Shown in pieces: positions 1-61,551 of a DNA stretch of 61,551 bases. Positions within the stretch are counted from its first letter, which is position 1. The number at the start of each line of letters is the position of its first letter. Source of the DNA: Halothiobacillaceae bacterium. Its GTDB lineage: Bacteria > Pseudomonadota > Gammaproteobacteria > Halothiobacillales > Halothiobacillaceae. The position numbers were made by a program, and so were the translations under genes. Under the pieces are notes generated by a model. That model saw only the letters and a list, made by a program, of their open reading frames with translations, ran no database searches and was not told the origin of the DNA. The stretch is from positions 1-61,551 of the forward strand of contig JAQVHL010000008.1 in assembly GCA_028696185.1 (NCBI GenBank), written 5' to 3'.

Positions 1-316
1 GAGTACCTTTCTTTGCTTGCCCAAAGAAAGGTACCAAAGAAAGGGCACCCCCACGGAGGCGCCCTTCGGGCAAGCCCTGGCCGGGGCCGCTCCGACCGGG
101 CCGTCCCGAATTCGAGCGCCGTACCCGTCAGGGCTTGGGGCATGGATGCCCTAAGGGTGCGAGAACAGGATGCACAACATCCTGTCGCGGCGGGACTGAA
201 AGGGCCCTCCATGGCCCTTTCACCCGGTCTCCGCAACCCCGGCCATGGCGCCTCCAAGGGGGGCTGGGATCGCGGTATTTGAAAACGGACCGTTGTCAAG
301 GCAGCGGATCGAGTGT
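1..316. repeat. Gene-free block of palindromic repeats
   Basis: No open frame here looks like a gene. The block contains three clear inverted repeats: a 13-bp perfect stem at 3-15/22-34 with a 6-base loop, an 8-bp perfect stem at 165-172/178-185 with a 5-base loop, and a 10-bp stem at 197-206/213-222. A further partial copy of the first hairpin arm follows directly (CCAAAGAAAGG at 35-44 region). This looks like a mosaic of dispersed intergenic repeats rather than a single terminator, because none of the stems is followed by a T tract. Similar AAAGAAAGG-type repeats are known from several gammaproteobacterial genomes; that link is from memory and not tested here. Confidence 0.6.
197..241. repeat. 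45-bp palindromic repeat, left copy
   Basis: The arms TGAAAGGGCC and GGCCCTTTCA form a perfect 10-bp stem around a 6-base loop, followed by a conserved tail CCCGGTCTCC. A second copy sits at 60854-60898, about 34 of 45 positions identical by eye. At stem position 6 the G-C pair here is an A-T pair in the other copy, a compensatory change. This suggests the fold, not only the sequence, is conserved, as in REP-like elements. Confidence 0.6.
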
Positions 317-757
317 TCAGCCTGCTGCCTGTTTCAGATGCCCAAGCAGGGCGGCCATGTTGTGAAGGGGCATGTTCTTGTCGAGAAACTTTTCCAGCAG
401 GGCGATGAGCGAGAGCGGAGTGAGGCGCGGGATGAGAAAACTCTCACGCATTTCGTCGCTCTGGGTTTTTTCGATGACCAGCAGCACGTCGAGCTGGCCG
501 TCTCGCGGTTCACCGAATTCCAGAAGCAGGGATTCGGTCAATGGTTTTTCCTTGCGGTTGGCAGGGGGTTGGGACTGGATGATGCGTACCATCCATGGCC
601 CGGCCGCGCGGCGCCCCGAGGCGATGCGTCGGTAACTGGTGCCTGCATTATCCTCGCGGTCGTAGGCAAAACGGTTGAGGCTCGCGAGGCGGGCGCCGAT
701 GTCGTTTTCGGATTTTTTCAGCAGTGCGCTCAGTCCGTCGTTGACTTGGGTCGCCAT
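317..757 (-). CDS. Conserved-looking hypothetical protein, 146 aa
   Basis: I do not recognise this protein. It is 146 residues, soluble, with no signal peptide, transmembrane segment or cofactor motif that I can see. The N-terminal 30 residues look helical (MATQVNDGLSALLKKSENDI), the middle is basic, and residues 80-140 read as a mixed alpha/beta segment rich in Leu. It starts 33 bases downstream of the mutM stop on the same strand, so it may be co-transcribed with mutM. Its normal codon use for this genome and its position argue that it is real. The antisense frames over it are longer but have no family resemblance. Confidence 0.65.
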   Translation of the reverse strand: MATQVNDGLSALLKKSENDIGARLASLNRFAYDREDNAGTSYRRIASGRRAAGPWMVRIIQSQPPANRKEKPLTESLLLEFGEPRDGQLDVLLVIEKTQSDEMRESFLIPRLTPLSLIALLEKFLDKNMPLHNMAALLGHLKQAAG

Positions 758-790
758 GGTTCCGGTTCCTCGCTGCTCGGGTTCGTCTTG

Positions 791-1636
791 TCAGGGCGCA
801 TGATACCGCTTTAATGGGGCGCACTGGCAGCGCGGACAGAAAAAGCTCGAGCGCTGCCCCAGTACGCTTCGTGCGATCGGCGTACCGCAGATCCGGCAGG
901 GTTCGGCTTCACGCCCATAGACCTGGAGCGTTTGCTGGAAGTACCCCGGTTGCCCGTCCTCACGCACGAAGTCGCGCAGGGTGGTGCCGCCCTGGGTTAC
1001 GGCGGCGCGCAGAACTGCGCGCAGGGCTTGTGCCAGGGTGTCCATTTCCTCGCGGGAGCAGTCGCCGGCCGGGCGGCTGGGGTCGATACGGGCGAGGAAC
1101 AGCCCTTCGCAGGCGTAGATGTTGCCGATGCCGACGACGACATGGCTGTCCATGATGAAGGGTTTGATGGCTATCCTTCTGCCGCGCGCGCGCGTGGCGA
1201 GCCAGGCGCCGTCGAAGTCGTCGGACAGGGGTTCCGGCCCCAGGGTGGCGAGTAGCGGGTGGGTTTCGGGTTGCCCGTCGTGCGCGAGGATGGCGCCGAA
1301 GCGGCGGGGGTCGTGATAGCGCAGGCGCCGGCCATCGTCGAGCAGGAGTTCCACATGGTCGTGCGGGCGGCGCGTGCTGTCACCGTCCACGAGGCGCAGG
1401 CTGCCGGACATGCCCAGGTGCAGGATCAGGCCGCGTTGGTCGTCGAAATCCAGCAGCAGGTACTTGGCGCGACGGCGCACGGCAAGGACGCGGCGGTCGC
1501 GTACCCGCGCGTCCAGGTCGTCCGGAACGGGCCAGCGCAGGCGAGGATTGTGTATCCGTGCGCCGTGGAGGGGGCGACCGAGCAGGTGCGGTTCGAGCCC
1601 GCTGCGGGTGGTTTCGACTTCAGGCAGTTCGGGCAT
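791..1636 (-). CDS. mutM: Formamidopyrimidine-DNA glycosylase (MutM/Fpg)
   Basis: This bifunctional base-excision repair enzyme removes 8-oxoguanine and formamidopyrimidines and nicks the abasic site. The N-terminus MPELPEVET carries the catalytic Pro and Glu after Met removal. The Lys of RRAKYLLLDF corresponds to the conserved beta-hairpin lysine. The C-terminus has the zinc finger, seen as CRICGTPI and CPRCQ. At 281 residues it is slightly longer than the usual 270-275. It lies on the minus strand downstream of rpmB-rpmG but is separated from them by a strong terminator at 1643-1677, so it probably has its own weak promoter or depends on read-through. Confidence 0.97.
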   Translation of the reverse strand: MPELPEVETTRSGLEPHLLGRPLHGARIHNPRLRWPVPDDLDARVRDRRVLAVRRRAKYLLLDFDDQRGLILHLGMSGSLRLVDGDSTRRPHDHVELLLDDGRRLRYHDPRRFGAILAHDGQPETHPLLATLGPEPLSDDFDGAWLATRARGRRIAIKPFIMDSHVVVGIGNIYACEGLFLARIDPSRPAGDCSREEMDTLAQALRAVLRAAVTQGGTTLRDFVREDGQPGYFQQTLQVYGREAEPCRICGTPIARSVLGQRSSFFCPRCQCAPLKRYHAP

Positions 1637-1642
1637 GGGGCG

Positions 1643-1677
1643 TACCGAAAAGCAAAAGCCCGGCGGGGCCGGGCTTT
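1643..1677 (-). terminator. Rho-independent terminator after rpmG
   Basis: On the minus strand a perfect 10-bp GC-rich stem (bases 1655-1664 with 1668-1677, loop of three) is followed by TTTTGCTTTT. It lies between the rpmG stop (1700) and the mutM start (1636), so it should end the ribosomal-protein transcript before mutM. Confidence 0.85.
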
Positions 1678-1699
1678 CAGGGCGGTCGTCAGAGGCCGA

Positions 1700-1855
1700 T
1701 CACTTGATCTTGGCTTCTTTATACATGACGTGCTTGCGTACCACCGGGTCGAATTTGCGCATTTCCAGCTTGTCCGGCGTGGTGCGCTTGTTCTTGGTGG
1801 TGGTGTAGAAGTGGCCGGTGCCGGCCGAAGATACGAGCTTGATCTTGTCGCGCAT
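1700..1855 (-). CDS. rpmG: 50S ribosomal protein L33
   Basis: L33 is a 51-residue component of the large ribosomal subunit near the E site. The translation begins [20 protein letters not shown] and ends in [11 protein letters not shown], typical of the cysteine-free (zinc-independent) L33 form. It is too short for many ORF finders. It starts 11 bases after the rpmB stop on the same strand, the usual rpmB-rpmG operon, and is followed by a strong terminator. Confidence 0.96.
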
Positions 1856-1866
1856 GGTCTGTTACC

Positions 1867-2103
1867 TCAAACCTTTTCGCCGCGGGCGCGCAGGTCGGCC
1901 AGCACGGCATCGATGCCCAGCTTGTCGACGATGCGCATGCCCTTGGAGGACAGGCGCAGGCTGACCCAGCGGTTTTCGCTCTCGACCCAGAAGCGATGAT
2001 GATGGAGGTTCGGCAGAAAACGGCGGCGCGTCTTGTTGTTCGCGTGCGAGACGTTGTTGCCGACCGCAGGCCGCTTGCCCGTGACCTGACATACTCGGGA
2101 CAT
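1867..2103 (-). CDS. rpmB: 50S ribosomal protein L28
   Basis: L28 is a 78-residue large-subunit protein. The N-terminus [17 protein letters not shown] and the following basic region are diagnostic. The ATG at 2101-2103 was chosen over upstream in-frame starts because it is preceded by GGGGAG at good spacing and begins exactly at the family start. It has a single Cys and no CXXC pairs, so like the adjacent L33 it is the zinc-independent form. The two genes form an operon driven from the promoter at 2177-2205. Confidence 0.96.
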
Positions 2104-2176
2104 GTCTGTCTCCCCAAAATGAAAGAATGTTTCTTGGTTCAGGGATGCCAAAACAGGCATGCCCGAAAGGGCGCGT

Positions 2177-2205
2177 ATTGTATGCGAGTGACGCTTGCGC
2201 TTCAA
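2177..2205 (-). promoter_or_regulatory. Sigma-70 promoter for rpmB-rpmG
   Basis: Reading the minus strand, TTGAAG is followed by exactly 17 bases and then TACAAT, close to the consensus -35 and -10. The leader between it and rpmB contains two small stem-loops (GCCC-GAAA-GGGC at 2161-2172 and ATGCC/GGCAT just downstream on the transcript). Confidence 0.7.
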
Positions 2206-2247
2206 GCGATTGCGTTGCTGCGCGCGTTCATCCGGACAGCAGGTGGA

Positions 2248-2276
2248 TTGCCCGTGCGTCGTGTGCGGCCTATCAT
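2248..2276 (+). promoter_or_regulatory. Sigma-70 promoter for trpS
   Basis: TTGCCC, a 17-base spacer and TATCAT lie 33 bases before the trpS start, diverging from the rpmB promoter. The -35 matches only in TTG, so strength is likely moderate. Confidence 0.55.
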
Positions 2277-2308
2277 CGCGCATTCCATCCATTTTCCCGC
2301 GACAGTCC

Positions 2309-3322
2309 ATGAGTACGTCCCACGCCAAGCCCGTCCTGCTCTCCGGCATCCAGCCTTCCGGTCAGTTGCTGATCGGTCATTATATCGGCGCGATCCGCAA
2401 CTGGGTGGCCATGCAGGAGACGCACGACAGCCTGTTCATGCTGGTCGACCTGCATGCCATCACCGTGCGCCAGGAACCGGCGGTGCTTCGCGAGCGCTGC
2501 CTGGATTTCATCGCGCTGTATCTGGCCTGCGGGCTGGACCCGCAGCGCAACACCCTGTTCATTCAGTCGCATGTGCCGGCGCATTCCCAGCTCGCGTGGA
2601 TACTCAACTGTTACGCGTACATGGGCGAGCTGGAGCGCATGACCCAGTTCAAGGACAAGTCGCGCCAGCATGAGGCGAACATCAATGTCGGCTTGTTCGA
2701 CTATCCGGTGTTGATGGCCGCCGACATCCTGTTGTACGGAACGGATCTCGTCCCGGTGGGCAGCGACCAGAAGCAGCATCTGGAACTGACGCGCGATCTG
2801 GCCATTCGCTTCAATAATATCTACGGCGAGGTCTTCCGTGTGCCCGAGCCGTATATTCCGAGCTTCGGCGGGCGGATCATGAGCCTGCAGGATCCGGAAA
2901 AGAAAATGTCCAAATCCGATCCAAACGAGCAGAGTTACATTGCCTTGCTCGATACGCCGGACGTGGTGGTGAAGAAGCTCAAGCGCGCAGTAACCGATTC
3001 AGGTAGCGAGGTGCGCTATGACCCGGAGAACAAGCCGGGCGTGTCCAATCTGCTGACTCTGATGTCCACGGTGTCCGGTCAGCCGCTGGAGGCCCTGGAG
3101 GCGCATTTTGCCGGCAAGGGCTACGGCGCGCTCAAGAAAGACGTGGCCGATGCGCTGATCGCGTTCCTGGAGCCCTTGCAGGCCCGCTATCACGCCCTGC
3201 GCGAGGATCAGGCGTATATCGATGGCGTACTGTCCGACGGTGCGCGCCGTGCCGGCGAGCGTGCCGCGCCCATGCTGGCGCGGGTGCATGAGGTCATCGG
3301 ACTGGTGCCCCCCGCGCGATGA
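2309..3322 (+). CDS. trpS: Tryptophan--tRNA ligase (TrpS)
   Basis: This class I aminoacyl-tRNA synthetase charges tRNA-Trp. The HIGH-like signature reads [13 protein letters not shown] near residues 15-27 and the KMSKS loop is intact (KKMSKSDP, about residue 200). At 337 residues it has the normal length. A longer in-frame extension exists upstream to 2195, but the ATG at 2309 places the protein start where the family begins, just after a good promoter. The stop overlaps the start of nnr by four bases. Confidence 0.97.
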
Positions 3323-4797
3323 ACGCCTCCCCGTCGCCCTTGCCCCTGTATGCGGTTGCCGCCGTGCGCGGGGCGGAGCAGGCGGCTTTTGCGGCCGGTC
3401 TGTCCAGCCTTGATTTGATGGAGCGGGCGGGCATCGCGCTCTGCGATGTCCTGCTGCGCGAGTGGCCACGTGCGCGGCGCGTGCTTGTGGTTTGCGGGCC
3501 GGGCAACAACGGAGGGGATGGCTGGGTGGCCGCGCGCCATCTGGCAGCGGCGGGTCTGGACGTGCGTTGTGTCGCGCTGGGTGATACGACGACGGGGGAT
3601 GCGGGACACATGCGTGCGCGCTGGCAGGCGGCGGGCGGGATCGTCCTGTCGCCCGTTGCGGTGGATTTTTCCGAGGCGGAGGTGATTGTCGATGCCTTGT
3701 TCGGCATCGGACTTTCCCGTGCGCCCGAAGGTGAAGGGGCGGCCTTGATTGCCGCCATCAATGCCAGCGGGCGTCCGGTGCTGGCGGCAGATGTGCCTTC
3801 CGGTGTCGATGCCGACCGTGGGCAGGCGCCGGGACTGGCCGTGCGTGCGACGCGAACCCTGAGCTTCATTGCATCCAAGGCCGGGCTGCATACCGGCGCG
3901 GCCCTGGACCATGTCGGCGCGACCGAGCTGGCGACGCTGGATTTCCCTGGCGAGGCGCTGGGCGCCTTCCCGCCGCTGGCCGAAAGGCTGGAAAGCTTGT
4001 CCACGCTCCCGCCGCGTGCGCGAAACGCGCACAAGGGAGATTACGGCTTTCTGCTGGTGCTGGGGGGCAATCACGGTATGGCCGGTGCGGCACGCATGGC
4101 GGGCGAAGCCGCGCTGCGTGTTGGCGCCGGTCGCGTGGCGGTGGTCACGCGCGCCGATCAGGCGGGCACTCTGGGCATGGGCTGCCCGGAGCTGATGGTA
4201 CACGGTGTGGAGGATGAGCGCGGCCTGTTGCGCCTGCTGGCGCAGGCCAGTGCGGTGGCCATCGGTCCGGGGCTGGGGCGTGATGCCTGGGCCACCTTGC
4301 TGTGGCGGCATGTCCGTGCGCTGGATGTGCCTAGGGTCATCGATGCCGATGCCCTGGCCTTCCTGGGGCATCACGGCCACCGGGAGGGGGCTGGAGAGCG
4401 GGTGCTCACGCCTCATCCGGGCGAAGCCGCGCGTTTGCTCGACACGGACGCGCGCACGGTGCAGGCGGACCGTTATCAGGCCGTTCAGGCGCTACGGGCG
4501 CGTTATGGCGGCACTGTGGTGCTCAAGGGGGCGGGCACGCTGGTTTGTGACGAGACGCTGTCGGTCTGTCCGGACGGCAATCCAGGCATGGCGAGCGCGG
4601 GGATGGGCGATGTACTGACCGGGGTAATCGCCGGCCTGCTGGCGCAGGGGCTGAGCGCAGCGGCGGCGGCGCGTCTGGGGGTGTGCCTGCACGCGCGCGC
4701 AGGCGACTGGCTGGCGGCGCGACAGGGGGAGCGCGGCCTGCTGGCCAGCGACCTGCTGCCCGTGGTGCGCGCCCTGCTCAATGGGGTGAGTCCGTGA
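3319..4797 (+). CDS. nnr: Bifunctional NAD(P)H-hydrate epimerase / ADP-dependent dehydratase
   Basis: This metabolite-repair enzyme regenerates NAD(P)H from its damaged hydrates. The N-terminal half (about 1-215) is the YjeF_N epimerase with the glycine-rich motif [16 protein letters not shown]. The C-terminal half (about 230-492) is the ribokinase-like carbohydrate-kinase dehydratase with [19 protein letters not shown] and [15 protein letters not shown]. The length of 492 matches the E. coli fusion (515). It overlaps tsaE by four bases (GTGA), and this pairing is common in gammaproteobacteria. Confidence 0.95.
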
Positions 4798-5360
4798 ATC
4801 GACAGGGCGGGGACAGGCTGTATTTTGCCGCGATCGACGAGGCGAAGCTGGTGGTCTTGGCTGGAGAGCTGGCCCGCACGGCGCCGCACGAGGGCGTGGT
4901 CACCCTGCAGGGCACGCTCGGTGCGGGAAAAACCACCCTGGTGCGTGCGTTCCTGCGCGCCCTGGGGCATGCCGGGGCCGTGCGCAGCCCAACCTACACC
5001 CTGATTGAACCCTACGAACTTGGGGGCAGGCAGATCTTCCATTTTGATCTGTACCGTCTGGCCTGCGCCGAGGAGCTGGACGAGATGGGCGTGCGCGATT
5101 ATTTCGGGCCAGACCGGCTCGCGTTCATCGAGTGGCCGGAGAGGGGCGCGGGCGTGCTGCCTGACCCGGATATCGAGATTTCACTCAGCTATGCCGGGGG
5201 CGAGGATTGCGCGGCGCGGGATGTCGTTTTGCAGGCGCTCTCCATGGCCGGCCGGGAGTGGCTGGCCCGACTGTTGTCCTCGGACAACGCCCAGGTCATC
5301 GCCCCGGTGAGTCAGGCTTGTGTACAAGATATGGGGGGAGAGAGCGGAGCCTGCCCCTGA
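4794..5360 (+). CDS. tsaE: tRNA threonylcarbamoyladenosine biosynthesis ATPase TsaE
   Basis: TsaE is the P-loop ATPase partner of TsaB-TsaD in the t6A37 modification of ANN-decoding tRNAs. The Walker A reads GTLGAGKTTLVRAF (about residues 38-51), followed by RSPTYTLIEPY and a FIEWPERG motif typical of the family. I chose the GTG at 4794, overlapping the nnr stop, because upstream in-frame sequence is the shadow of nnr. The resulting 188 residues are slightly longer than E. coli TsaE (153), with a C-terminal extension. Confidence 0.93.
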   Translation: MNRQGGDRLYFAAIDEAKLVVLAGELARTAPHEGVVTLQGTLGAGKTTLVRAFLRALGHAGAVRSPTYTLIEPYELGGRQIFHFDLYRLACAEELDEMGVRDYFGPDRLAFIEWPERGAGVLPDPDIEISLSYAGGEDCAARDVVLQALSMAGREWLARLLSSDNAQVIAPVSQACVQDMGGESGACP

Positions 5361-5420
5361 ATACGGGGGGTGCAAGAGTTTGATATTTCTTGAGGATTGT
5401 TTTCTATCTTGCTAAAAGCA

Positions 5421-5449
5421 TTGTAATTTTGCTCTCGCATCGGTATACA
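5421..5449 (+). promoter_or_regulatory. Sigma-70 promoter for amiC
   Basis: TTGTAA, a 17-base spacer and TATACA lie in an AT-rich stretch 80 bases before amiC. The -10 hexamer overlaps the palindrome at 5448-5472. Confidence 0.5.
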
Positions 5450-5472
5450 TGTTCACACAAAGAATGAACATG
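5448..5472. promoter_or_regulatory. Perfect palindrome overlapping the amiC promoter
   Basis: CATGTTCA and TGAACATG are perfect 8-bp inverted arms separated by 9 bases. The site starts at the -10 element and covers the predicted start of transcription, a position typical of a repressor operator. It does not match LexA, Fur or CRP consensus. It could also act as an RNA hairpin at the 5' end of the transcript. Confidence 0.45.
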
Positions 5473-5528
5473 GGCCGTTTGTCGCCCGCTTCGCGCGGGT
5501 GACGGACACAACGAAGGAGGGCAGACTC

Positions 5529-6779
5529 ATGAGCGCCTTCGATCCTCACAAGGCCGCGCGTCGACGTTTTCTTACCCAGCTGCTGGTCGGTGGTGGCTTG
5601 TCCCTGCTGATGCTGCCATCGACCCTGCGAGCAGCCAGCCGCGTCGCGGGCGTACGCGCTTCCGCCGATAGCGCCAGTACCCGTCTGGTCATCGATCTGG
5701 ACGGGCCGTTGGACTATCGCATTTTCACGCTGACTGGCCCTGATCGTGTGGTTCTCGATCTGCCCGGCGTCAGTCTGGCTGCGCCGCTGGATGTGGATCT
5801 GCCGGGGCATTCGGTGGCGTCCAGCGTGCGTTCGGGCATTCGTGACCGCACCGACCTGCGTCTGGTGGTTGATGTCAAAGGGCCCACCAAGCCGCAGGCC
5901 CTGTTGCTGCCGCCTTCCGAGGGGGCGGGTTTTCGTCTGGTTGTCGACCTGCCGCATGCCGGCGGTGTTGCCGCTTCGGCGGTCAAGCCGGCCGAGCCGG
6001 TCGAGTCGTCCACCGCCCGCGCGGCCGATCCGCTGCCGCGTCCGCAAAAATCCCGACCCTCCGCGTTCCGCGATCTGGTGATTGCCATCGATGCCGGTCA
6101 CGGTGGCAAGGATCCTGGCGCAGTCGGGCGCAGCGGCACCCGCGAGAAGGATGTCACCCTGGCCATCGCGCGCAAGCTTGAACGCATCCTGCATAACGAA
6201 GCGGGCTTCAAGCCGGTGCTGACGCGCTCCACCGACAAGTTCATCTCCCTGCGCGAACGTACGCAGATTGCGCGTCGGCATAAGGCGGACATGTTCATTT
6301 CGATTCATGCCGATGCGTTCTACGATTCGAGTGCGCGTGGGTCGTCCGTCTATTGTGTATCGCACAAGGGGTCCAGTTCGGAGGCCGCGCGCTGGCTGGC
6401 CAACAAGGAAAATGCGGCCGATCTGGTGGGGGGCGTTTCGCTGGGCGATCACGACGATGTCGTCGCATCGGTACTGCTCGATCTGGCACAGACGGCTGCC
6501 TTGCAATCGAGCCTGGACGTGGGCGGGCGCGTGTTGCGTCAGCTGGGCGATATTGGCGACCTGCACAGGCGCGAAGTGCAGCAGGCGGGCTTCATGGTGC
6601 TCAAGTCGCCGGATATTCCTTCCATTCTGGTCGAGAGCGCCTTCATCTCCAATCCTGGCGAAGAGCAGCGCCTGCGCACTTCATCCCATCAGGATCGCGT
6701 TGCGCAGTCGATCTTCCGCGGGGTGCATGGCTACTACGCCAACAAGGCCATCGACGGGACGCGCTTCGCTTCGCTGTGA
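5529..6779 (+). CDS. amiC: N-acetylmuramoyl-L-alanine amidase AmiC-type, Tat-exported
   Basis: This periplasmic amidase cleaves septal peptidoglycan during daughter-cell separation. The N-terminus carries a twin-arginine signal (ARRRFLTQLL followed by a hydrophobic stretch). Residues about 45-145 fit the AMIN localisation domain. The C-terminal Amidase_3 domain has IDAGHGGKDPGAVG, SIHADA and ESAFISNPGEE, holding the zinc ligands and the catalytic Glu. The ATG at 5529 is preceded by GGAGGG; an upstream in-frame start at 5499 would bury the Tat signal. The tsaE-amidase-mutL order is conserved in gammaproteobacteria. Confidence 0.94.
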   Translation: MSAFDPHKAARRRFLTQLLVGGGLSLLMLPSTLRAASRVAGVRASADSASTRLVIDLDGPLDYRIFTLTGPDRVVLDLPGVSLAAPLDVDLPGHSVASSVRSGIRDRTDLRLVVDVKGPTKPQALLLPPSEGAGFRLVVDLPHAGGVAASAVKPAEPVESSTARAADPLPRPQKSRPSAFRDLVIAIDAGHGGKDPGAVGRSGTREKDVTLAIARKLERILHNEAGFKPVLTRSTDKFISLRERTQIARRHKADMFISIHADAFYDSSARGSSVYCVSHKGSSSEAARWLANKENAADLVGGVSLGDHDDVVASVLLDLAQTAALQSSLDVGGRVLRQLGDIGDLHRREVQQAGFMVLKSPDIPSILVESAFISNPGEEQRLRTSSHQDRVAQSIFRGVHGYYANKAIDGTRFASL

Positions 6780-6896
6780 GCGCCCGGTGGGGCTGGGCGA
6801 TCCACCGTCTGCGCCATTTGCTGGAATCCGGTCTTTGTTGCGCTTGGGTTGCCGGCCCTGAACAGGCAGAATGGCCCTTTTTCGCCGGTTTGTCCC

Positions 6897-8720
6897 ATGC
6901 CCCGCATTCAGCCCTTGAGTCCGCAGCTCATCAATCAGATCGCCGCCGGCGAGGTGATAGAGCGGCCGTCCAGCGTGGTCAAGGAACTGGTCGAAAACAG
7001 CCTGGATGCGGGTGCCTCGCGCCTGGAGGTGGATGTCGAGCAGGGCGGACTGCGTCTGATCCGGGTGTCCGACAACGGTGGCGGTATTCATCCGGAGGAT
7101 TTACCCCTGGCCCTGACCGCACATGCGACGAGCAAGATCCGCAGCGCGGAAGAGTTGTTCAGCGTCGCCAGCCTTGGGTTCCGTGGCGAGGCGCTGGCCA
7201 GCATGGCGTCGGTGGCACGGCTTGAGCTGCAGTCGCGCCAGATGGACAGCGAGCGCGGCTGGGAAGTCACCAGCGATGGGCGTGAGTTGTCCGGGGTGAG
7301 CCCGGTGGCGCACCCGCAGGGTACGACCGTGCGTGTGAGCGATCTGTTCTTCAACGTGCCGGCGCGGCGTAAATTCCTCAAGAGCGAGCGTACGGAGTTC
7401 GGCCATATCGAAGAAGCGCTGCGCCGTATTGCTCTGGCGCGCTTCGATGCCGGGTTCGTTCTGCGCCACAATCGGCGGGCGGTGTTCGAGCTGCCCCCCG
7501 CCACCGCCCGCACTGAGCAGGAAGGGCGGCTGGCGCGGCTTCTGGGCGAGAGTTTCGTTGAGCATGTCTTTCATCTGGACGAGACGCGCGGTGGGTTTCG
7601 CCTGTGGGGCTGGGTGGCGCAGCCCGCGTTTTCACGCGCGCAGTCGGATTATCAGTATTTCTTCGTCAACGGCCGGGCCGTGCGCGACCGGCTGATTGCG
7701 CACGCCGTGCGTCGCGCCTTTGGCGACGTCTTGCATCACGCGCGCTTTCCCGCGTTTGTGCTCTACCTGGAGCTGGATCCGTCCGGGGTGGATGTCAATG
7801 TGCATCCAGCCAAATCCGAGGTGCGCTTTCGTGAATCCGGTTCGGTGCATGATTTCATTGCCAGCACCCTGCATCGGGCGCTGGCCGTCTCGCGCCCCCT
7901 GCCGGTGGCCGGGGCGCTGGATGCGCTGGGGCTTGCAGCCGCCGAATCCCCGTCCGTCTCGTGCCCGGACAGCAGAAGGGCCGCACCCGTCCCATCGTCC
8001 ATGGCGCCTTCGCCCCGTTATGCTCCTCGCCCGCTCGATCTGGCCGAGCAGGGGGGGGCATATGCGCGTTTTGTCGGTGAGGCAGCCTCGCCTTCATTCT
8101 CCCCATCGCTCCCGTCGCCGCCCGATCTGGCCGAAGTGCCGCCGCTGGGCTTTGCGCTGGCTCAGTTGCACGGGATCTATATCCTGGCGCAGAACGCCGA
8201 TGGGCTGGTTCTGGTGGACATGCACGCGGCGGCCGAGCGGGTGACCTATGAGCGGCTGAAGCAGTCTTTCGAGCGTGAAGCCGTGGTGCGTCAGCCTTTG
8301 CTGGTGCCGCTCACACTGGGTGTTTCGCCGGCGGAGGCCGATCAGGCGGAAGCGGCCTTGCCGATGTTTGCTGCCCTGGGGTTCGTGCTTGACCGGGCGG
8401 GGCCGGATCGCCTGCGTGTCCGTGAGGTGCCCGCCCTGCTGGGGAATGCCGATGTGGAGCCGCTGGTGCGCGATGTGCTGGGCGAGCTTCGCAGTCTGGG
8501 GAGTGTCGATGGGCTGCGCCGCGCGTTGGACACGGTACTCTCACGCATGGCCTGCCACGGCTCGGTGCGCGCGAACCGCCTTTTGAGCGTACCGGAGATG
8601 AATGCCCTGTTACGCGACATGGAGCGTACTGAACGCAGCGGGCAGTGCAATCATGGACGACCGACCTGGACGCGCCTGAGCCTGCGTGACCTGGATCGCC
8701 TGTTCATGCGGGGACAGTGA
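6897..8720 (+). CDS. mutL: DNA mismatch repair protein MutL
   Basis: MutL couples MutS mismatch recognition to strand incision. The N-terminal GHKL ATPase shows ELVENSLDAG and SDNGGGI. The C-terminal dimerisation domain contains DMHAAAERVTYE near residue 440, which fits the DQHA(X)2E(X)4E endonuclease metal motif with Met for Gln, as in Pseudomonas. ACHGSVRA and CNHGRPTW near the end supply further metal-site residues. This predicts an endonuclease-active MutL of the type found in genomes lacking MutH. The ATG at 6897 (MPRIQPLSPQLINQIAAGE) matches the family start; an upstream in-frame start at 6849 adds non-conserved residues. Confidence 0.97.
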   Translation: MPRIQPLSPQLINQIAAGEVIERPSSVVKELVENSLDAGASRLEVDVEQGGLRLIRVSDNGGGIHPEDLPLALTAHATSKIRSAEELFSVASLGFRGEALASMASVARLELQSRQMDSERGWEVTSDGRELSGVSPVAHPQGTTVRVSDLFFNVPARRKFLKSERTEFGHIEEALRRIALARFDAGFVLRHNRRAVFELPPATARTEQEGRLARLLGESFVEHVFHLDETRGGFRLWGWVAQPAFSRAQSDYQYFFVNGRAVRDRLIAHAVRRAFGDVLHHARFPAFVLYLELDPSGVDVNVHPAKSEVRFRESGSVHDFIASTLHRALAVSRPLPVAGALDALGLAAAESPSVSCPDSRRAAPVPSSMAPSPRYAPRPLDLAEQGGAYARFVGEAASPSFSPSLPSPPDLAEVPPLGFALAQLHGIYILAQNADGLVLVDMHAAAERVTYERLKQSFEREAVVRQPLLVPLTLGVSPAEADQAEAALPMFAALGFVLDRAGPDRLRVREVPALLGNADVEPLVRDVLGELRSLGSVDGLRRALDTVLSRMACHGSVRANRLLSVPEMNALLRDMERTERSGQCNHGRPTWTRLSLRDLDRLFMRGQ

Positions 8721-9698
8721 ATGAGCAAGCCTGCCTGCGTGGCCTTGATGGGGCCGACCGCTTCCGGCAAGACGGCCCTGGCTTTCGCCCTGGCCGATGC
8801 ACTGGAGGACAGCTTGCCGGTGGACCTTATCAGCGTTGATTCGGCACTGATTTATCGCGGTATGGACATCGGTACGGCCAAGCCTTCTGCAGAGGAACGG
8901 CGGCGTTATCCGCATGCCTTGATCGACATTCTCGATCCGGTGCAGAGCTACTCCGCCGCGCGCTTTCGTGAGGATGCGCTCGCCTTGATGCGCGAAAGTC
9001 ACGCGCGCGGTCACTTGCCTGTGCTTGTCGGGGGCACCATGCTTTACTATCGGGCGCTGTTCGGCGGAATCGCCGATCTGCCCGATGCCGATCCCGCTGT
9101 GCGCCAGCGCATCGCTGCTCAGGCCGCCGAGTTGGGTTGGGCGACGCTTCATGAAGAACTGGCGCGCGTCGATCCCGAAGCGGCGGCACGCATTCATCCC
9201 AATGACCCGCAACGCATTGCTCGCGCACTGGAGGTGCATGCCCTGACCGGCCGGGCGCTGTCGCAGCTGCAGCGCGAGGGGCGGGAGGCGGCAAGCGATT
9301 GCGGCTGGCGGGTGCTGCGCCTGGCACTGGCGCCCGAAGACCGTGAGACGCTGCACCGCCGTATCGCCGAGCGCTTCAGGCTCATGCTCGCGCAGGGGTT
9401 TGTCGAGGAAGTGGAGGCCCTGCGCGCGCGTGGGGATCTGCATCTGGCCCTACCGTCCATGCGTGCGGTTGGCTATCGTCAGATATGGGAATACCTGGAC
9501 GGCAAGGGTGACCGTGCGACGATGGAAGAGCGCGGAATCATCGCTACCCGTCAGTTCGCCAAACGGCAGATGACCTGGCTGCGTTCCGAACCTTCGCTGG
9601 ACTGGCTGGTCACACAAGCGCCCGATGTCGGTCGGCTGGTCGAGCGCGTGCGGCGCCACCTCGATGGGGGCTTGGGCTGTGATAAACTTGAAATATGA
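8721..9698 (+). CDS. miaA: tRNA dimethylallyltransferase (MiaA)
   Basis: MiaA transfers a dimethylallyl group to A37 of UNN-decoding tRNAs, the first step toward ms2i6A. The P-loop [11 protein letters not shown] is at residues 10-20, followed by [18 protein letters not shown] and the [11 protein letters not shown] motif. At 325 residues it is close to the family norm. It starts immediately after the mutL stop with no gap, consistent with the conserved mutL-miaA-hfq-hflX operon. Confidence 0.97.
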
Positions 9699-9853
9699 GG
9701 CATTGACTCCACTATGCCTTCGGTGGATGCCTTCCATTCGAAGGGGGAGCATGTCGGCCTGCGAGCGCCTCGATATGAGCCCACACGCGGGATGAATCAA
9801 CAAAAAGGCCGCCTGAACGCGCGCCAACTCACAAACGAATGGAGACGTCTCTC

Positions 9854-10120
9854 ATGTCGAAGGGGCAGATTTTGCAAGAACCCTTTCTCAACGCCCTGCG
9901 CCGCGAACGCGTGCCGGTGTCGATCTATCTGGTCAACGGCATCAAGCTGCAGGGGCAGATCGAATCGTTCGACAACTTCGTGGTGCTTTTGAAGAACACG
10001 GTCAGCCAGATGGTCTACAAGCACGCGATTTCCACCATCGTACCCGCCCGTCCGGTGCGCGTGCCGATGGAGGGCGGGGACGCCCAGGACGATGTCGGCG
10101 AGGAGAATGACGGCGGTTGA
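9854..10120 (+). CDS. hfq: RNA chaperone Hfq
   Basis: Hfq forms a hexameric Sm-like ring that pairs small RNAs with mRNAs. The Sm1 region reads [24 protein letters not shown] and the Sm2 region holds the YKHAIST motif. The short acidic C-terminal tail (DVGEENDGG) is typical. The ATG at 9854 was chosen over an in-frame ATG 15 bases upstream because MSKGQ is the conserved start. It overlaps hflX by one base. Confidence 0.97.
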
Positions 10121-11412
10121 TGGAACTCTTCGAGCGTCCTGCGGGCGGCGAGCGTGCCCTGCTTGTTCATGTTCTGCGTGGCAACGAGGCCGATCAGGAA
10201 GATCTGGACGAGTTCATTGAACTGGCGCGTTCTGCCGGGGCCGATGTGCGCGGCGTGGTGTCGGCGAGTCGCCAGATACCCGATCCGCGCTATTTTGTCG
10301 GCTCCGGCAAGGCCGAAGAAGTGCGCGATGCGGTGGCGGCCGGCGAGATCGAACTGGTCATCGTCAATCACACGCTCAGCCCCAGCCAGGAGCGAAACCT
10401 CGAACGTCTGCTGCAATGCCGTGTGCTGGACCGCACCGGGCTGATTCTCGACATCTTTGCCCAGCGAGCCCGTTCGCACGAGGGCAAGCTGCAGGTCGAG
10501 CTGGCACAGCTGCGCCATTTGTCCACCCGGCTGGTGCGCGGCTGGACCCATCTTGAACGCCAGCGTGGCGGCAGCATCGGTCTGCGCGGGCCGGGCGAAA
10601 CCCAGCTTGAGCTGGACCGGCGTCTGATCGCCGGGCGTATCCAGCAGTTGCAACGGCGCATCGACAAGGTGCATCAGCAGCGACTGGAAAGCCGAAAGGG
10701 GCGCGACCGGGCCGAGGTGCCCACGGTGTCCCTGGTCGGCTACACCAATGCCGGCAAGTCGACCCTGTTCAACCGGCTCACGGCGGCCGATGTGTACGCG
10801 GCCGACCAGCTGTTCGCCACGCTGGACACTACCCTGCGGCGCGGGCGGCTGCCTTGCGGGCGCGACGTGGTGTATGCGGACACGGTCGGCTTCATCCGCC
10901 ACCTGCCGCATGAACTGGTGACAGCGTTCCGTTCCACGCTGGAAGAAGCCCGCGACGCGGGTTTGCTGCTGCACGTCATCGACGCGGCCGGCCCCGAGCG
11001 GGAGCGCTGTATTGCCGATGTCGAGGCGGTACTGACGGACATCGGGGCGCTGTCGGTGCCGCGCCTGGACGTGTACAACAAGATCGACCTGCTGGCGGAT
11101 TGTCCGGCCCGGGTTGATCGGGATGCCGAAGGGCGCCCGGTGCGGGTCTGGGTGTCGGCGCGGACCGGTGCGGGCATCGCGCTTTTGATCGACGCGATAC
11201 GCGAAAGGGTGGAGCCTTCCATGCAGGAGGGGCATCTGCGCTTGAGCGCGTCCGAGGGGCGCCTGCGCGCGAAGCTGTTTGCCGAAGGCGCGGTAGTGGC
11301 CGAGGAGCTGGACGAAGAAGGCGGCTGGCGGCTGCACTTGCGTCTGCCGCGCGTGCGGCTGGAGCAACTCGCCAGCAGCGAGCCTGGGCTCAAGGAACGG
11401 CTGAAAGATTGA
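10120..11412 (+). CDS. hflX: Ribosome-associated GTPase HflX
   Basis: HflX is a GTPase that splits stalled 70S ribosomes under stress. The N-terminal domain contains SASRQIPDPRYFVGSGK, the middle RGGSIGLRGPGETQLE, and the G domain starts with GYTNAGKST near residue 206, followed by ADTVGFIRHLPH (G3) and NKID (G4). The 430 residues fit the family. The ATG at 10120 overlaps the hfq stop. Confidence 0.97.
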   Translation: MELFERPAGGERALLVHVLRGNEADQEDLDEFIELARSAGADVRGVVSASRQIPDPRYFVGSGKAEEVRDAVAAGEIELVIVNHTLSPSQERNLERLLQCRVLDRTGLILDIFAQRARSHEGKLQVELAQLRHLSTRLVRGWTHLERQRGGSIGLRGPGETQLELDRRLIAGRIQQLQRRIDKVHQQRLESRKGRDRAEVPTVSLVGYTNAGKSTLFNRLTAADVYAADQLFATLDTTLRRGRLPCGRDVVYADTVGFIRHLPHELVTAFRSTLEEARDAGLLLHVIDAAGPERERCIADVEAVLTDIGALSVPRLDVYNKIDLLADCPARVDRDAEGRPVRVWVSARTGAGIALLIDAIRERVEPSMQEGHLRLSASEGRLRAKLFAEGAVVAEELDEEGGWRLHLRLPRVRLEQLASSEPGLKERLKD

Positions 11413-11415
11413 GGC

Positions 11416-11440
11416 GCGGGCGTGACCGTGCGCCCGCTTT
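11416..11440 (+). terminator. Weak hairpin after hflX
   Basis: GCGGGCG and CGCCCGC form a 7-bp stem four bases after the hflX stop, followed by only three T. It may slow or end transcription, with hflK restarted from the promoter just downstream. Confidence 0.35.
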
Positions 11441-11474
11441 CGCAGAGAAAACACCTGCCCCGTGATTTCGCGGG

Positions 11475-11503
11475 TTGCGGGGGCTTGTCTCTGCCCATAG
11501 AAT
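11475..11503 (+). promoter_or_regulatory. Sigma-70 promoter for hflK-hflC
   Basis: TTGCGG, a 17-base spacer and TAGAAT lie about 80 bases before hflK. The -10 has five of six consensus bases. Confidence 0.55.
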
Positions 11504-11583
11504 TTTCAGGTTTGCGATCATCCCGGCCCTGAGGGCCGATTCAGCACACAAGGCCGGTGAGGCCGGCGCGAGGAGTTCTGACT

Positions 11584-12732
11584 ATGGCGTGGAATGAACC
11601 GGGGGGCGGTAACAAGGACCGCGACCCGTGGAAATCGTCCCGAAGCGACAAAGTGCCCAATCTCGACGAGGCTCTGGGGCGTCTTTCCAAGAAAATGGGT
11701 GGCGCCTTCGGTCAGGGCGGCGGGCCTTCCGCCGCGGGCATTGGCGGTCTGGTCGCACTGGCCATCGGCCTGTGGCTGGCGTCCGGCATCTACATCGTCA
11801 GTGACGGCCAACGCGGCGTGGTCATGCAGTTCGGCAAGTTTGTCGGCACCAGCCTGCCCGGCCCGCACTGGCATATGCCCTATCCCGTCCAGACGGTGGA
11901 AACCGTGGACGTGGATCAGTACCGCGGCAAGCAACTCAAGATGCCGGTACTCACCGAGGATGAGAACATCGTCGAGGTCGAGGTCGCGTCCCAGTACAAC
12001 GTCAAGGATCCGGCGCAGTACCTGTTCAATGTCCGTGACCCGGACGGCACACTGCAGGATGTCATGCAGAGCGCAATCCGCGAGGTCATCGGCACCCGCG
12101 ACATGGATCGTGTGCTCACCGAGGGGCGTACCGAGATTGCGGCGGGCGTGAAGTCGCGCATGCAGGAGATGCTCGACGCCTATCAAACCGGCCTGGATGT
12201 GAAGAGCGTCAACCTGCAGGACGTGCAGCCGCCGGAAGCCGTTCAGGGCGCCTTTGCCGATGCCATCAAGGCGCGTGAGGATGAGCAGCGCTTCGTCAAC
12301 GAAGCCGAGGCCTACCGCAACGAAGTGGTGCCACGCGCGCGCGGTGCGGCCACGCAGATTGTCGAGGAAGCGCGCGGTTACCGAACCCGCGTGGTCAAGG
12401 CCGCCGAGGGTGAGGCTTCCCGCTTCAACGACATGCTCACCGAATACCGCAAGGCGCCGGAGGTCACCCGCGAGCGTCTGTATATCGAAACCATGGAGCG
12501 CGTTCTGGCACAAAGCGGCAAGGTGCTGATGGATACGCCGGAAGGCAGCAACAACGTCGTCTACCTGCCGCTGGACCGCATGGCGCGCGATGGTGCGCGT
12601 GCCGCGCCGGCAGAAGCCACCCCGTCGCCGGTCACCGTGCCCGGCACACCGGTCGCGCCGCGCAACGTCGCGCCGGCGACGCGTGATCCCAACCGCGCCC
12701 GTACCGATCTTCGCACCCGGGAGGCTCCGTAA
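11584..12732 (+). CDS. hflK: FtsH protease modulator HflK
   Basis: HflK and HflC form a large inner-membrane cage around the FtsH protease and limit its action on membrane proteins. The cytoplasmic N-terminus starts MAWNEPGGG with RDPW, followed by one transmembrane helix (about residues 55-75) and the periplasmic SPFH/prohibitin domain with QRGVVMQFGKF. The Ala/Pro-rich tail is normal. The ATG at 11584 follows GAGGAG and is the family start; a frame extending to 11557 is not conserved. It overlaps hflC by one base. Confidence 0.96.
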   Translation: MAWNEPGGGNKDRDPWKSSRSDKVPNLDEALGRLSKKMGGAFGQGGGPSAAGIGGLVALAIGLWLASGIYIVSDGQRGVVMQFGKFVGTSLPGPHWHMPYPVQTVETVDVDQYRGKQLKMPVLTEDENIVEVEVASQYNVKDPAQYLFNVRDPDGTLQDVMQSAIREVIGTRDMDRVLTEGRTEIAAGVKSRMQEMLDAYQTGLDVKSVNLQDVQPPEAVQGAFADAIKAREDEQRFVNEAEAYRNEVVPRARGAATQIVEEARGYRTRVVKAAEGEASRFNDMLTEYRKAPEVTRERLYIETMERVLAQSGKVLMDTPEGSNNVVYLPLDRMARDGARAAPAEATPSPVTVPGTPVAPRNVAPATRDPNRARTDLRTREAP

Positions 12733-13607
12733 TGGCCCTGTCCAAAATTCTGTTGCCGGGACTGGCTGGCGCCGCGTTTCTGGTTTCCATGTCCGCTTTC
12801 ACGGTCAACGAGTGGGAAAAGGTTGTCGAGTTTCGTCTGGGCGAGATCGTCAAGTCCGATTTCGAACCGGGCCTGCACTTCAAGATCCCGTTTGTCAACA
12901 CGCTGCGCCGTTTCGACGGTCGTGTGCTGACCCTGCCGACGACGCCGGAACGCTTCCTGACCAGCGAGAAGAAAAACCTCATCGTCGATTTCTACATCAA
13001 GTGGCAGATCGAGGATCCGGCCAAGTACTTCCGCGCCACGCGCGGTGATGAGCGCGCCGCGGCGGCCCGCATCGCGCAGATCGTCAAGGACGGGCTGAAG
13101 AGTCAGTTCAGCTCACTGACCATCCGTCAGGTGGTGTCCGGCGACCGTGAGCAGATCAAGCTGGCGGTGGCGGACAAGGCCAATCGCGACGTGTCCGAAT
13201 TCGGCGTCAAGGTCATCGACGTGCGCATCATGCGCATCGACCTGCCGCCGGAGGTCAGCTCCTCCGTGTATCAGCGCATGGAAAAAGAGCGCGCCACGGT
13301 GGCCAAGACCTTCCGTTCGCGCGGGGAGGAAGAGGCCAAGAAGATCACCGCCGATGCCGACCGTCAGCGTGAGGAGATCCTGGCCGAAGCCTACCGCGAA
13401 TCGCAGTCCACGCGAGGTGAGGGTGACGCCAAGGCGTCCGAGATCTACGCGGCCGCCTACGGTCAGGATCCGGAGTTCTTCGCCTTCTACCGTAGCCTGA
13501 ACGCCTATTCGCAGGCCTTTGACAGCCGCGAGGACCTGCTGGTGCTTCAGCCGGACAGCCCCTTCTTCCGCTATATGCGCGAAGGCGCGGTCAAACCGAC
13601 GCCCTAA
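12732..13607 (+). CDS. hflC: FtsH protease modulator HflC
   Basis: This is the SPFH partner of HflK. It has an N-terminal transmembrane helix (residues 7-24), the NEWEKVVEFRLGEIV motif that opens the band-7 domain, and a helical region (about 180-250) rich in Glu, Arg and Ala that packs against HflK. The Y-G-Q-D-P-E-F-F-A-F-Y-R-S motif near the end is characteristic. Length 291. Confidence 0.96.
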   Translation: MALSKILLPGLAGAAFLVSMSAFTVNEWEKVVEFRLGEIVKSDFEPGLHFKIPFVNTLRRFDGRVLTLPTTPERFLTSEKKNLIVDFYIKWQIEDPAKYFRATRGDERAAAARIAQIVKDGLKSQFSSLTIRQVVSGDREQIKLAVADKANRDVSEFGVKVIDVRIMRIDLPPEVSSSVYQRMEKERATVAKTFRSRGEEEAKKITADADRQREEILAEAYRESQSTRGEGDAKASEIYAAAYGQDPEFFAFYRSLNAYSQAFDSREDLLVLQPDSPFFRYMREGAVKPTP

Positions 13608-13640
13608 TCAAAGCCGACGGCGACGGAACAGGGAATGCAG

Positions 13641-13822
13641 ATGAATGACCTCTGGGCCGCGTTCGCCCTCGTGCTGATTATCGAAGGGCTGCTGCCTTTC
13701 CTTTCCCCGCGCGGCTATCGCCAGGCGGTGGAACAAATGGCGAGCCAGTCCGACACCGCCTTGCGGATCGTCGGCCTGGTTCTGATGCTGGCCGGCCTGG
13801 GCGCGCTGGCCCTGATTCGCGG

Positions 13823-13826
<4 letters not shown>
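13641..13826 (+). CDS. DUF2065 small membrane protein (YjeT-like)
   Basis: This 61-residue protein has two predicted transmembrane helices flanking a short polar loop (PRGYRQAVEQM). It fits DUF2065, whose members are found between hflC and hisZ or purA in many gammaproteobacteria; function unknown. The ATG at 13641 is preferred because it lies 7 bases after AGGGA; an in-frame ATG at 13635 would add two residues. The stop overlaps hisZ. Confidence 0.85.
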
Positions 13827-16311
<2,485 letters not shown>

Positions 16312-16326
16312 TCCCAAGCGCCTGCC

Positions 16327-16358
16327 CAGGGTTCCTTCCGTTGGATGAGGGAACCCTG
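16327..16358 (+). terminator. Possible terminator hairpin after purA
   Basis: CAGGGTTCC and GGAACCCTG form a perfect 9-bp stem around 14 bases, 16 bases after the purA stop. There is no T tract, so it could be a Rho-type end or an mRNA-stabilising hairpin. Confidence 0.4.
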
Positions 16359-16490
16359 CCGATAATACCGTCATCAACAATCCTTGTTCGGGCAGAGCGC
16401 CATTTCGTGGCGTAATCTCATTCCTGTGCCTGTCGTACGTTGGGGTGTTGAAAAACACATCACTATCCTGCTTGACCGTCGCTCCACCCT

Positions 16491-18068
16491 ATGGAATGGG
16501 AGTCCTGTTTGGAACACTTCAAGGCCTTCGCCAAAATACTCGGGCACTCCTTTCGTAACTTGATGCCCATCGTGCTGGTGGTGGTCTTCTTTCAGGCCGT
16601 TATCCTGCAATCCGTACCCGATGACTTGCTGTCGATCACGGCCGGTCTGTTGGTGGTTGTGCTGGGAGTCGCCCTGTTCCTGCAGGGGCTGGAGATGGGC
16701 ATTTTTCCGATCGGAAAAAGCCTGTCGAACAATTTCGCCCAGCGTGGATCGGCGCGTCTGCTGCTGGCTTTTGGTTTCTCATTGGGATTCGCCACCGTTA
16801 TTGCCGAGCCGGCGCTGATTGCCGTGGCGACTCAGGCGGAAACCATCAGCGGCGGCCGCATCGACGGACTTCTGCTGCGGCTGATTATCGCGTTTTCCGT
16901 CGGGCTGGTGGTGGCCCTGGGCATTTTGCGCATTCTGTTCGGGCATCCGCTGCACGGGTACATGATTACCGGCTACATCGGCGTGGTCGTGGTGACCTTC
17001 TTCGCGCCGGAGGAAATCGTCGGGTTGGCGTACGATTCGGGTGGCGTGACGACCAATATCGTCACCGTACCGCTGGTGGCCGCTCTGGGCATGGGCCTGG
17101 CGGCCTCCATCAAGGGGCGCAATGTGCTGAGCGACGGTTTCGGCCTGGTGGGGCTGGCGGTGATGGTGCCGATGATTACCGTGCAGTTGTATGGCGCCAT
17201 CGTCTATTCCTTTGGAGCGGAAGTCACTCTTCCCCCGGCCATGGCGCCGGCCGCGCCGCCTGAGCCGGAGCTTCCCGAGCCCGATCACGCCGGACTGTGG
17301 GCTTGGGGGTTGGATATCCTGGTGATGTTCCGTGATGTCCTGCCGATCATTGCCGTGGTGTTGTTTTTTCAGTATGTGGTGTTGCGCCGACCGATTGCAC
17401 ACCTGCCCAAAGTTGTATTCGGTTTTGTCCTGGTCATTTTTGGCCTGTATGCCTTTGTGGTGGGGCTGAAACTTGGTCTGTTTCCCATCGGCAAGGGCAT
17501 GGCCGAACAACTCATTGCGCTTGGGCAGACGGGGTACATTTACCTCTTCGCCTTCGCTATCGGTTTTGCCACCACCATGGCCGAGCCCGCACTGGTCGCT
17601 ATTGGCCAGAAAGCCGAGGAAGCCGCACGTGGGCGGCTGGATGGCACGGTCATCCGGCTTCTGGTGGCATTGGGGGTGGCGATAGGCATTACCATCGGTG
17701 TGCATCGCATCATCGCGGGTGACTCGATACACCTTTACATCATGGCCGGGTACATTCTGGTGATTTTGCTGACCCTGCTTGCGCCGCGCTATATCGTGGC
17801 CCTGGCCTACGATCTGGGCGGAGTGACCACTTCCGAGGTCACTGTGCCGCTGGTCACCGCCCTGGGTATCGGTCTGGCGTCGAATATCGAAGGGCGCAAT
17901 GTGCTCATCGATGGTTTTGGTCTGATCGCCTTCGCCTCGATTTTTCCCATCGTGACGGTCATGCTTTATGCAATTGCAGCAGAGCGCGTCATGCGCGGGC
18001 AAGGCGAGAACGGAAAGGAAGACCACCCGGATTCTCCACAGTCACCGGATAACGGAGGCAAGTCATGA
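16491..18068 (+). CDS. DUF1538 membrane protein, internally duplicated (putative transporter)
   Basis: This 525-residue integral membrane protein has two homologous halves, about 20-235 and 275-500. Each half contains, in order, PI-x-x-VV-x-FFQ, L-x-L-G-x-FPIGK, GFAT-x-x-AEPAL, LAYD-x-GGVTT-x-x-VTVPLV-x-ALG and GRNVL-x-DGFGL. Such an inverted- or tandem-repeat design with conserved polar motifs inside hydrophobic helices is usual for secondary transporters or channels. I assign it to DUF1538; the substrate is unknown. It overlaps the next gene by four bases (ATGA), and that gene encodes a PII-like protein, which argues for nucleotide or metabolite control of transport. A linker rich in Pro and Glu (about 250-270) joins the halves. 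Confidence 0.85.
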   Translation: MEWESCLEHFKAFAKILGHSFRNLMPIVLVVVFFQAVILQSVPDDLLSITAGLLVVVLGVALFLQGLEMGIFPIGKSLSNNFAQRGSARLLLAFGFSLGFATVIAEPALIAVATQAETISGGRIDGLLLRLIIAFSVGLVVALGILRILFGHPLHGYMITGYIGVVVVTFFAPEEIVGLAYDSGGVTTNIVTVPLVAALGMGLAASIKGRNVLSDGFGLVGLAVMVPMITVQLYGAIVYSFGAEVTLPPAMAPAAPPEPELPEPDHAGLWAWGLDILVMFRDVLPIIAVVLFFQYVVLRRPIAHLPKVVFGFVLVIFGLYAFVVGLKLGLFPIGKGMAEQLIALGQTGYIYLFAFAIGFATTMAEPALVAIGQKAEEAARGRLDGTVIRLLVALGVAIGITIGVHRIIAGDSIHLYIMAGYILVILLTLLAPRYIVALAYDLGGVTTSEVTVPLVTALGIGLASNIEGRNVLIDGFGLIAFASIFPIVTVMLYAIAAERVMRGQGENGKEDHPDSPQSPDNGGKS

Positions 18069-18412
18069 AGTTTTCGCTGCTGATCGCCGTCCTGGCGGAA
18101 GAGCTTGAGGAAAAGGCGATCGATATCGCCAAGCGTGCGGGGGCCGGAGGGGTGACCATACTGGGCGCGCGCGGCATCGGCGCCGTGGAGAAAAAAACCT
18201 TTTTCGGCCTGACCTACGAAGGCAGTCAGTCCGTGCTGTTGTTCGTGCTGGAGAAAAAACTCTCGCTTGCGGTGCTCAAGGCCCTGACTCACGAACTGGA
18301 GCTGGCGAAGCACGCCAAGGGGGTGGCCTTCACTATTCCCCTGGAGCATCTGGCCGGTATCGACATGAACCAGATCAACCGATTTCAGGAGAGCCTTAAA
18401 GATGAGCTCTGA
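18065..18412 (+). CDS. PII-like signalling protein
   Basis: The 115-residue protein fits the ferredoxin-like PII fold: beta1 MKFSLLIAVL, helix, VTILGARGIG at the T-loop base, a T-loop region KKTFFGLTYEGSQ, then VLLFVLEKK. It lacks the Tyr51-type uridylylation motif of GlnB/GlnK and the TGxxGxGK B-loop signature, so it is a PII-like family member rather than a canonical nitrogen PII. Related proteins (for example SbtB, CutA-like and PII-NG types) bind nucleotides and gate membrane partners. It is translationally coupled to the DUF1538 gene upstream and overlaps the CBS gene by 11 bases. Confidence 0.8.
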   Translation: MKFSLLIAVLAEELEEKAIDIAKRAGAGGVTILGARGIGAVEKKTFFGLTYEGSQSVLLFVLEKKLSLAVLKALTHELELAKHAKGVAFTIPLEHLAGIDMNQINRFQESLKDEL

Positions 18413-18815
18413 AAACCGCCCGACACTCGTTTCCGACATCATGGTGCGCGATGTGGCCACCATTTCCGCCATGGCGACACTGCGTGAGGCCATGCGTGAA
18501 ATGCGCCGGGCCGGGGTCAAATCGCTGGTGGTGGAAAAATCGCATCCGCATGACGCCCTTGGCATTGTCACCTACACCTCCATCTTGCGCACCATCGTGG
18601 CGGAGGAGGGCGATATTGACCTCGTGAATGTCTATGACGTGTGCTCCAAACCGGTCATCACCGTCAGTGCGGACATGGAGGTGAAGTATGTGGCACGACT
18701 GATGGTCAGCCAGGGCTACCGACGCATCGTGGTGCTCGACCATAACCAGCTCGCCGGCATCATCAGCATGAACGATATCGTAGGTACGATCCTGGAGATG
18801 CTTGATAACGAATGA
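18402..18815 (+). CDS. CBS-pair domain protein
   Basis: The 137-residue protein is essentially two CBS motifs: VSDIMVRDVATISAMATLREAMREM for the first and CSKPVITVSADMEVKYVARLM for the second, with the closing RRIVVLDHNQLAGIISMNDIV. Stand-alone CBS pairs usually bind adenine nucleotides (AMP, ADP, ATP, SAM) and act as energy sensors on partner proteins. It is the last gene of the three-gene DUF1538 operon, so it probably adds a second adenylate-sensing input to the transporter. Confidence 0.85.
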   Translation: MSSENRPTLVSDIMVRDVATISAMATLREAMREMRRAGVKSLVVEKSHPHDALGIVTYTSILRTIVAEEGDIDLVNVYDVCSKPVITVSADMEVKYVARLMVSQGYRRIVVLDHNQLAGIISMNDIVGTILEMLDNE

Positions 18816-18825
18816 TGGGCGCCTG

Positions 18826-18850
18826 CTTTCCCGGGTGATTCATGGGAAAG
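18826..18850 (+). terminator. Hairpin after the CBS gene
   Basis: CTTTCCC and GGGAAAG pair perfectly around 11 bases, starting 11 bases after the stop. A competing pairing of CGGGTG (18832-18837) with CACCCG (18855-18860) is also possible. There is no clear T tract, so termination is uncertain. Confidence 0.35.
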
Positions 18851-18977
18851 TCTCCACCCGAAGGGTTTGAGCCCGCGTTTCTGATCGTTATCCCGGCGTA
18901 TTCTGCAGTCCTGTGCGGCTGCCCAGTACCCATTCCGTGGCCTGGTTCCAGGCCGCTTCGCCGCCGTTTTCCGTGGC

Positions 18978-18993
18978 TGTAGCAAAGCCGACA
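18978..18993 (+). promoter_or_regulatory. NifA upstream activator sequence
   Basis: TGT-N10-ACA matches the NifA binding consensus exactly. It lies about 75 bases upstream of the sigma-54 promoter at 19067, in the usual -80 to -150 range from the transcription start. Confidence 0.75.
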
Positions 18994-19048
18994 AGCCTGT
19001 GGGTTACGGTCGGGGTGCTACGCCGCACAATCTATTTTATTTCTTTAA

Positions 19049-19061
19049 TTTCAATTGGTTG
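19049..19061 (+). promoter_or_regulatory. Candidate IHF site in the nif promoter
   Basis: TTTCAATTGGTTG matches WATCAANNNNTTR at all but one fixed position and follows an A/T-rich tract. It lies between the NifA site and the -24/-12 element, where IHF bends DNA in known nif promoters. Confidence 0.5.
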
Positions 19062-19066
19062 GTTTA

Positions 19067-19082
19067 TGGCACTGCGCTTGCA
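19067..19082 (+). promoter_or_regulatory. Sigma-54 (-24/-12) promoter of the nif accessory operon
   Basis: TGGCACTGCGCTTGCA has the invariant GG and GC with 10-base spacing and matches TGGCAC-N5-TTGCA closely. It lies 48 bases before nifV. Confidence 0.85.
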
Positions 19083-19129
19083 GTACAGCAGGTCGGGGAG
19101 GGTCGTCCCCGAAAGCTGGAGGAAGCGCC

Positions 19130-20269
19130 ATGACATTCCACACCCTCATCATCGACGACACCACGCTGCGTGACGGAGAGCAGTCCGCCGGGGTGTCCTT
19201 CACCCTGGATGAGAAGCTCGCCATCGCCCGTGCGCTGGATGCGCTGGGCGTGCCGGAGCTGGAGGTGGGCATTCCGGCGATGGGTGCGGTGGAGCGTGAG
19301 AGCATCCGCGCGCTGGCCTCGCTTGGCCTGTCCGCCTCGCTTCTGGTCTGGGCGCGCATGCAGGAGGCTGACATCCGTCTGTGCGCCGGGCTCGGGGTGG
19401 GGCGGGTGGATGTGTCGATTCCCGTGTCGGACCAGCAGATCGCGCGCAAGCTCGGTCGTTCGCGCGCCTGGGTGCTTTCGACCATCGACCGTCAGGTGAA
19501 GCTGGCGCTGGATGCCGGTCTTGATGTCTGCGTGGGGGGGGAGGATGCCTCGCGCGCTGCGCCGGACTTCCTGCTTGCGGTGGCCGAGGCGGCGCAGCGG
19601 GCGGGGGCGTCGCGCTTCCGCTTTGCCGACACCCTGGGGGTGATGGAGCCCTTCGGCGTGCACGAACGCATCGGCGCGCTGCGCGCCGCGCTGGACATCG
19701 ACATCGAGATGCACGCCCACGACGACCTGGGCTTGGCGACGGCCAATACGCTGGCGGCAGTGCGCGCCGGTGCGACGCATGTGAACACCACCGTCAACGG
19801 GCTGGGCGAGCGTGCGGGCAATGCGGCGCTGGAGGAGGTGGCGGTGGGGCTGACCAAGCTCTACGGTCATGACACCGGGCTTGAGCTGACCGGTTTTCCC
19901 GCCGTGTCCGCCCTGGTGGCCCGCGCTTCCGGGCGCCCGGTCGGCTGGCACAAGAGCGTGGTCGGGGAGGGCGTTTTCACCCACGAGGCGGGTATCCATG
20001 TCGATGGCCTGCTTAAAGATCCCCGCAACTATCAGGCCCTGGACCCGCGCGAGGTGGGGCGCGAGCACCGTCTGGTGCTGGGCAAGCATTCCGGTACGCG
20101 GGGCGTGATGCGCGCCTACGCCCAGCTCGGGCTGATCATCGACCGTGCGTTGGCGCATCGTCTGCTGGAGCGCATCCGCGCCTTCGTGACCTGCGCCAAG
20201 CGCCCGCCCCTGCCTGAAGAGCTGACGGGCTTTTATCGCGAACAGGCCCTGTCGGGGCCGGGAGCATGA
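19130..20269 (+). CDS. nifV: Homocitrate synthase NifV
   Basis: NifV condenses acetyl-CoA with 2-oxoglutarate to give homocitrate, the organic ligand of FeMo-co in nitrogenase. The N-terminus has the aldolase-type [15 protein letters not shown] motif, with HAHDDLG and [18 protein letters not shown] further on as in the LeuA/NifV family. The size of 379 residues and the nif context favour NifV over LeuA or LysS. The ATG at 19130 follows GGAGGAAG; upstream in-frame sequence overlaps the promoter. A NifA/IHF/sigma-54 promoter precedes it directly, so expression should follow nitrogen and oxygen status. Confidence 0.94.
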
Positions 20270-20270
20270 G

Positions 20271-21056
20271 ATGGAAACCGGGATCATGAACGAGACACTG
20301 CGTGAACCGGGTTTGTGGGCGCTTTTGCGCGAGGATGTGAATTGCGTTTTTGCCCGCGACCCGGCGGCACGCACCCGTTTTGAGGTTCTGACCACCTATC
20401 CGGGGGTGCATGCGGTGATGCTGCACCGGTTTTCCCATGCGCTGTGGCGGCGCGGCTGGCGCTATCCCGCGCGCTTTCTTGCCGCGCTGACCCGGTTCTT
20501 CACCCACATCGACATCCACCCCGGCGCGGTCATCGGACGGCGTTTGTTCATCGACCACGGCGCCGGCGTGGTCATCGGCGAGACGGCCGTGCTGGGCGAC
20601 GATGTGACGCTTTACCACGGCGTGACCCTGGGCGGGACGAGCTGGCGCAAGGGGCGTCGCCATCCCACCCTGGGCAACGGCGTGCTGGTGGGGGCCGGGG
20701 CCAAGGTGCTCGGGCCGATCACGCTGGGTGAACGGGTGCGGGTGGGCGCCAACTCCGTGGTGGTCAAGGACGTGCCCGCCGACCGTACCGTGATCGGCAT
20801 TCCCGGACGCATCGTGCGCACCGAACGCGAGAGCCTCTCGCCGGATGGGATCAACCTCGATCATCACCTGATTCCCGACCCGGTCGGCAAGGCGCTCGCC
20901 TGCCTGCTCGACCGTGTGCGCGTGCTGGAAACCCGCCTGAAACAAGCAGGTCTGGAGCCGGGGGAGCCTGCCTGCGGGGTGTGCGACGGGGCGCATGGTT
21001 GCGAGGCGGATTTACCGAGAGAGGATGCTTCTCATCATCGTGTGAAGGGGGCGTGA
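20271..21056 (+). CDS. cysE: Serine O-acetyltransferase, nif-associated CysE
   Basis: CysE makes O-acetylserine for cysteine synthesis. In nif clusters a dedicated copy boosts cysteine supply for NifS and Fe-S cluster assembly. The left-handed beta-helix hexapeptide repeats run through about residues 80-190 ([41 protein letters not shown]). The 261 residues include a Cys- and His-containing tail ([10 protein letters not shown]) that is unusual for CysE. Start choice is between 20271 and an ATG 15 bases later. The gene follows nifV by one base. Confidence 0.92.
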
Positions 21057-21058
21057 GG

Positions 21059-21559
21059 ATGGATTTACTGGATTTTGATCCCCAGCCGCTTTACTACGAC
21101 GAACCCTTATCCGACGAGGTCTGGGCCCTGCTGGAGGCCGCGGCCGAAGGGTATGCCGAGGAGGCGTCCGACGCACCGCTGGCGCGGGCCTTGGAACAGG
21201 CGCCGGAATCGCTTGCCGTATGGGTGGCGCTGTATCGCAATCATTTCTACCGCCACCGGCATTCTGAGGCCTTGAGCGTGGTTGAGCAGGCGCTTGCTCT
21301 CACGACACGGCGTCTGGGGCTGTCGGCGCCACAGGACGGCCCGGCGCTGGCGGCCTGCCTGGCAAAGCCGGATGCGCCCATGATTTTGCTGCGCTTTCAC
21401 CTTATGGCGCTCAAGGCGTGCGCTTATCTGCTCCTGCGTCTGGGGCAGATCGGGGCGGGCATGGCGCTGCTTGAAATGCTGATGGAGCTTGATACACATG
21501 ACCGCCTGGGCGTGCACAGCCTGCTGGATGTGGCGCGTCAGCGTTTCGAGCCGGCTTGA
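21059..21559 (+). CDS. Nif-cluster TPR-like protein of unknown function
   Basis: I do not recognise a named family. The 166-residue protein is acidic at the N-terminus (MDLLDFDPQPLYYDEPLSDE) and then entirely helical, with tetratricopeptide-like pairs: AVWVALYRNHFYRHRHSEALSVVEQAL and FHLMALKACAYLLLRLGQIGAGMALLEML. It lies between cysE and nifW, starts right at the cysE stop, and shares their orientation, so it is probably expressed with the nif genes. A role as a scaffold or chaperone in nitrogenase maturation is inference from context only. Confidence 0.75.
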   Translation: MDLLDFDPQPLYYDEPLSDEVWALLEAAAEGYAEEASDAPLARALEQAPESLAVWVALYRNHFYRHRHSEALSVVEQALALTTRRLGLSAPQDGPALAACLAKPDAPMILLRFHLMALKACAYLLLRLGQIGAGMALLEMLMELDTHDRLGVHSLLDVARQRFEPA

Positions 21560-21596
21560 TATTTCGACGAAGTGTCCAAACAGCGGAGATACGCAC

Positions 21597-21923
21597 ATGA
21601 ATCGACATGAACTGGAAGAAAACCTGGAAGAGCTCAGCTCGGCCGAGGACTTTCTCGATTTCTTCGGCGTGAGCTACAACCCCGGCGTGGTGCAGGTCAA
21701 CCGCCTGCACATCCTGCAACGCTTTCACGACTACCTGAACCGTCGCGGGGCTCCGCTACCGGAGGACGGCACGGCGCGATTTGCCGCCTATCGTGCGCAT
21801 CTGGAGCAGGCCTATCAGGACTTTGTCGCCTCCGATGCGCTGACCGAGAAGGTGTTCAAGGTGTTCCACATGCATGGCCCGCAGACGACCTTCGTCGCGC
21901 TGGGCGATCTTTTCAAGCGCTGA
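21597..21923 (+). CDS. nifW: Nitrogenase stabilising/protective protein NifW
   Basis: NifW helps maturation or oxygen protection of the MoFe protein. The 108-residue sequence has the family core LSSAEDFLDFFGVSYNPGVVQVNRLHILQRFHDYL and the C-terminal KVFKVF. The ATG at 21597 is the family start; the longer frame upstream is spurious. It follows the TPR-like gene by 37 bases and is followed at once by nifZ, matching the Azotobacter nifWZM order. Confidence 0.94.
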   Translation: MNRHELEENLEELSSAEDFLDFFGVSYNPGVVQVNRLHILQRFHDYLNRRGAPLPEDGTARFAAYRAHLEQAYQDFVASDALTEKVFKVFHMHGPQTTFVALGDLFKR

Positions 21924-21927
21924 CGCC

Positions 21928-22389
21928 ATGCGCCCGCGCTTCGAGTTCGGTGATGCGGTGCGTGTCACGCGCAATGTGCGCAATGATGGCACCTTCCCCG
22001 GCACAGAGATCGGTGCGTTGCTGATGCGTCGCGGCAGCGTCGGGCATGTGGTGGACATCGGCACCTTCCTGCAGGACCAGATCATCTACACCGTGCATTT
22101 TCTCGATCAGGGGCGTCTGGTCGGCTGTCGTGAGGAAGAGCTGATCGGTGCGGACGAGCCGTGGAATCCGAGCCGCTTCGAGGCGCGCGAGAAGGTTCGA
22201 GCCCGTCTTACCCTGACCGTGGCGGGGGAGGTGCGCGCCCAGGCCGGAGAGATTGGCGAGGTCATCCGCGTGCTGCGCGATGTGCCCGGTGGTGTGCAGT
22301 ACCACGTCATGTTTCCCGCGCATGTGGTGCAGGTGCCGGAGAATGTACTGGAAGCGCTGGAGACGCGGGATAAGGAGGGTGCGGCATGA
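21928..22389 (+). CDS. nifZ: Nitrogen fixation protein NifZ
   Basis: NifZ is a chaperone for formation of the second P-cluster of the MoFe protein. The 153 residues contain two related SH3-like segments: FGDAVRVTRNVRNDGTFPG with GSVGHVVDIGTFLQDQIIYTVHF, then RARLTLTVAG with GEIGEVIRVLRDVPGGVQYHVMF. The duplication is normal for full-length NifZ. It begins four bases after nifW and overlaps nifM by four bases. Confidence 0.92.
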   Translation: MRPRFEFGDAVRVTRNVRNDGTFPGTEIGALLMRRGSVGHVVDIGTFLQDQIIYTVHFLDQGRLVGCREEELIGADEPWNPSRFEAREKVRARLTLTVAGEVRAQAGEIGEVIRVLRDVPGGVQYHVMFPAHVVQVPENVLEALETRDKEGAA

Positions 22390-23222
22390 CACTCGCCTAT
22401 CTGGAATTGCAGGTTGCACAGCAATTGTTCGGGCGTGAGCCGGAAGGTCTGGATCAGACGGCGCGCGCGCGCGTGACCTTTGTTGCCCGCCGTCGCCAGC
22501 AGATCGAATCGGCGGTACTCGCCAGCGCCGAGGCAGGCGGGGTGCATGTGCCGGATTCGGCAGTGAATGAAGCGCTGTCCGCCCTGCGCGGGCGCTATCC
22601 CGATGCGGACAGCTTCGTGGCCGAGCTTTCCGGCCTGGGACTGGATGAGGCCGGCATCGAGGAAGCGCTGCGCCGTCAGTTGACGGTGGACGCGGTGCTG
22701 GAGCGGGTGAGCGCGACGGTCGAGCCGGTCAGCCGGGTGGATATCGAGCTGTTCTATCACCTGAACCAAGCGCGGTTTGTCAGCCCGGAGCGCCGCCGTG
22801 CCCGGCATTTGCTGATTACCGTCAACGAGGCACTGGCCGGTAATGGTCGTGAGGCGGTGCGGGGGCGCATCGAGGCCATCCGTACCCGGCTCGCCGCCCG
22901 CCCGGCCCGTTTCGCCGAGGAGGTGCAACGCCATTCGGAATGCCCCACCGCGCTTGATGGCGGCCTGTTGGGCGATGTGCCGCGCGGCACGCTGTACCCG
23001 GAACTCGAAGCGGTGCTGTTTTCACTGCGAGTGGGCGAGCTGTCCGAGTCGGTGGAATCGCCGCTGGGCTTTCACCTCTTGCGCTGCGACGGCATCCTGC
23101 CCGCGACCCGGGTCGGCCTCGATGAGGCAGAGCCCCGGATTCGTGAGGCGTTACAGGACCAGCGTGCCCGTCAGCAGCAAAAAGTCTGGCTGGAAGCGCT
23201 GTTGCGCGACAGGCGCGGGTAG
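22386..23222 (+). CDS. nifM: Peptidyl-prolyl isomerase NifM
   Basis: NifM is a parvulin-type isomerase needed for folding of the nitrogenase Fe protein NifH. Residues 1-135 form a helical N-terminal domain. The C-terminal parvulin domain contains RRRARHLLITVNEA, FAEEVQRHSECPTALDGGLLGDVPRG and LSESVESPLGFHLLRCDG. The 278 residues match Azotobacter NifM. It is the last nif gene here and converges with the minus-strand lipoprotein gene only 21 bases away. Confidence 0.93.
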   Translation: MTLAYLELQVAQQLFGREPEGLDQTARARVTFVARRRQQIESAVLASAEAGGVHVPDSAVNEALSALRGRYPDADSFVAELSGLGLDEAGIEEALRRQLTVDAVLERVSATVEPVSRVDIELFYHLNQARFVSPERRRARHLLITVNEALAGNGREAVRGRIEAIRTRLAARPARFAEEVQRHSECPTALDGGLLGDVPRGTLYPELEAVLFSLRVGELSESVESPLGFHLLRCDGILPATRVGLDEAEPRIREALQDQRARQQQKVWLEALLRDRRG

Positions 23223-23243
23223 GCGGATCGCGCGAAAGAGTGC

Positions 23244-24554
23244 TTAGTGACGTGTTTCGATGGCCTGAACGAGACGGGCGGCAAGGGCGGCGTAATCCTT
23301 GTCGAAATGGTGGCCGCCCGGCAGGCCGATGCGTTCGCTGTCCTGCATTGAGGTTTCGCGGCACAGCGATTCCTTTTCATCCAGACCGTAAACGCAGACG
23401 ACCCGATCCATCGGCAGGGTTTCGGCGGTTTTCGCTACCGACAGCACCTGCTGGCCGTCCGGGCGTCCGCCGATCCAGCCGCTCATGTGGATTTCAAAGT
23501 CGGTGATCAGGCCAGGGGCCAGCAGGGCGAGCAGACGGATGCGCTCGCGGTCGCCCTCCGGCAGGGCCGAATAGACCGCAGGCAGGATGTCGGCGCCGAA
23601 GGAATAGCCGATCAGCACGACCGAGCGCCCCTGATCGGGGTGACGGGCCAGCAGGCGCGATAGATCCCCGGCGACCTGACGGGGTTCACGGCGAGTCCAG
23701 AAATAGCGCAGGGCATCGACCCCCAGTACGGTGTAATCGGCCTGGGCGAGTCGGTCGGCCAGTTGCTTGTCGATGTCGCGCCAGCCGCCGTCGCCGGAGT
23801 AGATGATGACCAGCGGGCGGTCCGCCATTTTGGCGCGGGCCACTGCGATGACAGGGAGAGCGTCCTCCTTGCGACGGTCCAGCGCGTCGATCAGGCGTTG
23901 TTTCTCCCTGGCGACATCCTGGGGCGAATCCAGTACCCGTATTGTTGCGGAAGCTTCCGGTCGGTCGGTTGCCACGGTCTGCACGGACCAGGGCGCGGAA
24001 GGGCGGGGCGGTGTACTCAGGGGCGCTTGTCCGTCCGCGCTGCGCGGGCAGAGGGGGCGGGCGAAGTGAAGCGGGCGGTTCTCGTAGGCTTCGGCCAGTG
24101 CACCGGCGAAAACGCCTTGCGGCGCCTGTTCGAGAAGGATCAGCGTCAGCAGGGCTCCGGGGCCTGTACCGAGCAGAAGCGGCGGGCGATAGCCGGATAA
24201 GCCCAGGTCGTGCTCGATGCGCTGGGCGGTCCATTGCACCGCGCCAGCAAGATAGTGACACTCGCCTTCGACAGCCGGCAGGGCCTGCGCACGGCGCAGG
24301 TATTCGACGGCATCGATGTCCGCCACGGCCAGGCCCTGACCGAGCAGTTCGCGCGGGGCTTCGGCGGGCAGGTGCTCGCCCAGGCGCAGAATCAGGCCGC
24401 GCGTCTCGCCGGCAGGGCGCCAGAGCAGGTATTCACCCCATTCGTTGGCCGTGCGCGTCTCCGGTGGGGGCGGGGTTGTGCAGCCGGCGATCAGGGCGAG
24501 GCCGAGGAGCGCGGGCAGGGCAGGCAACATGCGCTTTTTCCTGTGCATTTTCAT
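23244..24554 (-). CDS. AcvB/VirJ-family lipoprotein (probable lysyl-PG hydrolase)
   Basis: The N-terminus MKMHRKKR, a hydrophobic stretch and the lipobox LIAGC predict an outer- or inner-membrane lipoprotein facing the periplasm. The 436-residue protein has two alpha/beta-hydrolase-like halves, as in AcvB; the second contains the nucleophile elbow GYSFGAD and a late His in GGHHFDKDY. AcvB/AtvA proteins hydrolyse lysyl-phosphatidylglycerol and are encoded next to its synthase in Rhizobium and Agrobacterium. Here the start overlaps the mprF stop (ATGA), which fixes the start at 24554 and supports that pairing. The specific reaction is inferred from the family. Confidence 0.85.
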   Translation of the reverse strand: MKMHRKKRMLPALPALLGLALIAGCTTPPPPETRTANEWGEYLLWRPAGETRGLILRLGEHLPAEAPRELLGQGLAVADIDAVEYLRRAQALPAVEGECHYLAGAVQWTAQRIEHDLGLSGYRPPLLLGTGPGALLTLILLEQAPQGVFAGALAEAYENRPLHFARPLCPRSADGQAPLSTPPRPSAPWSVQTVATDRPEASATIRVLDSPQDVAREKQRLIDALDRRKEDALPVIAVARAKMADRPLVIIYSGDGGWRDIDKQLADRLAQADYTVLGVDALRYFWTRREPRQVAGDLSRLLARHPDQGRSVVLIGYSFGADILPAVYSALPEGDRERIRLLALLAPGLITDFEIHMSGWIGGRPDGQQVLSVAKTAETLPMDRVVCVYGLDEKESLCRETSMQDSERIGLPGGHHFDKDYAALAARLVQAIETRH

Positions 24555-27178
24555 TTGCCAATAACACCGCGCATGCCGCCCGCGATCAGCGCGGCGATGT
24601 CGGCGAGCACGATGGCCGGGCTCATGCCGCCCTCGGTGGCCAGATAGCGGGGCTCCCAGTCCGGGTTGAACTTCTGCTTGAAGGTGCGCAGGCCCTGGAA
24701 GTTGTAGTACGGCTCGCCGAGGTTGTAGATCAGTGCGCCGAATCGCTGCCACAGTGGGGCGAGGGTATGGTCTTCCAGGCCGGACAGCGGGGCCATGCCC
24801 AGCGAAAAGCGCGCATAGCCGTTTTCCTGGGCCTGCAGCAGGCAGCGCAGCAGAAGAAACTGCATGGTGTTTTTCGGCGCGTCCGGCCGATAGCGCATCA
24901 GGTCGATGGCCATTTCCCCGCGCCGCGCGTCCTCTGGCGCAGGTGCTGCGTCCTGGCAGGACTCCAGCAAGGAGGCAAAGGCGACGATGCGCCCTTCATG
25001 ACGCACGATGCCGAAGTTGAAATGGCGAAGATACGCTTCATCGAAGGCGCCGACGGAAAAGCGCTTCTCGCGGGTATTGCGCTGGGCAAGCCAGGCGTCG
25101 GAAATCTCGCGCAGGCTAGCGCGCTCGTCGTCGAATCGGCAGGCGGGGAGTATCTCGAAGCTCAGGCCGTCGCGCGCGGCGCGCTTGAGCAGGTAGCGGT
25201 GATCGTAGCCCTGCGGGCCTTCGAGGCTGAAGCGCGACAAGTCGACCACCGCCTCCTCGCCGATCTTGATCGGCATCAGCCCCATGTCCAGGTAGAAGGG
25301 CAGATAGTCTGGGCGTACCTGATAAAAGGCGATGCGTCCGCCCTGGCGGTCTACGTTCTCGCGAAAGCGCCAGGCCAGTTCCTCGGCACGGCGCGCGGGT
25401 CCGACCGGATCGCCCAGCGACACATGGGTGGAGCCTCGTACGCCGAACATCACAAAAGCCCCGCCTTCATCATCGAACAGCAGATGCTTGTCACCGGCCA
25501 GGGCGAGATTGGGCAGCGCATGCGCTTGCTGGCGGATCAGGGTTTCCGTCAGCGCCAGGGTGGCCGCATCCGGGCGGGACAGGGCGAGCGGGGTGCGCGG
25601 CGGGCGCAGCAGCGCCGTGAGTCCCAGCAGGGCCGCGCCCACGCCGACGGCCAGGCTTGCGCGCAGGGCGCGGGCGGCTTCCTGATCGAAGCCGAAGCTC
25701 GTCCACAAAAAATGCGAATACTCGACATGTTTGAACGAGAAAAAAGTCACCGCCATCATGCCCAGTATGGCGGCGGCAACCGACAATACCCAGCCGGGCG
25801 TGAAGGTCGAATCGAGCAGCCGGGTGCGGCGATAGAACTCCCGGCGGCTCAGCAGCAGGATGAAGGCGGCGCCGGAGAGCAGTAGCGCTTCTTCGTAATC
25901 AATCCCCTTGGCGATGGACAGCACAGCACCGGCCACCAGCAGCAGGACGGTCATCAGGAAGGCGCCGTTCAGGCGTCGGTACAGCCCTCGCGCCAGCACC
26001 AGCAGCATCAGGCCGGTGAACGCCGCCAACAGGCTGGATGCCTCGACCACCATCAGCGGCAGCGCCGCCTCCAGGGCCAGAAGGCGCTGCGGTACGGTGG
26101 GGGTGGCCGAGGAGGCGAGCAGGATCAGCCCGGCGATGAAGCTCATGCCCGCCATGACCGGCGGCACCAGCCGCGCTCCCCAGCCACCGAGCTGACGTGC
26201 CAGTAAAATGGCCGGCTCCGCCCGCTCGCGCGTTTCCCTCGCGGCCAGCACCAGGGTGGCGAGCATCAGCGGCAGCAGATAGTAAATCCCGCGAAAAATC
26301 AGCAGTGCTGCCGTCAATTGTTCGGCAGGCATGTGCTGATGCAGCCCCAGCAGCATGACCGCTTCGAATACCCCCAGTCCACCCGGTACGTGGCTTGCGA
26401 CCCCAGCCACCAGGGCAGCGACGAAGACCAGCAGAAAGGCAATGAAGGGAACGTTCGATTCCGGCAGCAGGACGTACAGGCAGGCGCCGGCCAGGGCGAT
26501 GTCCACGGCGGACAGGGCCAGCAAGGCCAGGGACAGCCGGAAAGACGGCAGTGCCAGCCGCCAGCGCCACAGGTTCAGGTATCGTGGCCCCAGGGCCAGC
26601 CAGAGGAGCAGGGCGCCAAGCAGGGCCAGGAGGGCCAGCCCCGCCGCGCGCAGGGTGGCGCTGTCCATGTGCAGGTGTTCGGCCAGGAGCTCCGGTTGCC
26701 AGGCCAGCGCGCCGGCGCCCACCGCATGCGCGCCGATGCCGAAGGCCAGGGCGCAGAAGGCGGCGATGCGGGCCACGTCCAGCCCGTCCAGTCCCGCTTC
26801 GGCATAGATGCGAAAACGCACCGAGGCCCCGGAAATCAGGGCCATGCCGATGGTGTTGGAAAAGGCATAACCGGTGAAGGACGCCAGCGCGACGGTGCGC
26901 AAGGGCAGACGCCGGCCGATATAGCGCAGGGCCGCGGCATCGTAGCCGACCATGCTGGCGTAGCTTGCGGCCATGAACAGCAGCGCGAGCAGGATCGCGC
27001 CGGGCGAGAGTGCGCGTATGGCCTCCAGGAGCTGGTCCAGGTGGATTTCGTGCAGAAGCCGGTAAATGGCGAAACCGGCCAGGGAAAACAGCAGCAGGGT
27101 GATGCTGGGCATCAGCCAGGGGTGCCGTCGACCGCTGTCGTCGGAAGAAATCGAATCGTTGGACGGTGCGTGGCTCAC
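24551..27178 (-). CDS. mprF: Phosphatidylglycerol lysyltransferase / flippase MprF (LpiA)
   Basis: MprF transfers an amino acid, usually lysine from Lys-tRNA, to phosphatidylglycerol and flips the product, lowering negative surface charge. The 875 residues comprise about 14 transmembrane helices (roughly 20-530) and a cytosolic DUF2156 GNAT-like synthase domain (about 540-860). The domain shows FVMFGVRGSTHVSLGDPVG and ARFSLGMAPLSGLEDH. It starts with GTG. Coupled translation with the downstream AcvB-like hydrolase forms a synthesis-and-turnover pair known to aid acid tolerance and resistance to cationic peptides. Confidence 0.94.
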   Translation of the reverse strand: MSHAPSNDSISSDDSGRRHPWLMPSITLLLFSLAGFAIYRLLHEIHLDQLLEAIRALSPGAILLALLFMAASYASMVGYDAAALRYIGRRLPLRTVALASFTGYAFSNTIGMALISGASVRFRIYAEAGLDGLDVARIAAFCALAFGIGAHAVGAGALAWQPELLAEHLHMDSATLRAAGLALLALLGALLLWLALGPRYLNLWRWRLALPSFRLSLALLALSAVDIALAGACLYVLLPESNVPFIAFLLVFVAALVAGVASHVPGGLGVFEAVMLLGLHQHMPAEQLTAALLIFRGIYYLLPLMLATLVLAARETRERAEPAILLARQLGGWGARLVPPVMAGMSFIAGLILLASSATPTVPQRLLALEAALPLMVVEASSLLAAFTGLMLLVLARGLYRRLNGAFLMTVLLLVAGAVLSIAKGIDYEEALLLSGAAFILLLSRREFYRRTRLLDSTFTPGWVLSVAAAILGMMAVTFFSFKHVEYSHFLWTSFGFDQEAARALRASLAVGVGAALLGLTALLRPPRTPLALSRPDAATLALTETLIRQQAHALPNLALAGDKHLLFDDEGGAFVMFGVRGSTHVSLGDPVGPARRAEELAWRFRENVDRQGGRIAFYQVRPDYLPFYLDMGLMPIKIGEEAVVDLSRFSLEGPQGYDHRYLLKRAARDGLSFEILPACRFDDERASLREISDAWLAQRNTREKRFSVGAFDEAYLRHFNFGIVRHEGRIVAFASLLESCQDAAPAPEDARRGEMAIDLMRYRPDAPKNTMQFLLLRCLLQAQENGYARFSLGMAPLSGLEDHTLAPLWQRFGALIYNLGEPYYNFQGLRTFKQKFNPDWEPRYLATEGGMSPAIVLADIAALIAGGMRGVIGK

Positions 27179-27255
27179 GATGGACCGCGAGGTGGGGCAA
27201 GGGGCTGCTATTCTCGCACGAGCCGAAGGGGTGTGAAATGCCCGGCTCGGGGCGA

Positions 27256-28230
27256 TCAGTCGGTTTCGTCCACCTGATCCAGGGCCGCCCAGGCTTTATC
27301 CGCCAGGGGGGACAGGGCAGAGCCTGCCAGCCAGTCGGCTTCACGTTCATGGGCTTCATAGCGCCCGCTTTCGATCAGGCTGTGAACCAGCGCCAGACGA
27401 TGGGCCGCCTGCACTATCGCACCCAGGGACGCGCCGTTGGGTTTGTCCTGAGCGTCCAGTGCCTGTACGACGGCACTGGGAAACTCCCACTCTTGCGCGA
27501 CTTTTCGCGCGATTTTCGGCAGCAGCACATGCCGCGCCTCGAATAATGCGCGGGTTGGCGGAGGGGCCGTCACGGGCAGCGCCTTTGCAGCAACCAGAGC
27601 GCCAGTGTGAAAAGCCAGCCCGCCCAGCCAGGCTTCGAAACGTGCCCCGCCTGTTGCGGTGGCCAGCGCGGCGGCAGCAGCGGAAGTCTTGGCGATCAGT
27701 CGCCAGGACGGGGTGAGCGCCTGGTTTGCGTCTCTACGCATGACTGGACGGAACGCGAGCCGGCTCACCGTCTCGCGCAGACCGTCGGTTCCCAGACGCG
27801 CCACGGCCTGTTCAATGCCTTGCAGCGGTGTGCCACGGTTGTACAGGGCGCTGTTCGCCACCCGCAGGATTTCGGCGATGGCGGCCGGGTCATCCCGGAT
27901 CAGCGCCACGTAATCCGCCGTGCTGCGCGTGGGGTCACGCAGGGCCTGTAACAAGCGCGGCACCAGGGTAGGCAGGCGTGGGATGTGCCGGGCCAGCGTT
28001 TCTTCTTCGGCCAGAGCGCGCAGTTTTTCCACCAGCGGGCGCGCTGCCGTGCTGTCCTGCAAGGTGTCGGCGCCAAGCTGTGCCAGGAAATGGTCCCGTT
28101 CGGGGTCGCGATGCGCCGCCGGGGATTCCATGGGGGGGCGGACGGTTGCGTTGGCCCCATCGGGCCTGGGGCTGTGGGTGGCGACTGTCCGTTCGCGTCC
28201 CAGCAGGCGGTTGATCCAGCTCCCAAACAT
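27256..28230 (-). CDS. HDOD domain protein
   Basis: HDOD proteins are signalling adaptors without phosphodiesterase activity, related to HD-domain proteins and often tied to motility or stress control. Here the domain spans about residues 85-300, with LARHIPRLPTLVPRLLQALRDP, a DDPAAIAEILRVANSALYN motif and LGTDGLRETVSRL. The N-terminus MFGSWINRLLGRE looks like a short amphipathic helix. An open frame continues upstream to 28704, but that part overlaps the promoter region of the next gene and lacks protein character, so I start at 28230. It lies 77 bases upstream of mprF. Confidence 0.85.
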   Translation of the reverse strand: MFGSWINRLLGRERTVATHSPRPDGANATVRPPMESPAAHRDPERDHFLAQLGADTLQDSTAARPLVEKLRALAEEETLARHIPRLPTLVPRLLQALRDPTRSTADYVALIRDDPAAIAEILRVANSALYNRGTPLQGIEQAVARLGTDGLRETVSRLAFRPVMRRDANQALTPSWRLIAKTSAAAAALATATGGARFEAWLGGLAFHTGALVAAKALPVTAPPPTRALFEARHVLLPKIARKVAQEWEFPSAVVQALDAQDKPNGASLGAIVQAAHRLALVHSLIESGRYEAHEREADWLAGSALSPLADKAWAALDQVDETD

Positions 28231-28435
28231 TGCTTCATTCCCTCTTTGCTGTTCACGCCACGCTTCGCGGCATTGTTCACCAGCGGCAGCGCAGCGACAA
28301 GACATACCGCCTTCCGGGTGAGGCAGGCCCTGGGGGTTTTCGACAACGCTCTCGTTCGTGAGGGTAAAAGTTTTGTATCTCCCCTGCGATGAAGTGGTTA
28401 GAATCGCTTTCTTGAAAGCGCGCGAGACAGGATTC

Positions 28436-28463
28436 TTGCGTCTTGTGCGCTGTGTTTGATAAT
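28436..28463 (+). promoter_or_regulatory. Sigma-70 promoter for the delta-60 repeat gene
   Basis: TTGCGT, a 16-base spacer and GATAAT (preceded by TTT) lie 30 bases before the start codon. Confidence 0.45.
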
Positions 28464-28492
28464 CGATTTTCATGGCCAAGGAGCGATCATTC

Positions 28493-30250
28493 ATGAAGAG
28501 GCAGCTAACCCTTTCCCTTTCCATTGCGCTGGCGCTGGGCGCTTCCGCTGCGTTTGCGGCGCCGGGCGATCTGGATGTCCGATTCGGCAGCAACGGCAAA
28601 CAGACGACCTCGTTCAGTCCCTGGAATGACCAGGCGCGCGATGTGGCCCTGCAGAGCGATGGTCGGATTGTCCTGGCCGGTCGCGCGGGCAATACCGAGG
28701 GCACGGAGGATGACTTCGCCCTGCTGCGTTATGGCACCGATGGCAATCTCGATACGAGTTTCGGCACCGGTGGCAAGGTGACCACGGCGTTCTGGGATGC
28801 GCCGAATGATCGCTTCGATGTGGCCGAATCCGTGGTTGTGCAGCCGGATGGGCGCATCATCGCTGCCGGCTGGACCGTGGCGCCGGATCAGAGTGTGCGC
28901 TTTGCCATGGCCCGTTATCTGGCCAATGGTCAGCTCGATTCCAGTTTCGGTGTCGGCGGTCGGGTGGTCACCTCCGTGCGTGGTCTTTCCGATGCCATCA
29001 TGGATATCGCCCTGCAGCGCGACGGCAAAATCGTGGTTACCGGCGAGAGCATCAACCCGGTCACCGGCGACAGTGACATCGTTACCGCGCGTTACCATGC
29101 CAACGGTACCCTGGATGCCAGTTTCGATCTGGATGGTGTCGCAATCACGCCGATCGGCCCGTCCGATGACTATGCCAACGGCCTGATCATCCAGACCGAT
29201 GGCAAGATCGTGGTGGCCGGCGGCAGCTGCAATTCACTCGACTGCACAACGGTCAACGGCAATTTCGATTTCGCTTTCGCCCGTTACAACACCAATGGCA
29301 GTCTGGATGCCAGCTTCAGTGACGATGGCAAGGCCACGTTCGCTTCCGCCATCCTCATCTATAGTGATGGCGCGTCCCGCCTGGCCCTGCAGGAAGACGG
29401 CAAGCTCGTTGCCGCGGGCGGTCGTGACAAAGGTGTGACGGAAATGCGTCAGCTCGGCGATTTCGCCGTCATGCGCGTGCTGCCGAACGGCCAGCTGGAT
29501 ACCGGTTTCGGTGACCGTGGCTGGGTGAAGACGCCGATCGGTCTGGATTCGAGCTGGGCGATGGACGTGGCCTACCGTCCCGACGGCAAGCTCGTGGTCA
29601 GCGGTGCTGCCGTGTTCAATACGGTCAACACCAGCTTCGCTACCGTGCTCTATAACGCCGATGGCAGTGTCGATTACAGCTTCGGCGGTAATGGCACGGG
29701 GATCGTGACTACCCCGTTCGGCGCGTCCATGGCCGAAGCCTGGGGCCTGAAGCTGCAGCCGGACGGCGGCATCGTGCTGGCCGGCATGGCCGACAGCGGC
29801 GCCTATCGTGGCGATTTCGCGGCGCTGCGTTATCTGGGCGATGACGTGATTCCCGACGCCTACGGCTTTGGCGCGCAATCGGGCTTGAAGCCGTCGACCG
29901 TGGCGGTGTCCAACCCGGTGACGATCAGCGGCATTACCGCGCCGACGATCATCAATGTCAGCGACGAAACCGGCAAGTGCGCCGGTGAGTACAACATCAA
30001 CGGCGGGGAATACACCACGGCCTGGGGCATGGTGAAAGCCGGTGATGTGGTGACGGTCCGTAACAAGAGCAATGCGGCTTATTCAGGCCAGTCCTGCACG
30101 CGTCTGAGCGTGGGCATGGTGCGCTCGGAGTTCGTGACCACGACCGAGGGCGGTGCGTCGGGCGGCGGTGGTGCACTGGGCCTTCTGGGCCTTCTGGGCC
30201 TTCTGGGCCTGGGCCTGCCGCTCATGGCGGTGCGTCGTCGCCGCGCTTGA
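28493..30250 (+). CDS. Exported delta-60 repeat protein with GlyGly-CTERM-like tail
   Basis: The N-terminus MKRQLTLSLSIALALGASAAFA is a clear Sec signal. The body has about seven delta-60 repeats, each pairing an LDxSFGxxGKVTT element with an ALQxDGKIVVAG element and ARYxxNG, predicted as beta-propeller-like blades. Residues about 470-550 form a separate region with two Cys. The C-terminus has Gly-rich GGASGGGG, a hydrophobic helix of repeated Leu-Leu-Gly and a basic RRRRA end, the tripartite form of GlyGly-CTERM sorting signals handled by rhombosortase. A role at the cell surface is inferred. The ATG at 28493 is preferred over one at 28472 because it starts the signal peptide. Confidence 0.88.
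   Translation: MKRQLTLSLSIALALGASAAFAAPGDLDVRFGSNGKQTTSFSPWNDQARDVALQSDGRIVLAGRAGNTEGTEDDFALLRYGTDGNLDTSFGTGGKVTTAFWDAPNDRFDVAESVVVQPDGRIIAAGWTVAPDQSVRFAMARYLANGQLDSSFGVGGRVVTSVRGLSDAIMDIALQRDGKIVVTGESINPVTGDSDIVTARYHANGTLDASFDLDGVAITPIGPSDDYANGLIIQTDGKIVVAGGSCNSLDCTTVNGNFDFAFARYNTNGSLDASFSDDGKATFASAILIYSDGASRLALQEDGKLVAAGGRDKGVTEMRQLGDFAVMRVLPNGQLDTGFGDRGWVKTPIGLDSSWAMDVAYRPDGKLVVSGAAVFNTVNTSFATVLYNADGSVDYSFGGNGTGIVTTPFGASMAEAWGLKLQPDGGIVLAGMADSGAYRGDFAALRYLGDDVIPDAYGFGAQSGLKPSTVAVSNPVTISGITAPTIINVSDETGKCAGEYNINGGEYTTAWGMVKAGDVVTVRNKSNAAYSGQSCTRLSVGMVRSEFVTTTEGGASGGGGALGLLGLLGLLGLGLPLMAVRRRRA
30178..30210 (+). repeat. 9-bp tandem repeat in the sorting-signal helix
   Basis: GGGCCTTCT occurs three times plus a 6-base partial copy. 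It encodes the Leu-Leu-Gly repeats of the C-terminal membrane helix. Slippage here would change helix length in steps of three residues without a frameshift. Confidence 0.8.
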
Positions 30251-30274
30251 TTTTATCCCATCGGGAATCCGACA

Positions 30275-30302
30275 GGCGCCGTTTTGACGGCGCCTTTTTT
30301 TT
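30275..30302 (+). terminator. Rho-independent terminator
   Basis: GGCGCCGT and ACGGCGCC form a perfect 8-bp stem with a 4-base loop, followed by eight T. It ends the delta-60 gene transcript 24 bases after its stop. Confidence 0.93.
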
Positions 30303-30343
30303 GGCGATTGTTTCTGGTTTAGGCTGTTGCCGTTTTTTTGTGT

Positions 30344-30366
30344 GTTGATTTGTTATTTAAATCAAC
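30344..30366. promoter_or_regulatory. Palindrome upstream of the GGDEF gene promoter
   Basis: GTTGATTT and AAATCAAC are perfect 8-bp arms around 7 bases. It lies just before the sigma-54 element and could be the binding site of the FleQ-like activator encoded at 51725. The match to the Pseudomonas FleQ box is only partial. Confidence 0.4.
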
Positions 30367-30372
30367 GAATTA
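30360..30372 (+). promoter_or_regulatory. IHF consensus site
   Basis: AATCAACGAATTA matches WATCAANNNNTTR at every defined position. It lies 6 bases before the -24 element, overlapping the right arm of the palindrome. Confidence 0.5.
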
Positions 30373-30378
30373 TTTTTG

Positions 30379-30394
30379 TGGCACGGTTCTGGCT
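30379..30394 (+). promoter_or_regulatory. Sigma-54 promoter for the GGDEF gene and perhaps the fliL operon
   Basis: TGGCACGGTTCTGGCT has a perfect -24 half (TGGCACG), the invariant GC and correct 10-base spacing; the -12 half differs from TTGCT at one base. Predicted transcription start is about 28 bases before the GGDEF start codon. Confidence 0.7.
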
Positions 30395-30432
30395 TTTGTC
30401 GGGGGGAGACATCCCGTTCTGAGGATCGAGCC

Positions 30433-31398
30433 ATGAATACCCTACAGTCCTTCCCGAGTATCGACTCCGCCATTCATGTGGCCAGCGCCAGCACCTCGGT
30501 ACTGGGCTTGTCCGGGAAACGCGGGCACTTGCGTGTGCTGCCCAGCCGGCAGATGGAACGCAACGCCGATGAAGCCTCTTCCCTTTTGGAGTTGACCCAG
30601 GCGCTGCTGGCCCATCTGGAGCCATCCGGCCTGTTGGACGCTTTTTTCAAGCGTGTGGTGCTCAAGCTTTCGCCCATTGCCGGCATGGAGTTCCTGTCCG
30701 AAAACGGTCAGCTGCGCCTTGGGGTTGGTGAGCCGGCTGCGCATCGCGCGGATTACCGCCTGGAAGCCTTCGGTAGCGGTCTGGGGACTCTGACGATCCT
30801 CGCGCGTCATCCTTTCGACGCCGGTTTGCTGGAGAGCTGCGAGTCGCTTTTGGCGCTACTCGTGCTGCCCTTGCGTAATGCGCTGCGCTATCACGAGGCG
30901 TTGGGACATGCGCGTCGTGATCCGCTGACCGGATTGGGAAACCGCTCGGCGCTGGATGATGCGCTGCGTCAGGAGTTGTCCCGCGTGCGTCGTCAGGCTG
31001 GGCAGTTGAGTCTGGTGGTGATGGACCTCGATCTGTTCAAGCAGGTCAACGACACCCATGGACACGATGTAGGCGATGCCCTGCTGTGCCTGGTGGCCGA
31101 TGCTTTGCGCGCCACCTTGCGTGGCAGCGATGTGGCTTGCCGGTTTGGTGGCGACGAGTTTGTCGTTTGCCTGCCTCAGACCGGGATGGCCGGGGCGGAG
31201 GCTTTCTGTAACCGTCTGCGCGCTGATCTGGCTACCCGTGGCCTGCTCGTTGCCGATGGGCAGCGGCTGCAGGTGGCCATGAGCATGGGGATGGCCGAGT
31301 ACCGTGGCGGCGATGATGCGCTCAGCCTGTTCCGTCGTGCGGATCAGGCGCTGTATGCCAACAAGGCCGCCCGCAAGCGGGGGCAGGCCAGCCATTAA
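30433..31398 (+). CDS. GGDEF diguanylate cyclase
   Basis: This protein should make c-di-GMP from two GTP. The C-terminal GGDEF domain (about 155-315) has DPLTGLGNRSALDDAL, DLDLFKQVNDTHGHDVGD and an intact active-site GGDEF at residues 239-243. An RxxD product-inhibition site (R230-D233) sits exactly five residues upstream. The N-terminal 150 residues are soluble and GAF-like in layout, with no clear sensor motif. It follows a sigma-54 promoter and ends 74 bases before fliL, so it may head the flagellar operon. Confidence 0.9.
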   Translation: MNTLQSFPSIDSAIHVASASTSVLGLSGKRGHLRVLPSRQMERNADEASSLLELTQALLAHLEPSGLLDAFFKRVVLKLSPIAGMEFLSENGQLRLGVGEPAAHRADYRLEAFGSGLGTLTILARHPFDAGLLESCESLLALLVLPLRNALRYHEALGHARRDPLTGLGNRSALDDALRQELSRVRRQAGQLSLVVMDLDLFKQVNDTHGHDVGDALLCLVADALRATLRGSDVACRFGGDEFVVCLPQTGMAGAEAFCNRLRADLATRGLLVADGQRLQVAMSMGMAEYRGGDDALSLFRRADQALYANKAARKRGQASH

Positions 31399-31472
31399 GG
31401 TGGGTGCTGCCCTTGGGCGGGTGGAATTGATACACTCGCCGGCGTCGTGTACTCACTTCGAGGTAGGCAGAG

Positions 31473-31991
31473 ATGGCCGAGGAAGCGGAAGGCGAGAAGA
31501 AAAAAGGCGGGGGCAAACTGGTCCTTATCCTGCTGGTGGTTGTCGTGGTCCTGCTGCTGGCTGTTGTCGGCGGCGGTGCGGCGTGGTTCCTGATGGGGAA
31601 CAAGGACAAGCCGGCCGAGGAGGGGGACGGACATGCCCCGGAGGCGACCGAGCAGCCTGTCAAGCCCAAGGGGCCGGCCGTTTACATTCCGCTGGGGATG
31701 CCCTTGACCGTCAATTTTGCCGACACCAGCGATGCCAACGTCATGCAGGTTGAAGTGCAACTGGTGACCTTCGATCCGCTGCTGGCGGATGCGGTCAAGG
31801 CGCACGCGCCGGAGATCACCAATAACCTCATCATGCTGTTCAGCGAGCAAAAGGCGGCCGAACTGCGTACCCGCGAGGGCAAGGACAAGCTGCGCAAGGC
31901 AGCGCTGGAAGAAGTGCGCGGTGTGCTGAAGAATCGCGCGGACAAGGAAGGCGTGGAGGATCTTTTGTTCACGCGTTTCGTAATGCAGTAA
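31473..31991 (+). CDS. fliL: Flagellar basal body protein FliL
   Basis: FliL surrounds the stators and stabilises motor torque. It has a short Lys-rich cytoplasmic N-terminus, one transmembrane helix (about residues 14-37), a Glu/Pro-rich linker and a periplasmic SPFH-like domain beginning at IPLGMPLTVNFAD. The C-terminus DLLFTRFVMQ is the family signature. At 172 residues it is normal. Confidence 0.93.
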   Translation: MAEEAEGEKKKGGGKLVLILLVVVVVLLLAVVGGGAAWFLMGNKDKPAEEGDGHAPEATEQPVKPKGPAVYIPLGMPLTVNFADTSDANVMQVEVQLVTFDPLLADAVKAHAPEITNNLIMLFSEQKAAELRTREGKDKLRKAALEEVRGVLKNRADKEGVEDLLFTRFVMQ

Positions 31992-32007
31992 GGGGCGGAG
32001 AACGCTC

Positions 32008-33024
32008 ATGGCCGGCGCCGATATTCTGACGCAAGACGAGATCGACGCCCTCCTCAATGGTGTGGAGGGCGGGGATGTCGAAACCGAGTCGGGTGTCGAT
32101 GGTGCTGACGGGGTGCGTGCCTATGACTTCACCAGTCAGGAGCGCATTGTCCGTGGCCGCCTGCCCACCCTGGAAATGCTCAACGAGCGTTTCGCGCGCA
32201 ATTTCCGCATCCGTTTGGTCGGCATGCTGCGTCGCACGGTGGAAATCACCATCGAAGGGGTGCGCATGGTCAAATACTCCGAGTATGTCCACTCGCTGTA
32301 TGTGCCGACCAGCCTGACCATGATGCATGTCAAGCCCTTGAAAGGCATCGGCCTGTTCATGATGGAGTCGCGCCTGGTGTTCAGCCTGGTGGACAACTTC
32401 TTCGGTGGCAGCGGTCGGCATTCGAAGATCGAGGGACGCGACTTCACCCCCACCGAGCTGCGTGTGATCCAGCGTGTGCTGGAGATGGCGGTGGACGAAA
32501 TGGAGAAGGCGTGGACGCCGCTCAAGCCCATCCGCTTCGAGCACATCAGTCACGAGATGAACCCGCAGCTGGCGAACATCGTCAGCCCCAGCGAGGTCGT
32601 GGTGGTGTGCAGTTTCCGTATCGAGGTCGAGGGCGGCAGTGGGCTGTTCGACCTCGTTCTGCCCTATACCATGATCGAGCCGATCCGCGATCTGCTCGAT
32701 GGTGGCCTGCAAGGCGACCGTCTGGAAGTGGACGAACGCTGGACCCGTTCGCTCAAGCGCGAACTGGGGTACGCGCGTCTGGGCGTGACGGCGCATCTGG
32801 CCGATACGCAGCTGACCCTGCGTGACATATTGCTGATGAAACCGGGCGACATCATTCCTTTTGAGATGCCCGAGCATGTGACCCTGATTGCCGAGGGCAT
32901 GCCGGTGTTCCATGGTCGCTGGGGCGTCTATCGTGGCGCCGTGGCCGTGCAGGTGGAAGCGCCAATCCGCCTGGAGAAGGAAACGCTGGACGCCCGCCCG
33001 TTAACCGGAGACGAGAATGGCTGA
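32008..33024 (+). CDS. fliM: Flagellar motor switch protein FliM
   Basis: FliM is the C-ring component that binds phospho-CheY. The N-terminal CheY-binding peptide ILTQDEIDALLNG is at residues 5-17. The middle CheC-like domain includes LKGIGLFMMESRLVFSLVDNFFGG, and a C-terminal SpoA domain follows. It has 338 residues and overlaps fliN by eight bases. Confidence 0.97.
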   Translation: MAGADILTQDEIDALLNGVEGGDVETESGVDGADGVRAYDFTSQERIVRGRLPTLEMLNERFARNFRIRLVGMLRRTVEITIEGVRMVKYSEYVHSLYVPTSLTMMHVKPLKGIGLFMMESRLVFSLVDNFFGGSGRHSKIEGRDFTPTELRVIQRVLEMAVDEMEKAWTPLKPIRFEHISHEMNPQLANIVSPSEVVVVCSFRIEVEGGSGLFDLVLPYTMIEPIRDLLDGGLQGDRLEVDERWTRSLKRELGYARLGVTAHLADTQLTLRDILLMKPGDIIPFEMPEHVTLIAEGMPVFHGRWGVYRGAVAVQVEAPIRLEKETLDARPLTGDENG

Positions 33025-33424
33025 TAATTCCCAGGCAGATGCCGACGACATGATGGACGACTGGGCCGCCGCGATGGCCGAGCAGGCCGAGTCGGAAGGC
33101 GGCGGTGCGCAAAAAATCGAACCGGAAAGTTTTCATTCTTCGGCCGCCCCAGCGGGTAATCCCGACGCGAATCTGGATGTCATCCTCGACATCCCGGTAA
33201 GCATTTCCATGGAAATCGGGCGCACGGCCATCAATATCCGCAACCTCCTGCAACTGAACCAGGGCTCGATTGTCGAGCTCGACCGTCTGGCGGGCGAGCC
33301 GCTCGACGTACTGGTCAACGGCACCCTCATCGCCCATGGCGAGGTGGTGGTGGTCAACGAGAAGTTCGGTATTCGCCTGACCGACGTCATCAGCCCCGCC
33401 GAGCGGGTCAAGAAGTTGCGGTGA
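33017..33424 (+). CDS. fliN: Flagellar motor switch protein FliN
   Basis: FliN forms the base of the C-ring. The 135-residue protein has an acidic, disordered N-terminus and the SpoA domain from about residue 55 (DIPVSISMEIGRTAINIRNLL to FGIRLTDVISPAER). It overlaps fliM and fliO. Confidence 0.97.
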   Translation: MADNSQADADDMMDDWAAAMAEQAESEGGGAQKIEPESFHSSAAPAGNPDANLDVILDIPVSISMEIGRTAINIRNLLQLNQGSIVELDRLAGEPLDVLVNGTLIAHGEVVVVNEKFGIRLTDVISPAERVKKLR

Positions 33425-33915
33425 ACCCGGTGGCGCGCGCGTGGGCTAGGGGAGGTTCGGGGCTGCTTCTGCTCCTGCTGGGCAGTGCGCCGGTGCTGGC
33501 GGCAGAGTCGTCCGTGCCCGCGATCGGCGGGGGGCTGGATCCGCTGGGGCCAGCCTATCTGCTCAAGGTATTGCTGAGCCTGCTGTTCGTGCTGGGGCTG
33601 ATGTTCCTGCTGGCCGCGCTCATGAAACGCATGCAGCGGCTTGGCGGCCCTGCCCTGCACGGCATGCGGGTGATTTCCAGCGTTGCCGTCGGCCCGCGCG
33701 AGCGGGTGGTGCTGCTTGAAGTGGGCGACCGGCAGGTGCTGGTCGGCGTCGCACCGGGGCGCATCGTGCCGCTTGATACCCTGGCACAGCCGGTGAACTG
33801 GCCCGCGCCGGAGGAGCGTGTGGCGTCTGCCACGGGCTTCGGGCCTCTGCTGGAGCGCCTGCGTAAACCGGGCGGCCGGACGGATGGGGCCGGATCGAAG
33901 GAGGCAGGCCCATGA
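33421..33915 (+). CDS. fliO: Flagellar biosynthetic protein FliO
   Basis: FliO assists assembly of the FliP pore of the export gate. The 164-residue protein starts with GTG, has an N-terminal hydrophobic stretch that may be a cleaved signal, one transmembrane helix (about 48-65) and a cytoplasmic domain with VISSVAVGPRERVVLLEVGDRQVLVGV, the FliO core. It overlaps fliN by four bases and fliP by four. Confidence 0.92.
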   Translation: MNPVARAWARGGSGLLLLLLGSAPVLAAESSVPAIGGGLDPLGPAYLLKVLLSLLFVLGLMFLLAALMKRMQRLGGPALHGMRVISSVAVGPRERVVLLEVGDRQVLVGVAPGRIVPLDTLAQPVNWPAPEERVASATGFGPLLERLRKPGGRTDGAGSKEAGP

Positions 33916-34667
33916 AATTCCTGTCGAGTCTCGTGCTGCTGCTGGCGGGTGTGTTGCTGCCCCAGCTGGCCGGCGCCGAACCTGCCGGTCTGCCGGCAGT
34001 GACCGTGCAGGAGCTGGCCAACGGCGGGCGCAGTTACAGCCTGACCCTGCAGGTGATGGCACTGATGACGGTGCTGACCCTGCTGCCGTCGATGCTGCTG
34101 ATGATGACGTCCTTTACCCGCATCATCATTGTGCTGGCCATTCTGCGTCAGGCCATGGGGACGGCGCAGACCCCATCCAACCAGATCCTGCTCGGGCTGG
34201 CGCTATTTCTGACCCTGTTCATCATGATGCCGGTGTTCGACAGGGTGTATACGCAGGGCTTGGAGCCGTATCTGAATGAAAAAGTGACGGCTGAGGAGGC
34301 CATTGCCGCCGGCAGTCAGCCGATACGCGAGTTCATGCTCGCGCAGACCCGCGAAAGCGATATCGCGCTGTTTGCCGAGATCGGTGGTTATCCGCCGTTC
34401 GAGACGCCCGATGCGGTGCCCTTCACCGTGCTCATGGCCGCCTTTTTGACCAGCGAACTCAAGACCGCATTCCAGATCGGCTTTCTGATCTTCATTCCGT
34501 TCCTCATCATCGATCTGGTGGTGGCCAGCGTGTTGATGGCCATGGGGATGATGATGCTCTCGCCGATGATCGTTTCCCTGCCGTTCAAACTGATGCTGTT
34601 TGTCATGGTGGATGGCTGGGCCTTGTTGATGGGCACCCTGGCCCGCAGCTTCTACGTGGGGGGGTAG
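33912..34667 (+). CDS. fliP: Flagellar export gate protein FliP
   Basis: FliP forms the pentameric core of the type III export channel. It has a cleavable N-terminal signal, then four membrane helices with MMTSFTRIIIVLAILRQAMGTAQTPSNQILLGLALFLT and the conserved late helix. Length 251, usual for the family. Confidence 0.97.
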   Translation: MKFLSSLVLLLAGVLLPQLAGAEPAGLPAVTVQELANGGRSYSLTLQVMALMTVLTLLPSMLLMMTSFTRIIIVLAILRQAMGTAQTPSNQILLGLALFLTLFIMMPVFDRVYTQGLEPYLNEKVTAEEAIAAGSQPIREFMLAQTRESDIALFAEIGGYPPFETPDAVPFTVLMAAFLTSELKTAFQIGFLIFIPFLIIDLVVASVLMAMGMMMLSPMIVSLPFKLMLFVMVDGWALLMGTLARSFYVGG

Positions 34668-34671
34668 CGCG

Positions 34672-34941
34672 ATGACGCCGGATACCGTGATCGACATCAC
34701 CCGTCAGGCGCTGACTATCATCCTCATGTTGCTCGCCCCCATGTTGGGAGTGGCCCTGATTTCCGGTCTTCTCATCGGCATGTTCCAGGCGGCGACGCAG
34801 ATCAACGAAATGACCCTGAGTTTCATCCCCAAGCTCATCGCAGTGGCCGTGGTGATCCTGCTGACCGGTTCGTGGATGCTGAATCTGATTATCGACTTCA
34901 CGCGCCGGCTGTATGACATGATCCCGGGGTTGCTGGGGTAG
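34672..34941 (+). CDS. fliQ: Flagellar export gate protein FliQ
   Basis: The 89-residue protein has two membrane helices around FQAATQINEMTLSFIPK, the family hallmark. FliQ packs four copies around the FliP-FliR channel. It lies four bases after fliP. Confidence 0.97.
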   Translation: MTPDTVIDITRQALTIILMLLAPMLGVALISGLLIGMFQAATQINEMTLSFIPKLIAVAVVILLTGSWMLNLIIDFTRRLYDMIPGLLG

Positions 34942-34945
34942 GCGC

Positions 34946-35719
34946 ATGACGGTCACGCTGGCCGAGGCCATGGGCTGGGTCGGGCTCTTTCTCTGGCCCT
35001 TCATCCGTGTCGGCGCCATGTTCATGGTGGCGCCCGCCTTTGGCACACGCACCCTGCCGGCGCGGGTGCGCATCCTCATGGCGGCCGTCGTCACCCTGGC
35101 CATCCTGCCGGTGATCGATGGCGTGCCTCAGGCCGATCCATTCTCTGCTGAGGCGTTTTTCATCACCGTGCAGCAGGTCGCCATCGGCATCACGATGGGT
35201 TTTGTGTTCCAGCTGGTGCTTACGGCCCTCACCCTGGCCGGGGAGTCCATCGCCATGAGCATGGGGCTGGGCTTTGCGCAGGCGGTGGACCCGCAGAACG
35301 GGGTGAACGTGCCTATCGTGAGTCAGTTCCTGGTCATTTTCGGCACCCTGATTTTCCTCGCCCTGGACGGGCACCTGATGCTTGTGCGTCTGGTGGCCGA
35401 CAGCTTCATTCTCCTGCCCATCGGCCCGGTGGGTGTCGATGCGGACGTCTTCTGGCGTATGGCGACCTGGGGCAGCCAGATGTACGTCAATGCCGTGCTG
35501 GTGGCCTTGCCCATAGGCACCGCGCTGTTGGTGGTGAATATCGCCATGGGCGTCATTACCCGCGCGGCACCGCAATTGCATATTTTTTCCATCGGATTCC
35601 CGGCAACACTGATGATCGGTTTCCTGCTGTTGTTGTTTGCCGTCCCCCTGATGGTGCCCCAGATCGAACGCTTCATGCATCAGGGGTATTTGTTGACCCG
35701 CGAGATACTCGGAGGCTGA
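34946..35719 (+). CDS. fliR: Flagellar export gate protein FliR
   Basis: FliR completes the FliP-FliQ-FliR export gate. The 257 residues contain six predicted membrane helices, with FMVAPAFGTRTLPARVRILMA near the start and MSMGLGFAQAVDPQNGVNVPI in the middle. The gene spacing to fliQ and flhB is 4 and 6 bases. Confidence 0.96.
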   Translation: MTVTLAEAMGWVGLFLWPFIRVGAMFMVAPAFGTRTLPARVRILMAAVVTLAILPVIDGVPQADPFSAEAFFITVQQVAIGITMGFVFQLVLTALTLAGESIAMSMGLGFAQAVDPQNGVNVPIVSQFLVIFGTLIFLALDGHLMLVRLVADSFILLPIGPVGVDADVFWRMATWGSQMYVNAVLVALPIGTALLVVNIAMGVITRAAPQLHIFSIGFPATLMIGFLLLLFAVPLMVPQIERFMHQGYLLTREILGG

Positions 35720-35725
35720 CCCGGC

Positions 35726-36898
35726 ATGGCCGAATCGGAAAGCGGTCAGGAAAAGACCGAACAACCTACCGAGAAACGATTGCGCGAGTCGCGCCAGAAA
35801 GGCCAGGTTGCCCGCTCGCGCGAGTTGAATTCGTTCCTCATGACTGTGATTGCCGCCGCATCCCTGCTGTTCATCGGGCCGGGCATGGTGGAAGATCTCA
35901 TGTCGTTGTTCACTCGCGCGTTCACCTTCCCGCGCGAGGCCGTGTTCGAGCCGATGGCCATGCCGCGCCGTCTGCTGGAATTCGCCCTGGAGGCTTTGTG
36001 GATCATCACCCCCTTCCTGGCCCTGACCGTGGTGGTGGCCTTTGTCGCCTCGCTTGCCATCGGGGGGTGGAATTTCAGCGCCCAGGCCCTGCAGCCCAAG
36101 ATGGAGCGGATTGACCCGATCAAGGGGCTGAAGCGCATTTTCGCCCTGCGCGCGCTGGTTGAGCTGCTCAAGACCATCGCCAAGTTCCTGCTGGTGCTGA
36201 CGGCCGGGGTGGTGGTGTTTCTCGCCCTGGAGCGCGAATTTCTCATGCTCGGACAGGAGCCCTTCCATCAGGCGGCGGCGCACGCCGGGGAGCTCGTGTT
36301 CTGGGCTTTCCTGATTATTTCCGCCTCGCTGGTGCTGGTGGCGGCGCTCGACGTGCCGTATCAGCTTTACGAGCACATGAAAAACCTGAAAATGACCCTG
36401 CAGGAGATCAAGGACGAATACAAGGAAACCGAGGGTAAACCCGAGGTGAAGAGCCGCATCCGCCAGATGCAGTTCCAGATGTCCCAGCGGCGCATGATGC
36501 AGGAAGTGCCCAAGGCCGACGTCATCATCACCAACCCGACCCACTATGCCGTGGCCTTGCGTTACGATGGTCAGCGCGATGCCGCGCCGATACTGGTGGC
36601 CAAGGGGCGTGATGCCATGGCGTTGAAAATTCGCGAAATCGGCGAGGAAAACCGGGTGATGATCTTCGAGTCCCCGCCACTGGCGCGGGCGGTGTATTTC
36701 AACGTGGAACTGGATCAGCCGATTCCGGCGGCCCTGTACGTGGCCGTGGCGCAGGTGCTGGCCTATGTGTTCCAGTTGCGCGAAGCGCAGCGCGCGGGTA
36801 CCGAGACCCCGTTGCGCCCCGCCCCGGAGGTGCCTGACGAGCTATGGCGCGGGCGGGAGCCCGGCGAGTCGGGTGGCGATGGGGGTGAACGCGCATGA
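35726..36898 (+). CDS. flhB: Flagellar export switch protein FlhB
   Basis: FlhB controls the switch from hook to filament export. The 390 residues have four membrane helices and a cytoplasmic domain with the autocleavage site NPTH at residues 270-273. The N-terminal EKTEQPTEKRLRESRQKGQVARS is the family start. It overlaps flhA by four bases. A second, truncated FlhB-like protein is encoded at 49640-49999. Confidence 0.97.
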   Translation: MAESESGQEKTEQPTEKRLRESRQKGQVARSRELNSFLMTVIAAASLLFIGPGMVEDLMSLFTRAFTFPREAVFEPMAMPRRLLEFALEALWIITPFLALTVVVAFVASLAIGGWNFSAQALQPKMERIDPIKGLKRIFALRALVELLKTIAKFLLVLTAGVVVFLALEREFLMLGQEPFHQAAAHAGELVFWAFLIISASLVLVAALDVPYQLYEHMKNLKMTLQEIKDEYKETEGKPEVKSRIRQMQFQMSQRRMMQEVPKADVIITNPTHYAVALRYDGQRDAAPILVAKGRDAMALKIREIGEENRVMIFESPPLARAVYFNVELDQPIPAALYVAVAQVLAYVFQLREAQRAGTETPLRPAPEVPDELWRGREPGESGGDGGERA

Positions 36899-39012
36899 AA
36901 TCCCTGCTGAACGGTCTTGATCTTGCGGGCCTGATGGCCGCCCTGCGTGGCTATCGCGGGCATGGGCTGGGCGTGCCGGTACTGCTGATCCTGATCCTGG
37001 CCATGATGGTGGTGCCGCTGCCGCCCTTGATGCTGGACATGTTGTTCACCTTCAATATCACCCTGTCGCTGGTGGTGCTGCTGGTGACGGTCTATGTCAT
37101 GCGCCCGCTGGATTTCGCGGTGTTTCCCACGGTCATCCTGGTGGCCACCCTGCTGCGCCTCGCGCTCAATGTCGCGTCCACGCGCGTGGTGCTGCTGCAT
37201 GGCCACGAAGGGCCGGGGGCTGCCGGCCATGTGATCGAATCCTTCGGTGAGTTCGTCATCGGCGGCAACTACGCCGTCGGCCTGATGGTGTTCATCATCC
37301 TCATCGTCATCAACTTCGTGGTCATCACCAAAGGCGCCGGGCGTGTGTCCGAGGTGAGCGCCCGTTTCACCCTCGACGCCTTGCCCGGCAAGCAGATGGC
37401 GATTGACGCGGACCTCAATGCCGGGCTGATTACTCAGGAGGAAGCGCGCACCCGCCGTGCCGAGGTGGCGCAGGAGGCCGATTTCTACGGCTCGATGGAC
37501 GGTGCCAGCAAGTTTGTGCGCGGCGACGCCGTGGCCGGCATCATCATCATGATCGTCAACGTGATCGGCGGGCTGATCGTCGGTATGGCCCAGCACGGCA
37601 TGGGGGCGGGCGATGCGGCCCAAACCTATGTGCTGCTGACCATCGGTGACGGCCTGGTGGCCGCCATTCCGGCGCTGATCCTCTCGACCGCCACCGCGAT
37701 CATCGTCACCCGCGTCACCGCCTCGCAGGACATGGGCGAGCAGATCACCAAGCAGATGATTGCCGATCCGCGTGTCCTGGGCGTCACTGCCGGCATCATG
37801 GGCGGCATGGGCCTTGTGCCGGGTATGCCGAATTTCGCCTTCCTGACGCTGGCTGCCCTGGCCGGTGCCGGTGCCTATTTCATGGCCCAGCGCCAGAAGC
37901 GCGCTGCCATGGAACCGGCTGTGCCGATGCCGGTGCCGGCGGAGAAACGCCCGGAGACCAAGGAGCTGACCTGGGAGGACGTGCCGCCGGTCGATGTGAT
38001 TGGCCTGGAGGTGGGTTACGGGCTCATTCCCCTGGTTGACCGCAATCAGGGCGGGCAGCTCATGCAGCGCATCAAGGGCGTACGCAAGAAGCTCTCGCAG
38101 GACTTGGGTTTTCTGGTGCCGTCGGTACATATTCGCGACAACCTTGATCTATCGCCCACCGCCTACCGCATCAGCCTCAATGGCGTGCCTATCGGGCAGG
38201 CCGAGGTGTTCCCCGACCGGGAAATGGCCATCAACCCCGGTACGGTGCACGGCAAGGTGCGTGGTGTGGATACCCGTGATCCGGCTTTCGGGCTGGAGGC
38301 GGTGTGGATCGACACCTCGCAGCGCGAGCATGCCCAGGCACTGGGGTATACCGTGGTTGACGCCAGCACGGTGATTGCCACCCATCTTTCGCAGATCCTG
38401 CAGGACAACGCTCAGGAAATCTTCGGCTACGAAGAAGCGCAGCAACTGCTCGATACCCTCAAGCAGAGCGCGCCCAAGCTCGTTGAGGATCTCGTGCCCC
38501 GTGCCCTGCCGCTGACGGCTGTGGTTCAGGTGCTGCGCAACCTGCTGGAAGAACGCCTGCCGATCCGTGACATGCGCAGCATCGCCGAAACGCTGGCGCA
38601 GCATGCGCCGCGCAGTCAGGATCCCGCCACATTGACGGCGCTGGTGCGCATGACGCTGGGGCGCATGATCGTTCAGCACCTCAACGGACTGGCGCCCGAG
38701 TTGCCGGTCATCACGCTTGAGCCTGCTCTGGAACAGCTCTTGCTTAGTGCTACGCAGGGCGCGATGGAGGGCGCGCCGGGTATCGAGCCCGGCCTCGCCG
38801 AACGTCTGCACAACTCGCTGCAGGACGCCTGCCGCAAGCAGGACATGTCCGGACAACCGGCCATCTTGCTGGTAGCTCCGGCCCTGCGGGCCTGGTTGGC
38901 ACGAATGGTGCGACACTCCATCCCGACATTGAATGTACTGAGCTATAACGAAGTGCCCGACAACAAGCCGGTCAAGGTGGTGTCCACCGTCGGCAACGCC
39001 CCGTCGCGATGA
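36895..39012 (+). CDS. flhA: Flagellar export apparatus protein FlhA
   Basis: FlhA is the nonameric export-gate protein that docks chaperone-substrate complexes. The 705 residues comprise eight N-terminal membrane helices, the FHIPEP-type cytoplasmic loop (FVVITKGAGRVSEVSARFTLDALPGKQMAIDADLNAG region) and the four-subdomain C-terminal part. Nothing is missing. Confidence 0.97.
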   Translation: MKSLLNGLDLAGLMAALRGYRGHGLGVPVLLILILAMMVVPLPPLMLDMLFTFNITLSLVVLLVTVYVMRPLDFAVFPTVILVATLLRLALNVASTRVVLLHGHEGPGAAGHVIESFGEFVIGGNYAVGLMVFIILIVINFVVITKGAGRVSEVSARFTLDALPGKQMAIDADLNAGLITQEEARTRRAEVAQEADFYGSMDGASKFVRGDAVAGIIIMIVNVIGGLIVGMAQHGMGAGDAAQTYVLLTIGDGLVAAIPALILSTATAIIVTRVTASQDMGEQITKQMIADPRVLGVTAGIMGGMGLVPGMPNFAFLTLAALAGAGAYFMAQRQKRAAMEPAVPMPVPAEKRPETKELTWEDVPPVDVIGLEVGYGLIPLVDRNQGGQLMQRIKGVRKKLSQDLGFLVPSVHIRDNLDLSPTAYRISLNGVPIGQAEVFPDREMAINPGTVHGKVRGVDTRDPAFGLEAVWIDTSQREHAQALGYTVVDASTVIATHLSQILQDNAQEIFGYEEAQQLLDTLKQSAPKLVEDLVPRALPLTAVVQVLRNLLEERLPIRDMRSIAETLAQHAPRSQDPATLTALVRMTLGRMIVQHLNGLAPELPVITLEPALEQLLLSATQGAMEGAPGIEPGLAERLHNSLQDACRKQDMSGQPAILLVAPALRAWLARMVRHSIPTLNVLSYNEVPDNKPVKVVSTVGNAPSR

Positions 39013-39064
39013 AACACGCGGCCGGGCAAGGAAGGCCGGGCCGTGAATCGACTGGAGACGAGGC

Positions 39065-40438
39065 ATGAACATCAAGCGCTTCATCGCACGCGACATGCGC
39101 GAGGCCATCCGCCAGGTGCGCGAAACCCTGGGGGCGGATGCGGTCATCCTCTCCAACCGTACGGTGGAGGAGGGGGTGGAGATTATCGCCGCCATGGATT
39201 ACGACGAGGACGCGGTGCAGCGTCATCTGGAAAACCTGGCCCGCGCCCAGACGTCCGCTCCGGCGCCCGCTCCGGCCGCGCCGCGCGCCATGAATCCGGC
39301 GCCGGCTCCGGCCGCCGTCAATCGGCCGACACCCTCGCCGCGTCTGCGCGAAGCGCTGGACAATGCCCGTCGTCAGGGCGGCGAGGCGCGCGCCGAGTCT
39401 GCCAGTGTCGCGGCGTCGGGCGCTGCCCGGCCTCTGCCGTCCATAGCTTCCCGTCCCCAGCCGGCGCCCGCACCGCGCGTACCGATGGAGGCGCCCAGCG
39501 ACGAGATCGCCCGTCTGCGCGATGAAATGCGCTCGCTGCGCAGCCTGTTCGAGCGTCAGGTCGGTCTGCTGGAATGGCAGCACTTTGGTCGTCAACATCC
39601 CCTGCGTCTGGTATTGCTGGAGCGTCTGGCCCAGCTGGGTATCGATGCAGGTCTCGCCGAGGCGCTGACCGAAGGGCTGGAGGGCGATGGCGAGCCGGAT
39701 GCGCTGTGGCAGGTGCTGCTTGATGAGATTGCCGCCCGCGTGCCGACCCGTGAGGGCGATCTGGTGGATGAGGGCGGCGTCATGGCCTTCGTTGGCCCGA
39801 CCGGCGTGGGCAAGACCACCACGGTGGCCAAGCTCGCCGCCCGCTCGGTGCTGCGCTACGGGCGTGGCAGCGTGGCCCTGGTGACCACCGACAATTTCCG
39901 CATCGGCGCCTACGATCAGCTACGCAACTACGCGCGCATCCTTGATGTGCCGCTGCATATCGCTCGCGACGCACAGGAGCTGGACAGCACCCTGCGCAGT
40001 CTGGCCGACAAGCGTCTGGTGCTGGTGGATACCGCCGGGATGAGCCAGCGCGATTTCCGCATGGCCGAGCAACTCGACGCACTGCGCTCCAGCGCGACGC
40101 CAATCAAACTGTGTCTGGTGCTGTCCGCCAACACGCAGTCGGTTGCCCAGTCGGATGTGATCCGCCGCTTCGCGCGCATCACCTTGCACGGCTGCGTACT
40201 GACCAAGGTCGATGAGGCCTCCAGCCTGGGCGGTTCGCTGTCCGCCGTTATTCGTCACGAACTTCCGCTTCTGTGCATCGGCACCGGTCAGCGCGTGCCG
40301 GAGGACATCGAGCCCGCCGAAGGCGGCGATCTGGTCTCCCGCGCGGTTGAAATGGCCCAGCAGTGGCAGCAGGATTACCAAGAACACGAGGGAGTCAGCC
40401 ATGCACGGCGATTCGCAGGTTTCCATGTCGTCGGCTGA
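39065..40438 (+). CDS. flhF: Flagellar biosynthesis GTPase FlhF
   Basis: FlhF is an SRP-type GTPase that sets polar placement of the flagellum. It has an N-terminal B domain (MNIKRFIARDMREAIRQVR), an Ala/Pro-rich linker (about 60-145), and the NG domain with FVGPTGVGKTTTVAKLA near residue 241, TTDNFRIGAYDQL and VDTAGMSQRD. Length 457. It overlaps flhG by 38 bases. Confidence 0.96.
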   Translation: MNIKRFIARDMREAIRQVRETLGADAVILSNRTVEEGVEIIAAMDYDEDAVQRHLENLARAQTSAPAPAPAAPRAMNPAPAPAAVNRPTPSPRLREALDNARRQGGEARAESASVAASGAARPLPSIASRPQPAPAPRVPMEAPSDEIARLRDEMRSLRSLFERQVGLLEWQHFGRQHPLRLVLLERLAQLGIDAGLAEALTEGLEGDGEPDALWQVLLDEIAARVPTREGDLVDEGGVMAFVGPTGVGKTTTVAKLAARSVLRYGRGSVALVTTDNFRIGAYDQLRNYARILDVPLHIARDAQELDSTLRSLADKRLVLVDTAGMSQRDFRMAEQLDALRSSATPIKLCLVLSANTQSVAQSDVIRRFARITLHGCVLTKVDEASSLGGSLSAVIRHELPLLCIGTGQRVPEDIEPAEGGDLVSRAVEMAQQWQQDYQEHEGVSHARRFAGFHVVG

Positions 40439-41315
40439 GCGCGGCATGACGGACGATCAGGCGGCGGGACTGCGGCGTATGGTGACCCCCCGGCCGGTGC
40501 AGGTCATCGCCGTCACCAGCGGCAAGGGGGGCGTGGGCAAGACCAACGTCTCGGTCAATCTGGCCATGGCCCTGGCACGCATGGGGCGCAAGGTGCTGCT
40601 CATGGATGCCGACCTGGGGCTGGGGAATGTCGATGTACAGCTGGGGCTGTCGCCCAAGTACAATCTCTCGCATGTCATCGACGGTTCGCGCAGCCTGGAA
40701 GAGGTGATCGTCGAAGGTCCGCTCGGGGTATATGTCATTCCGGCGGCTTCTGGTGTCAAGAAAATGGCAGAGTTGACCCCGGGCGAGAATGCCGGCCTCA
40801 TTCACGCCTTCGGCCATCTGAGCCTGGCGATCGACACCATGATCGTCGATACCGCTGCCGGTATCGCCGAAAGTGTGGTCAGCTTTGCCCGCGCTGCGCG
40901 CGAAGTCGTGGTGGTGGTCTGTGATGAGCCGGCCTCGATTACCGATGCGTACGCCATGATCAAGGTGTTGAGCCGCGAATACGGTGTGCAGCGCTTCCAT
41001 GTGATAGCCAATATGACGCATCATCCGCAGGAAGGGCGCAAGCTCTACGGCAAGCTCCTGGCCGTGACCGACCGCTTCCTTGATGTTACTCTCGGCTTTC
41101 TCGGTGCCGTTCCGTATGATGAGTACCTGCGCAAGGCCATTCAGCGGCAGCAGCCGGTGGTGGTAGCCTACGGAGGCAGTCGCTCCGCGCAGGCTTTCTC
41201 GGAAATGGCGACGCGCGTGGCCAAGTGGCCACGCCCGCGAACCGTCGAGGGACACCTCGAATTTTTCATGGAGCGTCTGGTGCAATATGCCTCGACGAGG
41301 GAACCGGTGACGTGA
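40401..41315 (+). CDS. flhG: Flagellar number regulator FlhG/FleN
   Basis: FlhG is a MinD-like ATPase that limits flagellar number and, in Pseudomonas, antagonises FleQ. The deviant Walker A SGKGGVGKTNVSVNLA lies near residue 36, followed by LMDADLGLGNVDVQLGL and VDTAAGIAESVVSF. Start choice is among ATG codons at 40401, 40425 and 40446; I use the first, which has GGAG nearby. The C-terminus overlaps the GTG start of fliA. Confidence 0.95.
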   Translation: MHGDSQVSMSSAERGMTDDQAAGLRRMVTPRPVQVIAVTSGKGGVGKTNVSVNLAMALARMGRKVLLMDADLGLGNVDVQLGLSPKYNLSHVIDGSRSLEEVIVEGPLGVYVIPAASGVKKMAELTPGENAGLIHAFGHLSLAIDTMIVDTAAGIAESVVSFARAAREVVVVVCDEPASITDAYAMIKVLSREYGVQRFHVIANMTHHPQEGRKLYGKLLAVTDRFLDVTLGFLGAVPYDEYLRKAIQRQQPVVVAYGGSRSAQAFSEMATRVAKWPRPRTVEGHLEFFMERLVQYASTREPVT

Positions 41316-42034
41316 ATCCGAGAGCGATGTATTTGGCAGTCCAGCAGGGCGAAGGTGGAGATTTGCTCACCCGTCATGCGGGGCTCGTCAAGCGCATCGC
41401 GTATCATCTGGCGGCCCGGCTGCCCGAGAGCGTGCAGGTCGATGACCTCGTTCAGGCCGGTATGGTCGGCCTGCTCGAAGCGGCGCGGCATTTCGATGCC
41501 GCCCAAGGGGCCAGTTTCGAGACTTACGCGGGCATCCGCATCCGTGGCGCGATGCTCGATGAACTGCGCCGCAACGACTGGGCACCGCGCTCCGTGCATC
41601 GCCGCTGGCGTGAGGTCAGCGAAGCGGTACGCGAGGTCGAGGCGAGCACCGGCCGCGAGGCCCGCGATTCCGAGGTGGCGCAACGACTGGGCATGCCGGT
41701 CGAGGAGTATCACCGCATCCTCGCCGATTCGGCTTCGGCACAGCTGTTCAGCCTGGATCATGGTGGTGAGGACAACGAAGACCTCACGCTGGATGTGGAA
41801 GATGAGCGTCCCGGACCGGCCGAGCTGTGCATGGACGAGCGCTTTCGCCAGTCGCTGGCGGCGGCCATCGCGGCTCTGCCTGAGCGCGAAAGACTGGTCA
41901 TGTCGTTATATTATGTGGACGAGCTCAATCAGCGTGAGATCGGCGAGGTGCTTGGCGTGACCGAGTCGCGGGTGTGCCAGATACACAACAAGGCTGTTCT
42001 GCGACTGCGTGAAACAATGGCTGGCTGGCGTTGA
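41312..42034 (+). CDS. fliA: Flagellar sigma factor FliA (sigma-28)
   Basis: FliA transcribes late flagellar and chemotaxis genes. The 240 residues have region 2 (LVKRIAYHLAARLP and DDLVQAGMVGLLEAARHFD), region 3 and region 4 with ALPERERLVMSLYYVDELNQREIGEVLGVTESRVCQIH. The GTG at 41312 overlaps the flhG stop; the alternative is the ATG at 41327. No anti-sigma FlgM gene is in the window. Confidence 0.96.
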   Translation: MNPRAMYLAVQQGEGGDLLTRHAGLVKRIAYHLAARLPESVQVDDLVQAGMVGLLEAARHFDAAQGASFETYAGIRIRGAMLDELRRNDWAPRSVHRRWREVSEAVREVEASTGREARDSEVAQRLGMPVEEYHRILADSASAQLFSLDHGGEDNEDLTLDVEDERPGPAELCMDERFRQSLAAAIAALPERERLVMSLYYVDELNQREIGEVLGVTESRVCQIHNKAVLRLRETMAGWR

Positions 42035-42101
42035 CCGGCGGGCGTGACAACGACAACAACAGGTCTTGCGCAAAGACGGTTCTTTCAGACGGGAGTAGGC
42101 C

Positions 42102-42488
42102 GTGGATCGAAACATGAACATCCTCGTGGTGGACGACTTTTCCACCATGCGGCGCATCATCAAGAACCTGCTGCGTGAACTCGGGTTCAACAACATCAAT
42201 GAGGCGGACGACGGCTCCACGGCCCTGCCGATGCTCAAGGCCGGTGGTTACGACTTCCTCATCACGGATTGGAACATGCCGGGCATGACCGGCATCGACC
42301 TGCTCAAGGCCGTGCGTGCCGATCCGCAACTGGACAAGATTCCGGTGCTGATGGTCACGGCGGAGGCCAAGCGCGAGCAGATCATCATGGCGGCCCAGGC
42401 GGGCGTGAACGGGTATGTGGTCAAGCCGTTCAACGCGGCCACGCTCAAGGAAAAAATCGAAAAAATCTTCGAGCGTATTGAGGGCTGA
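42102..42488 (+). CDS. cheY: Chemotaxis response regulator CheY
   Basis: CheY carries the phosphoryl signal from CheA to FliM. The 128-residue receiver domain has the acidic pair in [18 protein letters not shown], the phosphorylation Asp in ITDWNMPGM (residue 56 from the GTG), Thr in MVTAEAK and Lys in YVVKPF. The start is GTG at 42102 or ATG at 42114. Confidence 0.97.
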
Positions 42489-42492
42489 AGTC

Positions 42493-43275
42493 ATGAGCGA
42501 CGACAATAAAAACGCGCCGGATGTCCCCGCGCTGATTACCCCCGAGCGCATCGAGTGGGCGCGTAGTCTGCTTTTGGCGATGGAGGCGGACGATCCGGTC
42601 GCCACGCAGCTGGCACTGGACCAGCTGCTGGTTTCCTGCGAGTCCCCGCTGTTCAAGGAAATCGGGCGTCTGACGCGTGAGCTGCACGATGCCATCGTGC
42701 AGTTCAGCCGCGATACGCGCATCATCGACCTGGCTGAGGATGACATGCCGGATGCGCGGGAGCGCCTGCGCTACGTCATCAACCTCACCGATCAGGCCGC
42801 CAATCGAACCCTCGCCCTGGTGGAGGAGACGCTTCCGGTTGCCGAGAAACTGACGGTGCGTTCCGAAAAGCTCATGGAGCGTCTGGCCCAGCTTTCCTCC
42901 GCCTCCCAGGGCAATCCGCAGTTGGTCGAAGTGCTCGACCAGCTGCGTCCCTATCTGGATTCCGTGCGTGCCGATGGCCTGAAGCTGCGCGCCAACCTCA
43001 CCGACGTGATGATGGCGCAGGAGTTCCAGGATCTGACCGGCCAGTTGCTGATGCGTGTGACCAAGGTGCTCGAACAGGTTGAGGAAAAACTGGTTGGGCT
43101 GATCGTCATCAGCAGCAGCGCCTTCGCTGTGAACAAGGATGTCTCTGCCGAGGCGGCCAAGGACGCCGGTGCCGTGGCGCGCGGCCAAGGTCCGGCGTTG
43201 CCCGGCAAATCGGACGCCACCGTGGTCAAGAGTCAGGATGAGGTGGACGATCTGCTCGCCAGTCTGGGCTTCTGA
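42493..43275 (+). CDS. cheZ: Chemotaxis phosphatase CheZ
   Basis: CheZ dephosphorylates CheY-P. The 260-residue protein is a long helical hairpin with the active-site region MMAQEFQDLTGQLLMRV (catalytic Gln) and a C-terminal CheY-binding tail QDEVDDLLASLGF. It starts four bases after cheY. Confidence 0.95.
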   Translation: MSDDNKNAPDVPALITPERIEWARSLLLAMEADDPVATQLALDQLLVSCESPLFKEIGRLTRELHDAIVQFSRDTRIIDLAEDDMPDARERLRYVINLTDQAANRTLALVEETLPVAEKLTVRSEKLMERLAQLSSASQGNPQLVEVLDQLRPYLDSVRADGLKLRANLTDVMMAQEFQDLTGQLLMRVTKVLEQVEEKLVGLIVISSSAFAVNKDVSAEAAKDAGAVARGQGPALPGKSDATVVKSQDEVDDLLASLGF

Positions 43276-43377
43276 CGGCGCCGGGCGGTTCGCCCCGTCG
43301 GGTGAGATTCAGTGTGTCGCGGACCAGTCCGGGGCGGTCAGGGAGGGCGGCCCCCTGGGGCGATTAGGCAAGATAAT

Positions 43378-43399
43378 GTGCGCTCCGGACGGAGCGCAC
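43378..43399. promoter_or_regulatory. Hairpin in the cheZ-cheA gap
   Basis: GTGCGCTCCG and CGGAGCGCAC form a perfect 10-bp palindrome with two central bases, in the 177-base gap before cheA. There is no T tract. It may be an mRNA processing or stability element or a protein site. I saw no other feature in the gap. Confidence 0.4.
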
Positions 43400-43452
43400 G
43401 GTGGAAGACGGGCGGTGCGACCCCCTCCCCGTAACCCTCTGTGGAGACGATC

Positions 43453-45612
43453 ATGGCGTTCAATGCTGACAACGAAATGCTCCAGGACTTCCTCATCGAA
43501 GCAGGCGAACTGCTTGATGGGTTGAACGGCCAATTGATTGATCTGGAACGCACCCCGGATGATCGTGATCTTCTCAATGCCGTATTCCGTGGCTTTCACA
43601 CCATCAAGGGTGGGGCCGGGTTTCTGGAAATCACGCCGCTGGTAGAGGTTTGTCATATTGCGGAGGACGTATTCAACCTGCTGCGCAACGGCGAACGTCG
43701 CGTCGATGCACGGCTGATGGACGTCATGCTGCGTGTGCTCGATGTTCTCAACCAGATGTTTGCCGAGCTGCACCAGGGACAGCTTCCTGATCCGGCCGAT
43801 CCCGGTCTGCTGCGCGAACTGGCCCGCCTGCGCGATGGCAACCCCGCACCGGCGCCGGCCAAGGCGGCTCCCGTTGCCGCTCCGGCTCCCACACCTGTCC
43901 TCTCCCCGGTGCCAGTGGTCAAGCCTGTTGCACCGGCCCCCCTGGCGGATGCCGCCGATACCGAATTCGAAGCCCTGCTGGCCGATTTGCGTGAGGGGGA
44001 TACGGGTGTGACCGATGTCGAGGCGCGGGATGTCGAGGTCGAGGCGGTCCAGGCCGTGGGCGGCACCGGAAGCGACCTCATCACCGATGAAGAATTCGAA
44101 GCCTTGCTTGACAAGCTGCACGGGCCGGGCAAGTTCTCTGCGCCAGCGCCCGAAGAGCCGCCCGTGGTGATTTCCAAGGGTGAGGATCTGATCACTGACG
44201 ATGAATTTGAAAAGGTTCTCGACCAGATGTACGGCGCGGGCAAGGGGCCGACGTCTGCCGGTGGGGCGGCTGAGGCGACAGCGGAGGCGGCGACCGATGG
44301 CGCCGCCGCTTCCATGCCGATGCCGGTCGAGGACGGTGCCGATGGCGTGGCGGCCAATCTGCCGGCTACCCGGCCGGCTACCGGTCGTGGCGATGCCAAG
44401 TCTGCTGCCGCGCCGGAAAAGGCCGAAACCACGGTGCGCGTGGATACCGAGCGTCTGGACGCGATCATGAATCTGGTCGGCGAATTGGTGCTGGTGCGCA
44501 ACCGGCTCAATACCCTCAAGGCCACCTTCGATGACGAGCAGGTATCGCAGGTTATCGCCAGCCTGGACATGGTGACCTCCGATCTGCAGGCCGCGGTGAT
44601 GAAGACGCGCATGCAGCCGGTGAAAAAGGTATTCGGGCGCTTCCCTCGCGTGGTGCGCGATGTTTCGCGCGTGCTGGGCAAGGAAGTCGAACTGATCATG
44701 GAGGGTGAGGAAACCGACCTGGACAAAAATCTGGTCGAAGCCCTGGCCGATCCGCTCATTCACCTGGTACGTAATGCCGTCGATCACGGTATCGAAATGC
44801 CCGATGTGCGCCAGCGCAATAGCAAGCCACGCATCGGAACGGTGGTGCTCTCCGCCGCGCAGGAAGGCGATCACATCCTGCTCTCCATTCGCGATGACGG
44901 GGCCGGCATGGACCCGGAAAAACTGCGCCGCAAGGCAGTGGAAAAGGGCATGATGGATGCCGAAACCGCCGAGCGCCTGACCGAGCAGGAGTGCTTCGAG
45001 CTGATCCTGCTGCCGGGCTTTTCCACCAAGGAGCAGATTTCGGACATATCCGGTCGCGGTGTGGGTATGGACGTGGTCAAGACCGCCATTTCCCGCCTTT
45101 CCGGTACGATCAATATCAGTTCCGAAGTGGGGGCGGGCACGCTGGTCATGATCAAGGTGCCCTTGACCCTTGCCATCCTGCCCACGCTGATGGTGGTGGT
45201 GAACCGGCGCAAGTACGCCATGCCCCTGGGGGTGGTCAGCGAGATTTTCGAGATTGCCGACAAGGAAACCAATGTCGTCGATGGCCAGCTGAGCATCACC
45301 GTGCGTCAGAAAGCCCTGCCCTTGTTCAACCTGCGCCGCTGGTTGTCGATCCGCAACGAAGAAGCGACGCCGGGCATCAAGGACGGTCAGGTCGTGCTGG
45401 TGCAGATCGGCGCGCAGACGGTCGGTCTGATTGTGGACAGCGTCATCGGTCAGGAAGAAGTCGTCATCAAGCCCCTGGGGGAGATCCTCTATGGCCTGCC
45501 GGGCTTTGCGGGCGCCACCATCACCGGGGATGGGCATATCGCCCTGATCCTCGATTTGCCCAGCCTGTTGCGTCACTACGGCGCCCGCCGCAGTGATGGC
45601 ATCCGTTACTGA
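43453..45612 (+). CDS. cheA: Chemotaxis histidine kinase CheA
   Basis: CheA autophosphorylates and feeds CheY and CheB. Domains in order: Hpt with HTIKGG (His49), an Ala/Pro-rich region holding three copies of a short acidic motif (FEALLADL, FEALLDKLHGPGK, FEKVLDQMYGAGK), dimerisation at about 335, HATPase with LIHLVRNAVDHGIE and DDGAGMD, and a CheW-like regulatory domain. The repeated motif lies where Vibrio CheA has its ParP-interacting LID region, which fits the ParC-ParP genes downstream. The ATG at 43453 has GGAGA before it; a GTG at 43441 is the alternative. 719 residues. Confidence 0.97.
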   Translation: MAFNADNEMLQDFLIEAGELLDGLNGQLIDLERTPDDRDLLNAVFRGFHTIKGGAGFLEITPLVEVCHIAEDVFNLLRNGERRVDARLMDVMLRVLDVLNQMFAELHQGQLPDPADPGLLRELARLRDGNPAPAPAKAAPVAAPAPTPVLSPVPVVKPVAPAPLADAADTEFEALLADLREGDTGVTDVEARDVEVEAVQAVGGTGSDLITDEEFEALLDKLHGPGKFSAPAPEEPPVVISKGEDLITDDEFEKVLDQMYGAGKGPTSAGGAAEATAEAATDGAAASMPMPVEDGADGVAANLPATRPATGRGDAKSAAAPEKAETTVRVDTERLDAIMNLVGELVLVRNRLNTLKATFDDEQVSQVIASLDMVTSDLQAAVMKTRMQPVKKVFGRFPRVVRDVSRVLGKEVELIMEGEETDLDKNLVEALADPLIHLVRNAVDHGIEMPDVRQRNSKPRIGTVVLSAAQEGDHILLSIRDDGAGMDPEKLRRKAVEKGMMDAETAERLTEQECFELILLPGFSTKEQISDISGRGVGMDVVKTAISRLSGTINISSEVGAGTLVMIKVPLTLAILPTLMVVVNRRKYAMPLGVVSEIFEIADKETNVVDGQLSITVRQKALPLFNLRRWLSIRNEEATPGIKDGQVVLVQIGAQTVGLIVDSVIGQEEVVIKPLGEILYGLPGFAGATITGDGHIALILDLPSLLRHYGARRSDGIRY

Positions 45613-45660
45613 AGGCCCTCGCATGCGTGTAACCGTGCTTGGCTGTGGGGAGGGTGAGGC

Positions 45661-46803
45661 GTGAGCATCCGCGTGCTGATCGTTGATGACTCCAGCTTCT
45701 TTCGCAAGCTGCTGCGCGAAATCCTGGCTCAGGACCCATTCCTTACCGTCGTTGGCGAAGCCACCAATGGTCGTGAGGCCGTGGCCTTGACCCAGGAGCT
45801 TGGTCCCGATGTCGTTACCATGGATGTGGAAATGCCGGTCATGAACGGCATCAGTGCGGTGCGCGAGATCATGGCGCGCAAACCCACGCCTATCCTGATG
45901 CTCTCCGCGCTCACACAGGAAGGTGCGAACGCGACTTTCGACGCGCTGGATGCCGGTGCGATGGACTTCTTCCCCAAGCGCACCGATAACCCCGAGGAGC
46001 ATATGCAGCGCTCGGCCCGCGTACTGCGAGCCCGTTTGCGCACCCTGGCCATTCGTGGTGTGCCCAGCCGGGTGGGCCGACCTGTGCCCCCCCCGCCGAT
46101 GGCGCCGCGTCCTGCTCCGGCGTCTGCGCCCGGTGCGACGCGTGGCCTGCCAGCCGCCGCGCCGCCTGTCGTGCCGCCGCCGGTAGCGCCGAAGGCCGCG
46201 GGCGGTGGGGAGCAGACACGCGGTGTCATTGGTCGGCGGGGCATGGTCGTGATTGGCGCATCCACCGGCGGGCCCGCCGCATTGCAGCAAGTGCTGCGTA
46301 AACTGCCGGCCTGTTTTCCAGTGCCCTTGCTGGTGGTGCAGCACATGCCCGCCGCCTTCACGGCAGCCTTCGCCCAGCGTCTGGATGGTCTGCTGGACCT
46401 GGACGTGCGTGAGGCGGCCGACGGTGACCCCTTGCGTCCGGGGCTTATCTACATCGCGCCTGGCGGAGTTCATGTCGAGGTCCGGCGTGAAGGGGCGGGC
46501 ATGGTTGTGCGTACGCGGATACCCCAGCCCAACGAACATTATCGTCCCAGCGTGGACATTGCCCTCGCCAGTGCGGCAGAGGTTTATGGCGCCGACCTGT
46601 TGGGTGTCGTCCTGACCGGTATGGGGGATGATGGCCTGCAGGGGGCGCGCGCCCTCAAGGCCCAGGGGGGGCGGCTCTGGGCACAGGACCGCGCCACCAG
46701 CGTCATTTACGGCATGCCGGCCGCTGTGGCCAAGGCGGGCCTGACCGATGTGGTGCTGGGTTTGGATGAACTGGCCGATTCGCTTCCGGGGTGTGTGCGA
46801 TGA
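45661..46803 (+). CDS. cheB: Protein-glutamate methylesterase CheB
   Basis: CheB demethylates chemoreceptors during adaptation. The receiver domain has Asp55 in TMDVEMPVMNG; an Ala/Pro linker (about 140-180) leads to the methylesterase domain with catalytic Ser in GASTGGPAALQQ, His in VQHMP and Asp in GMGDDG. GTG start at 45661 after GGAGGGTGAGG. Length 380. The CheR partner is not in the window. Confidence 0.96.
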   Translation: MSIRVLIVDDSSFFRKLLREILAQDPFLTVVGEATNGREAVALTQELGPDVVTMDVEMPVMNGISAVREIMARKPTPILMLSALTQEGANATFDALDAGAMDFFPKRTDNPEEHMQRSARVLRARLRTLAIRGVPSRVGRPVPPPPMAPRPAPASAPGATRGLPAAAPPVVPPPVAPKAAGGGEQTRGVIGRRGMVVIGASTGGPAALQQVLRKLPACFPVPLLVVQHMPAAFTAAFAQRLDGLLDLDVREAADGDPLRPGLIYIAPGGVHVEVRREGAGMVVRTRIPQPNEHYRPSVDIALASAAEVYGADLLGVVLTGMGDDGLQGARALKAQGGRLWAQDRATSVIYGMPAAVAKAGLTDVVLGLDELADSLPGCVR

Positions 46804-47627
46804 ACGTCTGGGCGATTGCCAATCAAAAAGGCGGTGTGGGCAAGACCACGACCACGGTTTCGCTGGCGGGCCTGCTCGTTGAGCTGGGGTTTCGTACCCT
46901 GGTGGTCGACATCGACCCGCACGGTTCAATGACCAGCTATTTCGGCATGGATCCCGAATCACCGGGTGAGAGTGTCTACAGCCTGTTCAAGGCGGCCAGC
47001 GAGGGGCGCATGCCCGATCCGGGGCGCGCCGTGCACCCCACCTACCACCCCTTGCTTGGCCTGATGCCGGCGAGTACGGCCCTGGCCACGCTGGACCGCC
47101 AGCTGGGCGGTCGGGATGGAATGGGGCTGGTGCTCACGCGCAGTTTTGCCCGGCTGGCCTCGCGCTACGATTATGTGCTGATCGATTGCCCGCCCATGCT
47201 GGGCGTGTCCATGGTCAACGCCCTGGCGGCGGCGAATTTCCTCATCATCCCGGTGCAGACCGAGTTCCTCGCACTCAAGGGGCTGGAACGCATGTTGCGC
47301 ACCCTGGGGATGGTCCAGCGCTCGCGCCACAGCCGGCTGGATCATGTCATCCTGCCGACCATGTATGACCGGCGCACTCGCGCCGCGCAAGAGGCGCTGG
47401 ATACCCTTAACGCACGTTATGCCGACAAGGTGGCTCCCACCCTCATTCCGGTGGATACCCAGTTCCGCGAAGCAAGCAAGATCGGCCGACCCTTGTCCGC
47501 CGTCGTGCCGGAAAGCCGGGGGGCCGTGGCGTACCGCGAGTTTCTTGATTGGCTCGCCGACTATCTGGAACGCGCCCATGCCGCGAGTGGTGTGGTCGCC
47601 CAGCATGCGGGTGGAGGTGTGGCATGA
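46800..47627 (+). CDS. parC: ParA-like chemotaxis array positioning ATPase ParC
   Basis: ParC (MotC-like) is a ParA-family ATPase that places chemotaxis arrays at the cell pole. Walker A NQKGGVGKTTTTVSLAG is at residues 7-23, with VDIDPHGSMTSYFG and LIDCPPMLGVSMVNAL following. The 275 residues and position between cheB and a ParP/CheW-like gene match the Vibrio and Pseudomonas order. The ATG overlaps the cheB stop. This is the chemotaxis ParC, not topoisomerase IV. Confidence 0.92.
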   Translation: MNVWAIANQKGGVGKTTTTVSLAGLLVELGFRTLVVDIDPHGSMTSYFGMDPESPGESVYSLFKAASEGRMPDPGRAVHPTYHPLLGLMPASTALATLDRQLGGRDGMGLVLTRSFARLASRYDYVLIDCPPMLGVSMVNALAAANFLIIPVQTEFLALKGLERMLRTLGMVQRSRHSRLDHVILPTMYDRRTRAAQEALDTLNARYADKVAPTLIPVDTQFREASKIGRPLSAVVPESRGAVAYREFLDWLADYLERAHAASGVVAQHAGGGVA

Positions 47628-48655
47628 CCCAGCAGGACAAACATGAGCAGCACCCGGCCGGCACGATGCGTGGAGGCGTGGTGGTGGATCAGGAAGAGGC
47701 CATCGACACCTATCTGCAGGGCTTGCTGTCCGATCCGGGCTTGTTTGACGAAAGTGAGCCTGTGCCAACCTTGCATAGTCGTACGGCGGCCCGTCTGGCG
47801 GCTCTGGCGGGTCTGAGCGCTCCGCCGTCCCCGGTCGGTTCCGCCGACTTCCGTCCTCTGGTGACTCGGTTGGAGCCTGTTGCGGAAATGCCCGTCCAGG
47901 AAGCCGGCGAGGATGAGCTCGTGGCCTATGGCGAGGGCTGTTTCGTCGACCTTTCCGAAACCGGACCCGAGAGGCTGTCGGCGCCGGACCTGCCTGAAGC
48001 GGGGCCTGTCGTCTTGCCGGCGGTCCCCTCGCCTGCAGCAGAGGCTCCTGCCGCGCCGGGCGTTACCGGGGATGTTGTCTTTAGCGATAGTGATTTTCTG
48101 GCTGAGCCCACGGTCGAGGAACCCACGGTCGAGGAACCCACGGTCGAGGAACCCACGGTCGAGGAACCCACGGTCGAGGAACCCACGGTCGAGGAACCTA
48201 CGGTCGAAATTCTCCCGACACCCTTGCCACTGGATATCGACGTGCCCGTGGGAGAGGTTCATCTGCTGTTGCGGGTCGGTGGCTTGCGTCTGGCCTTGCC
48301 AGCGGAGCGGATCGCTGCCGTGCTGCCGGAGCAGACCGAGGTCCGGACTTTCCCGAGGCAGCCGGACTGGGTTCTGGGGGCGGTGAGCGCCCTGGGGCGT
48401 CAAAGTCTGGTCATGCGCCTGGACGCCGTGGTGCTGGGGCATCCCCAGGGCGCACCGGCGCGTGTGGTGCTGATGGACGGCGGTCGCTGGGGTCTGGCCT
48501 GTGACGCGGTGGAGGAGGAGCGTGCGCTGGATCCTTCCACAGTGGTTTGGCGTGAGGCCGGTAGCGGTCGTGCCTGGCTCGCCGGCACGGCCCGAGCCGA
48601 GCGGCTGGCGGTTCTCGATGTGGACGGCCTGCGCCGTATGTTTCAACAAGCCTGA
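47624..48655 (+). CDS. parP: ParP-like CheW-domain protein with PTVEE repeats
   Basis: ParP links ParC to CheA arrays and prevents array loss. The C-terminal 135 residues form a CheW-like domain (VHLLLRVGGLRLALPAERIAAVLP, WVLGAVSALGRQSLVMRLD). The N-terminal 200 residues are disordered and acidic, ending in six perfect PTVEE repeats plus one partial copy. The start at 47624 overlaps the parC stop (ATGA). Assignment rests on the CheW domain and on gene order. The repeats look like an extendable rigid linker and are not conserved family features as far as I know. Confidence 0.85.
   Translation: MTQQDKHEQHPAGTMRGGVVVDQEEAIDTYLQGLLSDPGLFDESEPVPTLHSRTAARLAALAGLSAPPSPVGSADFRPLVTRLEPVAEMPVQEAGEDELVAYGEGCFVDLSETGPERLSAPDLPEAGPVVLPAVPSPAAEAPAAPGVTGDVVFSDSDFLAEPTVEEPTVEEPTVEEPTVEEPTVEEPTVEEPTVEILPTPLPLDIDVPVGEVHLLLRVGGLRLALPAERIAAVLPEQTEVRTFPRQPDWVLGAVSALGRQSLVMRLDAVVLGHPQGAPARVVLMDGGRWGLACDAVEEERALDPSTVVWREAGSGRAWLAGTARAERLAVLDVDGLRRMFQQA
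48107..48208 (+). repeat. 15-bp tandem repeat encoding PTVEE
   Basis: CCCACGGTCGAGGAA occurs six times without a mismatch, then a partial seventh copy with one silent change. The near-perfect identity shows recent expansion and predicts length variation between strains, always in frame. Confidence 0.97.
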
Positions 48656-48684
48656 GCCCTCCATGGCTCGCAGAGGGTAGCCCA

Positions 48685-49197
48685 ATGGCGGAGAAAGCGG
48701 TTAAGGATCTGGCAATCAGCGAAAAGGTCGATGAGGCCCGGATGCTCCAGAGCGGCGGTACGACCTCGCAGTGGGTCACGTTCGTGGTCGAGGACGAGTC
48801 CTATGCCATCAATGTGCTGAAGGTACAGGAGGTGCTGCGCAACGCGGAAATCACGCCGGTACCCGGCGCTCCTGACAGCGTGCTGGGCATCATCAACCTG
48901 CGTGGCAATGTGGTGACGGTGGTCGATGCCCGCCTGTTTTTCGGTTTGCCCGAGCGGCGGGTGGATGACAGCAGCCGTATCATCATTGTCGAACTGGGCC
49001 AGCAGCAGGTGGCCGGTGTGGTGGTGGACAGCGTGGCGGAGGTCATCGAGCTTTCTCAGGAGGAAATCGACATGGCACCGTCGGTCAGCAGCGATGAAAG
49101 CTCGCGTCATATCGAAGGTGTGGTCAGCCGTCCGGACAAGCTCGTCATCCTGGTCAATCTCGATGGTGTGCTGCATGTGGCCAAGGGGCGCCGCTGA
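48685..49197 (+). CDS. cheW: Chemotaxis adaptor CheW
   Basis: CheW couples receptors to CheA. The 170-residue protein has the SH3-like domain with WVTFVVEDESYAINVLKVQEVLR, PGAPDSVLGIINLRG and VVTVVDARLFFGL. It follows parP by 29 bases. Confidence 0.96.
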   Translation: MAEKAVKDLAISEKVDEARMLQSGGTTSQWVTFVVEDESYAINVLKVQEVLRNAEITPVPGAPDSVLGIINLRGNVVTVVDARLFFGLPERRVDDSSRIIIVELGQQQVAGVVVDSVAEVIELSQEEIDMAPSVSSDESSRHIEGVVSRPDKLVILVNLDGVLHVAKGRR

Positions 49198-49212
49198 CCC
49201 GGCGGTGACGGT

Positions 49213-49689
49213 GTGGTGAGCTTCTCGCCCTGGATGTCCCAGCTGGCCGCGCTTGTCGGCCTGTTGGGGCTTTTACTGATGCTTACGGGCCTTGTGCGCG
49301 GGCAGTCGCGGCGGGCGCGTGCCGACCGTGAGCGTATTGACGTGCTGGAAGACGCCCTTTTGGCGCAACAACGCGCCCACTCGGCGCTGGAGCGGCGTCT
49401 GGACGGTCTGGAATCGACCCTGGTCGGGCTGGGACGGCATCTGGAACGGCTTGCTGAGGGCAGCGCTGCGACCGAGGATCTGGCTGACCGGTTGCGCACC
49501 CGTATCGATCAGGTGGAAACCCGCCTGCTCGATGAAGGCGGGGCCTATGCGCAGGCCATTCGCCGGGTTTCGCGCGGTAATGTCTCGGAAAACGAATTGA
49601 TCCAGGATTTTGGTATCCCGCGCAACGAGGCGGAGTTGCTCATCCGTCTGCATAAGGCACGCGCCGCCGAGGAGGGGGGGCGGCGCTAG
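49213..49689 (+). CDS. DUF2802 protein
   Basis: A 158-residue protein with an N-terminal transmembrane helix (about 6-25), a coiled coil (about 35-85) and a C-terminal helix-turn segment ENELIQDFGIPRNEAELLIRLHKA resembling a winged or KORC-type helix pair. DUF2802 genes commonly follow cheW in polar-flagellum clusters; function unknown. Start is GTG at 49213 or 49216. Its end overlaps the convergent flhX gene by 50 bases. Confidence 0.82.
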   Translation: MVSFSPWMSQLAALVGLLGLLLMLTGLVRGQSRRARADRERIDVLEDALLAQQRAHSALERRLDGLESTLVGLGRHLERLAEGSAATEDLADRLRTRIDQVETRLLDEGGAYAQAIRRVSRGNVSENELIQDFGIPRNEAELLIRLHKARAAEEGGRR

Positions 49690-49999
49690 AGGCATTGCCC
49701 TGCGCGCGTTGCAGCACCTCCTGCTGCCGGCCGGAGAGCATCAGCGCAAAACTCAAGACTTCCGCCACCGCGCGGTAGAGCGATTCGGGAATCTCACTAC
49801 CCAGCTCCAGCTTGGCGAGAATGGCGCAAAGTTGCGGGTCGTCATGCAGGGGAATGTCGTTTTCCCGAGCCAGTTCCATGATCTTGTCCGCGACTTCGCC
49901 CCGGCCCTTGGCCACCACGCGTGGCGCCCCTCGCCCATCGTAATGCAGGGCCACCGCCAGGCGCGGTGTGGGCAGTTTTGCCTGCTCATCCTCGTTCAT
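49640..49999 (-). CDS. flhX: FlhB C-terminal homologue FlhX
   Basis: This 119-residue protein matches only the cytoplasmic C-terminal domain of FlhB (AVALHYDGRGAPRVVAKGRGEVADKIMELARENDIPLHDDPQL). It lacks membrane helices and the NPTH site, starting instead at PTPRLAVAL. FlhX-type proteins can partly replace the cleaved FlhB domain and are usually paired with a FliK-like gene, as here. It converges on and overlaps the DUF2802 gene. Confidence 0.88.
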   Translation of the reverse strand: MNEDEQAKLPTPRLAVALHYDGRGAPRVVAKGRGEVADKIMELARENDIPLHDDPQLCAILAKLELGSEIPESLYRAVAEVLSFALMLSGRQQEVLQRAQGNASSAAPPPRRRVPYADG

Positions 50000-50060
50000 G
50001 ATCCTTTTCCCGTCGTGCTCTGGCGTTATGAAGCGCCTGTTTTCGCTCCATGCCCTTCAA

Positions 50061-51536
50061 TCAGGCTTTGAGATTGAGTAATCCCCCTTCAGGGATCCCT
50101 TCCGGGGTCTGGCCGGGCGTCTCGCGAGGCGCACCGGGATAGCATTCCAGATGGCTGATGTCGAGCCCTGTTGTGGTGAGCGCGGCGCGCAGCGTGTCCA
50201 GATTTTCCCGTATCCGTTGCACGGTCTGGCCGGATTCGGCCCAGAGCCGGGTATTGAGGCGGTCACCGCGCAGGATGAGGCTGACATGCAAGGGGCCCAG
50301 CCCCGGAGGCATCAGATCGAAATCCAGGCGCCAGCCGGGTTCTCCAGCCGACCCGCCTTGGGCTTCGTCATCGCGGCGCAGGCGGATTTCCAGCGTATCG
50401 GCGCGTTGATCGTGCAGGAAGGGAATGCTGAAAAGCCAGACCGGCTGGCCTTGTTCCTGTCCGCTGGCCGAGCGTACCTGATTGACATGGATGGCGGCGA
50501 TGGCGGTATCCACCTCGCGGCGCAGCTGAGCCGCCATTTGCCGGCTATCCGGCAGTTCTGCCGTTTCACCCGCCCCGCCCGTGATGGCCCCAATGGCCGC
50601 CTGGGCGTACTGGCGTGCAGCGGGGCTGACGCTGGCGGGTGTCGTCAGAGCGGTTTCCATCCCGGTGGCGTTGCGACTCGCTGCCTGGGGGGGGCTGGCG
50701 GCGGCTGAGGCGGGCGCGTTGCTGGCGGGCGTGGTCGGGGAGCTGGGAAGCGGCGCCCCCGGTGTTTGCGGGGCGGTCTGTCCAGGCGGTGTGCCGGCGG
50801 TGCCCGTGCTGGGGAGAGGCAAGGCGCTCGTGCCCGAGGCTGCGCTGCCGGGAGGGGGCGCGGCTGTCTGAGCCGGTGCGGAGCGTGGCGTTGATGCGCT
50901 TGCGGTGTTCTGCCCCAGCAGTCGGTCCAGGGCCTGGCGCAACTGCAGCAATTGCAGCTTCAGGTCCGAGCCGGGCAGCTCGCCCTTGGACAGGCGTTGT
51001 TCGAGGAACAGCCCCGAATCGCGCAGCGCGGTTTGCAGCTTGGCCGGGTCGGAGAGGTCTTTAAGGTCGGGGAGGCGGTTCTGCAGGGTTTGCAGCGTGG
51101 CCTGCACGTCGCGGGGCAGGGTCTGGGTCGTGCGCGGGGGGATGGGGGAGGTCAGGGTGTCCAGCAGGCGGTTGATGGCGCCTTCCGGCTGGCGGGGGAG
51201 AAATTCGCGCAGGGCCTGACGCAAGGTTTCGATATCCGGCTTGCCTGTATCGAGCATGCGCAGCACGGGACGCGGTTCCAGACTTTCAACTTGCAGGCGC
51301 AAGGCGCTGCCCTGGGGCAGGGGAACGGGCGATTCGGCCTGCAGGGCTTGGCCCTGGATCGACAAGTTGACCCGGTTGCCGGCACTGGAGGTGACCACGG
51401 CATCCAGTACCTGCCCAAGCTTCCATTGCGTGAGCTTCTGTCCGCCTTCGGCCGGACCGGGCACGGTGAGCGCTCGTGGCGCGCCGCCCGTCCGGCCCAG
51501 CGCGGCCGATGTCAGGTCAGTCAATGAGGGTGACAA
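50061..51536 (-). CDS. FliK-like hook-length control domain protein
   Basis: The C-terminal 90 residues (LGPLHVSLILRGDRLNTRLWAES to DISHLECYPG) fit the FliK C-terminal (Flg_hook) domain. The middle is Ala/Pro/Ser/Thr-rich, and the first 150 residues are Leu/Gln-rich. No ATG is available at a sensible place; I choose a TTG at 51536 preceded by AAGGA. The frame stays open to another TTG at 51659, but that stretch looks like a promoter region. With flhX, 61 bases downstream, it forms a reversed pair inside the flagellar cluster. A second FliK is at 59351. Confidence 0.8.
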   Translation of the reverse strand: MSPSLTDLTSAALGRTGGAPRALTVPGPAEGGQKLTQWKLGQVLDAVVTSSAGNRVNLSIQGQALQAESPVPLPQGSALRLQVESLEPRPVLRMLDTGKPDIETLRQALREFLPRQPEGAINRLLDTLTSPIPPRTTQTLPRDVQATLQTLQNRLPDLKDLSDPAKLQTALRDSGLFLEQRLSKGELPGSDLKLQLLQLRQALDRLLGQNTASASTPRSAPAQTAAPPPGSAASGTSALPLPSTGTAGTPPGQTAPQTPGAPLPSSPTTPASNAPASAAASPPQAASRNATGMETALTTPASVSPAARQYAQAAIGAITGGAGETAELPDSRQMAAQLRREVDTAIAAIHVNQVRSASGQEQGQPVWLFSIPFLHDQRADTLEIRLRRDDEAQGGSAGEPGWRLDFDLMPPGLGPLHVSLILRGDRLNTRLWAESGQTVQRIRENLDTLRAALTTTGLDISHLECYPGAPRETPGQTPEGIPEGGLLNLKA

Positions 51537-51724
51537 GGTTTTGACATCCTTGCGCGTTGCGCGTAATGTGTGTCCTGGTTTATCGAAAACAAGAGCTTGC
51601 CTGAAACTCTTTTCATTTGTTGTCAGGTTTTGCGTGTCCTGCGCTGCGCGTAGAGACAAACCGCGACCTCATGGGTTTCAGGCGGCGCTTGTATTGACTG
51701 AACATAGCACATGAGGCATCGCAC

Positions 51725-53203
51725 ATGATGGCCGAAGCGCCGGATCGTACCGTTTTACTGCTGGACGAAGATGCGGAGCGCGTGCAGCGCCTGGAGTCGC
51801 TGCTCGTCTTCATGGGCTTCACCCCGCGCCATGTGAATCGGCCGGATGACGAGGTGCTGGTCAGAACGCCATGGCTGGCCTGGTTGAGTCAGCCGGAGCC
51901 GGGTGCGTTGTGGAACGGCTTTCTTTCCAGTCTGGGGGCCGCAGGCGTGCCCCTGGTCTGTGGGCCGGATACGCCGCTGGATCACCGCGATGGCGTGGTG
52001 GGGCGCCTGCCGGTTGAACCCAACCATGCCCAGCTGCGCGCGGTGCTTGAACGTGTGGAGGCGCATCATCGCGCCCGACGCCTGCTCGCCGATGAGGATC
52101 ACCGCCCGCTGGTCGGCGAAAGCAAGGCCATGCAGCGTATCCGGCGCATGGTGGGCCAGGTGGCAGCGTCCGAGGCCACCGTGCTGATCCTGGGGGAGTC
52201 GGGAACCGGCAAGGAAGTCGTCGCGCGCAATATTCACGCGCTGTCCCCGCGTGCCGACAAGCCGTTCATTCCCATCAATTGTGGCGCCATCCCCGGCGAA
52301 CTGCTCGAATCCGAGCTGTTTGGTCACGAGAAAGGAGCGTTTACCGGTGCGCTCACCAGCCGTCCGGGACGATTCGAGCTGGCCGAAGGGGGGACAATCT
52401 TTCTCGATGAAATCGGCGACATGCCGATGCCCATGCAGGTGAAAATCCTGCGTGTCCTGCAGGAGCGTACCTTCGAGCGTGTTGGCGGGCGGCAAACCCT
52501 GCGTGCCGATGTGCGCGTCATCGCGGCCACCCACCGGGATCTGGAAGCACGCATCGGCAGCGGCGAGTTCCGTGAGGATCTCTATTACCGCCTGAATGTT
52601 TTTCCTATCGAAACCGCGCCCCTGCGCGCGATGGCGGAGGATCTGCCCCTGCTGGCCGAAGCGCTGGCGGCGCGGCTTGAGGCCGATGGACGAGGCACGG
52701 TGCGCCTGGGGCCGGATGCACTGCGCGCCCTGCAGGCCTATGCCTGGCCGGGTAATGTGCGCGAGCTGTCCAACCTGATGGAGCGGCTGGCGATTCTTTA
52801 TCCCGATGAAACGGTCGGGGTGGACGAACTGCCTTCCCGTTATCGTCAGCACCTGAGCGCGGAGGATCTGCGTGCGCTTGCCGAGGCGCCGGCTCCCGAG
52901 AGGGCCGCACCTTGCGCTTCTGCTGCCGAGCCCGAGGCGGAGCCTACCGGGGCGGCACTGATGGCCCTGGCCGTTGCATCCCCCCGTGAGCCGGAACCGT
53001 CCGTACGGTTGCTGCCCGAGGAGGGCTTCGATTTGAAGAATTACCTGGAAGATCTGGAACGTGGCCTGATCCTGCAGGCGCTGGAGCGTTGCGATGGCGT
53101 GGTGGCCCAGTCGGCGCGCATGCTGGGCGTGCGGCGCACCACGCTGGTGGAAAAGATGCGCAAGTACGGCCTGCAGCGGGAAGGGAGCACGGCCGAAGCC
53201 TGA
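51725..53203 (+). CDS. fleQ: FleQ-like sigma-54 dependent flagellar master regulator
   Basis: The 492-residue activator has an N-terminal FleQ-type receiver-like domain without a phosphorylatable Asp, a AAA+ domain with Walker A GESGTGKE (about 157-164) and the sigma-54 contact loop GAFTGA at 204-209, and a C-terminal Fis-type helix-turn-helix ([23 protein letters not shown]). No FleS/FleR pair is present. It lies directly before the sigma-54 promoter of fliE and likely drives that operon and the one at 30379. The ATG at 51725 has GAGG eight bases upstream. Confidence 0.92.
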
Positions 53204-53236
53204 GCGGGTTCGCGCAGGTACAGCGTGTGTGTTCTA

Positions 53237-53252
53237 TGGCATGAAGTCTGCT
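53237..53252 (+). promoter_or_regulatory. Sigma-54 promoter for fliE operon
   Basis: TGGCATGAAGTCTGCT has the invariant GG and GC with 10-base spacing. It lies 40 bases before fliE, between fleQ and fliE. Confidence 0.75.
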
Positions 53253-53291
53253 TTATCCGGTTCAACAAGACCATGACCGGAGGACTTCGCC

Positions 53292-53654
53292 ATGAGCGAC
53301 ATGAGCGTGGACCAGATTCTCAGCCAGATGCGCACGATGCGCATGCAGGCGCAGGCACGCTTGCAGACCACGGAGCCGGCTCTCTCGCAGGGCCTCTCGC
53401 CCATGACCGCGACCGGCGCGGCGCCGGCGGCCACCCAGTTTGCCGATCTGCTGACGCGGGCGGTGAACGGGGTCAACGATCTGCAAAATACGTCCAGTCA
53501 GCTGCGTCAGCGTTTTGACGAAATGGACCCGAATGTGGACATCGCGCAGGTGATGGTGGCTTCGCAGAAGGCCAGTCTCGGCTTCACCGCCGTAAGCCAG
53601 GTGCGCAATCGTATGGTAGCGGCCTATCAGGAAGTGATGAGCATGTCGATCTGA
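53292..53654 (+). CDS. fliE: Flagellar hook-basal body protein FliE
   Basis: FliE joins the MS ring to the rod. The 120-residue protein has the C-terminal pattern FADLLTRAVNGVNDLQ and MVASQKASLGFTAVSQVRNRMVAAYQEVMSM that defines the family. Preceded by GGAGG. First gene after the sigma-54 promoter. Confidence 0.96.
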   Translation: MSDMSVDQILSQMRTMRMQAQARLQTTEPALSQGLSPMTATGAAPAATQFADLLTRAVNGVNDLQNTSSQLRQRFDEMDPNVDIAQVMVASQKASLGFTAVSQVRNRMVAAYQEVMSMSI

Positions 53655-53714
53655 TGGATCCGGCCGCACTTGATTACAGTACGGAACCTTGACGGTTCGA
53701 GGAGTTGATACATC

Positions 53715-55544
53715 ATGGCGCTAGACCCTGCGATGCAGCCCATGATCGATCAGGGCGAAACAATGAACACGTCCGCGCGTCCGCGCTGGCTGGAGCAGAT
53801 GGAGGCCTTTACCGGCTCCAAGAGCTTCCGTCAGCTCTCGGCCATGATCGCGCTGGCGGCGGTCATTTCTTTCATGGTCGGCTTTTTCATGTGGAGCCGC
53901 ACGCCCGGCCTTGAGCCGCTGTACGCCAATCTCTCCGGCGCCGATGCCGCCCAGGTGGCCGACGCGCTGCGCGCCGCCAACAAACCCTTCCAGATCGATC
54001 CGCAAACCGGCGCCATCATGGTCGGGCGCGACCAGATTCACGAAACCCGTCTGCTTCTGGCCTCGCAGGGCCTGCCGCAGAGTGGGACCGTGGGCCTTGA
54101 GATGTTGCAGAAGGATCAGGCGCTCGGGACCAGCCAGTTCATTGAAACGGCCCGTTATCACCACGCGATGGAAAACGAGCTGGCGCGCACGATTGCCTCG
54201 CTGGCGCCGGTGGAAAGCGCTCGTGTGCATCTGGCCCTTCCCAAGCAGTCGGTCTTTGTCCGTAATCGTCAGCCCTCCACCGCCTCCGTGGTGGTCAAGC
54301 TGTATCCGGGACGCATGCTGGAGCCAGGGCAGGTTGCTTCCATCGTGCATCTGGTATCGGCTTCGGTGGCCGGCATGCACGCCAAGGATGTGACGGTGGT
54401 GGATCAGCAGGGGCGCCTGTTGTCCGAAGATGCGGCCAGCTCGGGTGGTGTGGGCTTGAACGGCAAGCAGTTCGATTTCCGCCAGCGGGTCGAGCAGGAC
54501 TATATCCGGCGTATCGAGGATCTGCTGCAACCTCTGGTCGGCGTGGGCAAGGTGCGTGCGCAGGTCAGTGCCGATCTTGATTTCTCCGAGCGCGAAGGCA
54601 CCCAGGAACTGTATGGTCCCAAGGACGGTGTGCTGCGCAGCGAACAGCTGAGCGAACAGGACACCCGCGTTGCCGGTCAGTGGAACTTCAACGGCGGCGT
54701 GCCCGGTGCGCTGACCAACCAGCCGCCGGGAGGGGGTACCACCAACCCCGGTGCCGTGCCGCCTAATTTTCCGCAGAACATGACGCCCGAGCAGTACGAG
54801 CGCATCCTGCAGTTGCCGGCCAATGGCAACAAGAATCAGACACGCAATTTCGAAGTCGACAAGCAGATCAGCCATACCCGGTTTGCCTCCGGGGAGCTCA
54901 AGCGCCTGTCCGTCGCCGTGGTGGTGGATGACAAGGTCTCTACCAACGAAGCCGGTGAAACGGTTCGTACACCGCTGAACGATGCGGAGATCGAGAAACT
55001 CAACGCGCTCATCAAGGAAGCGGTGGGCTTCGACGAGGCGCGCGGTGACCGGGTGACAGTGACCAATGTCGCCTTCGTGGGCGGTGAGCTGGAGGTGCCG
55101 TCCATCCCGCTGTGGGAGCAGCCCTGGGTCTGGGAACTGGCCAAGCAGATCGGCATCGGCATGGCCCTGCTGCTGATCTTCCTTTTCCTGGTACGCCCGC
55201 TGCTGGGGGTGCTCTTTCCGAAGCCGCCGAAACCTGCCAAGGGTGAGGATCTGGCGGCTCTGCCCGGTGGTATGGTGATGGGCGCGGACGGACAGCCGCT
55301 GCCGGCCCTGCCGGGGGGCGTGGGCATGGGCGGTGCTTATGTCGGCGCCGATGGCATGATGATTCCCGGCAGCGAGGGCATGCATCATCTGATGGGCGGT
55401 GAGGACGATCTTGGCGAACTGCCCAAGCTCTTGCAGGATGCCAGCTACACCACCAAACTCGAACAGCTGCGCCGCGAGATCGACCGCGATCCGCGCCTGG
55501 TGGCCACCGTGATCAAACATTGGACCCGCGACGATGAGCGATGA
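53715..55544 (+). CDS. fliF: Flagellar MS-ring protein FliF
   Basis: FliF builds the MS ring. It has 609 residues with a transmembrane helix at about 42-62, periplasmic ring-building motifs including GLEPLYANLSGADAAQVADAL and SARVHLALPKQSVFVR, a second helix near 475-495, and a C-terminal FliG-binding tail. A Gly-rich insert after the second helix (about 510-555) is longer than usual. Confidence 0.96.
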   Translation: MALDPAMQPMIDQGETMNTSARPRWLEQMEAFTGSKSFRQLSAMIALAAVISFMVGFFMWSRTPGLEPLYANLSGADAAQVADALRAANKPFQIDPQTGAIMVGRDQIHETRLLLASQGLPQSGTVGLEMLQKDQALGTSQFIETARYHHAMENELARTIASLAPVESARVHLALPKQSVFVRNRQPSTASVVVKLYPGRMLEPGQVASIVHLVSASVAGMHAKDVTVVDQQGRLLSEDAASSGGVGLNGKQFDFRQRVEQDYIRRIEDLLQPLVGVGKVRAQVSADLDFSEREGTQELYGPKDGVLRSEQLSEQDTRVAGQWNFNGGVPGALTNQPPGGGTTNPGAVPPNFPQNMTPEQYERILQLPANGNKNQTRNFEVDKQISHTRFASGELKRLSVAVVVDDKVSTNEAGETVRTPLNDAEIEKLNALIKEAVGFDEARGDRVTVTNVAFVGGELEVPSIPLWEQPWVWELAKQIGIGMALLLIFLFLVRPLLGVLFPKPPKPAKGEDLAALPGGMVMGADGQPLPALPGGVGMGGAYVGADGMMIPGSEGMHHLMGGEDDLGELPKLLQDASYTTKLEQLRREIDRDPRLVATVIKHWTRDDER

Positions 55545-56571
55545 GCCGCAACAGCTTCCTGAGCCCGACCCGCTCGCCAGCCTGAAAGGCCCCGAGCGGG
55601 TCGCCATTTTGATGATGGCACTGGGCGAGCAGTCCGCCGCCTCGCTGTTCCGCGAGCTGGACCCAAAAGAAGTGCAGAAGATCGGTCAGGCCATGGCCGT
55701 GCTGCCAAACGTGACCCGCAGTCAGATCAAGGCCGTGCTGGACCGGTTCGTGTCCGATATGGCGGATCAGACCGGTCTGGCGCTGGGCGCCACCGACTAT
55801 ATCCGCAACGTGCTGACCTCCGCGCTAGGGGATGAGAAGGCCGAAGGCCTGATGGATCGCATCATGCTGGGGGGCGCGTCCAAGCGGAACCTGGAATTCC
55901 TCAAGTGGATGGATCCGCGTTCCATTGCCGAGATCATCCGCTTCGAGCACCCCCAGATCATCGCCATCGTGCTTTCCCATCTGGAGGGCGATCAGGCGGC
56001 GGAAATCCTCACCATGCTCCCGGAAAACATGCGCAGCGACATCCTCATGCGCATCGCCACCCTGGAAGGCATTTCGCCCGCCGCGCTCATGGAGCTCGAT
56101 GACATCATGGAGCGTCAGGCGTCCGGCTCCGGTGGTGGAAAATCGTCGAAGGTCGGTGGCGTGCGCGTGGCGGCCGGCATCATGAACAACCTCGAAGGCA
56201 CCATCGAGGAAAAAATCATGTCCGACGTCAAGTCGCTGGACACGGAGCTGGGCAACCAGATCGAAGACCTCATGTTCGTGTTCGCCAACCTCATCGACGT
56301 GGACGACCGCAGCCTGCAGGTTCTGTTGCGCGAAGTTCCGGCCGACCGGCTGCTGATGGCCCTCAAGGGGGCGGATAACGACCTGCGCGACAAGTTCTTC
56401 CACAACATGTCCAAGCGTGCCGCCGAGATGATGCGCGACGATCTGGAAGCCATGGGGCCGACCAAGCTATCCGACGTGGAAAGCGCGCAGAAGGAAATCC
56501 TGCAGATCGCCCGCCGTCTGGCCGAAGAAGGCAAGGTAAGCCTGGGCGGAGGTGCGGAGGACTATGTCTGA
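55534..56571 (+). CDS. fliG: Flagellar motor switch protein FliG
   Basis: FliG transmits torque between stator and rotor. The 345 residues contain the N-terminal FliF-binding domain, the EHPQ-type motif (FEHPQIIAIVLSHL) in the middle domain and the C-terminal torque helix LFVFANLIDVDDRSLQ-like segment with charged residues KGADNDLRDKFFHNMSKRAAE. It overlaps fliF by 11 bases. Confidence 0.97.
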   Translation: MSDEPQQLPEPDPLASLKGPERVAILMMALGEQSAASLFRELDPKEVQKIGQAMAVLPNVTRSQIKAVLDRFVSDMADQTGLALGATDYIRNVLTSALGDEKAEGLMDRIMLGGASKRNLEFLKWMDPRSIAEIIRFEHPQIIAIVLSHLEGDQAAEILTMLPENMRSDILMRIATLEGISPAALMELDDIMERQASGSGGGKSSKVGGVRVAAGIMNNLEGTIEEKIMSDVKSLDTELGNQIEDLMFVFANLIDVDDRSLQVLLREVPADRLLMALKGADNDLRDKFFHNMSKRAAEMMRDDLEAMGPTKLSDVESAQKEILQIARRLAEEGKVSLGGGAEDYV

Positions 56572-57358
56572 AAGCACGCGCCTTATCGAAGCCGGCAGCG
56601 AGGAATTCGCCCGCTGGCAGCCCCCGGAAATGCCGCGTGGCCTGCGCCCGCCGCGCACCGCCGTGCGCGTGGACGCCCCCGCGCCGACTCCGCCACCTTC
56701 ACCTGTGGCGGTGGAAGAGGTGTTGGCCGATACGCCTCCACCACTGAACTTCCCTACCGCCGAAGAACTGGAAGCCATACGTCTGCAGGCGCGCGCCGAG
56801 GGCTATGCCGAAGGTCATGCCGAAGGCTTTGCTCAGGGGCAGGCCGAGGGGCGGCATCGAATGGATGAGCGCGCCGCCGAACTGGGGGCGCTGATCCAGG
56901 CGCTGGAACAGCCTTTCCGCGAGCTGGACCGGGAGGTGGAAGAACAGCTGACCCGGCTTGCCGTGCTGCTGGCCCGTCAGATCATCCGCCGTGAGCTGCA
57001 TATCGACGACGGGCAGATTGTGGCTGTGGTTCGTGAAGCGTTGGGCTTGCTGCCGGTCAACGCGCGTCATGTCCGCGTCCTGCTCAACCCGGAAGACGCA
57101 GCGCTGGTGCGCGTGCATGTTGCCGGCGCGGACGAGGCCTGGTCGCTGGTCGAGGACTCGTCCATCAGCCGAGGCGGCTGTCAGGTCATCAGCGCGTCCA
57201 GCCGTATCGACTCAACACTGGAGCGTCGCTTCAACCAGCTGGCCGCACAGCTGCTGGGCGATGAGCGCGCTTCGGAATCAACCCGCTGCGACGAAGCCTC
57301 ATCGAGCGCAACCCTTGCCCCACCTTCGGCCTCTCGGGAAGAAGGGAGCACGGCCTGA
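56564..57358 (+). CDS. fliH: Flagellar assembly protein FliH
   Basis: FliH is the negative regulator and stalk of the FliI ATPase. The 264 residues have a Pro/Ala-rich N-terminus, AxxxG-type repeats ([21 protein letters not shown]) that are a FliH hallmark, and the C-terminal domain with [13 protein letters not shown]. The ATG at 56564 overlaps the fliG end by eight bases. The acidic C-terminal tail is Ser/Ala-rich. Confidence 0.93.
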
Positions 57359-58704
57359 TGGTCGTGTCGGCACGGCGCTCGCTGAACTGGGCCAGCCGGC
57401 TGGCCGAGCATGCCGCCGCCCTGGGCGAGGTGCCTCCTCCGGTTGTCGAGGGCGTGCTCACTCGTGTGATCGGCATGGCACTGGAAGCCGAAGGCTGCCA
57501 GGCCGCCGTGGGCGATCAGTGCCTGATCCGCTCGCCTGTTTCGCCGGACATCGAGGCCGAGGTGGTGGGCTTTGCCGAGGGCAAGCTGTACCTGATGCCT
57601 CTGGGGGAATTGCAGGGCCTGGTGCCCGGTGCGCGAGTTATCCCCATCGGGCGCTCGGTACGCATCCCGGTGGGGGATGCCCTGCTTGGGCGCGTGCTGG
57701 ATGGGACCGGCAAGCCGCTGGACGGGCGCGGTCCCTTGCCTCCGGGTGAACCCTTGCCGCTCTCCGGTCGGCAGATCAATCCGCTGGCGCGTCGTCCGGT
57801 GCGCGAACCGCTGGATGTCGGTGTGCGGGGCATCAATGCGCTGCTCACCGTGGGGCGGGGCCAGCGCATGGGCCTGTTCGCCGGTTCGGGGGTGGGCAAG
57901 AGCGTACTTCTGGGCATGATGACGCGCTACACCCGTGCCGATGTGATCGTGGTCGGTCTGATTGGCGAGCGTGGCCGTGAGGTCAAGGAATTCGTCCAGG
58001 AAATCCTGGGGCCTGAGGGGCTGGCGCGCGCCGTGGTGGTGGCCGCGCCGGCCGACAGCCCGCCCTTGATGCGTATTCACGGCTCCTGGCTTGCCACCAC
58101 CATTGCCGAATATTTCCGGGATCGTGGGCGCAGCGTGCTGCTGCTGATCGACTCGCTCAGCCGTTTTGCCCAGGCGCAGCGCGAGATTGCGCTTGCCATC
58201 GGCGAGCCGCCGGCCACCAAAGGATATCCCCCTTCCGTGTTTGCCCGCCTGCCGCAGCTGGTCGAGCGTGCGGGTAACGGCAGTGAAGAGGGCGGCTCCA
58301 TCACGGCCTTTTACACCGTGCTGGCCGAAGGCGATGATCAGAACGACCCCATTGCCGATGCGGCACGCGCGATTCTCGATGGGCATATCGTCCTCTCACG
58401 TACCATTGCCGAGCGCGGGCGCTACCCGGCGATTGACGTGGAAGCCTCGATCTCACGTGTCATGCCGTCCATCGTCAGCCGCGAGCATCGCGATGCCGCG
58501 CAGCGCTTCAAGCAGATCGTCTCCACCTACAGCCAGAACCGCGACCTGATCAGCGTGGGGGCCTACCGCCGCGGCACGGACAGCCGTATCGATGCGGCGG
58601 TGGATTTCTATCCCCGATTGGAAGACTTCATGCGCCAGGATATTGACGATTCCTGTGATTTTTCATCCAGCGTCAATCGCTTGATGAATCTTCTGAACCA
58701 GTGA
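57358..58704 (+). CDS. fliI: Flagellum-specific ATPase FliI
   Basis: FliI powers early steps of flagellar export. The 448 residues are F1-beta-like, with Walker [16 protein letters not shown] (about 174-188), [10 protein letters not shown] and [20 protein letters not shown]. Its ATG overlaps the fliH stop by one base. Confidence 0.97.
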
Positions 58705-58762
58705 AAAGCGTCGATTGCGTCTACACTTGGCTCTTGTGAGCGAATGACTGGAGAGCTCAGGC

Positions 58763-59212
58763 TTGGATCGACTCAAACGTGTCGGCGTGATCGAGCAGCA
58801 TGCCCGCATGGAGGAGGAGGCCGCCGCCCGCGCCATGGCTGAGCTGGAGCGCCGTCTGGTGGAGCAGCAGGGCCGTCTGGACCAGCTGCGCAGCTTCATG
58901 GAGGACTACAGCCGCAATGTGAGCCTGAATACCGGCGGCAGCGCCGGCGTGTTCGCCTTGCAGAACTACCGGGCCTTCATGAACCGTATCGAGATCGCCA
59001 TCGACCAGCAGGCCAGCGCGGTGGATGGCTTGATGCGCCAGTACGAGCAGGCACGCCGGCTGTGGCAGGAAAAGCGCACCCACGCACGGGCTATCGACAA
59101 GCTGCGCACGCGCATCGAAATCGAACAAACCCGCCAGCAGGAGCGTGTCGAGCAGCATGAAACCGATGAATTTGCCTCTCGGGCATCCATGGCCCGGGAA
59201 TTGCAGGACTGA
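58763..59212 (+). CDS. fliJ: Flagellar export protein FliJ
   Basis: FliJ is a coiled-coil stalk-like chaperone that activates FliI and FlhA. The 149 residues are almost entirely heptad-like helix, with LVEQQGRLDQLRSFMEDYSR and QARRLWQEKRTHARAIDKL. Translation most likely starts at TTG 58763, eight bases after GGAGAG; no ATG is near in frame. Confidence 0.9.
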   Translation: MDRLKRVGVIEQHARMEEEAAARAMAELERRLVEQQGRLDQLRSFMEDYSRNVSLNTGGSAGVFALQNYRAFMNRIEIAIDQQASAVDGLMRQYEQARRLWQEKRTHARAIDKLRTRIEIEQTRQQERVEQHETDEFASRASMARELQD

Positions 59213-59266
59213 AAGCATGTGCGGAGCGCTCGAAAAAAGCATACCCGCCCCGCGGACGGCTCACCG

Positions 59267-59282
59267 TGGCTGTTCAAGGGCT
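59267..59282 (+). promoter_or_regulatory. Weak sigma-54-like element before fliK
   Basis: TGGCTGTTCAAGGGCT keeps the invariant GG/GC and spacing, but the -12 half is poor. It lies in the 138-base gap between fliJ and fliK. Confidence 0.25.
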
Positions 59283-59350
59283 TCGCTTGATGGAGAATCC
59301 GGGTTGAATGCCCGCTCAAGGATGCGATCTCACCACAGGAGGGTCATACC

Positions 59351-60805
59351 ATGTCATCCGGTGCCAGTTCCTCGAACCTATTGGGCCTGCTGTTCGGCGG
59401 GTTGCCTCAGGGTGTCGTCCAGTCCCTGCTTGGTGGACAGGGGGGCAGCGCTCAGGCAACTGGTGAACTTAGCGCCTTTGCCAAAACACTGATGTCTCAG
59501 CTCGACGGGTTGGTTCAATCCGGCCAGATCTCCATCGAGTCCTTGCACTCGCTGCGCGATATGCTCGGAGAAAACGGCGGTGAATTGGCGCAAAACCTGA
59601 CCCACATGCTCGATGAGTTGCTGCAGAAGGCCCAAATGGGCCAGAAGGATACGGGCGGTAATTCACTCTCGTCATCCGAAGTGATGCCGGAAACCACGTC
59701 GGACAAAACCGGAGCCGACCCGCAAGCCCAGGATCAAGCCGAACTGCTGTTCGCCCTGCTGCGTGCCGGCGGTGTATTACCTGCGCAAACCGGTTCGGTG
59801 CCAGGTGCGCCCGTACAGCAAAGCGGTAGCCCCCTTCAGGCCGACGGAGAATCCGCCGATGGCGGTGCATCCATAGAGCCTGCCATCCTGCTGAACCCAA
59901 CCGAGCCACGTCGCCTGGCCATGGGCGGGCGTGTGACCAGCCGTGACGGCCAGGATCGTTCCGGCTCGACGCGCGACGGCCTGCCCGTCGAAGAATTGAT
60001 GCCGGGACGTCCACGCCCCGATGGCTTTGGCAGTGTCGCACAGGAAGCGGGGGGCGGTACGCAAGCGGCAGGAGGCCGTCTGAATCCCGGCCAGAACCTC
60101 CCCCCGAAGGCCGATGGCGCCGATGAAGGCCAGGAGGCAGGCCCCGATTTCCTGACTCGTCTAGGCGAAGCGACCGCCCGCATGGGCGGCGCAGCGGCTG
60201 CACCCGCAGCCGCACCGGGCGCCACACCGGCCATGGCCGGGGCGGCATCGACTTCCGCCACGGTAGAAACCCTGTCGGCGACGGGCGCAACACCAGCCGC
60301 TTCCACGCTTTCACCCAACGCCGTCACGACGAATACCCCCAGCCCGGCCGCACAGGCCAGTGCGCCTCTGCCCACCCCCGTCACGCATCCGCAATTCGGT
60401 GAGGCCGTCGGGCAGCGCGTGGTGTGGATGGTCGGGCAACAGCAGCAGAGTGCGCAGATTCAACTCAACCCACAGGAACTGGGTCCGATGTCGGTGCGGG
60501 TGGAGATTCAGGGCGATCAGGCCACCGTGCATCTGGCCGCCCTGCATGCCACCACGCGCGAGGCGCTGGATGCCGCCTTGCCGCGCTTGCGCGAGATGCT
60601 GGCGGACAGCGGTTTCACCCAGGTCAACGTCAATGTGTCTTCGTCGGGCTCTCAGGCCGGTCAGCAGGCCCAGGGGCAGGCTTCCGGGCAGGGCCAGGGC
60701 TTTACCGGACGCAGTGGCGCCGGTTCAGGTGGCGAGCCGGGGGACGCCCCACCCACCGTCCTGGAAAGCGGCCTGCCGCGTTCGGGCATTGACCTGTTTG
60801 CCTGA
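59351..60805 (+). CDS. fliK: Flagellar hook-length control protein FliK
   Basis: FliK measures hook length and triggers the FlhB switch. The 484-residue protein has a long low-complexity Ala/Pro/Gly region and the C-terminal Flg_hook domain with WMVGQQQQSAQIQLNPQELGPMSVRVEIQ and LREMLADSGFTQVNVNV, followed by a Gln/Gly-rich tail. The ATG is preceded by AGGAGGG. Being at the end of fliEFGHIJ, this is the standard FliK; the gene at 50061 is the second one. Confidence 0.94.
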   Translation: MSSGASSSNLLGLLFGGLPQGVVQSLLGGQGGSAQATGELSAFAKTLMSQLDGLVQSGQISIESLHSLRDMLGENGGELAQNLTHMLDELLQKAQMGQKDTGGNSLSSSEVMPETTSDKTGADPQAQDQAELLFALLRAGGVLPAQTGSVPGAPVQQSGSPLQADGESADGGASIEPAILLNPTEPRRLAMGGRVTSRDGQDRSGSTRDGLPVEELMPGRPRPDGFGSVAQEAGGGTQAAGGRLNPGQNLPPKADGADEGQEAGPDFLTRLGEATARMGGAAAAPAAAPGATPAMAGAASTSATVETLSATGATPAASTLSPNAVTTNTPSPAAQASAPLPTPVTHPQFGEAVGQRVVWMVGQQQQSAQIQLNPQELGPMSVRVEIQGDQATVHLAALHATTREALDAALPRLREMLADSGFTQVNVNVSSSGSQAGQQAQGQASGQGQGFTGRSGAGSGGEPGDAPPTVLESGLPRSGIDLFA

Positions 60806-60853
60806 AGCATTTGCTATACGGCTATCGCCTCGCCCCCGTTGCTGTGCGCCGGG

Positions 60854-60898
60854 TGAAAAGACCAATGATGGCCTTTTCACCCAGTCTCCATAGCCCCG
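60854..60898. repeat. 45-bp palindromic repeat, right copy
   Basis: GGTGAAAAG and CTTTTCACC form the stem of the same element seen at 197-241, followed by CCCAGTCTCC. It lies 49 bases after fliK and may serve as its transcription end. Confidence 0.6.
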
Positions 60899-61000
60899 TC
60901 CCTGGCACCGAAATCATCTACCCCGAGGGCCAGAGCACCAGCTACCACTACGGGCTGGACGCACGGCCTGCGCAGATTACCGACGCGAACGGTAATCGCC
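60899..61000 (+). pseudogene. Rhs/YD-repeat protein fragment
   Basis: In the + frame the sequence reads IIYPEGQSTSYHYGLDARPAQITDANGNRR, which resembles one YD repeat of Rhs proteins. The frame then runs into short DNA repeats and stops at 61050. There is no start or partner domain, so it is a remnant, probably left by recombination. Confidence 0.5.
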
Positions 61001-61066
61001 GGAATCAATGGGAATCAATGGGAATCAATGGGGAATCTCATAATCAATGACTCTGACCCCATTGAT
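61001..61066. repeat. ATCAATG repeat cluster
   Basis: GGAATCAATG occurs three times in exact tandem at 61001-61030. It is followed by a perfect inverted repeat ATCAATG/CATTGAT at 61043-61049 and 61060-61066 with a 10-base loop. Such elements around GGGGTCAGAGTCATTGATT are, from memory, dispersed in many gammaproteobacteria and may be moved by Y1-type transposases. Confidence 0.65.
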
Positions 61067-61072
61067 CGATGG

Positions 61073-61079
61073 GTTAGGT
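61073..61079 (-). other. Half attC core site downstream of the cassette gene
   Basis: On the minus strand ACCTAAC (RYYYAAC) starts two bases after the stop of the cassette gene, where a cassette's own attC should begin. The rest of the expected attC is absent and is replaced by the ATCAATG inverted repeat six bases on. Confidence 0.5.
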
Positions 61080-61080
61080 T

Positions 61081-61419
61081 TCATTTGGTAACCCCGGTGT
61101 TCACAATCGTATATGACTCGGAGTTGGTAAGCAGACGCCGATAGACGAGAAGTTTGACTTCCTGTCCTGGCGCAACCATGAGGTCTATCGGTGCGTTAAT
61201 TACCACGGTTGTTCCATTGTCCAGCAACACCCACACGTTCTTGGATGGAGCTGGGCCATCTGCGGCAACGAAAGCTGTGCCTTGAACTATGCCGTGAGTT
61301 TCCTCCGCTGGGCCGATTGCCGGATTAAGGGATTGCCCGACAACAAGGGCGAAAACGAACCCAACAGCGAGGTAGGAGATGACCGTGGTGCTTCGGCCTT
61401 GAGTTGGAGTGGTGCCCAT
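61081..61419 (-). CDS. Integron cassette protein, 112 aa, membrane-anchored, unknown function
   Basis: I do not recognise the family. It has a polar N-terminus, one transmembrane helix (about residues 13-30) and a small predicted beta-rich domain (GTAFVAADGP, NVWVLLDNGTTVVINAP, GQEVKLLVYRR), perhaps OB- or SH3-like. Its ATG lies four bases after the GTTAGGT core of an attC site and its stop two bases before a second core, the standard layout of a gene cassette. The AGG within the core may serve as its ribosome binding site. Base composition is less GC-rich than the neighbouring flagellar genes, consistent with acquired DNA. Confidence 0.75.
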   Translation of the reverse strand: MGTTPTQGRSTTVISYLAVGFVFALVVGQSLNPAIGPAEETHGIVQGTAFVAADGPAPSKNVWVLLDNGTTVVINAPIDLMVAPGQEVKLLVYRRLLTNSESYTIVNTGVTK

Positions 61420-61422
61420 AAA

Positions 61423-61488
61423 ACCTAACGCCCAAACTCAGCGGCGTGGCCGCGAAGCGGACACGTCCGCTGGAGTGCCTTGTTGGGC
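61423..61488 (-). other. Integron attC recombination site
   Basis: The 66-bp site is bounded by ACCTAAC (61423-61429) and GTTGGGC (61482-61488), matching RYYYAAC and GTTRRRY on the + strand and, being palindromic, also GCCCAAC and GTTAGGT on the minus strand. Inside, ACTCAGCGG pairs with CCGCT-G-GAGT, leaving a single unpaired base, the extrahelical base that marks attC polarity. The central part folds further. All recognised attC features are present. Confidence 0.85.
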
Positions 61489-61498
61489 CGGCTTGCAT

Positions 61499-61551
61499 TC
61501 ATGAGAAAAGCAGGTCAACCAGAAACGTGGATGAGACTGCTACGCCCATGT
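61499..61551 (-). CDS. End of a second cassette ORF (partial)
   Basis: On the minus strand an open frame enters from the window edge and ends VAVSSTFLVDLLFS before a TGA at 61499-61501, ten bases from the attC core. This is the right place for the 3' end of the preceding cassette gene. Only about 17 codons are visible, so identity cannot be judged. Confidence 0.4.
   Translation of the reverse strand, partial: MGVAVSSTFLVDLLFS

Follow-up and report, generated by a model that had tools for sequence, protein, structure and literature searches.

An integron remnant with a candidate phage-defence cassette in a Halothiobacillaceae bacterium

In Xanthomonas, chromosomal integrons that are inactivated and keep frozen cassettes are well described; their intI has been lost by deletion, frameshift or stop codon (PMC12444791). 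That integron cassettes can carry defence genes is established (Darracq 2025, eads0768; Kieffer 2025, eads0915; Getz 2025; all as cited in PMC12444791 and PMC12409362). The PDC families of PADLOC are phage defence candidates that are still uncharacterised (PMC12482510).

The locus that we describe here sits at the extreme end of the window, by which we mean the whole stretch of DNA analysed (61,551 nucleotides, bases 1-61551 of contig C91 in a 2.92 Mb assembly). No other sampled genome belongs to the same genus as the host. We consider it highly probable that the locus is an inactivated chromosomal integron. One of its two cassettes, cassette A, is a candidate for a membrane-linked, nuclease-type phage-defence module. 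Like the integrons of Xanthomonas, the locus has a chromosomal platform, a decayed integrase and few frozen cassettes. Unlike them, it belongs to another family of bacteria, and its genome keeps an intact integrase on another contig as well as at least three partial platforms. The locus also resembles the CALIN and In0 categories in having an attC without a functional integrase nearby. In contrast to a CALIN, however, the locus retains a genuine attI and an intI stump, and the two attC sites that a CALIN requires would be reached only through an artefact, since the second site is most likely an assembly duplicate. Cassette A shares with the described defence cassettes that it is a compact, first-position and probably Pc-driven module of the defence type. 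It differs from them in that its sequence points to the candidate family PDC-M72 and to a two-gene architecture of membrane protein and nuclease-like protein. Our literature search found no paper that joins integron gene cassettes with Halothiobacillus.

Table 1. Coordinates of the integron remnant and its surroundings, and attC-linked PDC-M72B genes in other genomes. Plain numbers are window positions; the prefix C91 marks positions on the whole contig.
Feature	Position	Strand	Remark
RHS/YD-repeat fragment	60907-60996	+	between fliK and integron remnant; Pfam RHS_repeat
Outward-facing motif ATCAATGGGGTCAGAGTC	61049-61066	-	left edge of integron remnant
ACCTAAC, first core box of cassette B's own attC	61073-61079	-	sequence
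Cassette B gene, 112 aa	61081-61419	-	open reading frame
attC, 66 bp	61423-61488	-	attributed to cassette A; divides cassette A from cassette B
Exact 127-bp repeat	61425-61551 = C91:61652-61778		probable assembly overlap around 100-N scaffold gap
Cassette A, two genes	C91:61726-63059	-	beyond window
PDC-M72B gene, cassette A gene 2, 240 aa	C91:61726-62448	-	3' end at window 61499-61551
Membrane-protein gene, cassette A gene 1	C91:62436-63059	-	glycine-rich
attI core GTTGGGC, Pc-like promoter, palindrome	C91:63075-63121		beyond window, same scaffold
intI stump, 34 codons	C91:63212-63316	+	ends where unrelated sequence begins
PDC-M72B locus, other genome	G208:C1		attC both sides of gene
PDC-M72B locus, other genome	G208:C53		attC both sides of gene
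PDC-M72B locus, other genome	G209:C17		attC just downstream of gene
PDC-M72B locus, other genome	G293:C47		attC 4 bp upstream of gene

The attC site and the scaffold gap

A complete 66-bp attC with both core boxes had been proposed at the right edge of the window from the sequence alone, and covariance models and folding agree with this proposal. The boxes, GCCCAAC and GTTAGGT, are inverted on the minus strand and conform to RYYYAAC/GTTRRRY. As single-stranded DNA the site folds with -23.7 kcal/mol on the plus strand (z -5.4) and -21.9 kcal/mol on the minus strand (z -4.6), and on either strand 0 of 200 shuffles were as stable. Imperfect inner arms with bulged bases are what an attC fold should have. 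The sequence-only reading had seen a single extrahelical base; one clear bulged T is indeed there, but so are a mismatch and a second, shifted bulge.

We count the covariance model, a kind of search that the same reading had suggested as a check, as the decisive test. Two models of our own were built with the window site left out, one (R1) from 7 and one (R2) from 56 attC sites; the training sites came from other genomes of the family, where they were found via their integrases, plus one from contig C44 of the host. With R1 the site was the sole match in the window (25.5 bits), and with R2 it was again the sole match, with exact boundaries (31.3 bits, E 1.3e-5). Over the whole 2.9 Mb genome R2 gave four matches only, namely one on C44, one on C95, the window site and its duplicate. 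Among the training sites in relatives, 55 of 55 lie on the strand that agrees with the integrase orientation, and hence the specificity of the model looks good. The arrays of the relatives yield dozens of attC matches, all on the strand predicted by their intI. Rfam gave no match in the region. RF04300 was considered as a family for the site and is irrelevant, and a match to the site on contig C5 is a 25-bp coincidence within a coding gene. By sequence, fold and covariance model, the site is a genuine attC.

One could argue that a hairpin arisen by chance, or a terminator, has been taken for an attC and that there is no integron at all. The core boxes by themselves would permit this, since the loose core pattern is frequent by chance and uninformative alone, with 11 matches genome-wide against 50 for the reversed control. 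The independent models with their sole window match, and the attI and intI stump, located at a distance of about 1.6 kb and oriented as predicted, have already refuted the idea, which we give next to no chance. They are also the opposite of what the sequence-only reading said would overturn its proposal of an attC, a low model score with no further attC or intI in the adjoining sequence. A second question is whether the genome holds this attC once or twice. Beyond the window the contig continues with 100 N and then with the last 127 bp of the window again, identical, which places a second copy of the attC at C91:61650-61715. There might be two true attC sites, one on each side of the gap, separated by unknown cassettes or by a second copy of cassette A; after all, the site is present twice in the assembly, and the graph breaks exactly at GTTAG, as alternative cassettes after an attC would make it do. 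However, an exact 127-bp repeat with 100 N is the usual trace of a one-k-mer contig overlap (here k=127) with a nominal gap, and we found no other cassette downstream of the site anywhere in the assembly. Two true sites seem improbable to us, and in all likelihood the second attC is an artefact of assembly, the same site counted twice.

If the repeat is such an overlap, the window is directly continued by the sequence after C91:61778. To reach the integrase side one does have to cross the scaffold gap, but the 127-bp overlap supports direct adjacency. That the graph breaks exactly at the attC boundary might possibly reflect variation downstream of the attC among the sequenced cells. The locus also illustrates that overlapping ends in a scaffold can mimic a second attC and thereby lead automatic annotation to a false integron call.

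Integron platforms of the genome

An integrase, if there was one, had been expected to the right of the window, and a search for intI and attI there had been advised. Both are present, with attI and the start of an integrase at C91:63075-63316, but the intI is only a stump of 34 codons and not a functional gene next to attI, so the platform is nonfunctional alone. The attI core at C91:63075-63081 lies upstream of the stump, fits GTTRRRY and aligns with five other copies, and the 22-bp palindrome beside it has -35-like hexamers for both directions. Cassettes A and B lie on the minus strand and the stump on the plus strand, with the attC between, which is the orientation of an integron. When the sequences upstream of intI in four relatives are aligned, they share this GTTRRRY core; most of them also have an inverted repeat immediately ahead of it.

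Besides one locus with an intact integrase, the genome contains three partial platforms. The intact integron integrase (G000:C75:26969-27946, 325 aa) matches TIGR02249 with 488 bits, compared to a cut-off of 265. To the end of contig C75 the attI/intI stretch on C91 is 96% identical, to a second stump on C44 90%, and to a degraded copy on C70 73%. Contig C75 ends at 28046, inside attI within the palindrome, and its cassettes are not assembled with the integrase. The platform on C70 (L014 7843-8420) is more decayed and consists of an attI-like sequence that runs straight into a C-terminal integrase fragment interrupted by an in-frame stop. On C44 (L088 1-1500) we find an intI stump, attI, two small open reading frames, an attC at 334-414 and a third open reading frame; the stump is adjoined by an RHS-like C-terminal fragment, recognised by eye. 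The attC-like match on C95 (L131 126-221, 38 bits) lies directly beside an apparent insertion sequence end, and a sequence similar to this end occurs in C44 near position 100. Sizeable chromosomal integrons do occur in the family of the host, as two other genomes carry large attC arrays (L092 in G018 and L091 in G012, about 20 or more sites each within 17 kb).

The two cassettes and their flanks

The gene of cassette B starts 3 bp past the core of the attC and stops 1 bp short of an ACCTAAC core. The sequence-only reading had this arrangement right, although not the spacings, which it gave as four and two bases. It had also spoken of a textbook cassette. Cassette B is indeed a cassette of an integron, and the neighbouring attC is real, but the attC of cassette B itself is truncated: the remainder beyond the first core box is absent, the covariance models do not match at 61073-61079, and the cassette is not a complete mobile one. 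Judged from what is left of this site, precise excision of cassette B is no longer possible.

The 112-aa protein of cassette B has one predicted N-terminal transmembrane helix, with a hydropathy maximum of 2.05 at residue 13. Its structure model (a helix at 17-26, then a beta-rich domain of five strands) is of low confidence and not usable, with a mean pLDDT of 58, and a fold search returned nothing at E <= 0.001. There was no meaningful match in Pfam, NCBIfam, PADLOC or PDB and no relative in the viral collection; 369 sampled gammaproteobacterial genomes gave one weak relative only (26% identity). For this gene, the earlier description of a typical carrier of undescribed function fits, but the neighbouring cassette matches a candidate defence family.

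The integron remnant looks trapped between rearranged fragments. At its left edge the motif ATCAATGGGGTCAGAGTC faces outward, and so does a near-copy at the right edge, beyond the window (C91:63321-63338, plus strand). The motif occurs at three places in the genome, two of which flank the remnant, and the reversed control at none. On the left, the match of the RHS/YD-repeat fragment (E 0.0015, 19.3 bits) is under the curated cut-off of 22. A fragment at C91:63395-63598 that starts with MARLSRLYLPGCAQHVIQRGNNREACF has no Pfam match; its beginning resembles the start of REP-associated tyrosine transposases. The fliG protein of the window is 74-78% identical to Halothiobacillus proteins, which makes the host a member of the Halothiobacillaceae. 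In the Halothiobacillus loci no M16 peptidase adjoins fliK, and hence they offer no empty site for comparison.

The second open reading frame that had been noticed just past the attC does end there, at 61499 and 10 bp from the site. It is the 3' end of the second gene of cassette A, which overlaps the first. The encoded 240-aa protein matches PADLOC PDC-M72B over residues 34-176 (E 1.9e-29), so that cassette A resembles the candidate system PDC-M72 in its component B. It departs from PDC-M72 in its membrane partner, for which PDC-M72A, the component A, gave no match; this protein has a weak match to PDC-M09A (2.5e-12), over its hydrophobic glycine-rich part only. The same pair is found in a gammaproteobacterium of another family at 73% and 71% identity, the first gene being frameshifted in that assembly. 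On a Sulfitobacter plasmid an overlapping pair adjoins a DUF262 gene, and on a Yoonia plasmid both proteins are fused into a single one of 509 aa. The gene overlap, the recurrence of the pair in another family, the Sulfitobacter pair and the Yoonia fusion all suggest that the two proteins work together. As a single query the 240-aa protein found no relatives in viral and phage collections, while an alignment of distant relatives matched one viral contig. On this IMG/VR contig (L132 3146-5840) a DUF697-like gene and a PDC-M72B gene form an overlapping pair, adjoined by a DUF488-like gene and with no detectable attC.

Searches of Pfam and PDB found no relative of PDC-M72B, and its structure prediction is poor and not usable (pLDDT 48). 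Residues K76-G77, E81, D109 and K125 are invariant or near-invariant, and most of 13 divergent members show KG-x3-E, then D, then Q-x-K-A-T in the alignment. Mrr-like nucleases have the pattern E...D...QxK. From the residues KG-x3-E, D and Q-x-K we infer that the 240-aa protein may be an Mrr-like nuclease. The same residues could serve another fold, in a protein that is not a nuclease, and in line with this, profile searches gave no match to any PD-(D/E)XK family and no structural confirmation of a nuclease fold was obtained. Against it stand the fit of the conserved residues to the Mrr-like pattern and the order of helices and strands in the weak PDC-M72B model, which is compatible with a nuclease; we regard a different fold as the less probable case, albeit one to be taken seriously. 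A further alternative concerns the cassette as a whole: it could encode an addiction pair, of the toxin-antitoxin or another type, with the role of stabilising the array. Integrons often carry toxin-antitoxin cassettes, and two short overlapping genes, one of them for a small glycine-rich membrane protein, would suit such a role. However, neither the Yoonia fusion nor the variety of partners (DUF697-like, zinc-ribbon-like or none) is like a labile antitoxin, and the family matched by the 240-aa protein is a defence candidate. An addiction pair is unlikely in our judgement. Cassette A is a candidate defence module; a phage-defence role, taken alone, might equally well turn out to be right or wrong.

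Our proposal for the whole locus is as follows. Read leftward, it consists of the 34-codon intI stump, attI and its Pc-like promoter, cassette A, the attC, cassette B and the remnant of a further attC. It has lost the integrase and its last attC, and foreign fragments, RHS-like and transposase-like, abut both ends. Cassette A is still bounded by attI and attC, and in principle the intact integrase on C75 could move it in trans. Standing next to attI, cassette A would probably be transcribed from Pc. Its two proteins would act jointly as a membrane-linked, nuclease-type phage-defence module, in which the membrane partner might anchor or gate the nuclease, and phage replication might be stopped by DNA cleavage or membrane damage.

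PDC-M72B and attC sites in other genomes

PDC-M72B is present in 9 of the 369 sampled gammaproteobacterial genomes, at 13 loci including the one on C91. We scanned the neighbourhoods of the 12 other loci with R2. At four of them an attC in the same orientation abuts or encloses the PDC-M72B gene (Table 1); the remaining eight have no attC even at E 10. Both loci in G208 adjoin similar thioredoxin-like genes and may be strain variants or copies of one locus. With this possible duplication, a cautious count is that three of the eight other genomes have an attC-linked PDC-M72B. The G208 loci (L120 and L129) hold decayed intI N-termini, of which about 38 codons are recognisable, small attC arrays and PDC-M72B cassettes. 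Judged from the rarity of attC alone, the association between PDC-M72B and attC seems unlikely to be due to chance. The new element of our study is this recurrent association; the integron itself is ordinary.

Integrons have recently been recognised as stores of phage-defence genes, and this is where cassette A is relevant. If the link between PDC-M72B and attC holds, it provides a concrete two-gene candidate of clonable size, for which a natural fused variant exists. Tentatively, and as a conjecture that may well fail, PDC-M72-type modules, in which a membrane protein accompanies an Mrr-like nuclease and is sometimes fused to it, would be a phage-defence family that integrons repeatedly capture and spread among gammaproteobacteria; here the module would have been retained in the first and most strongly expressed position despite the disabled platform.
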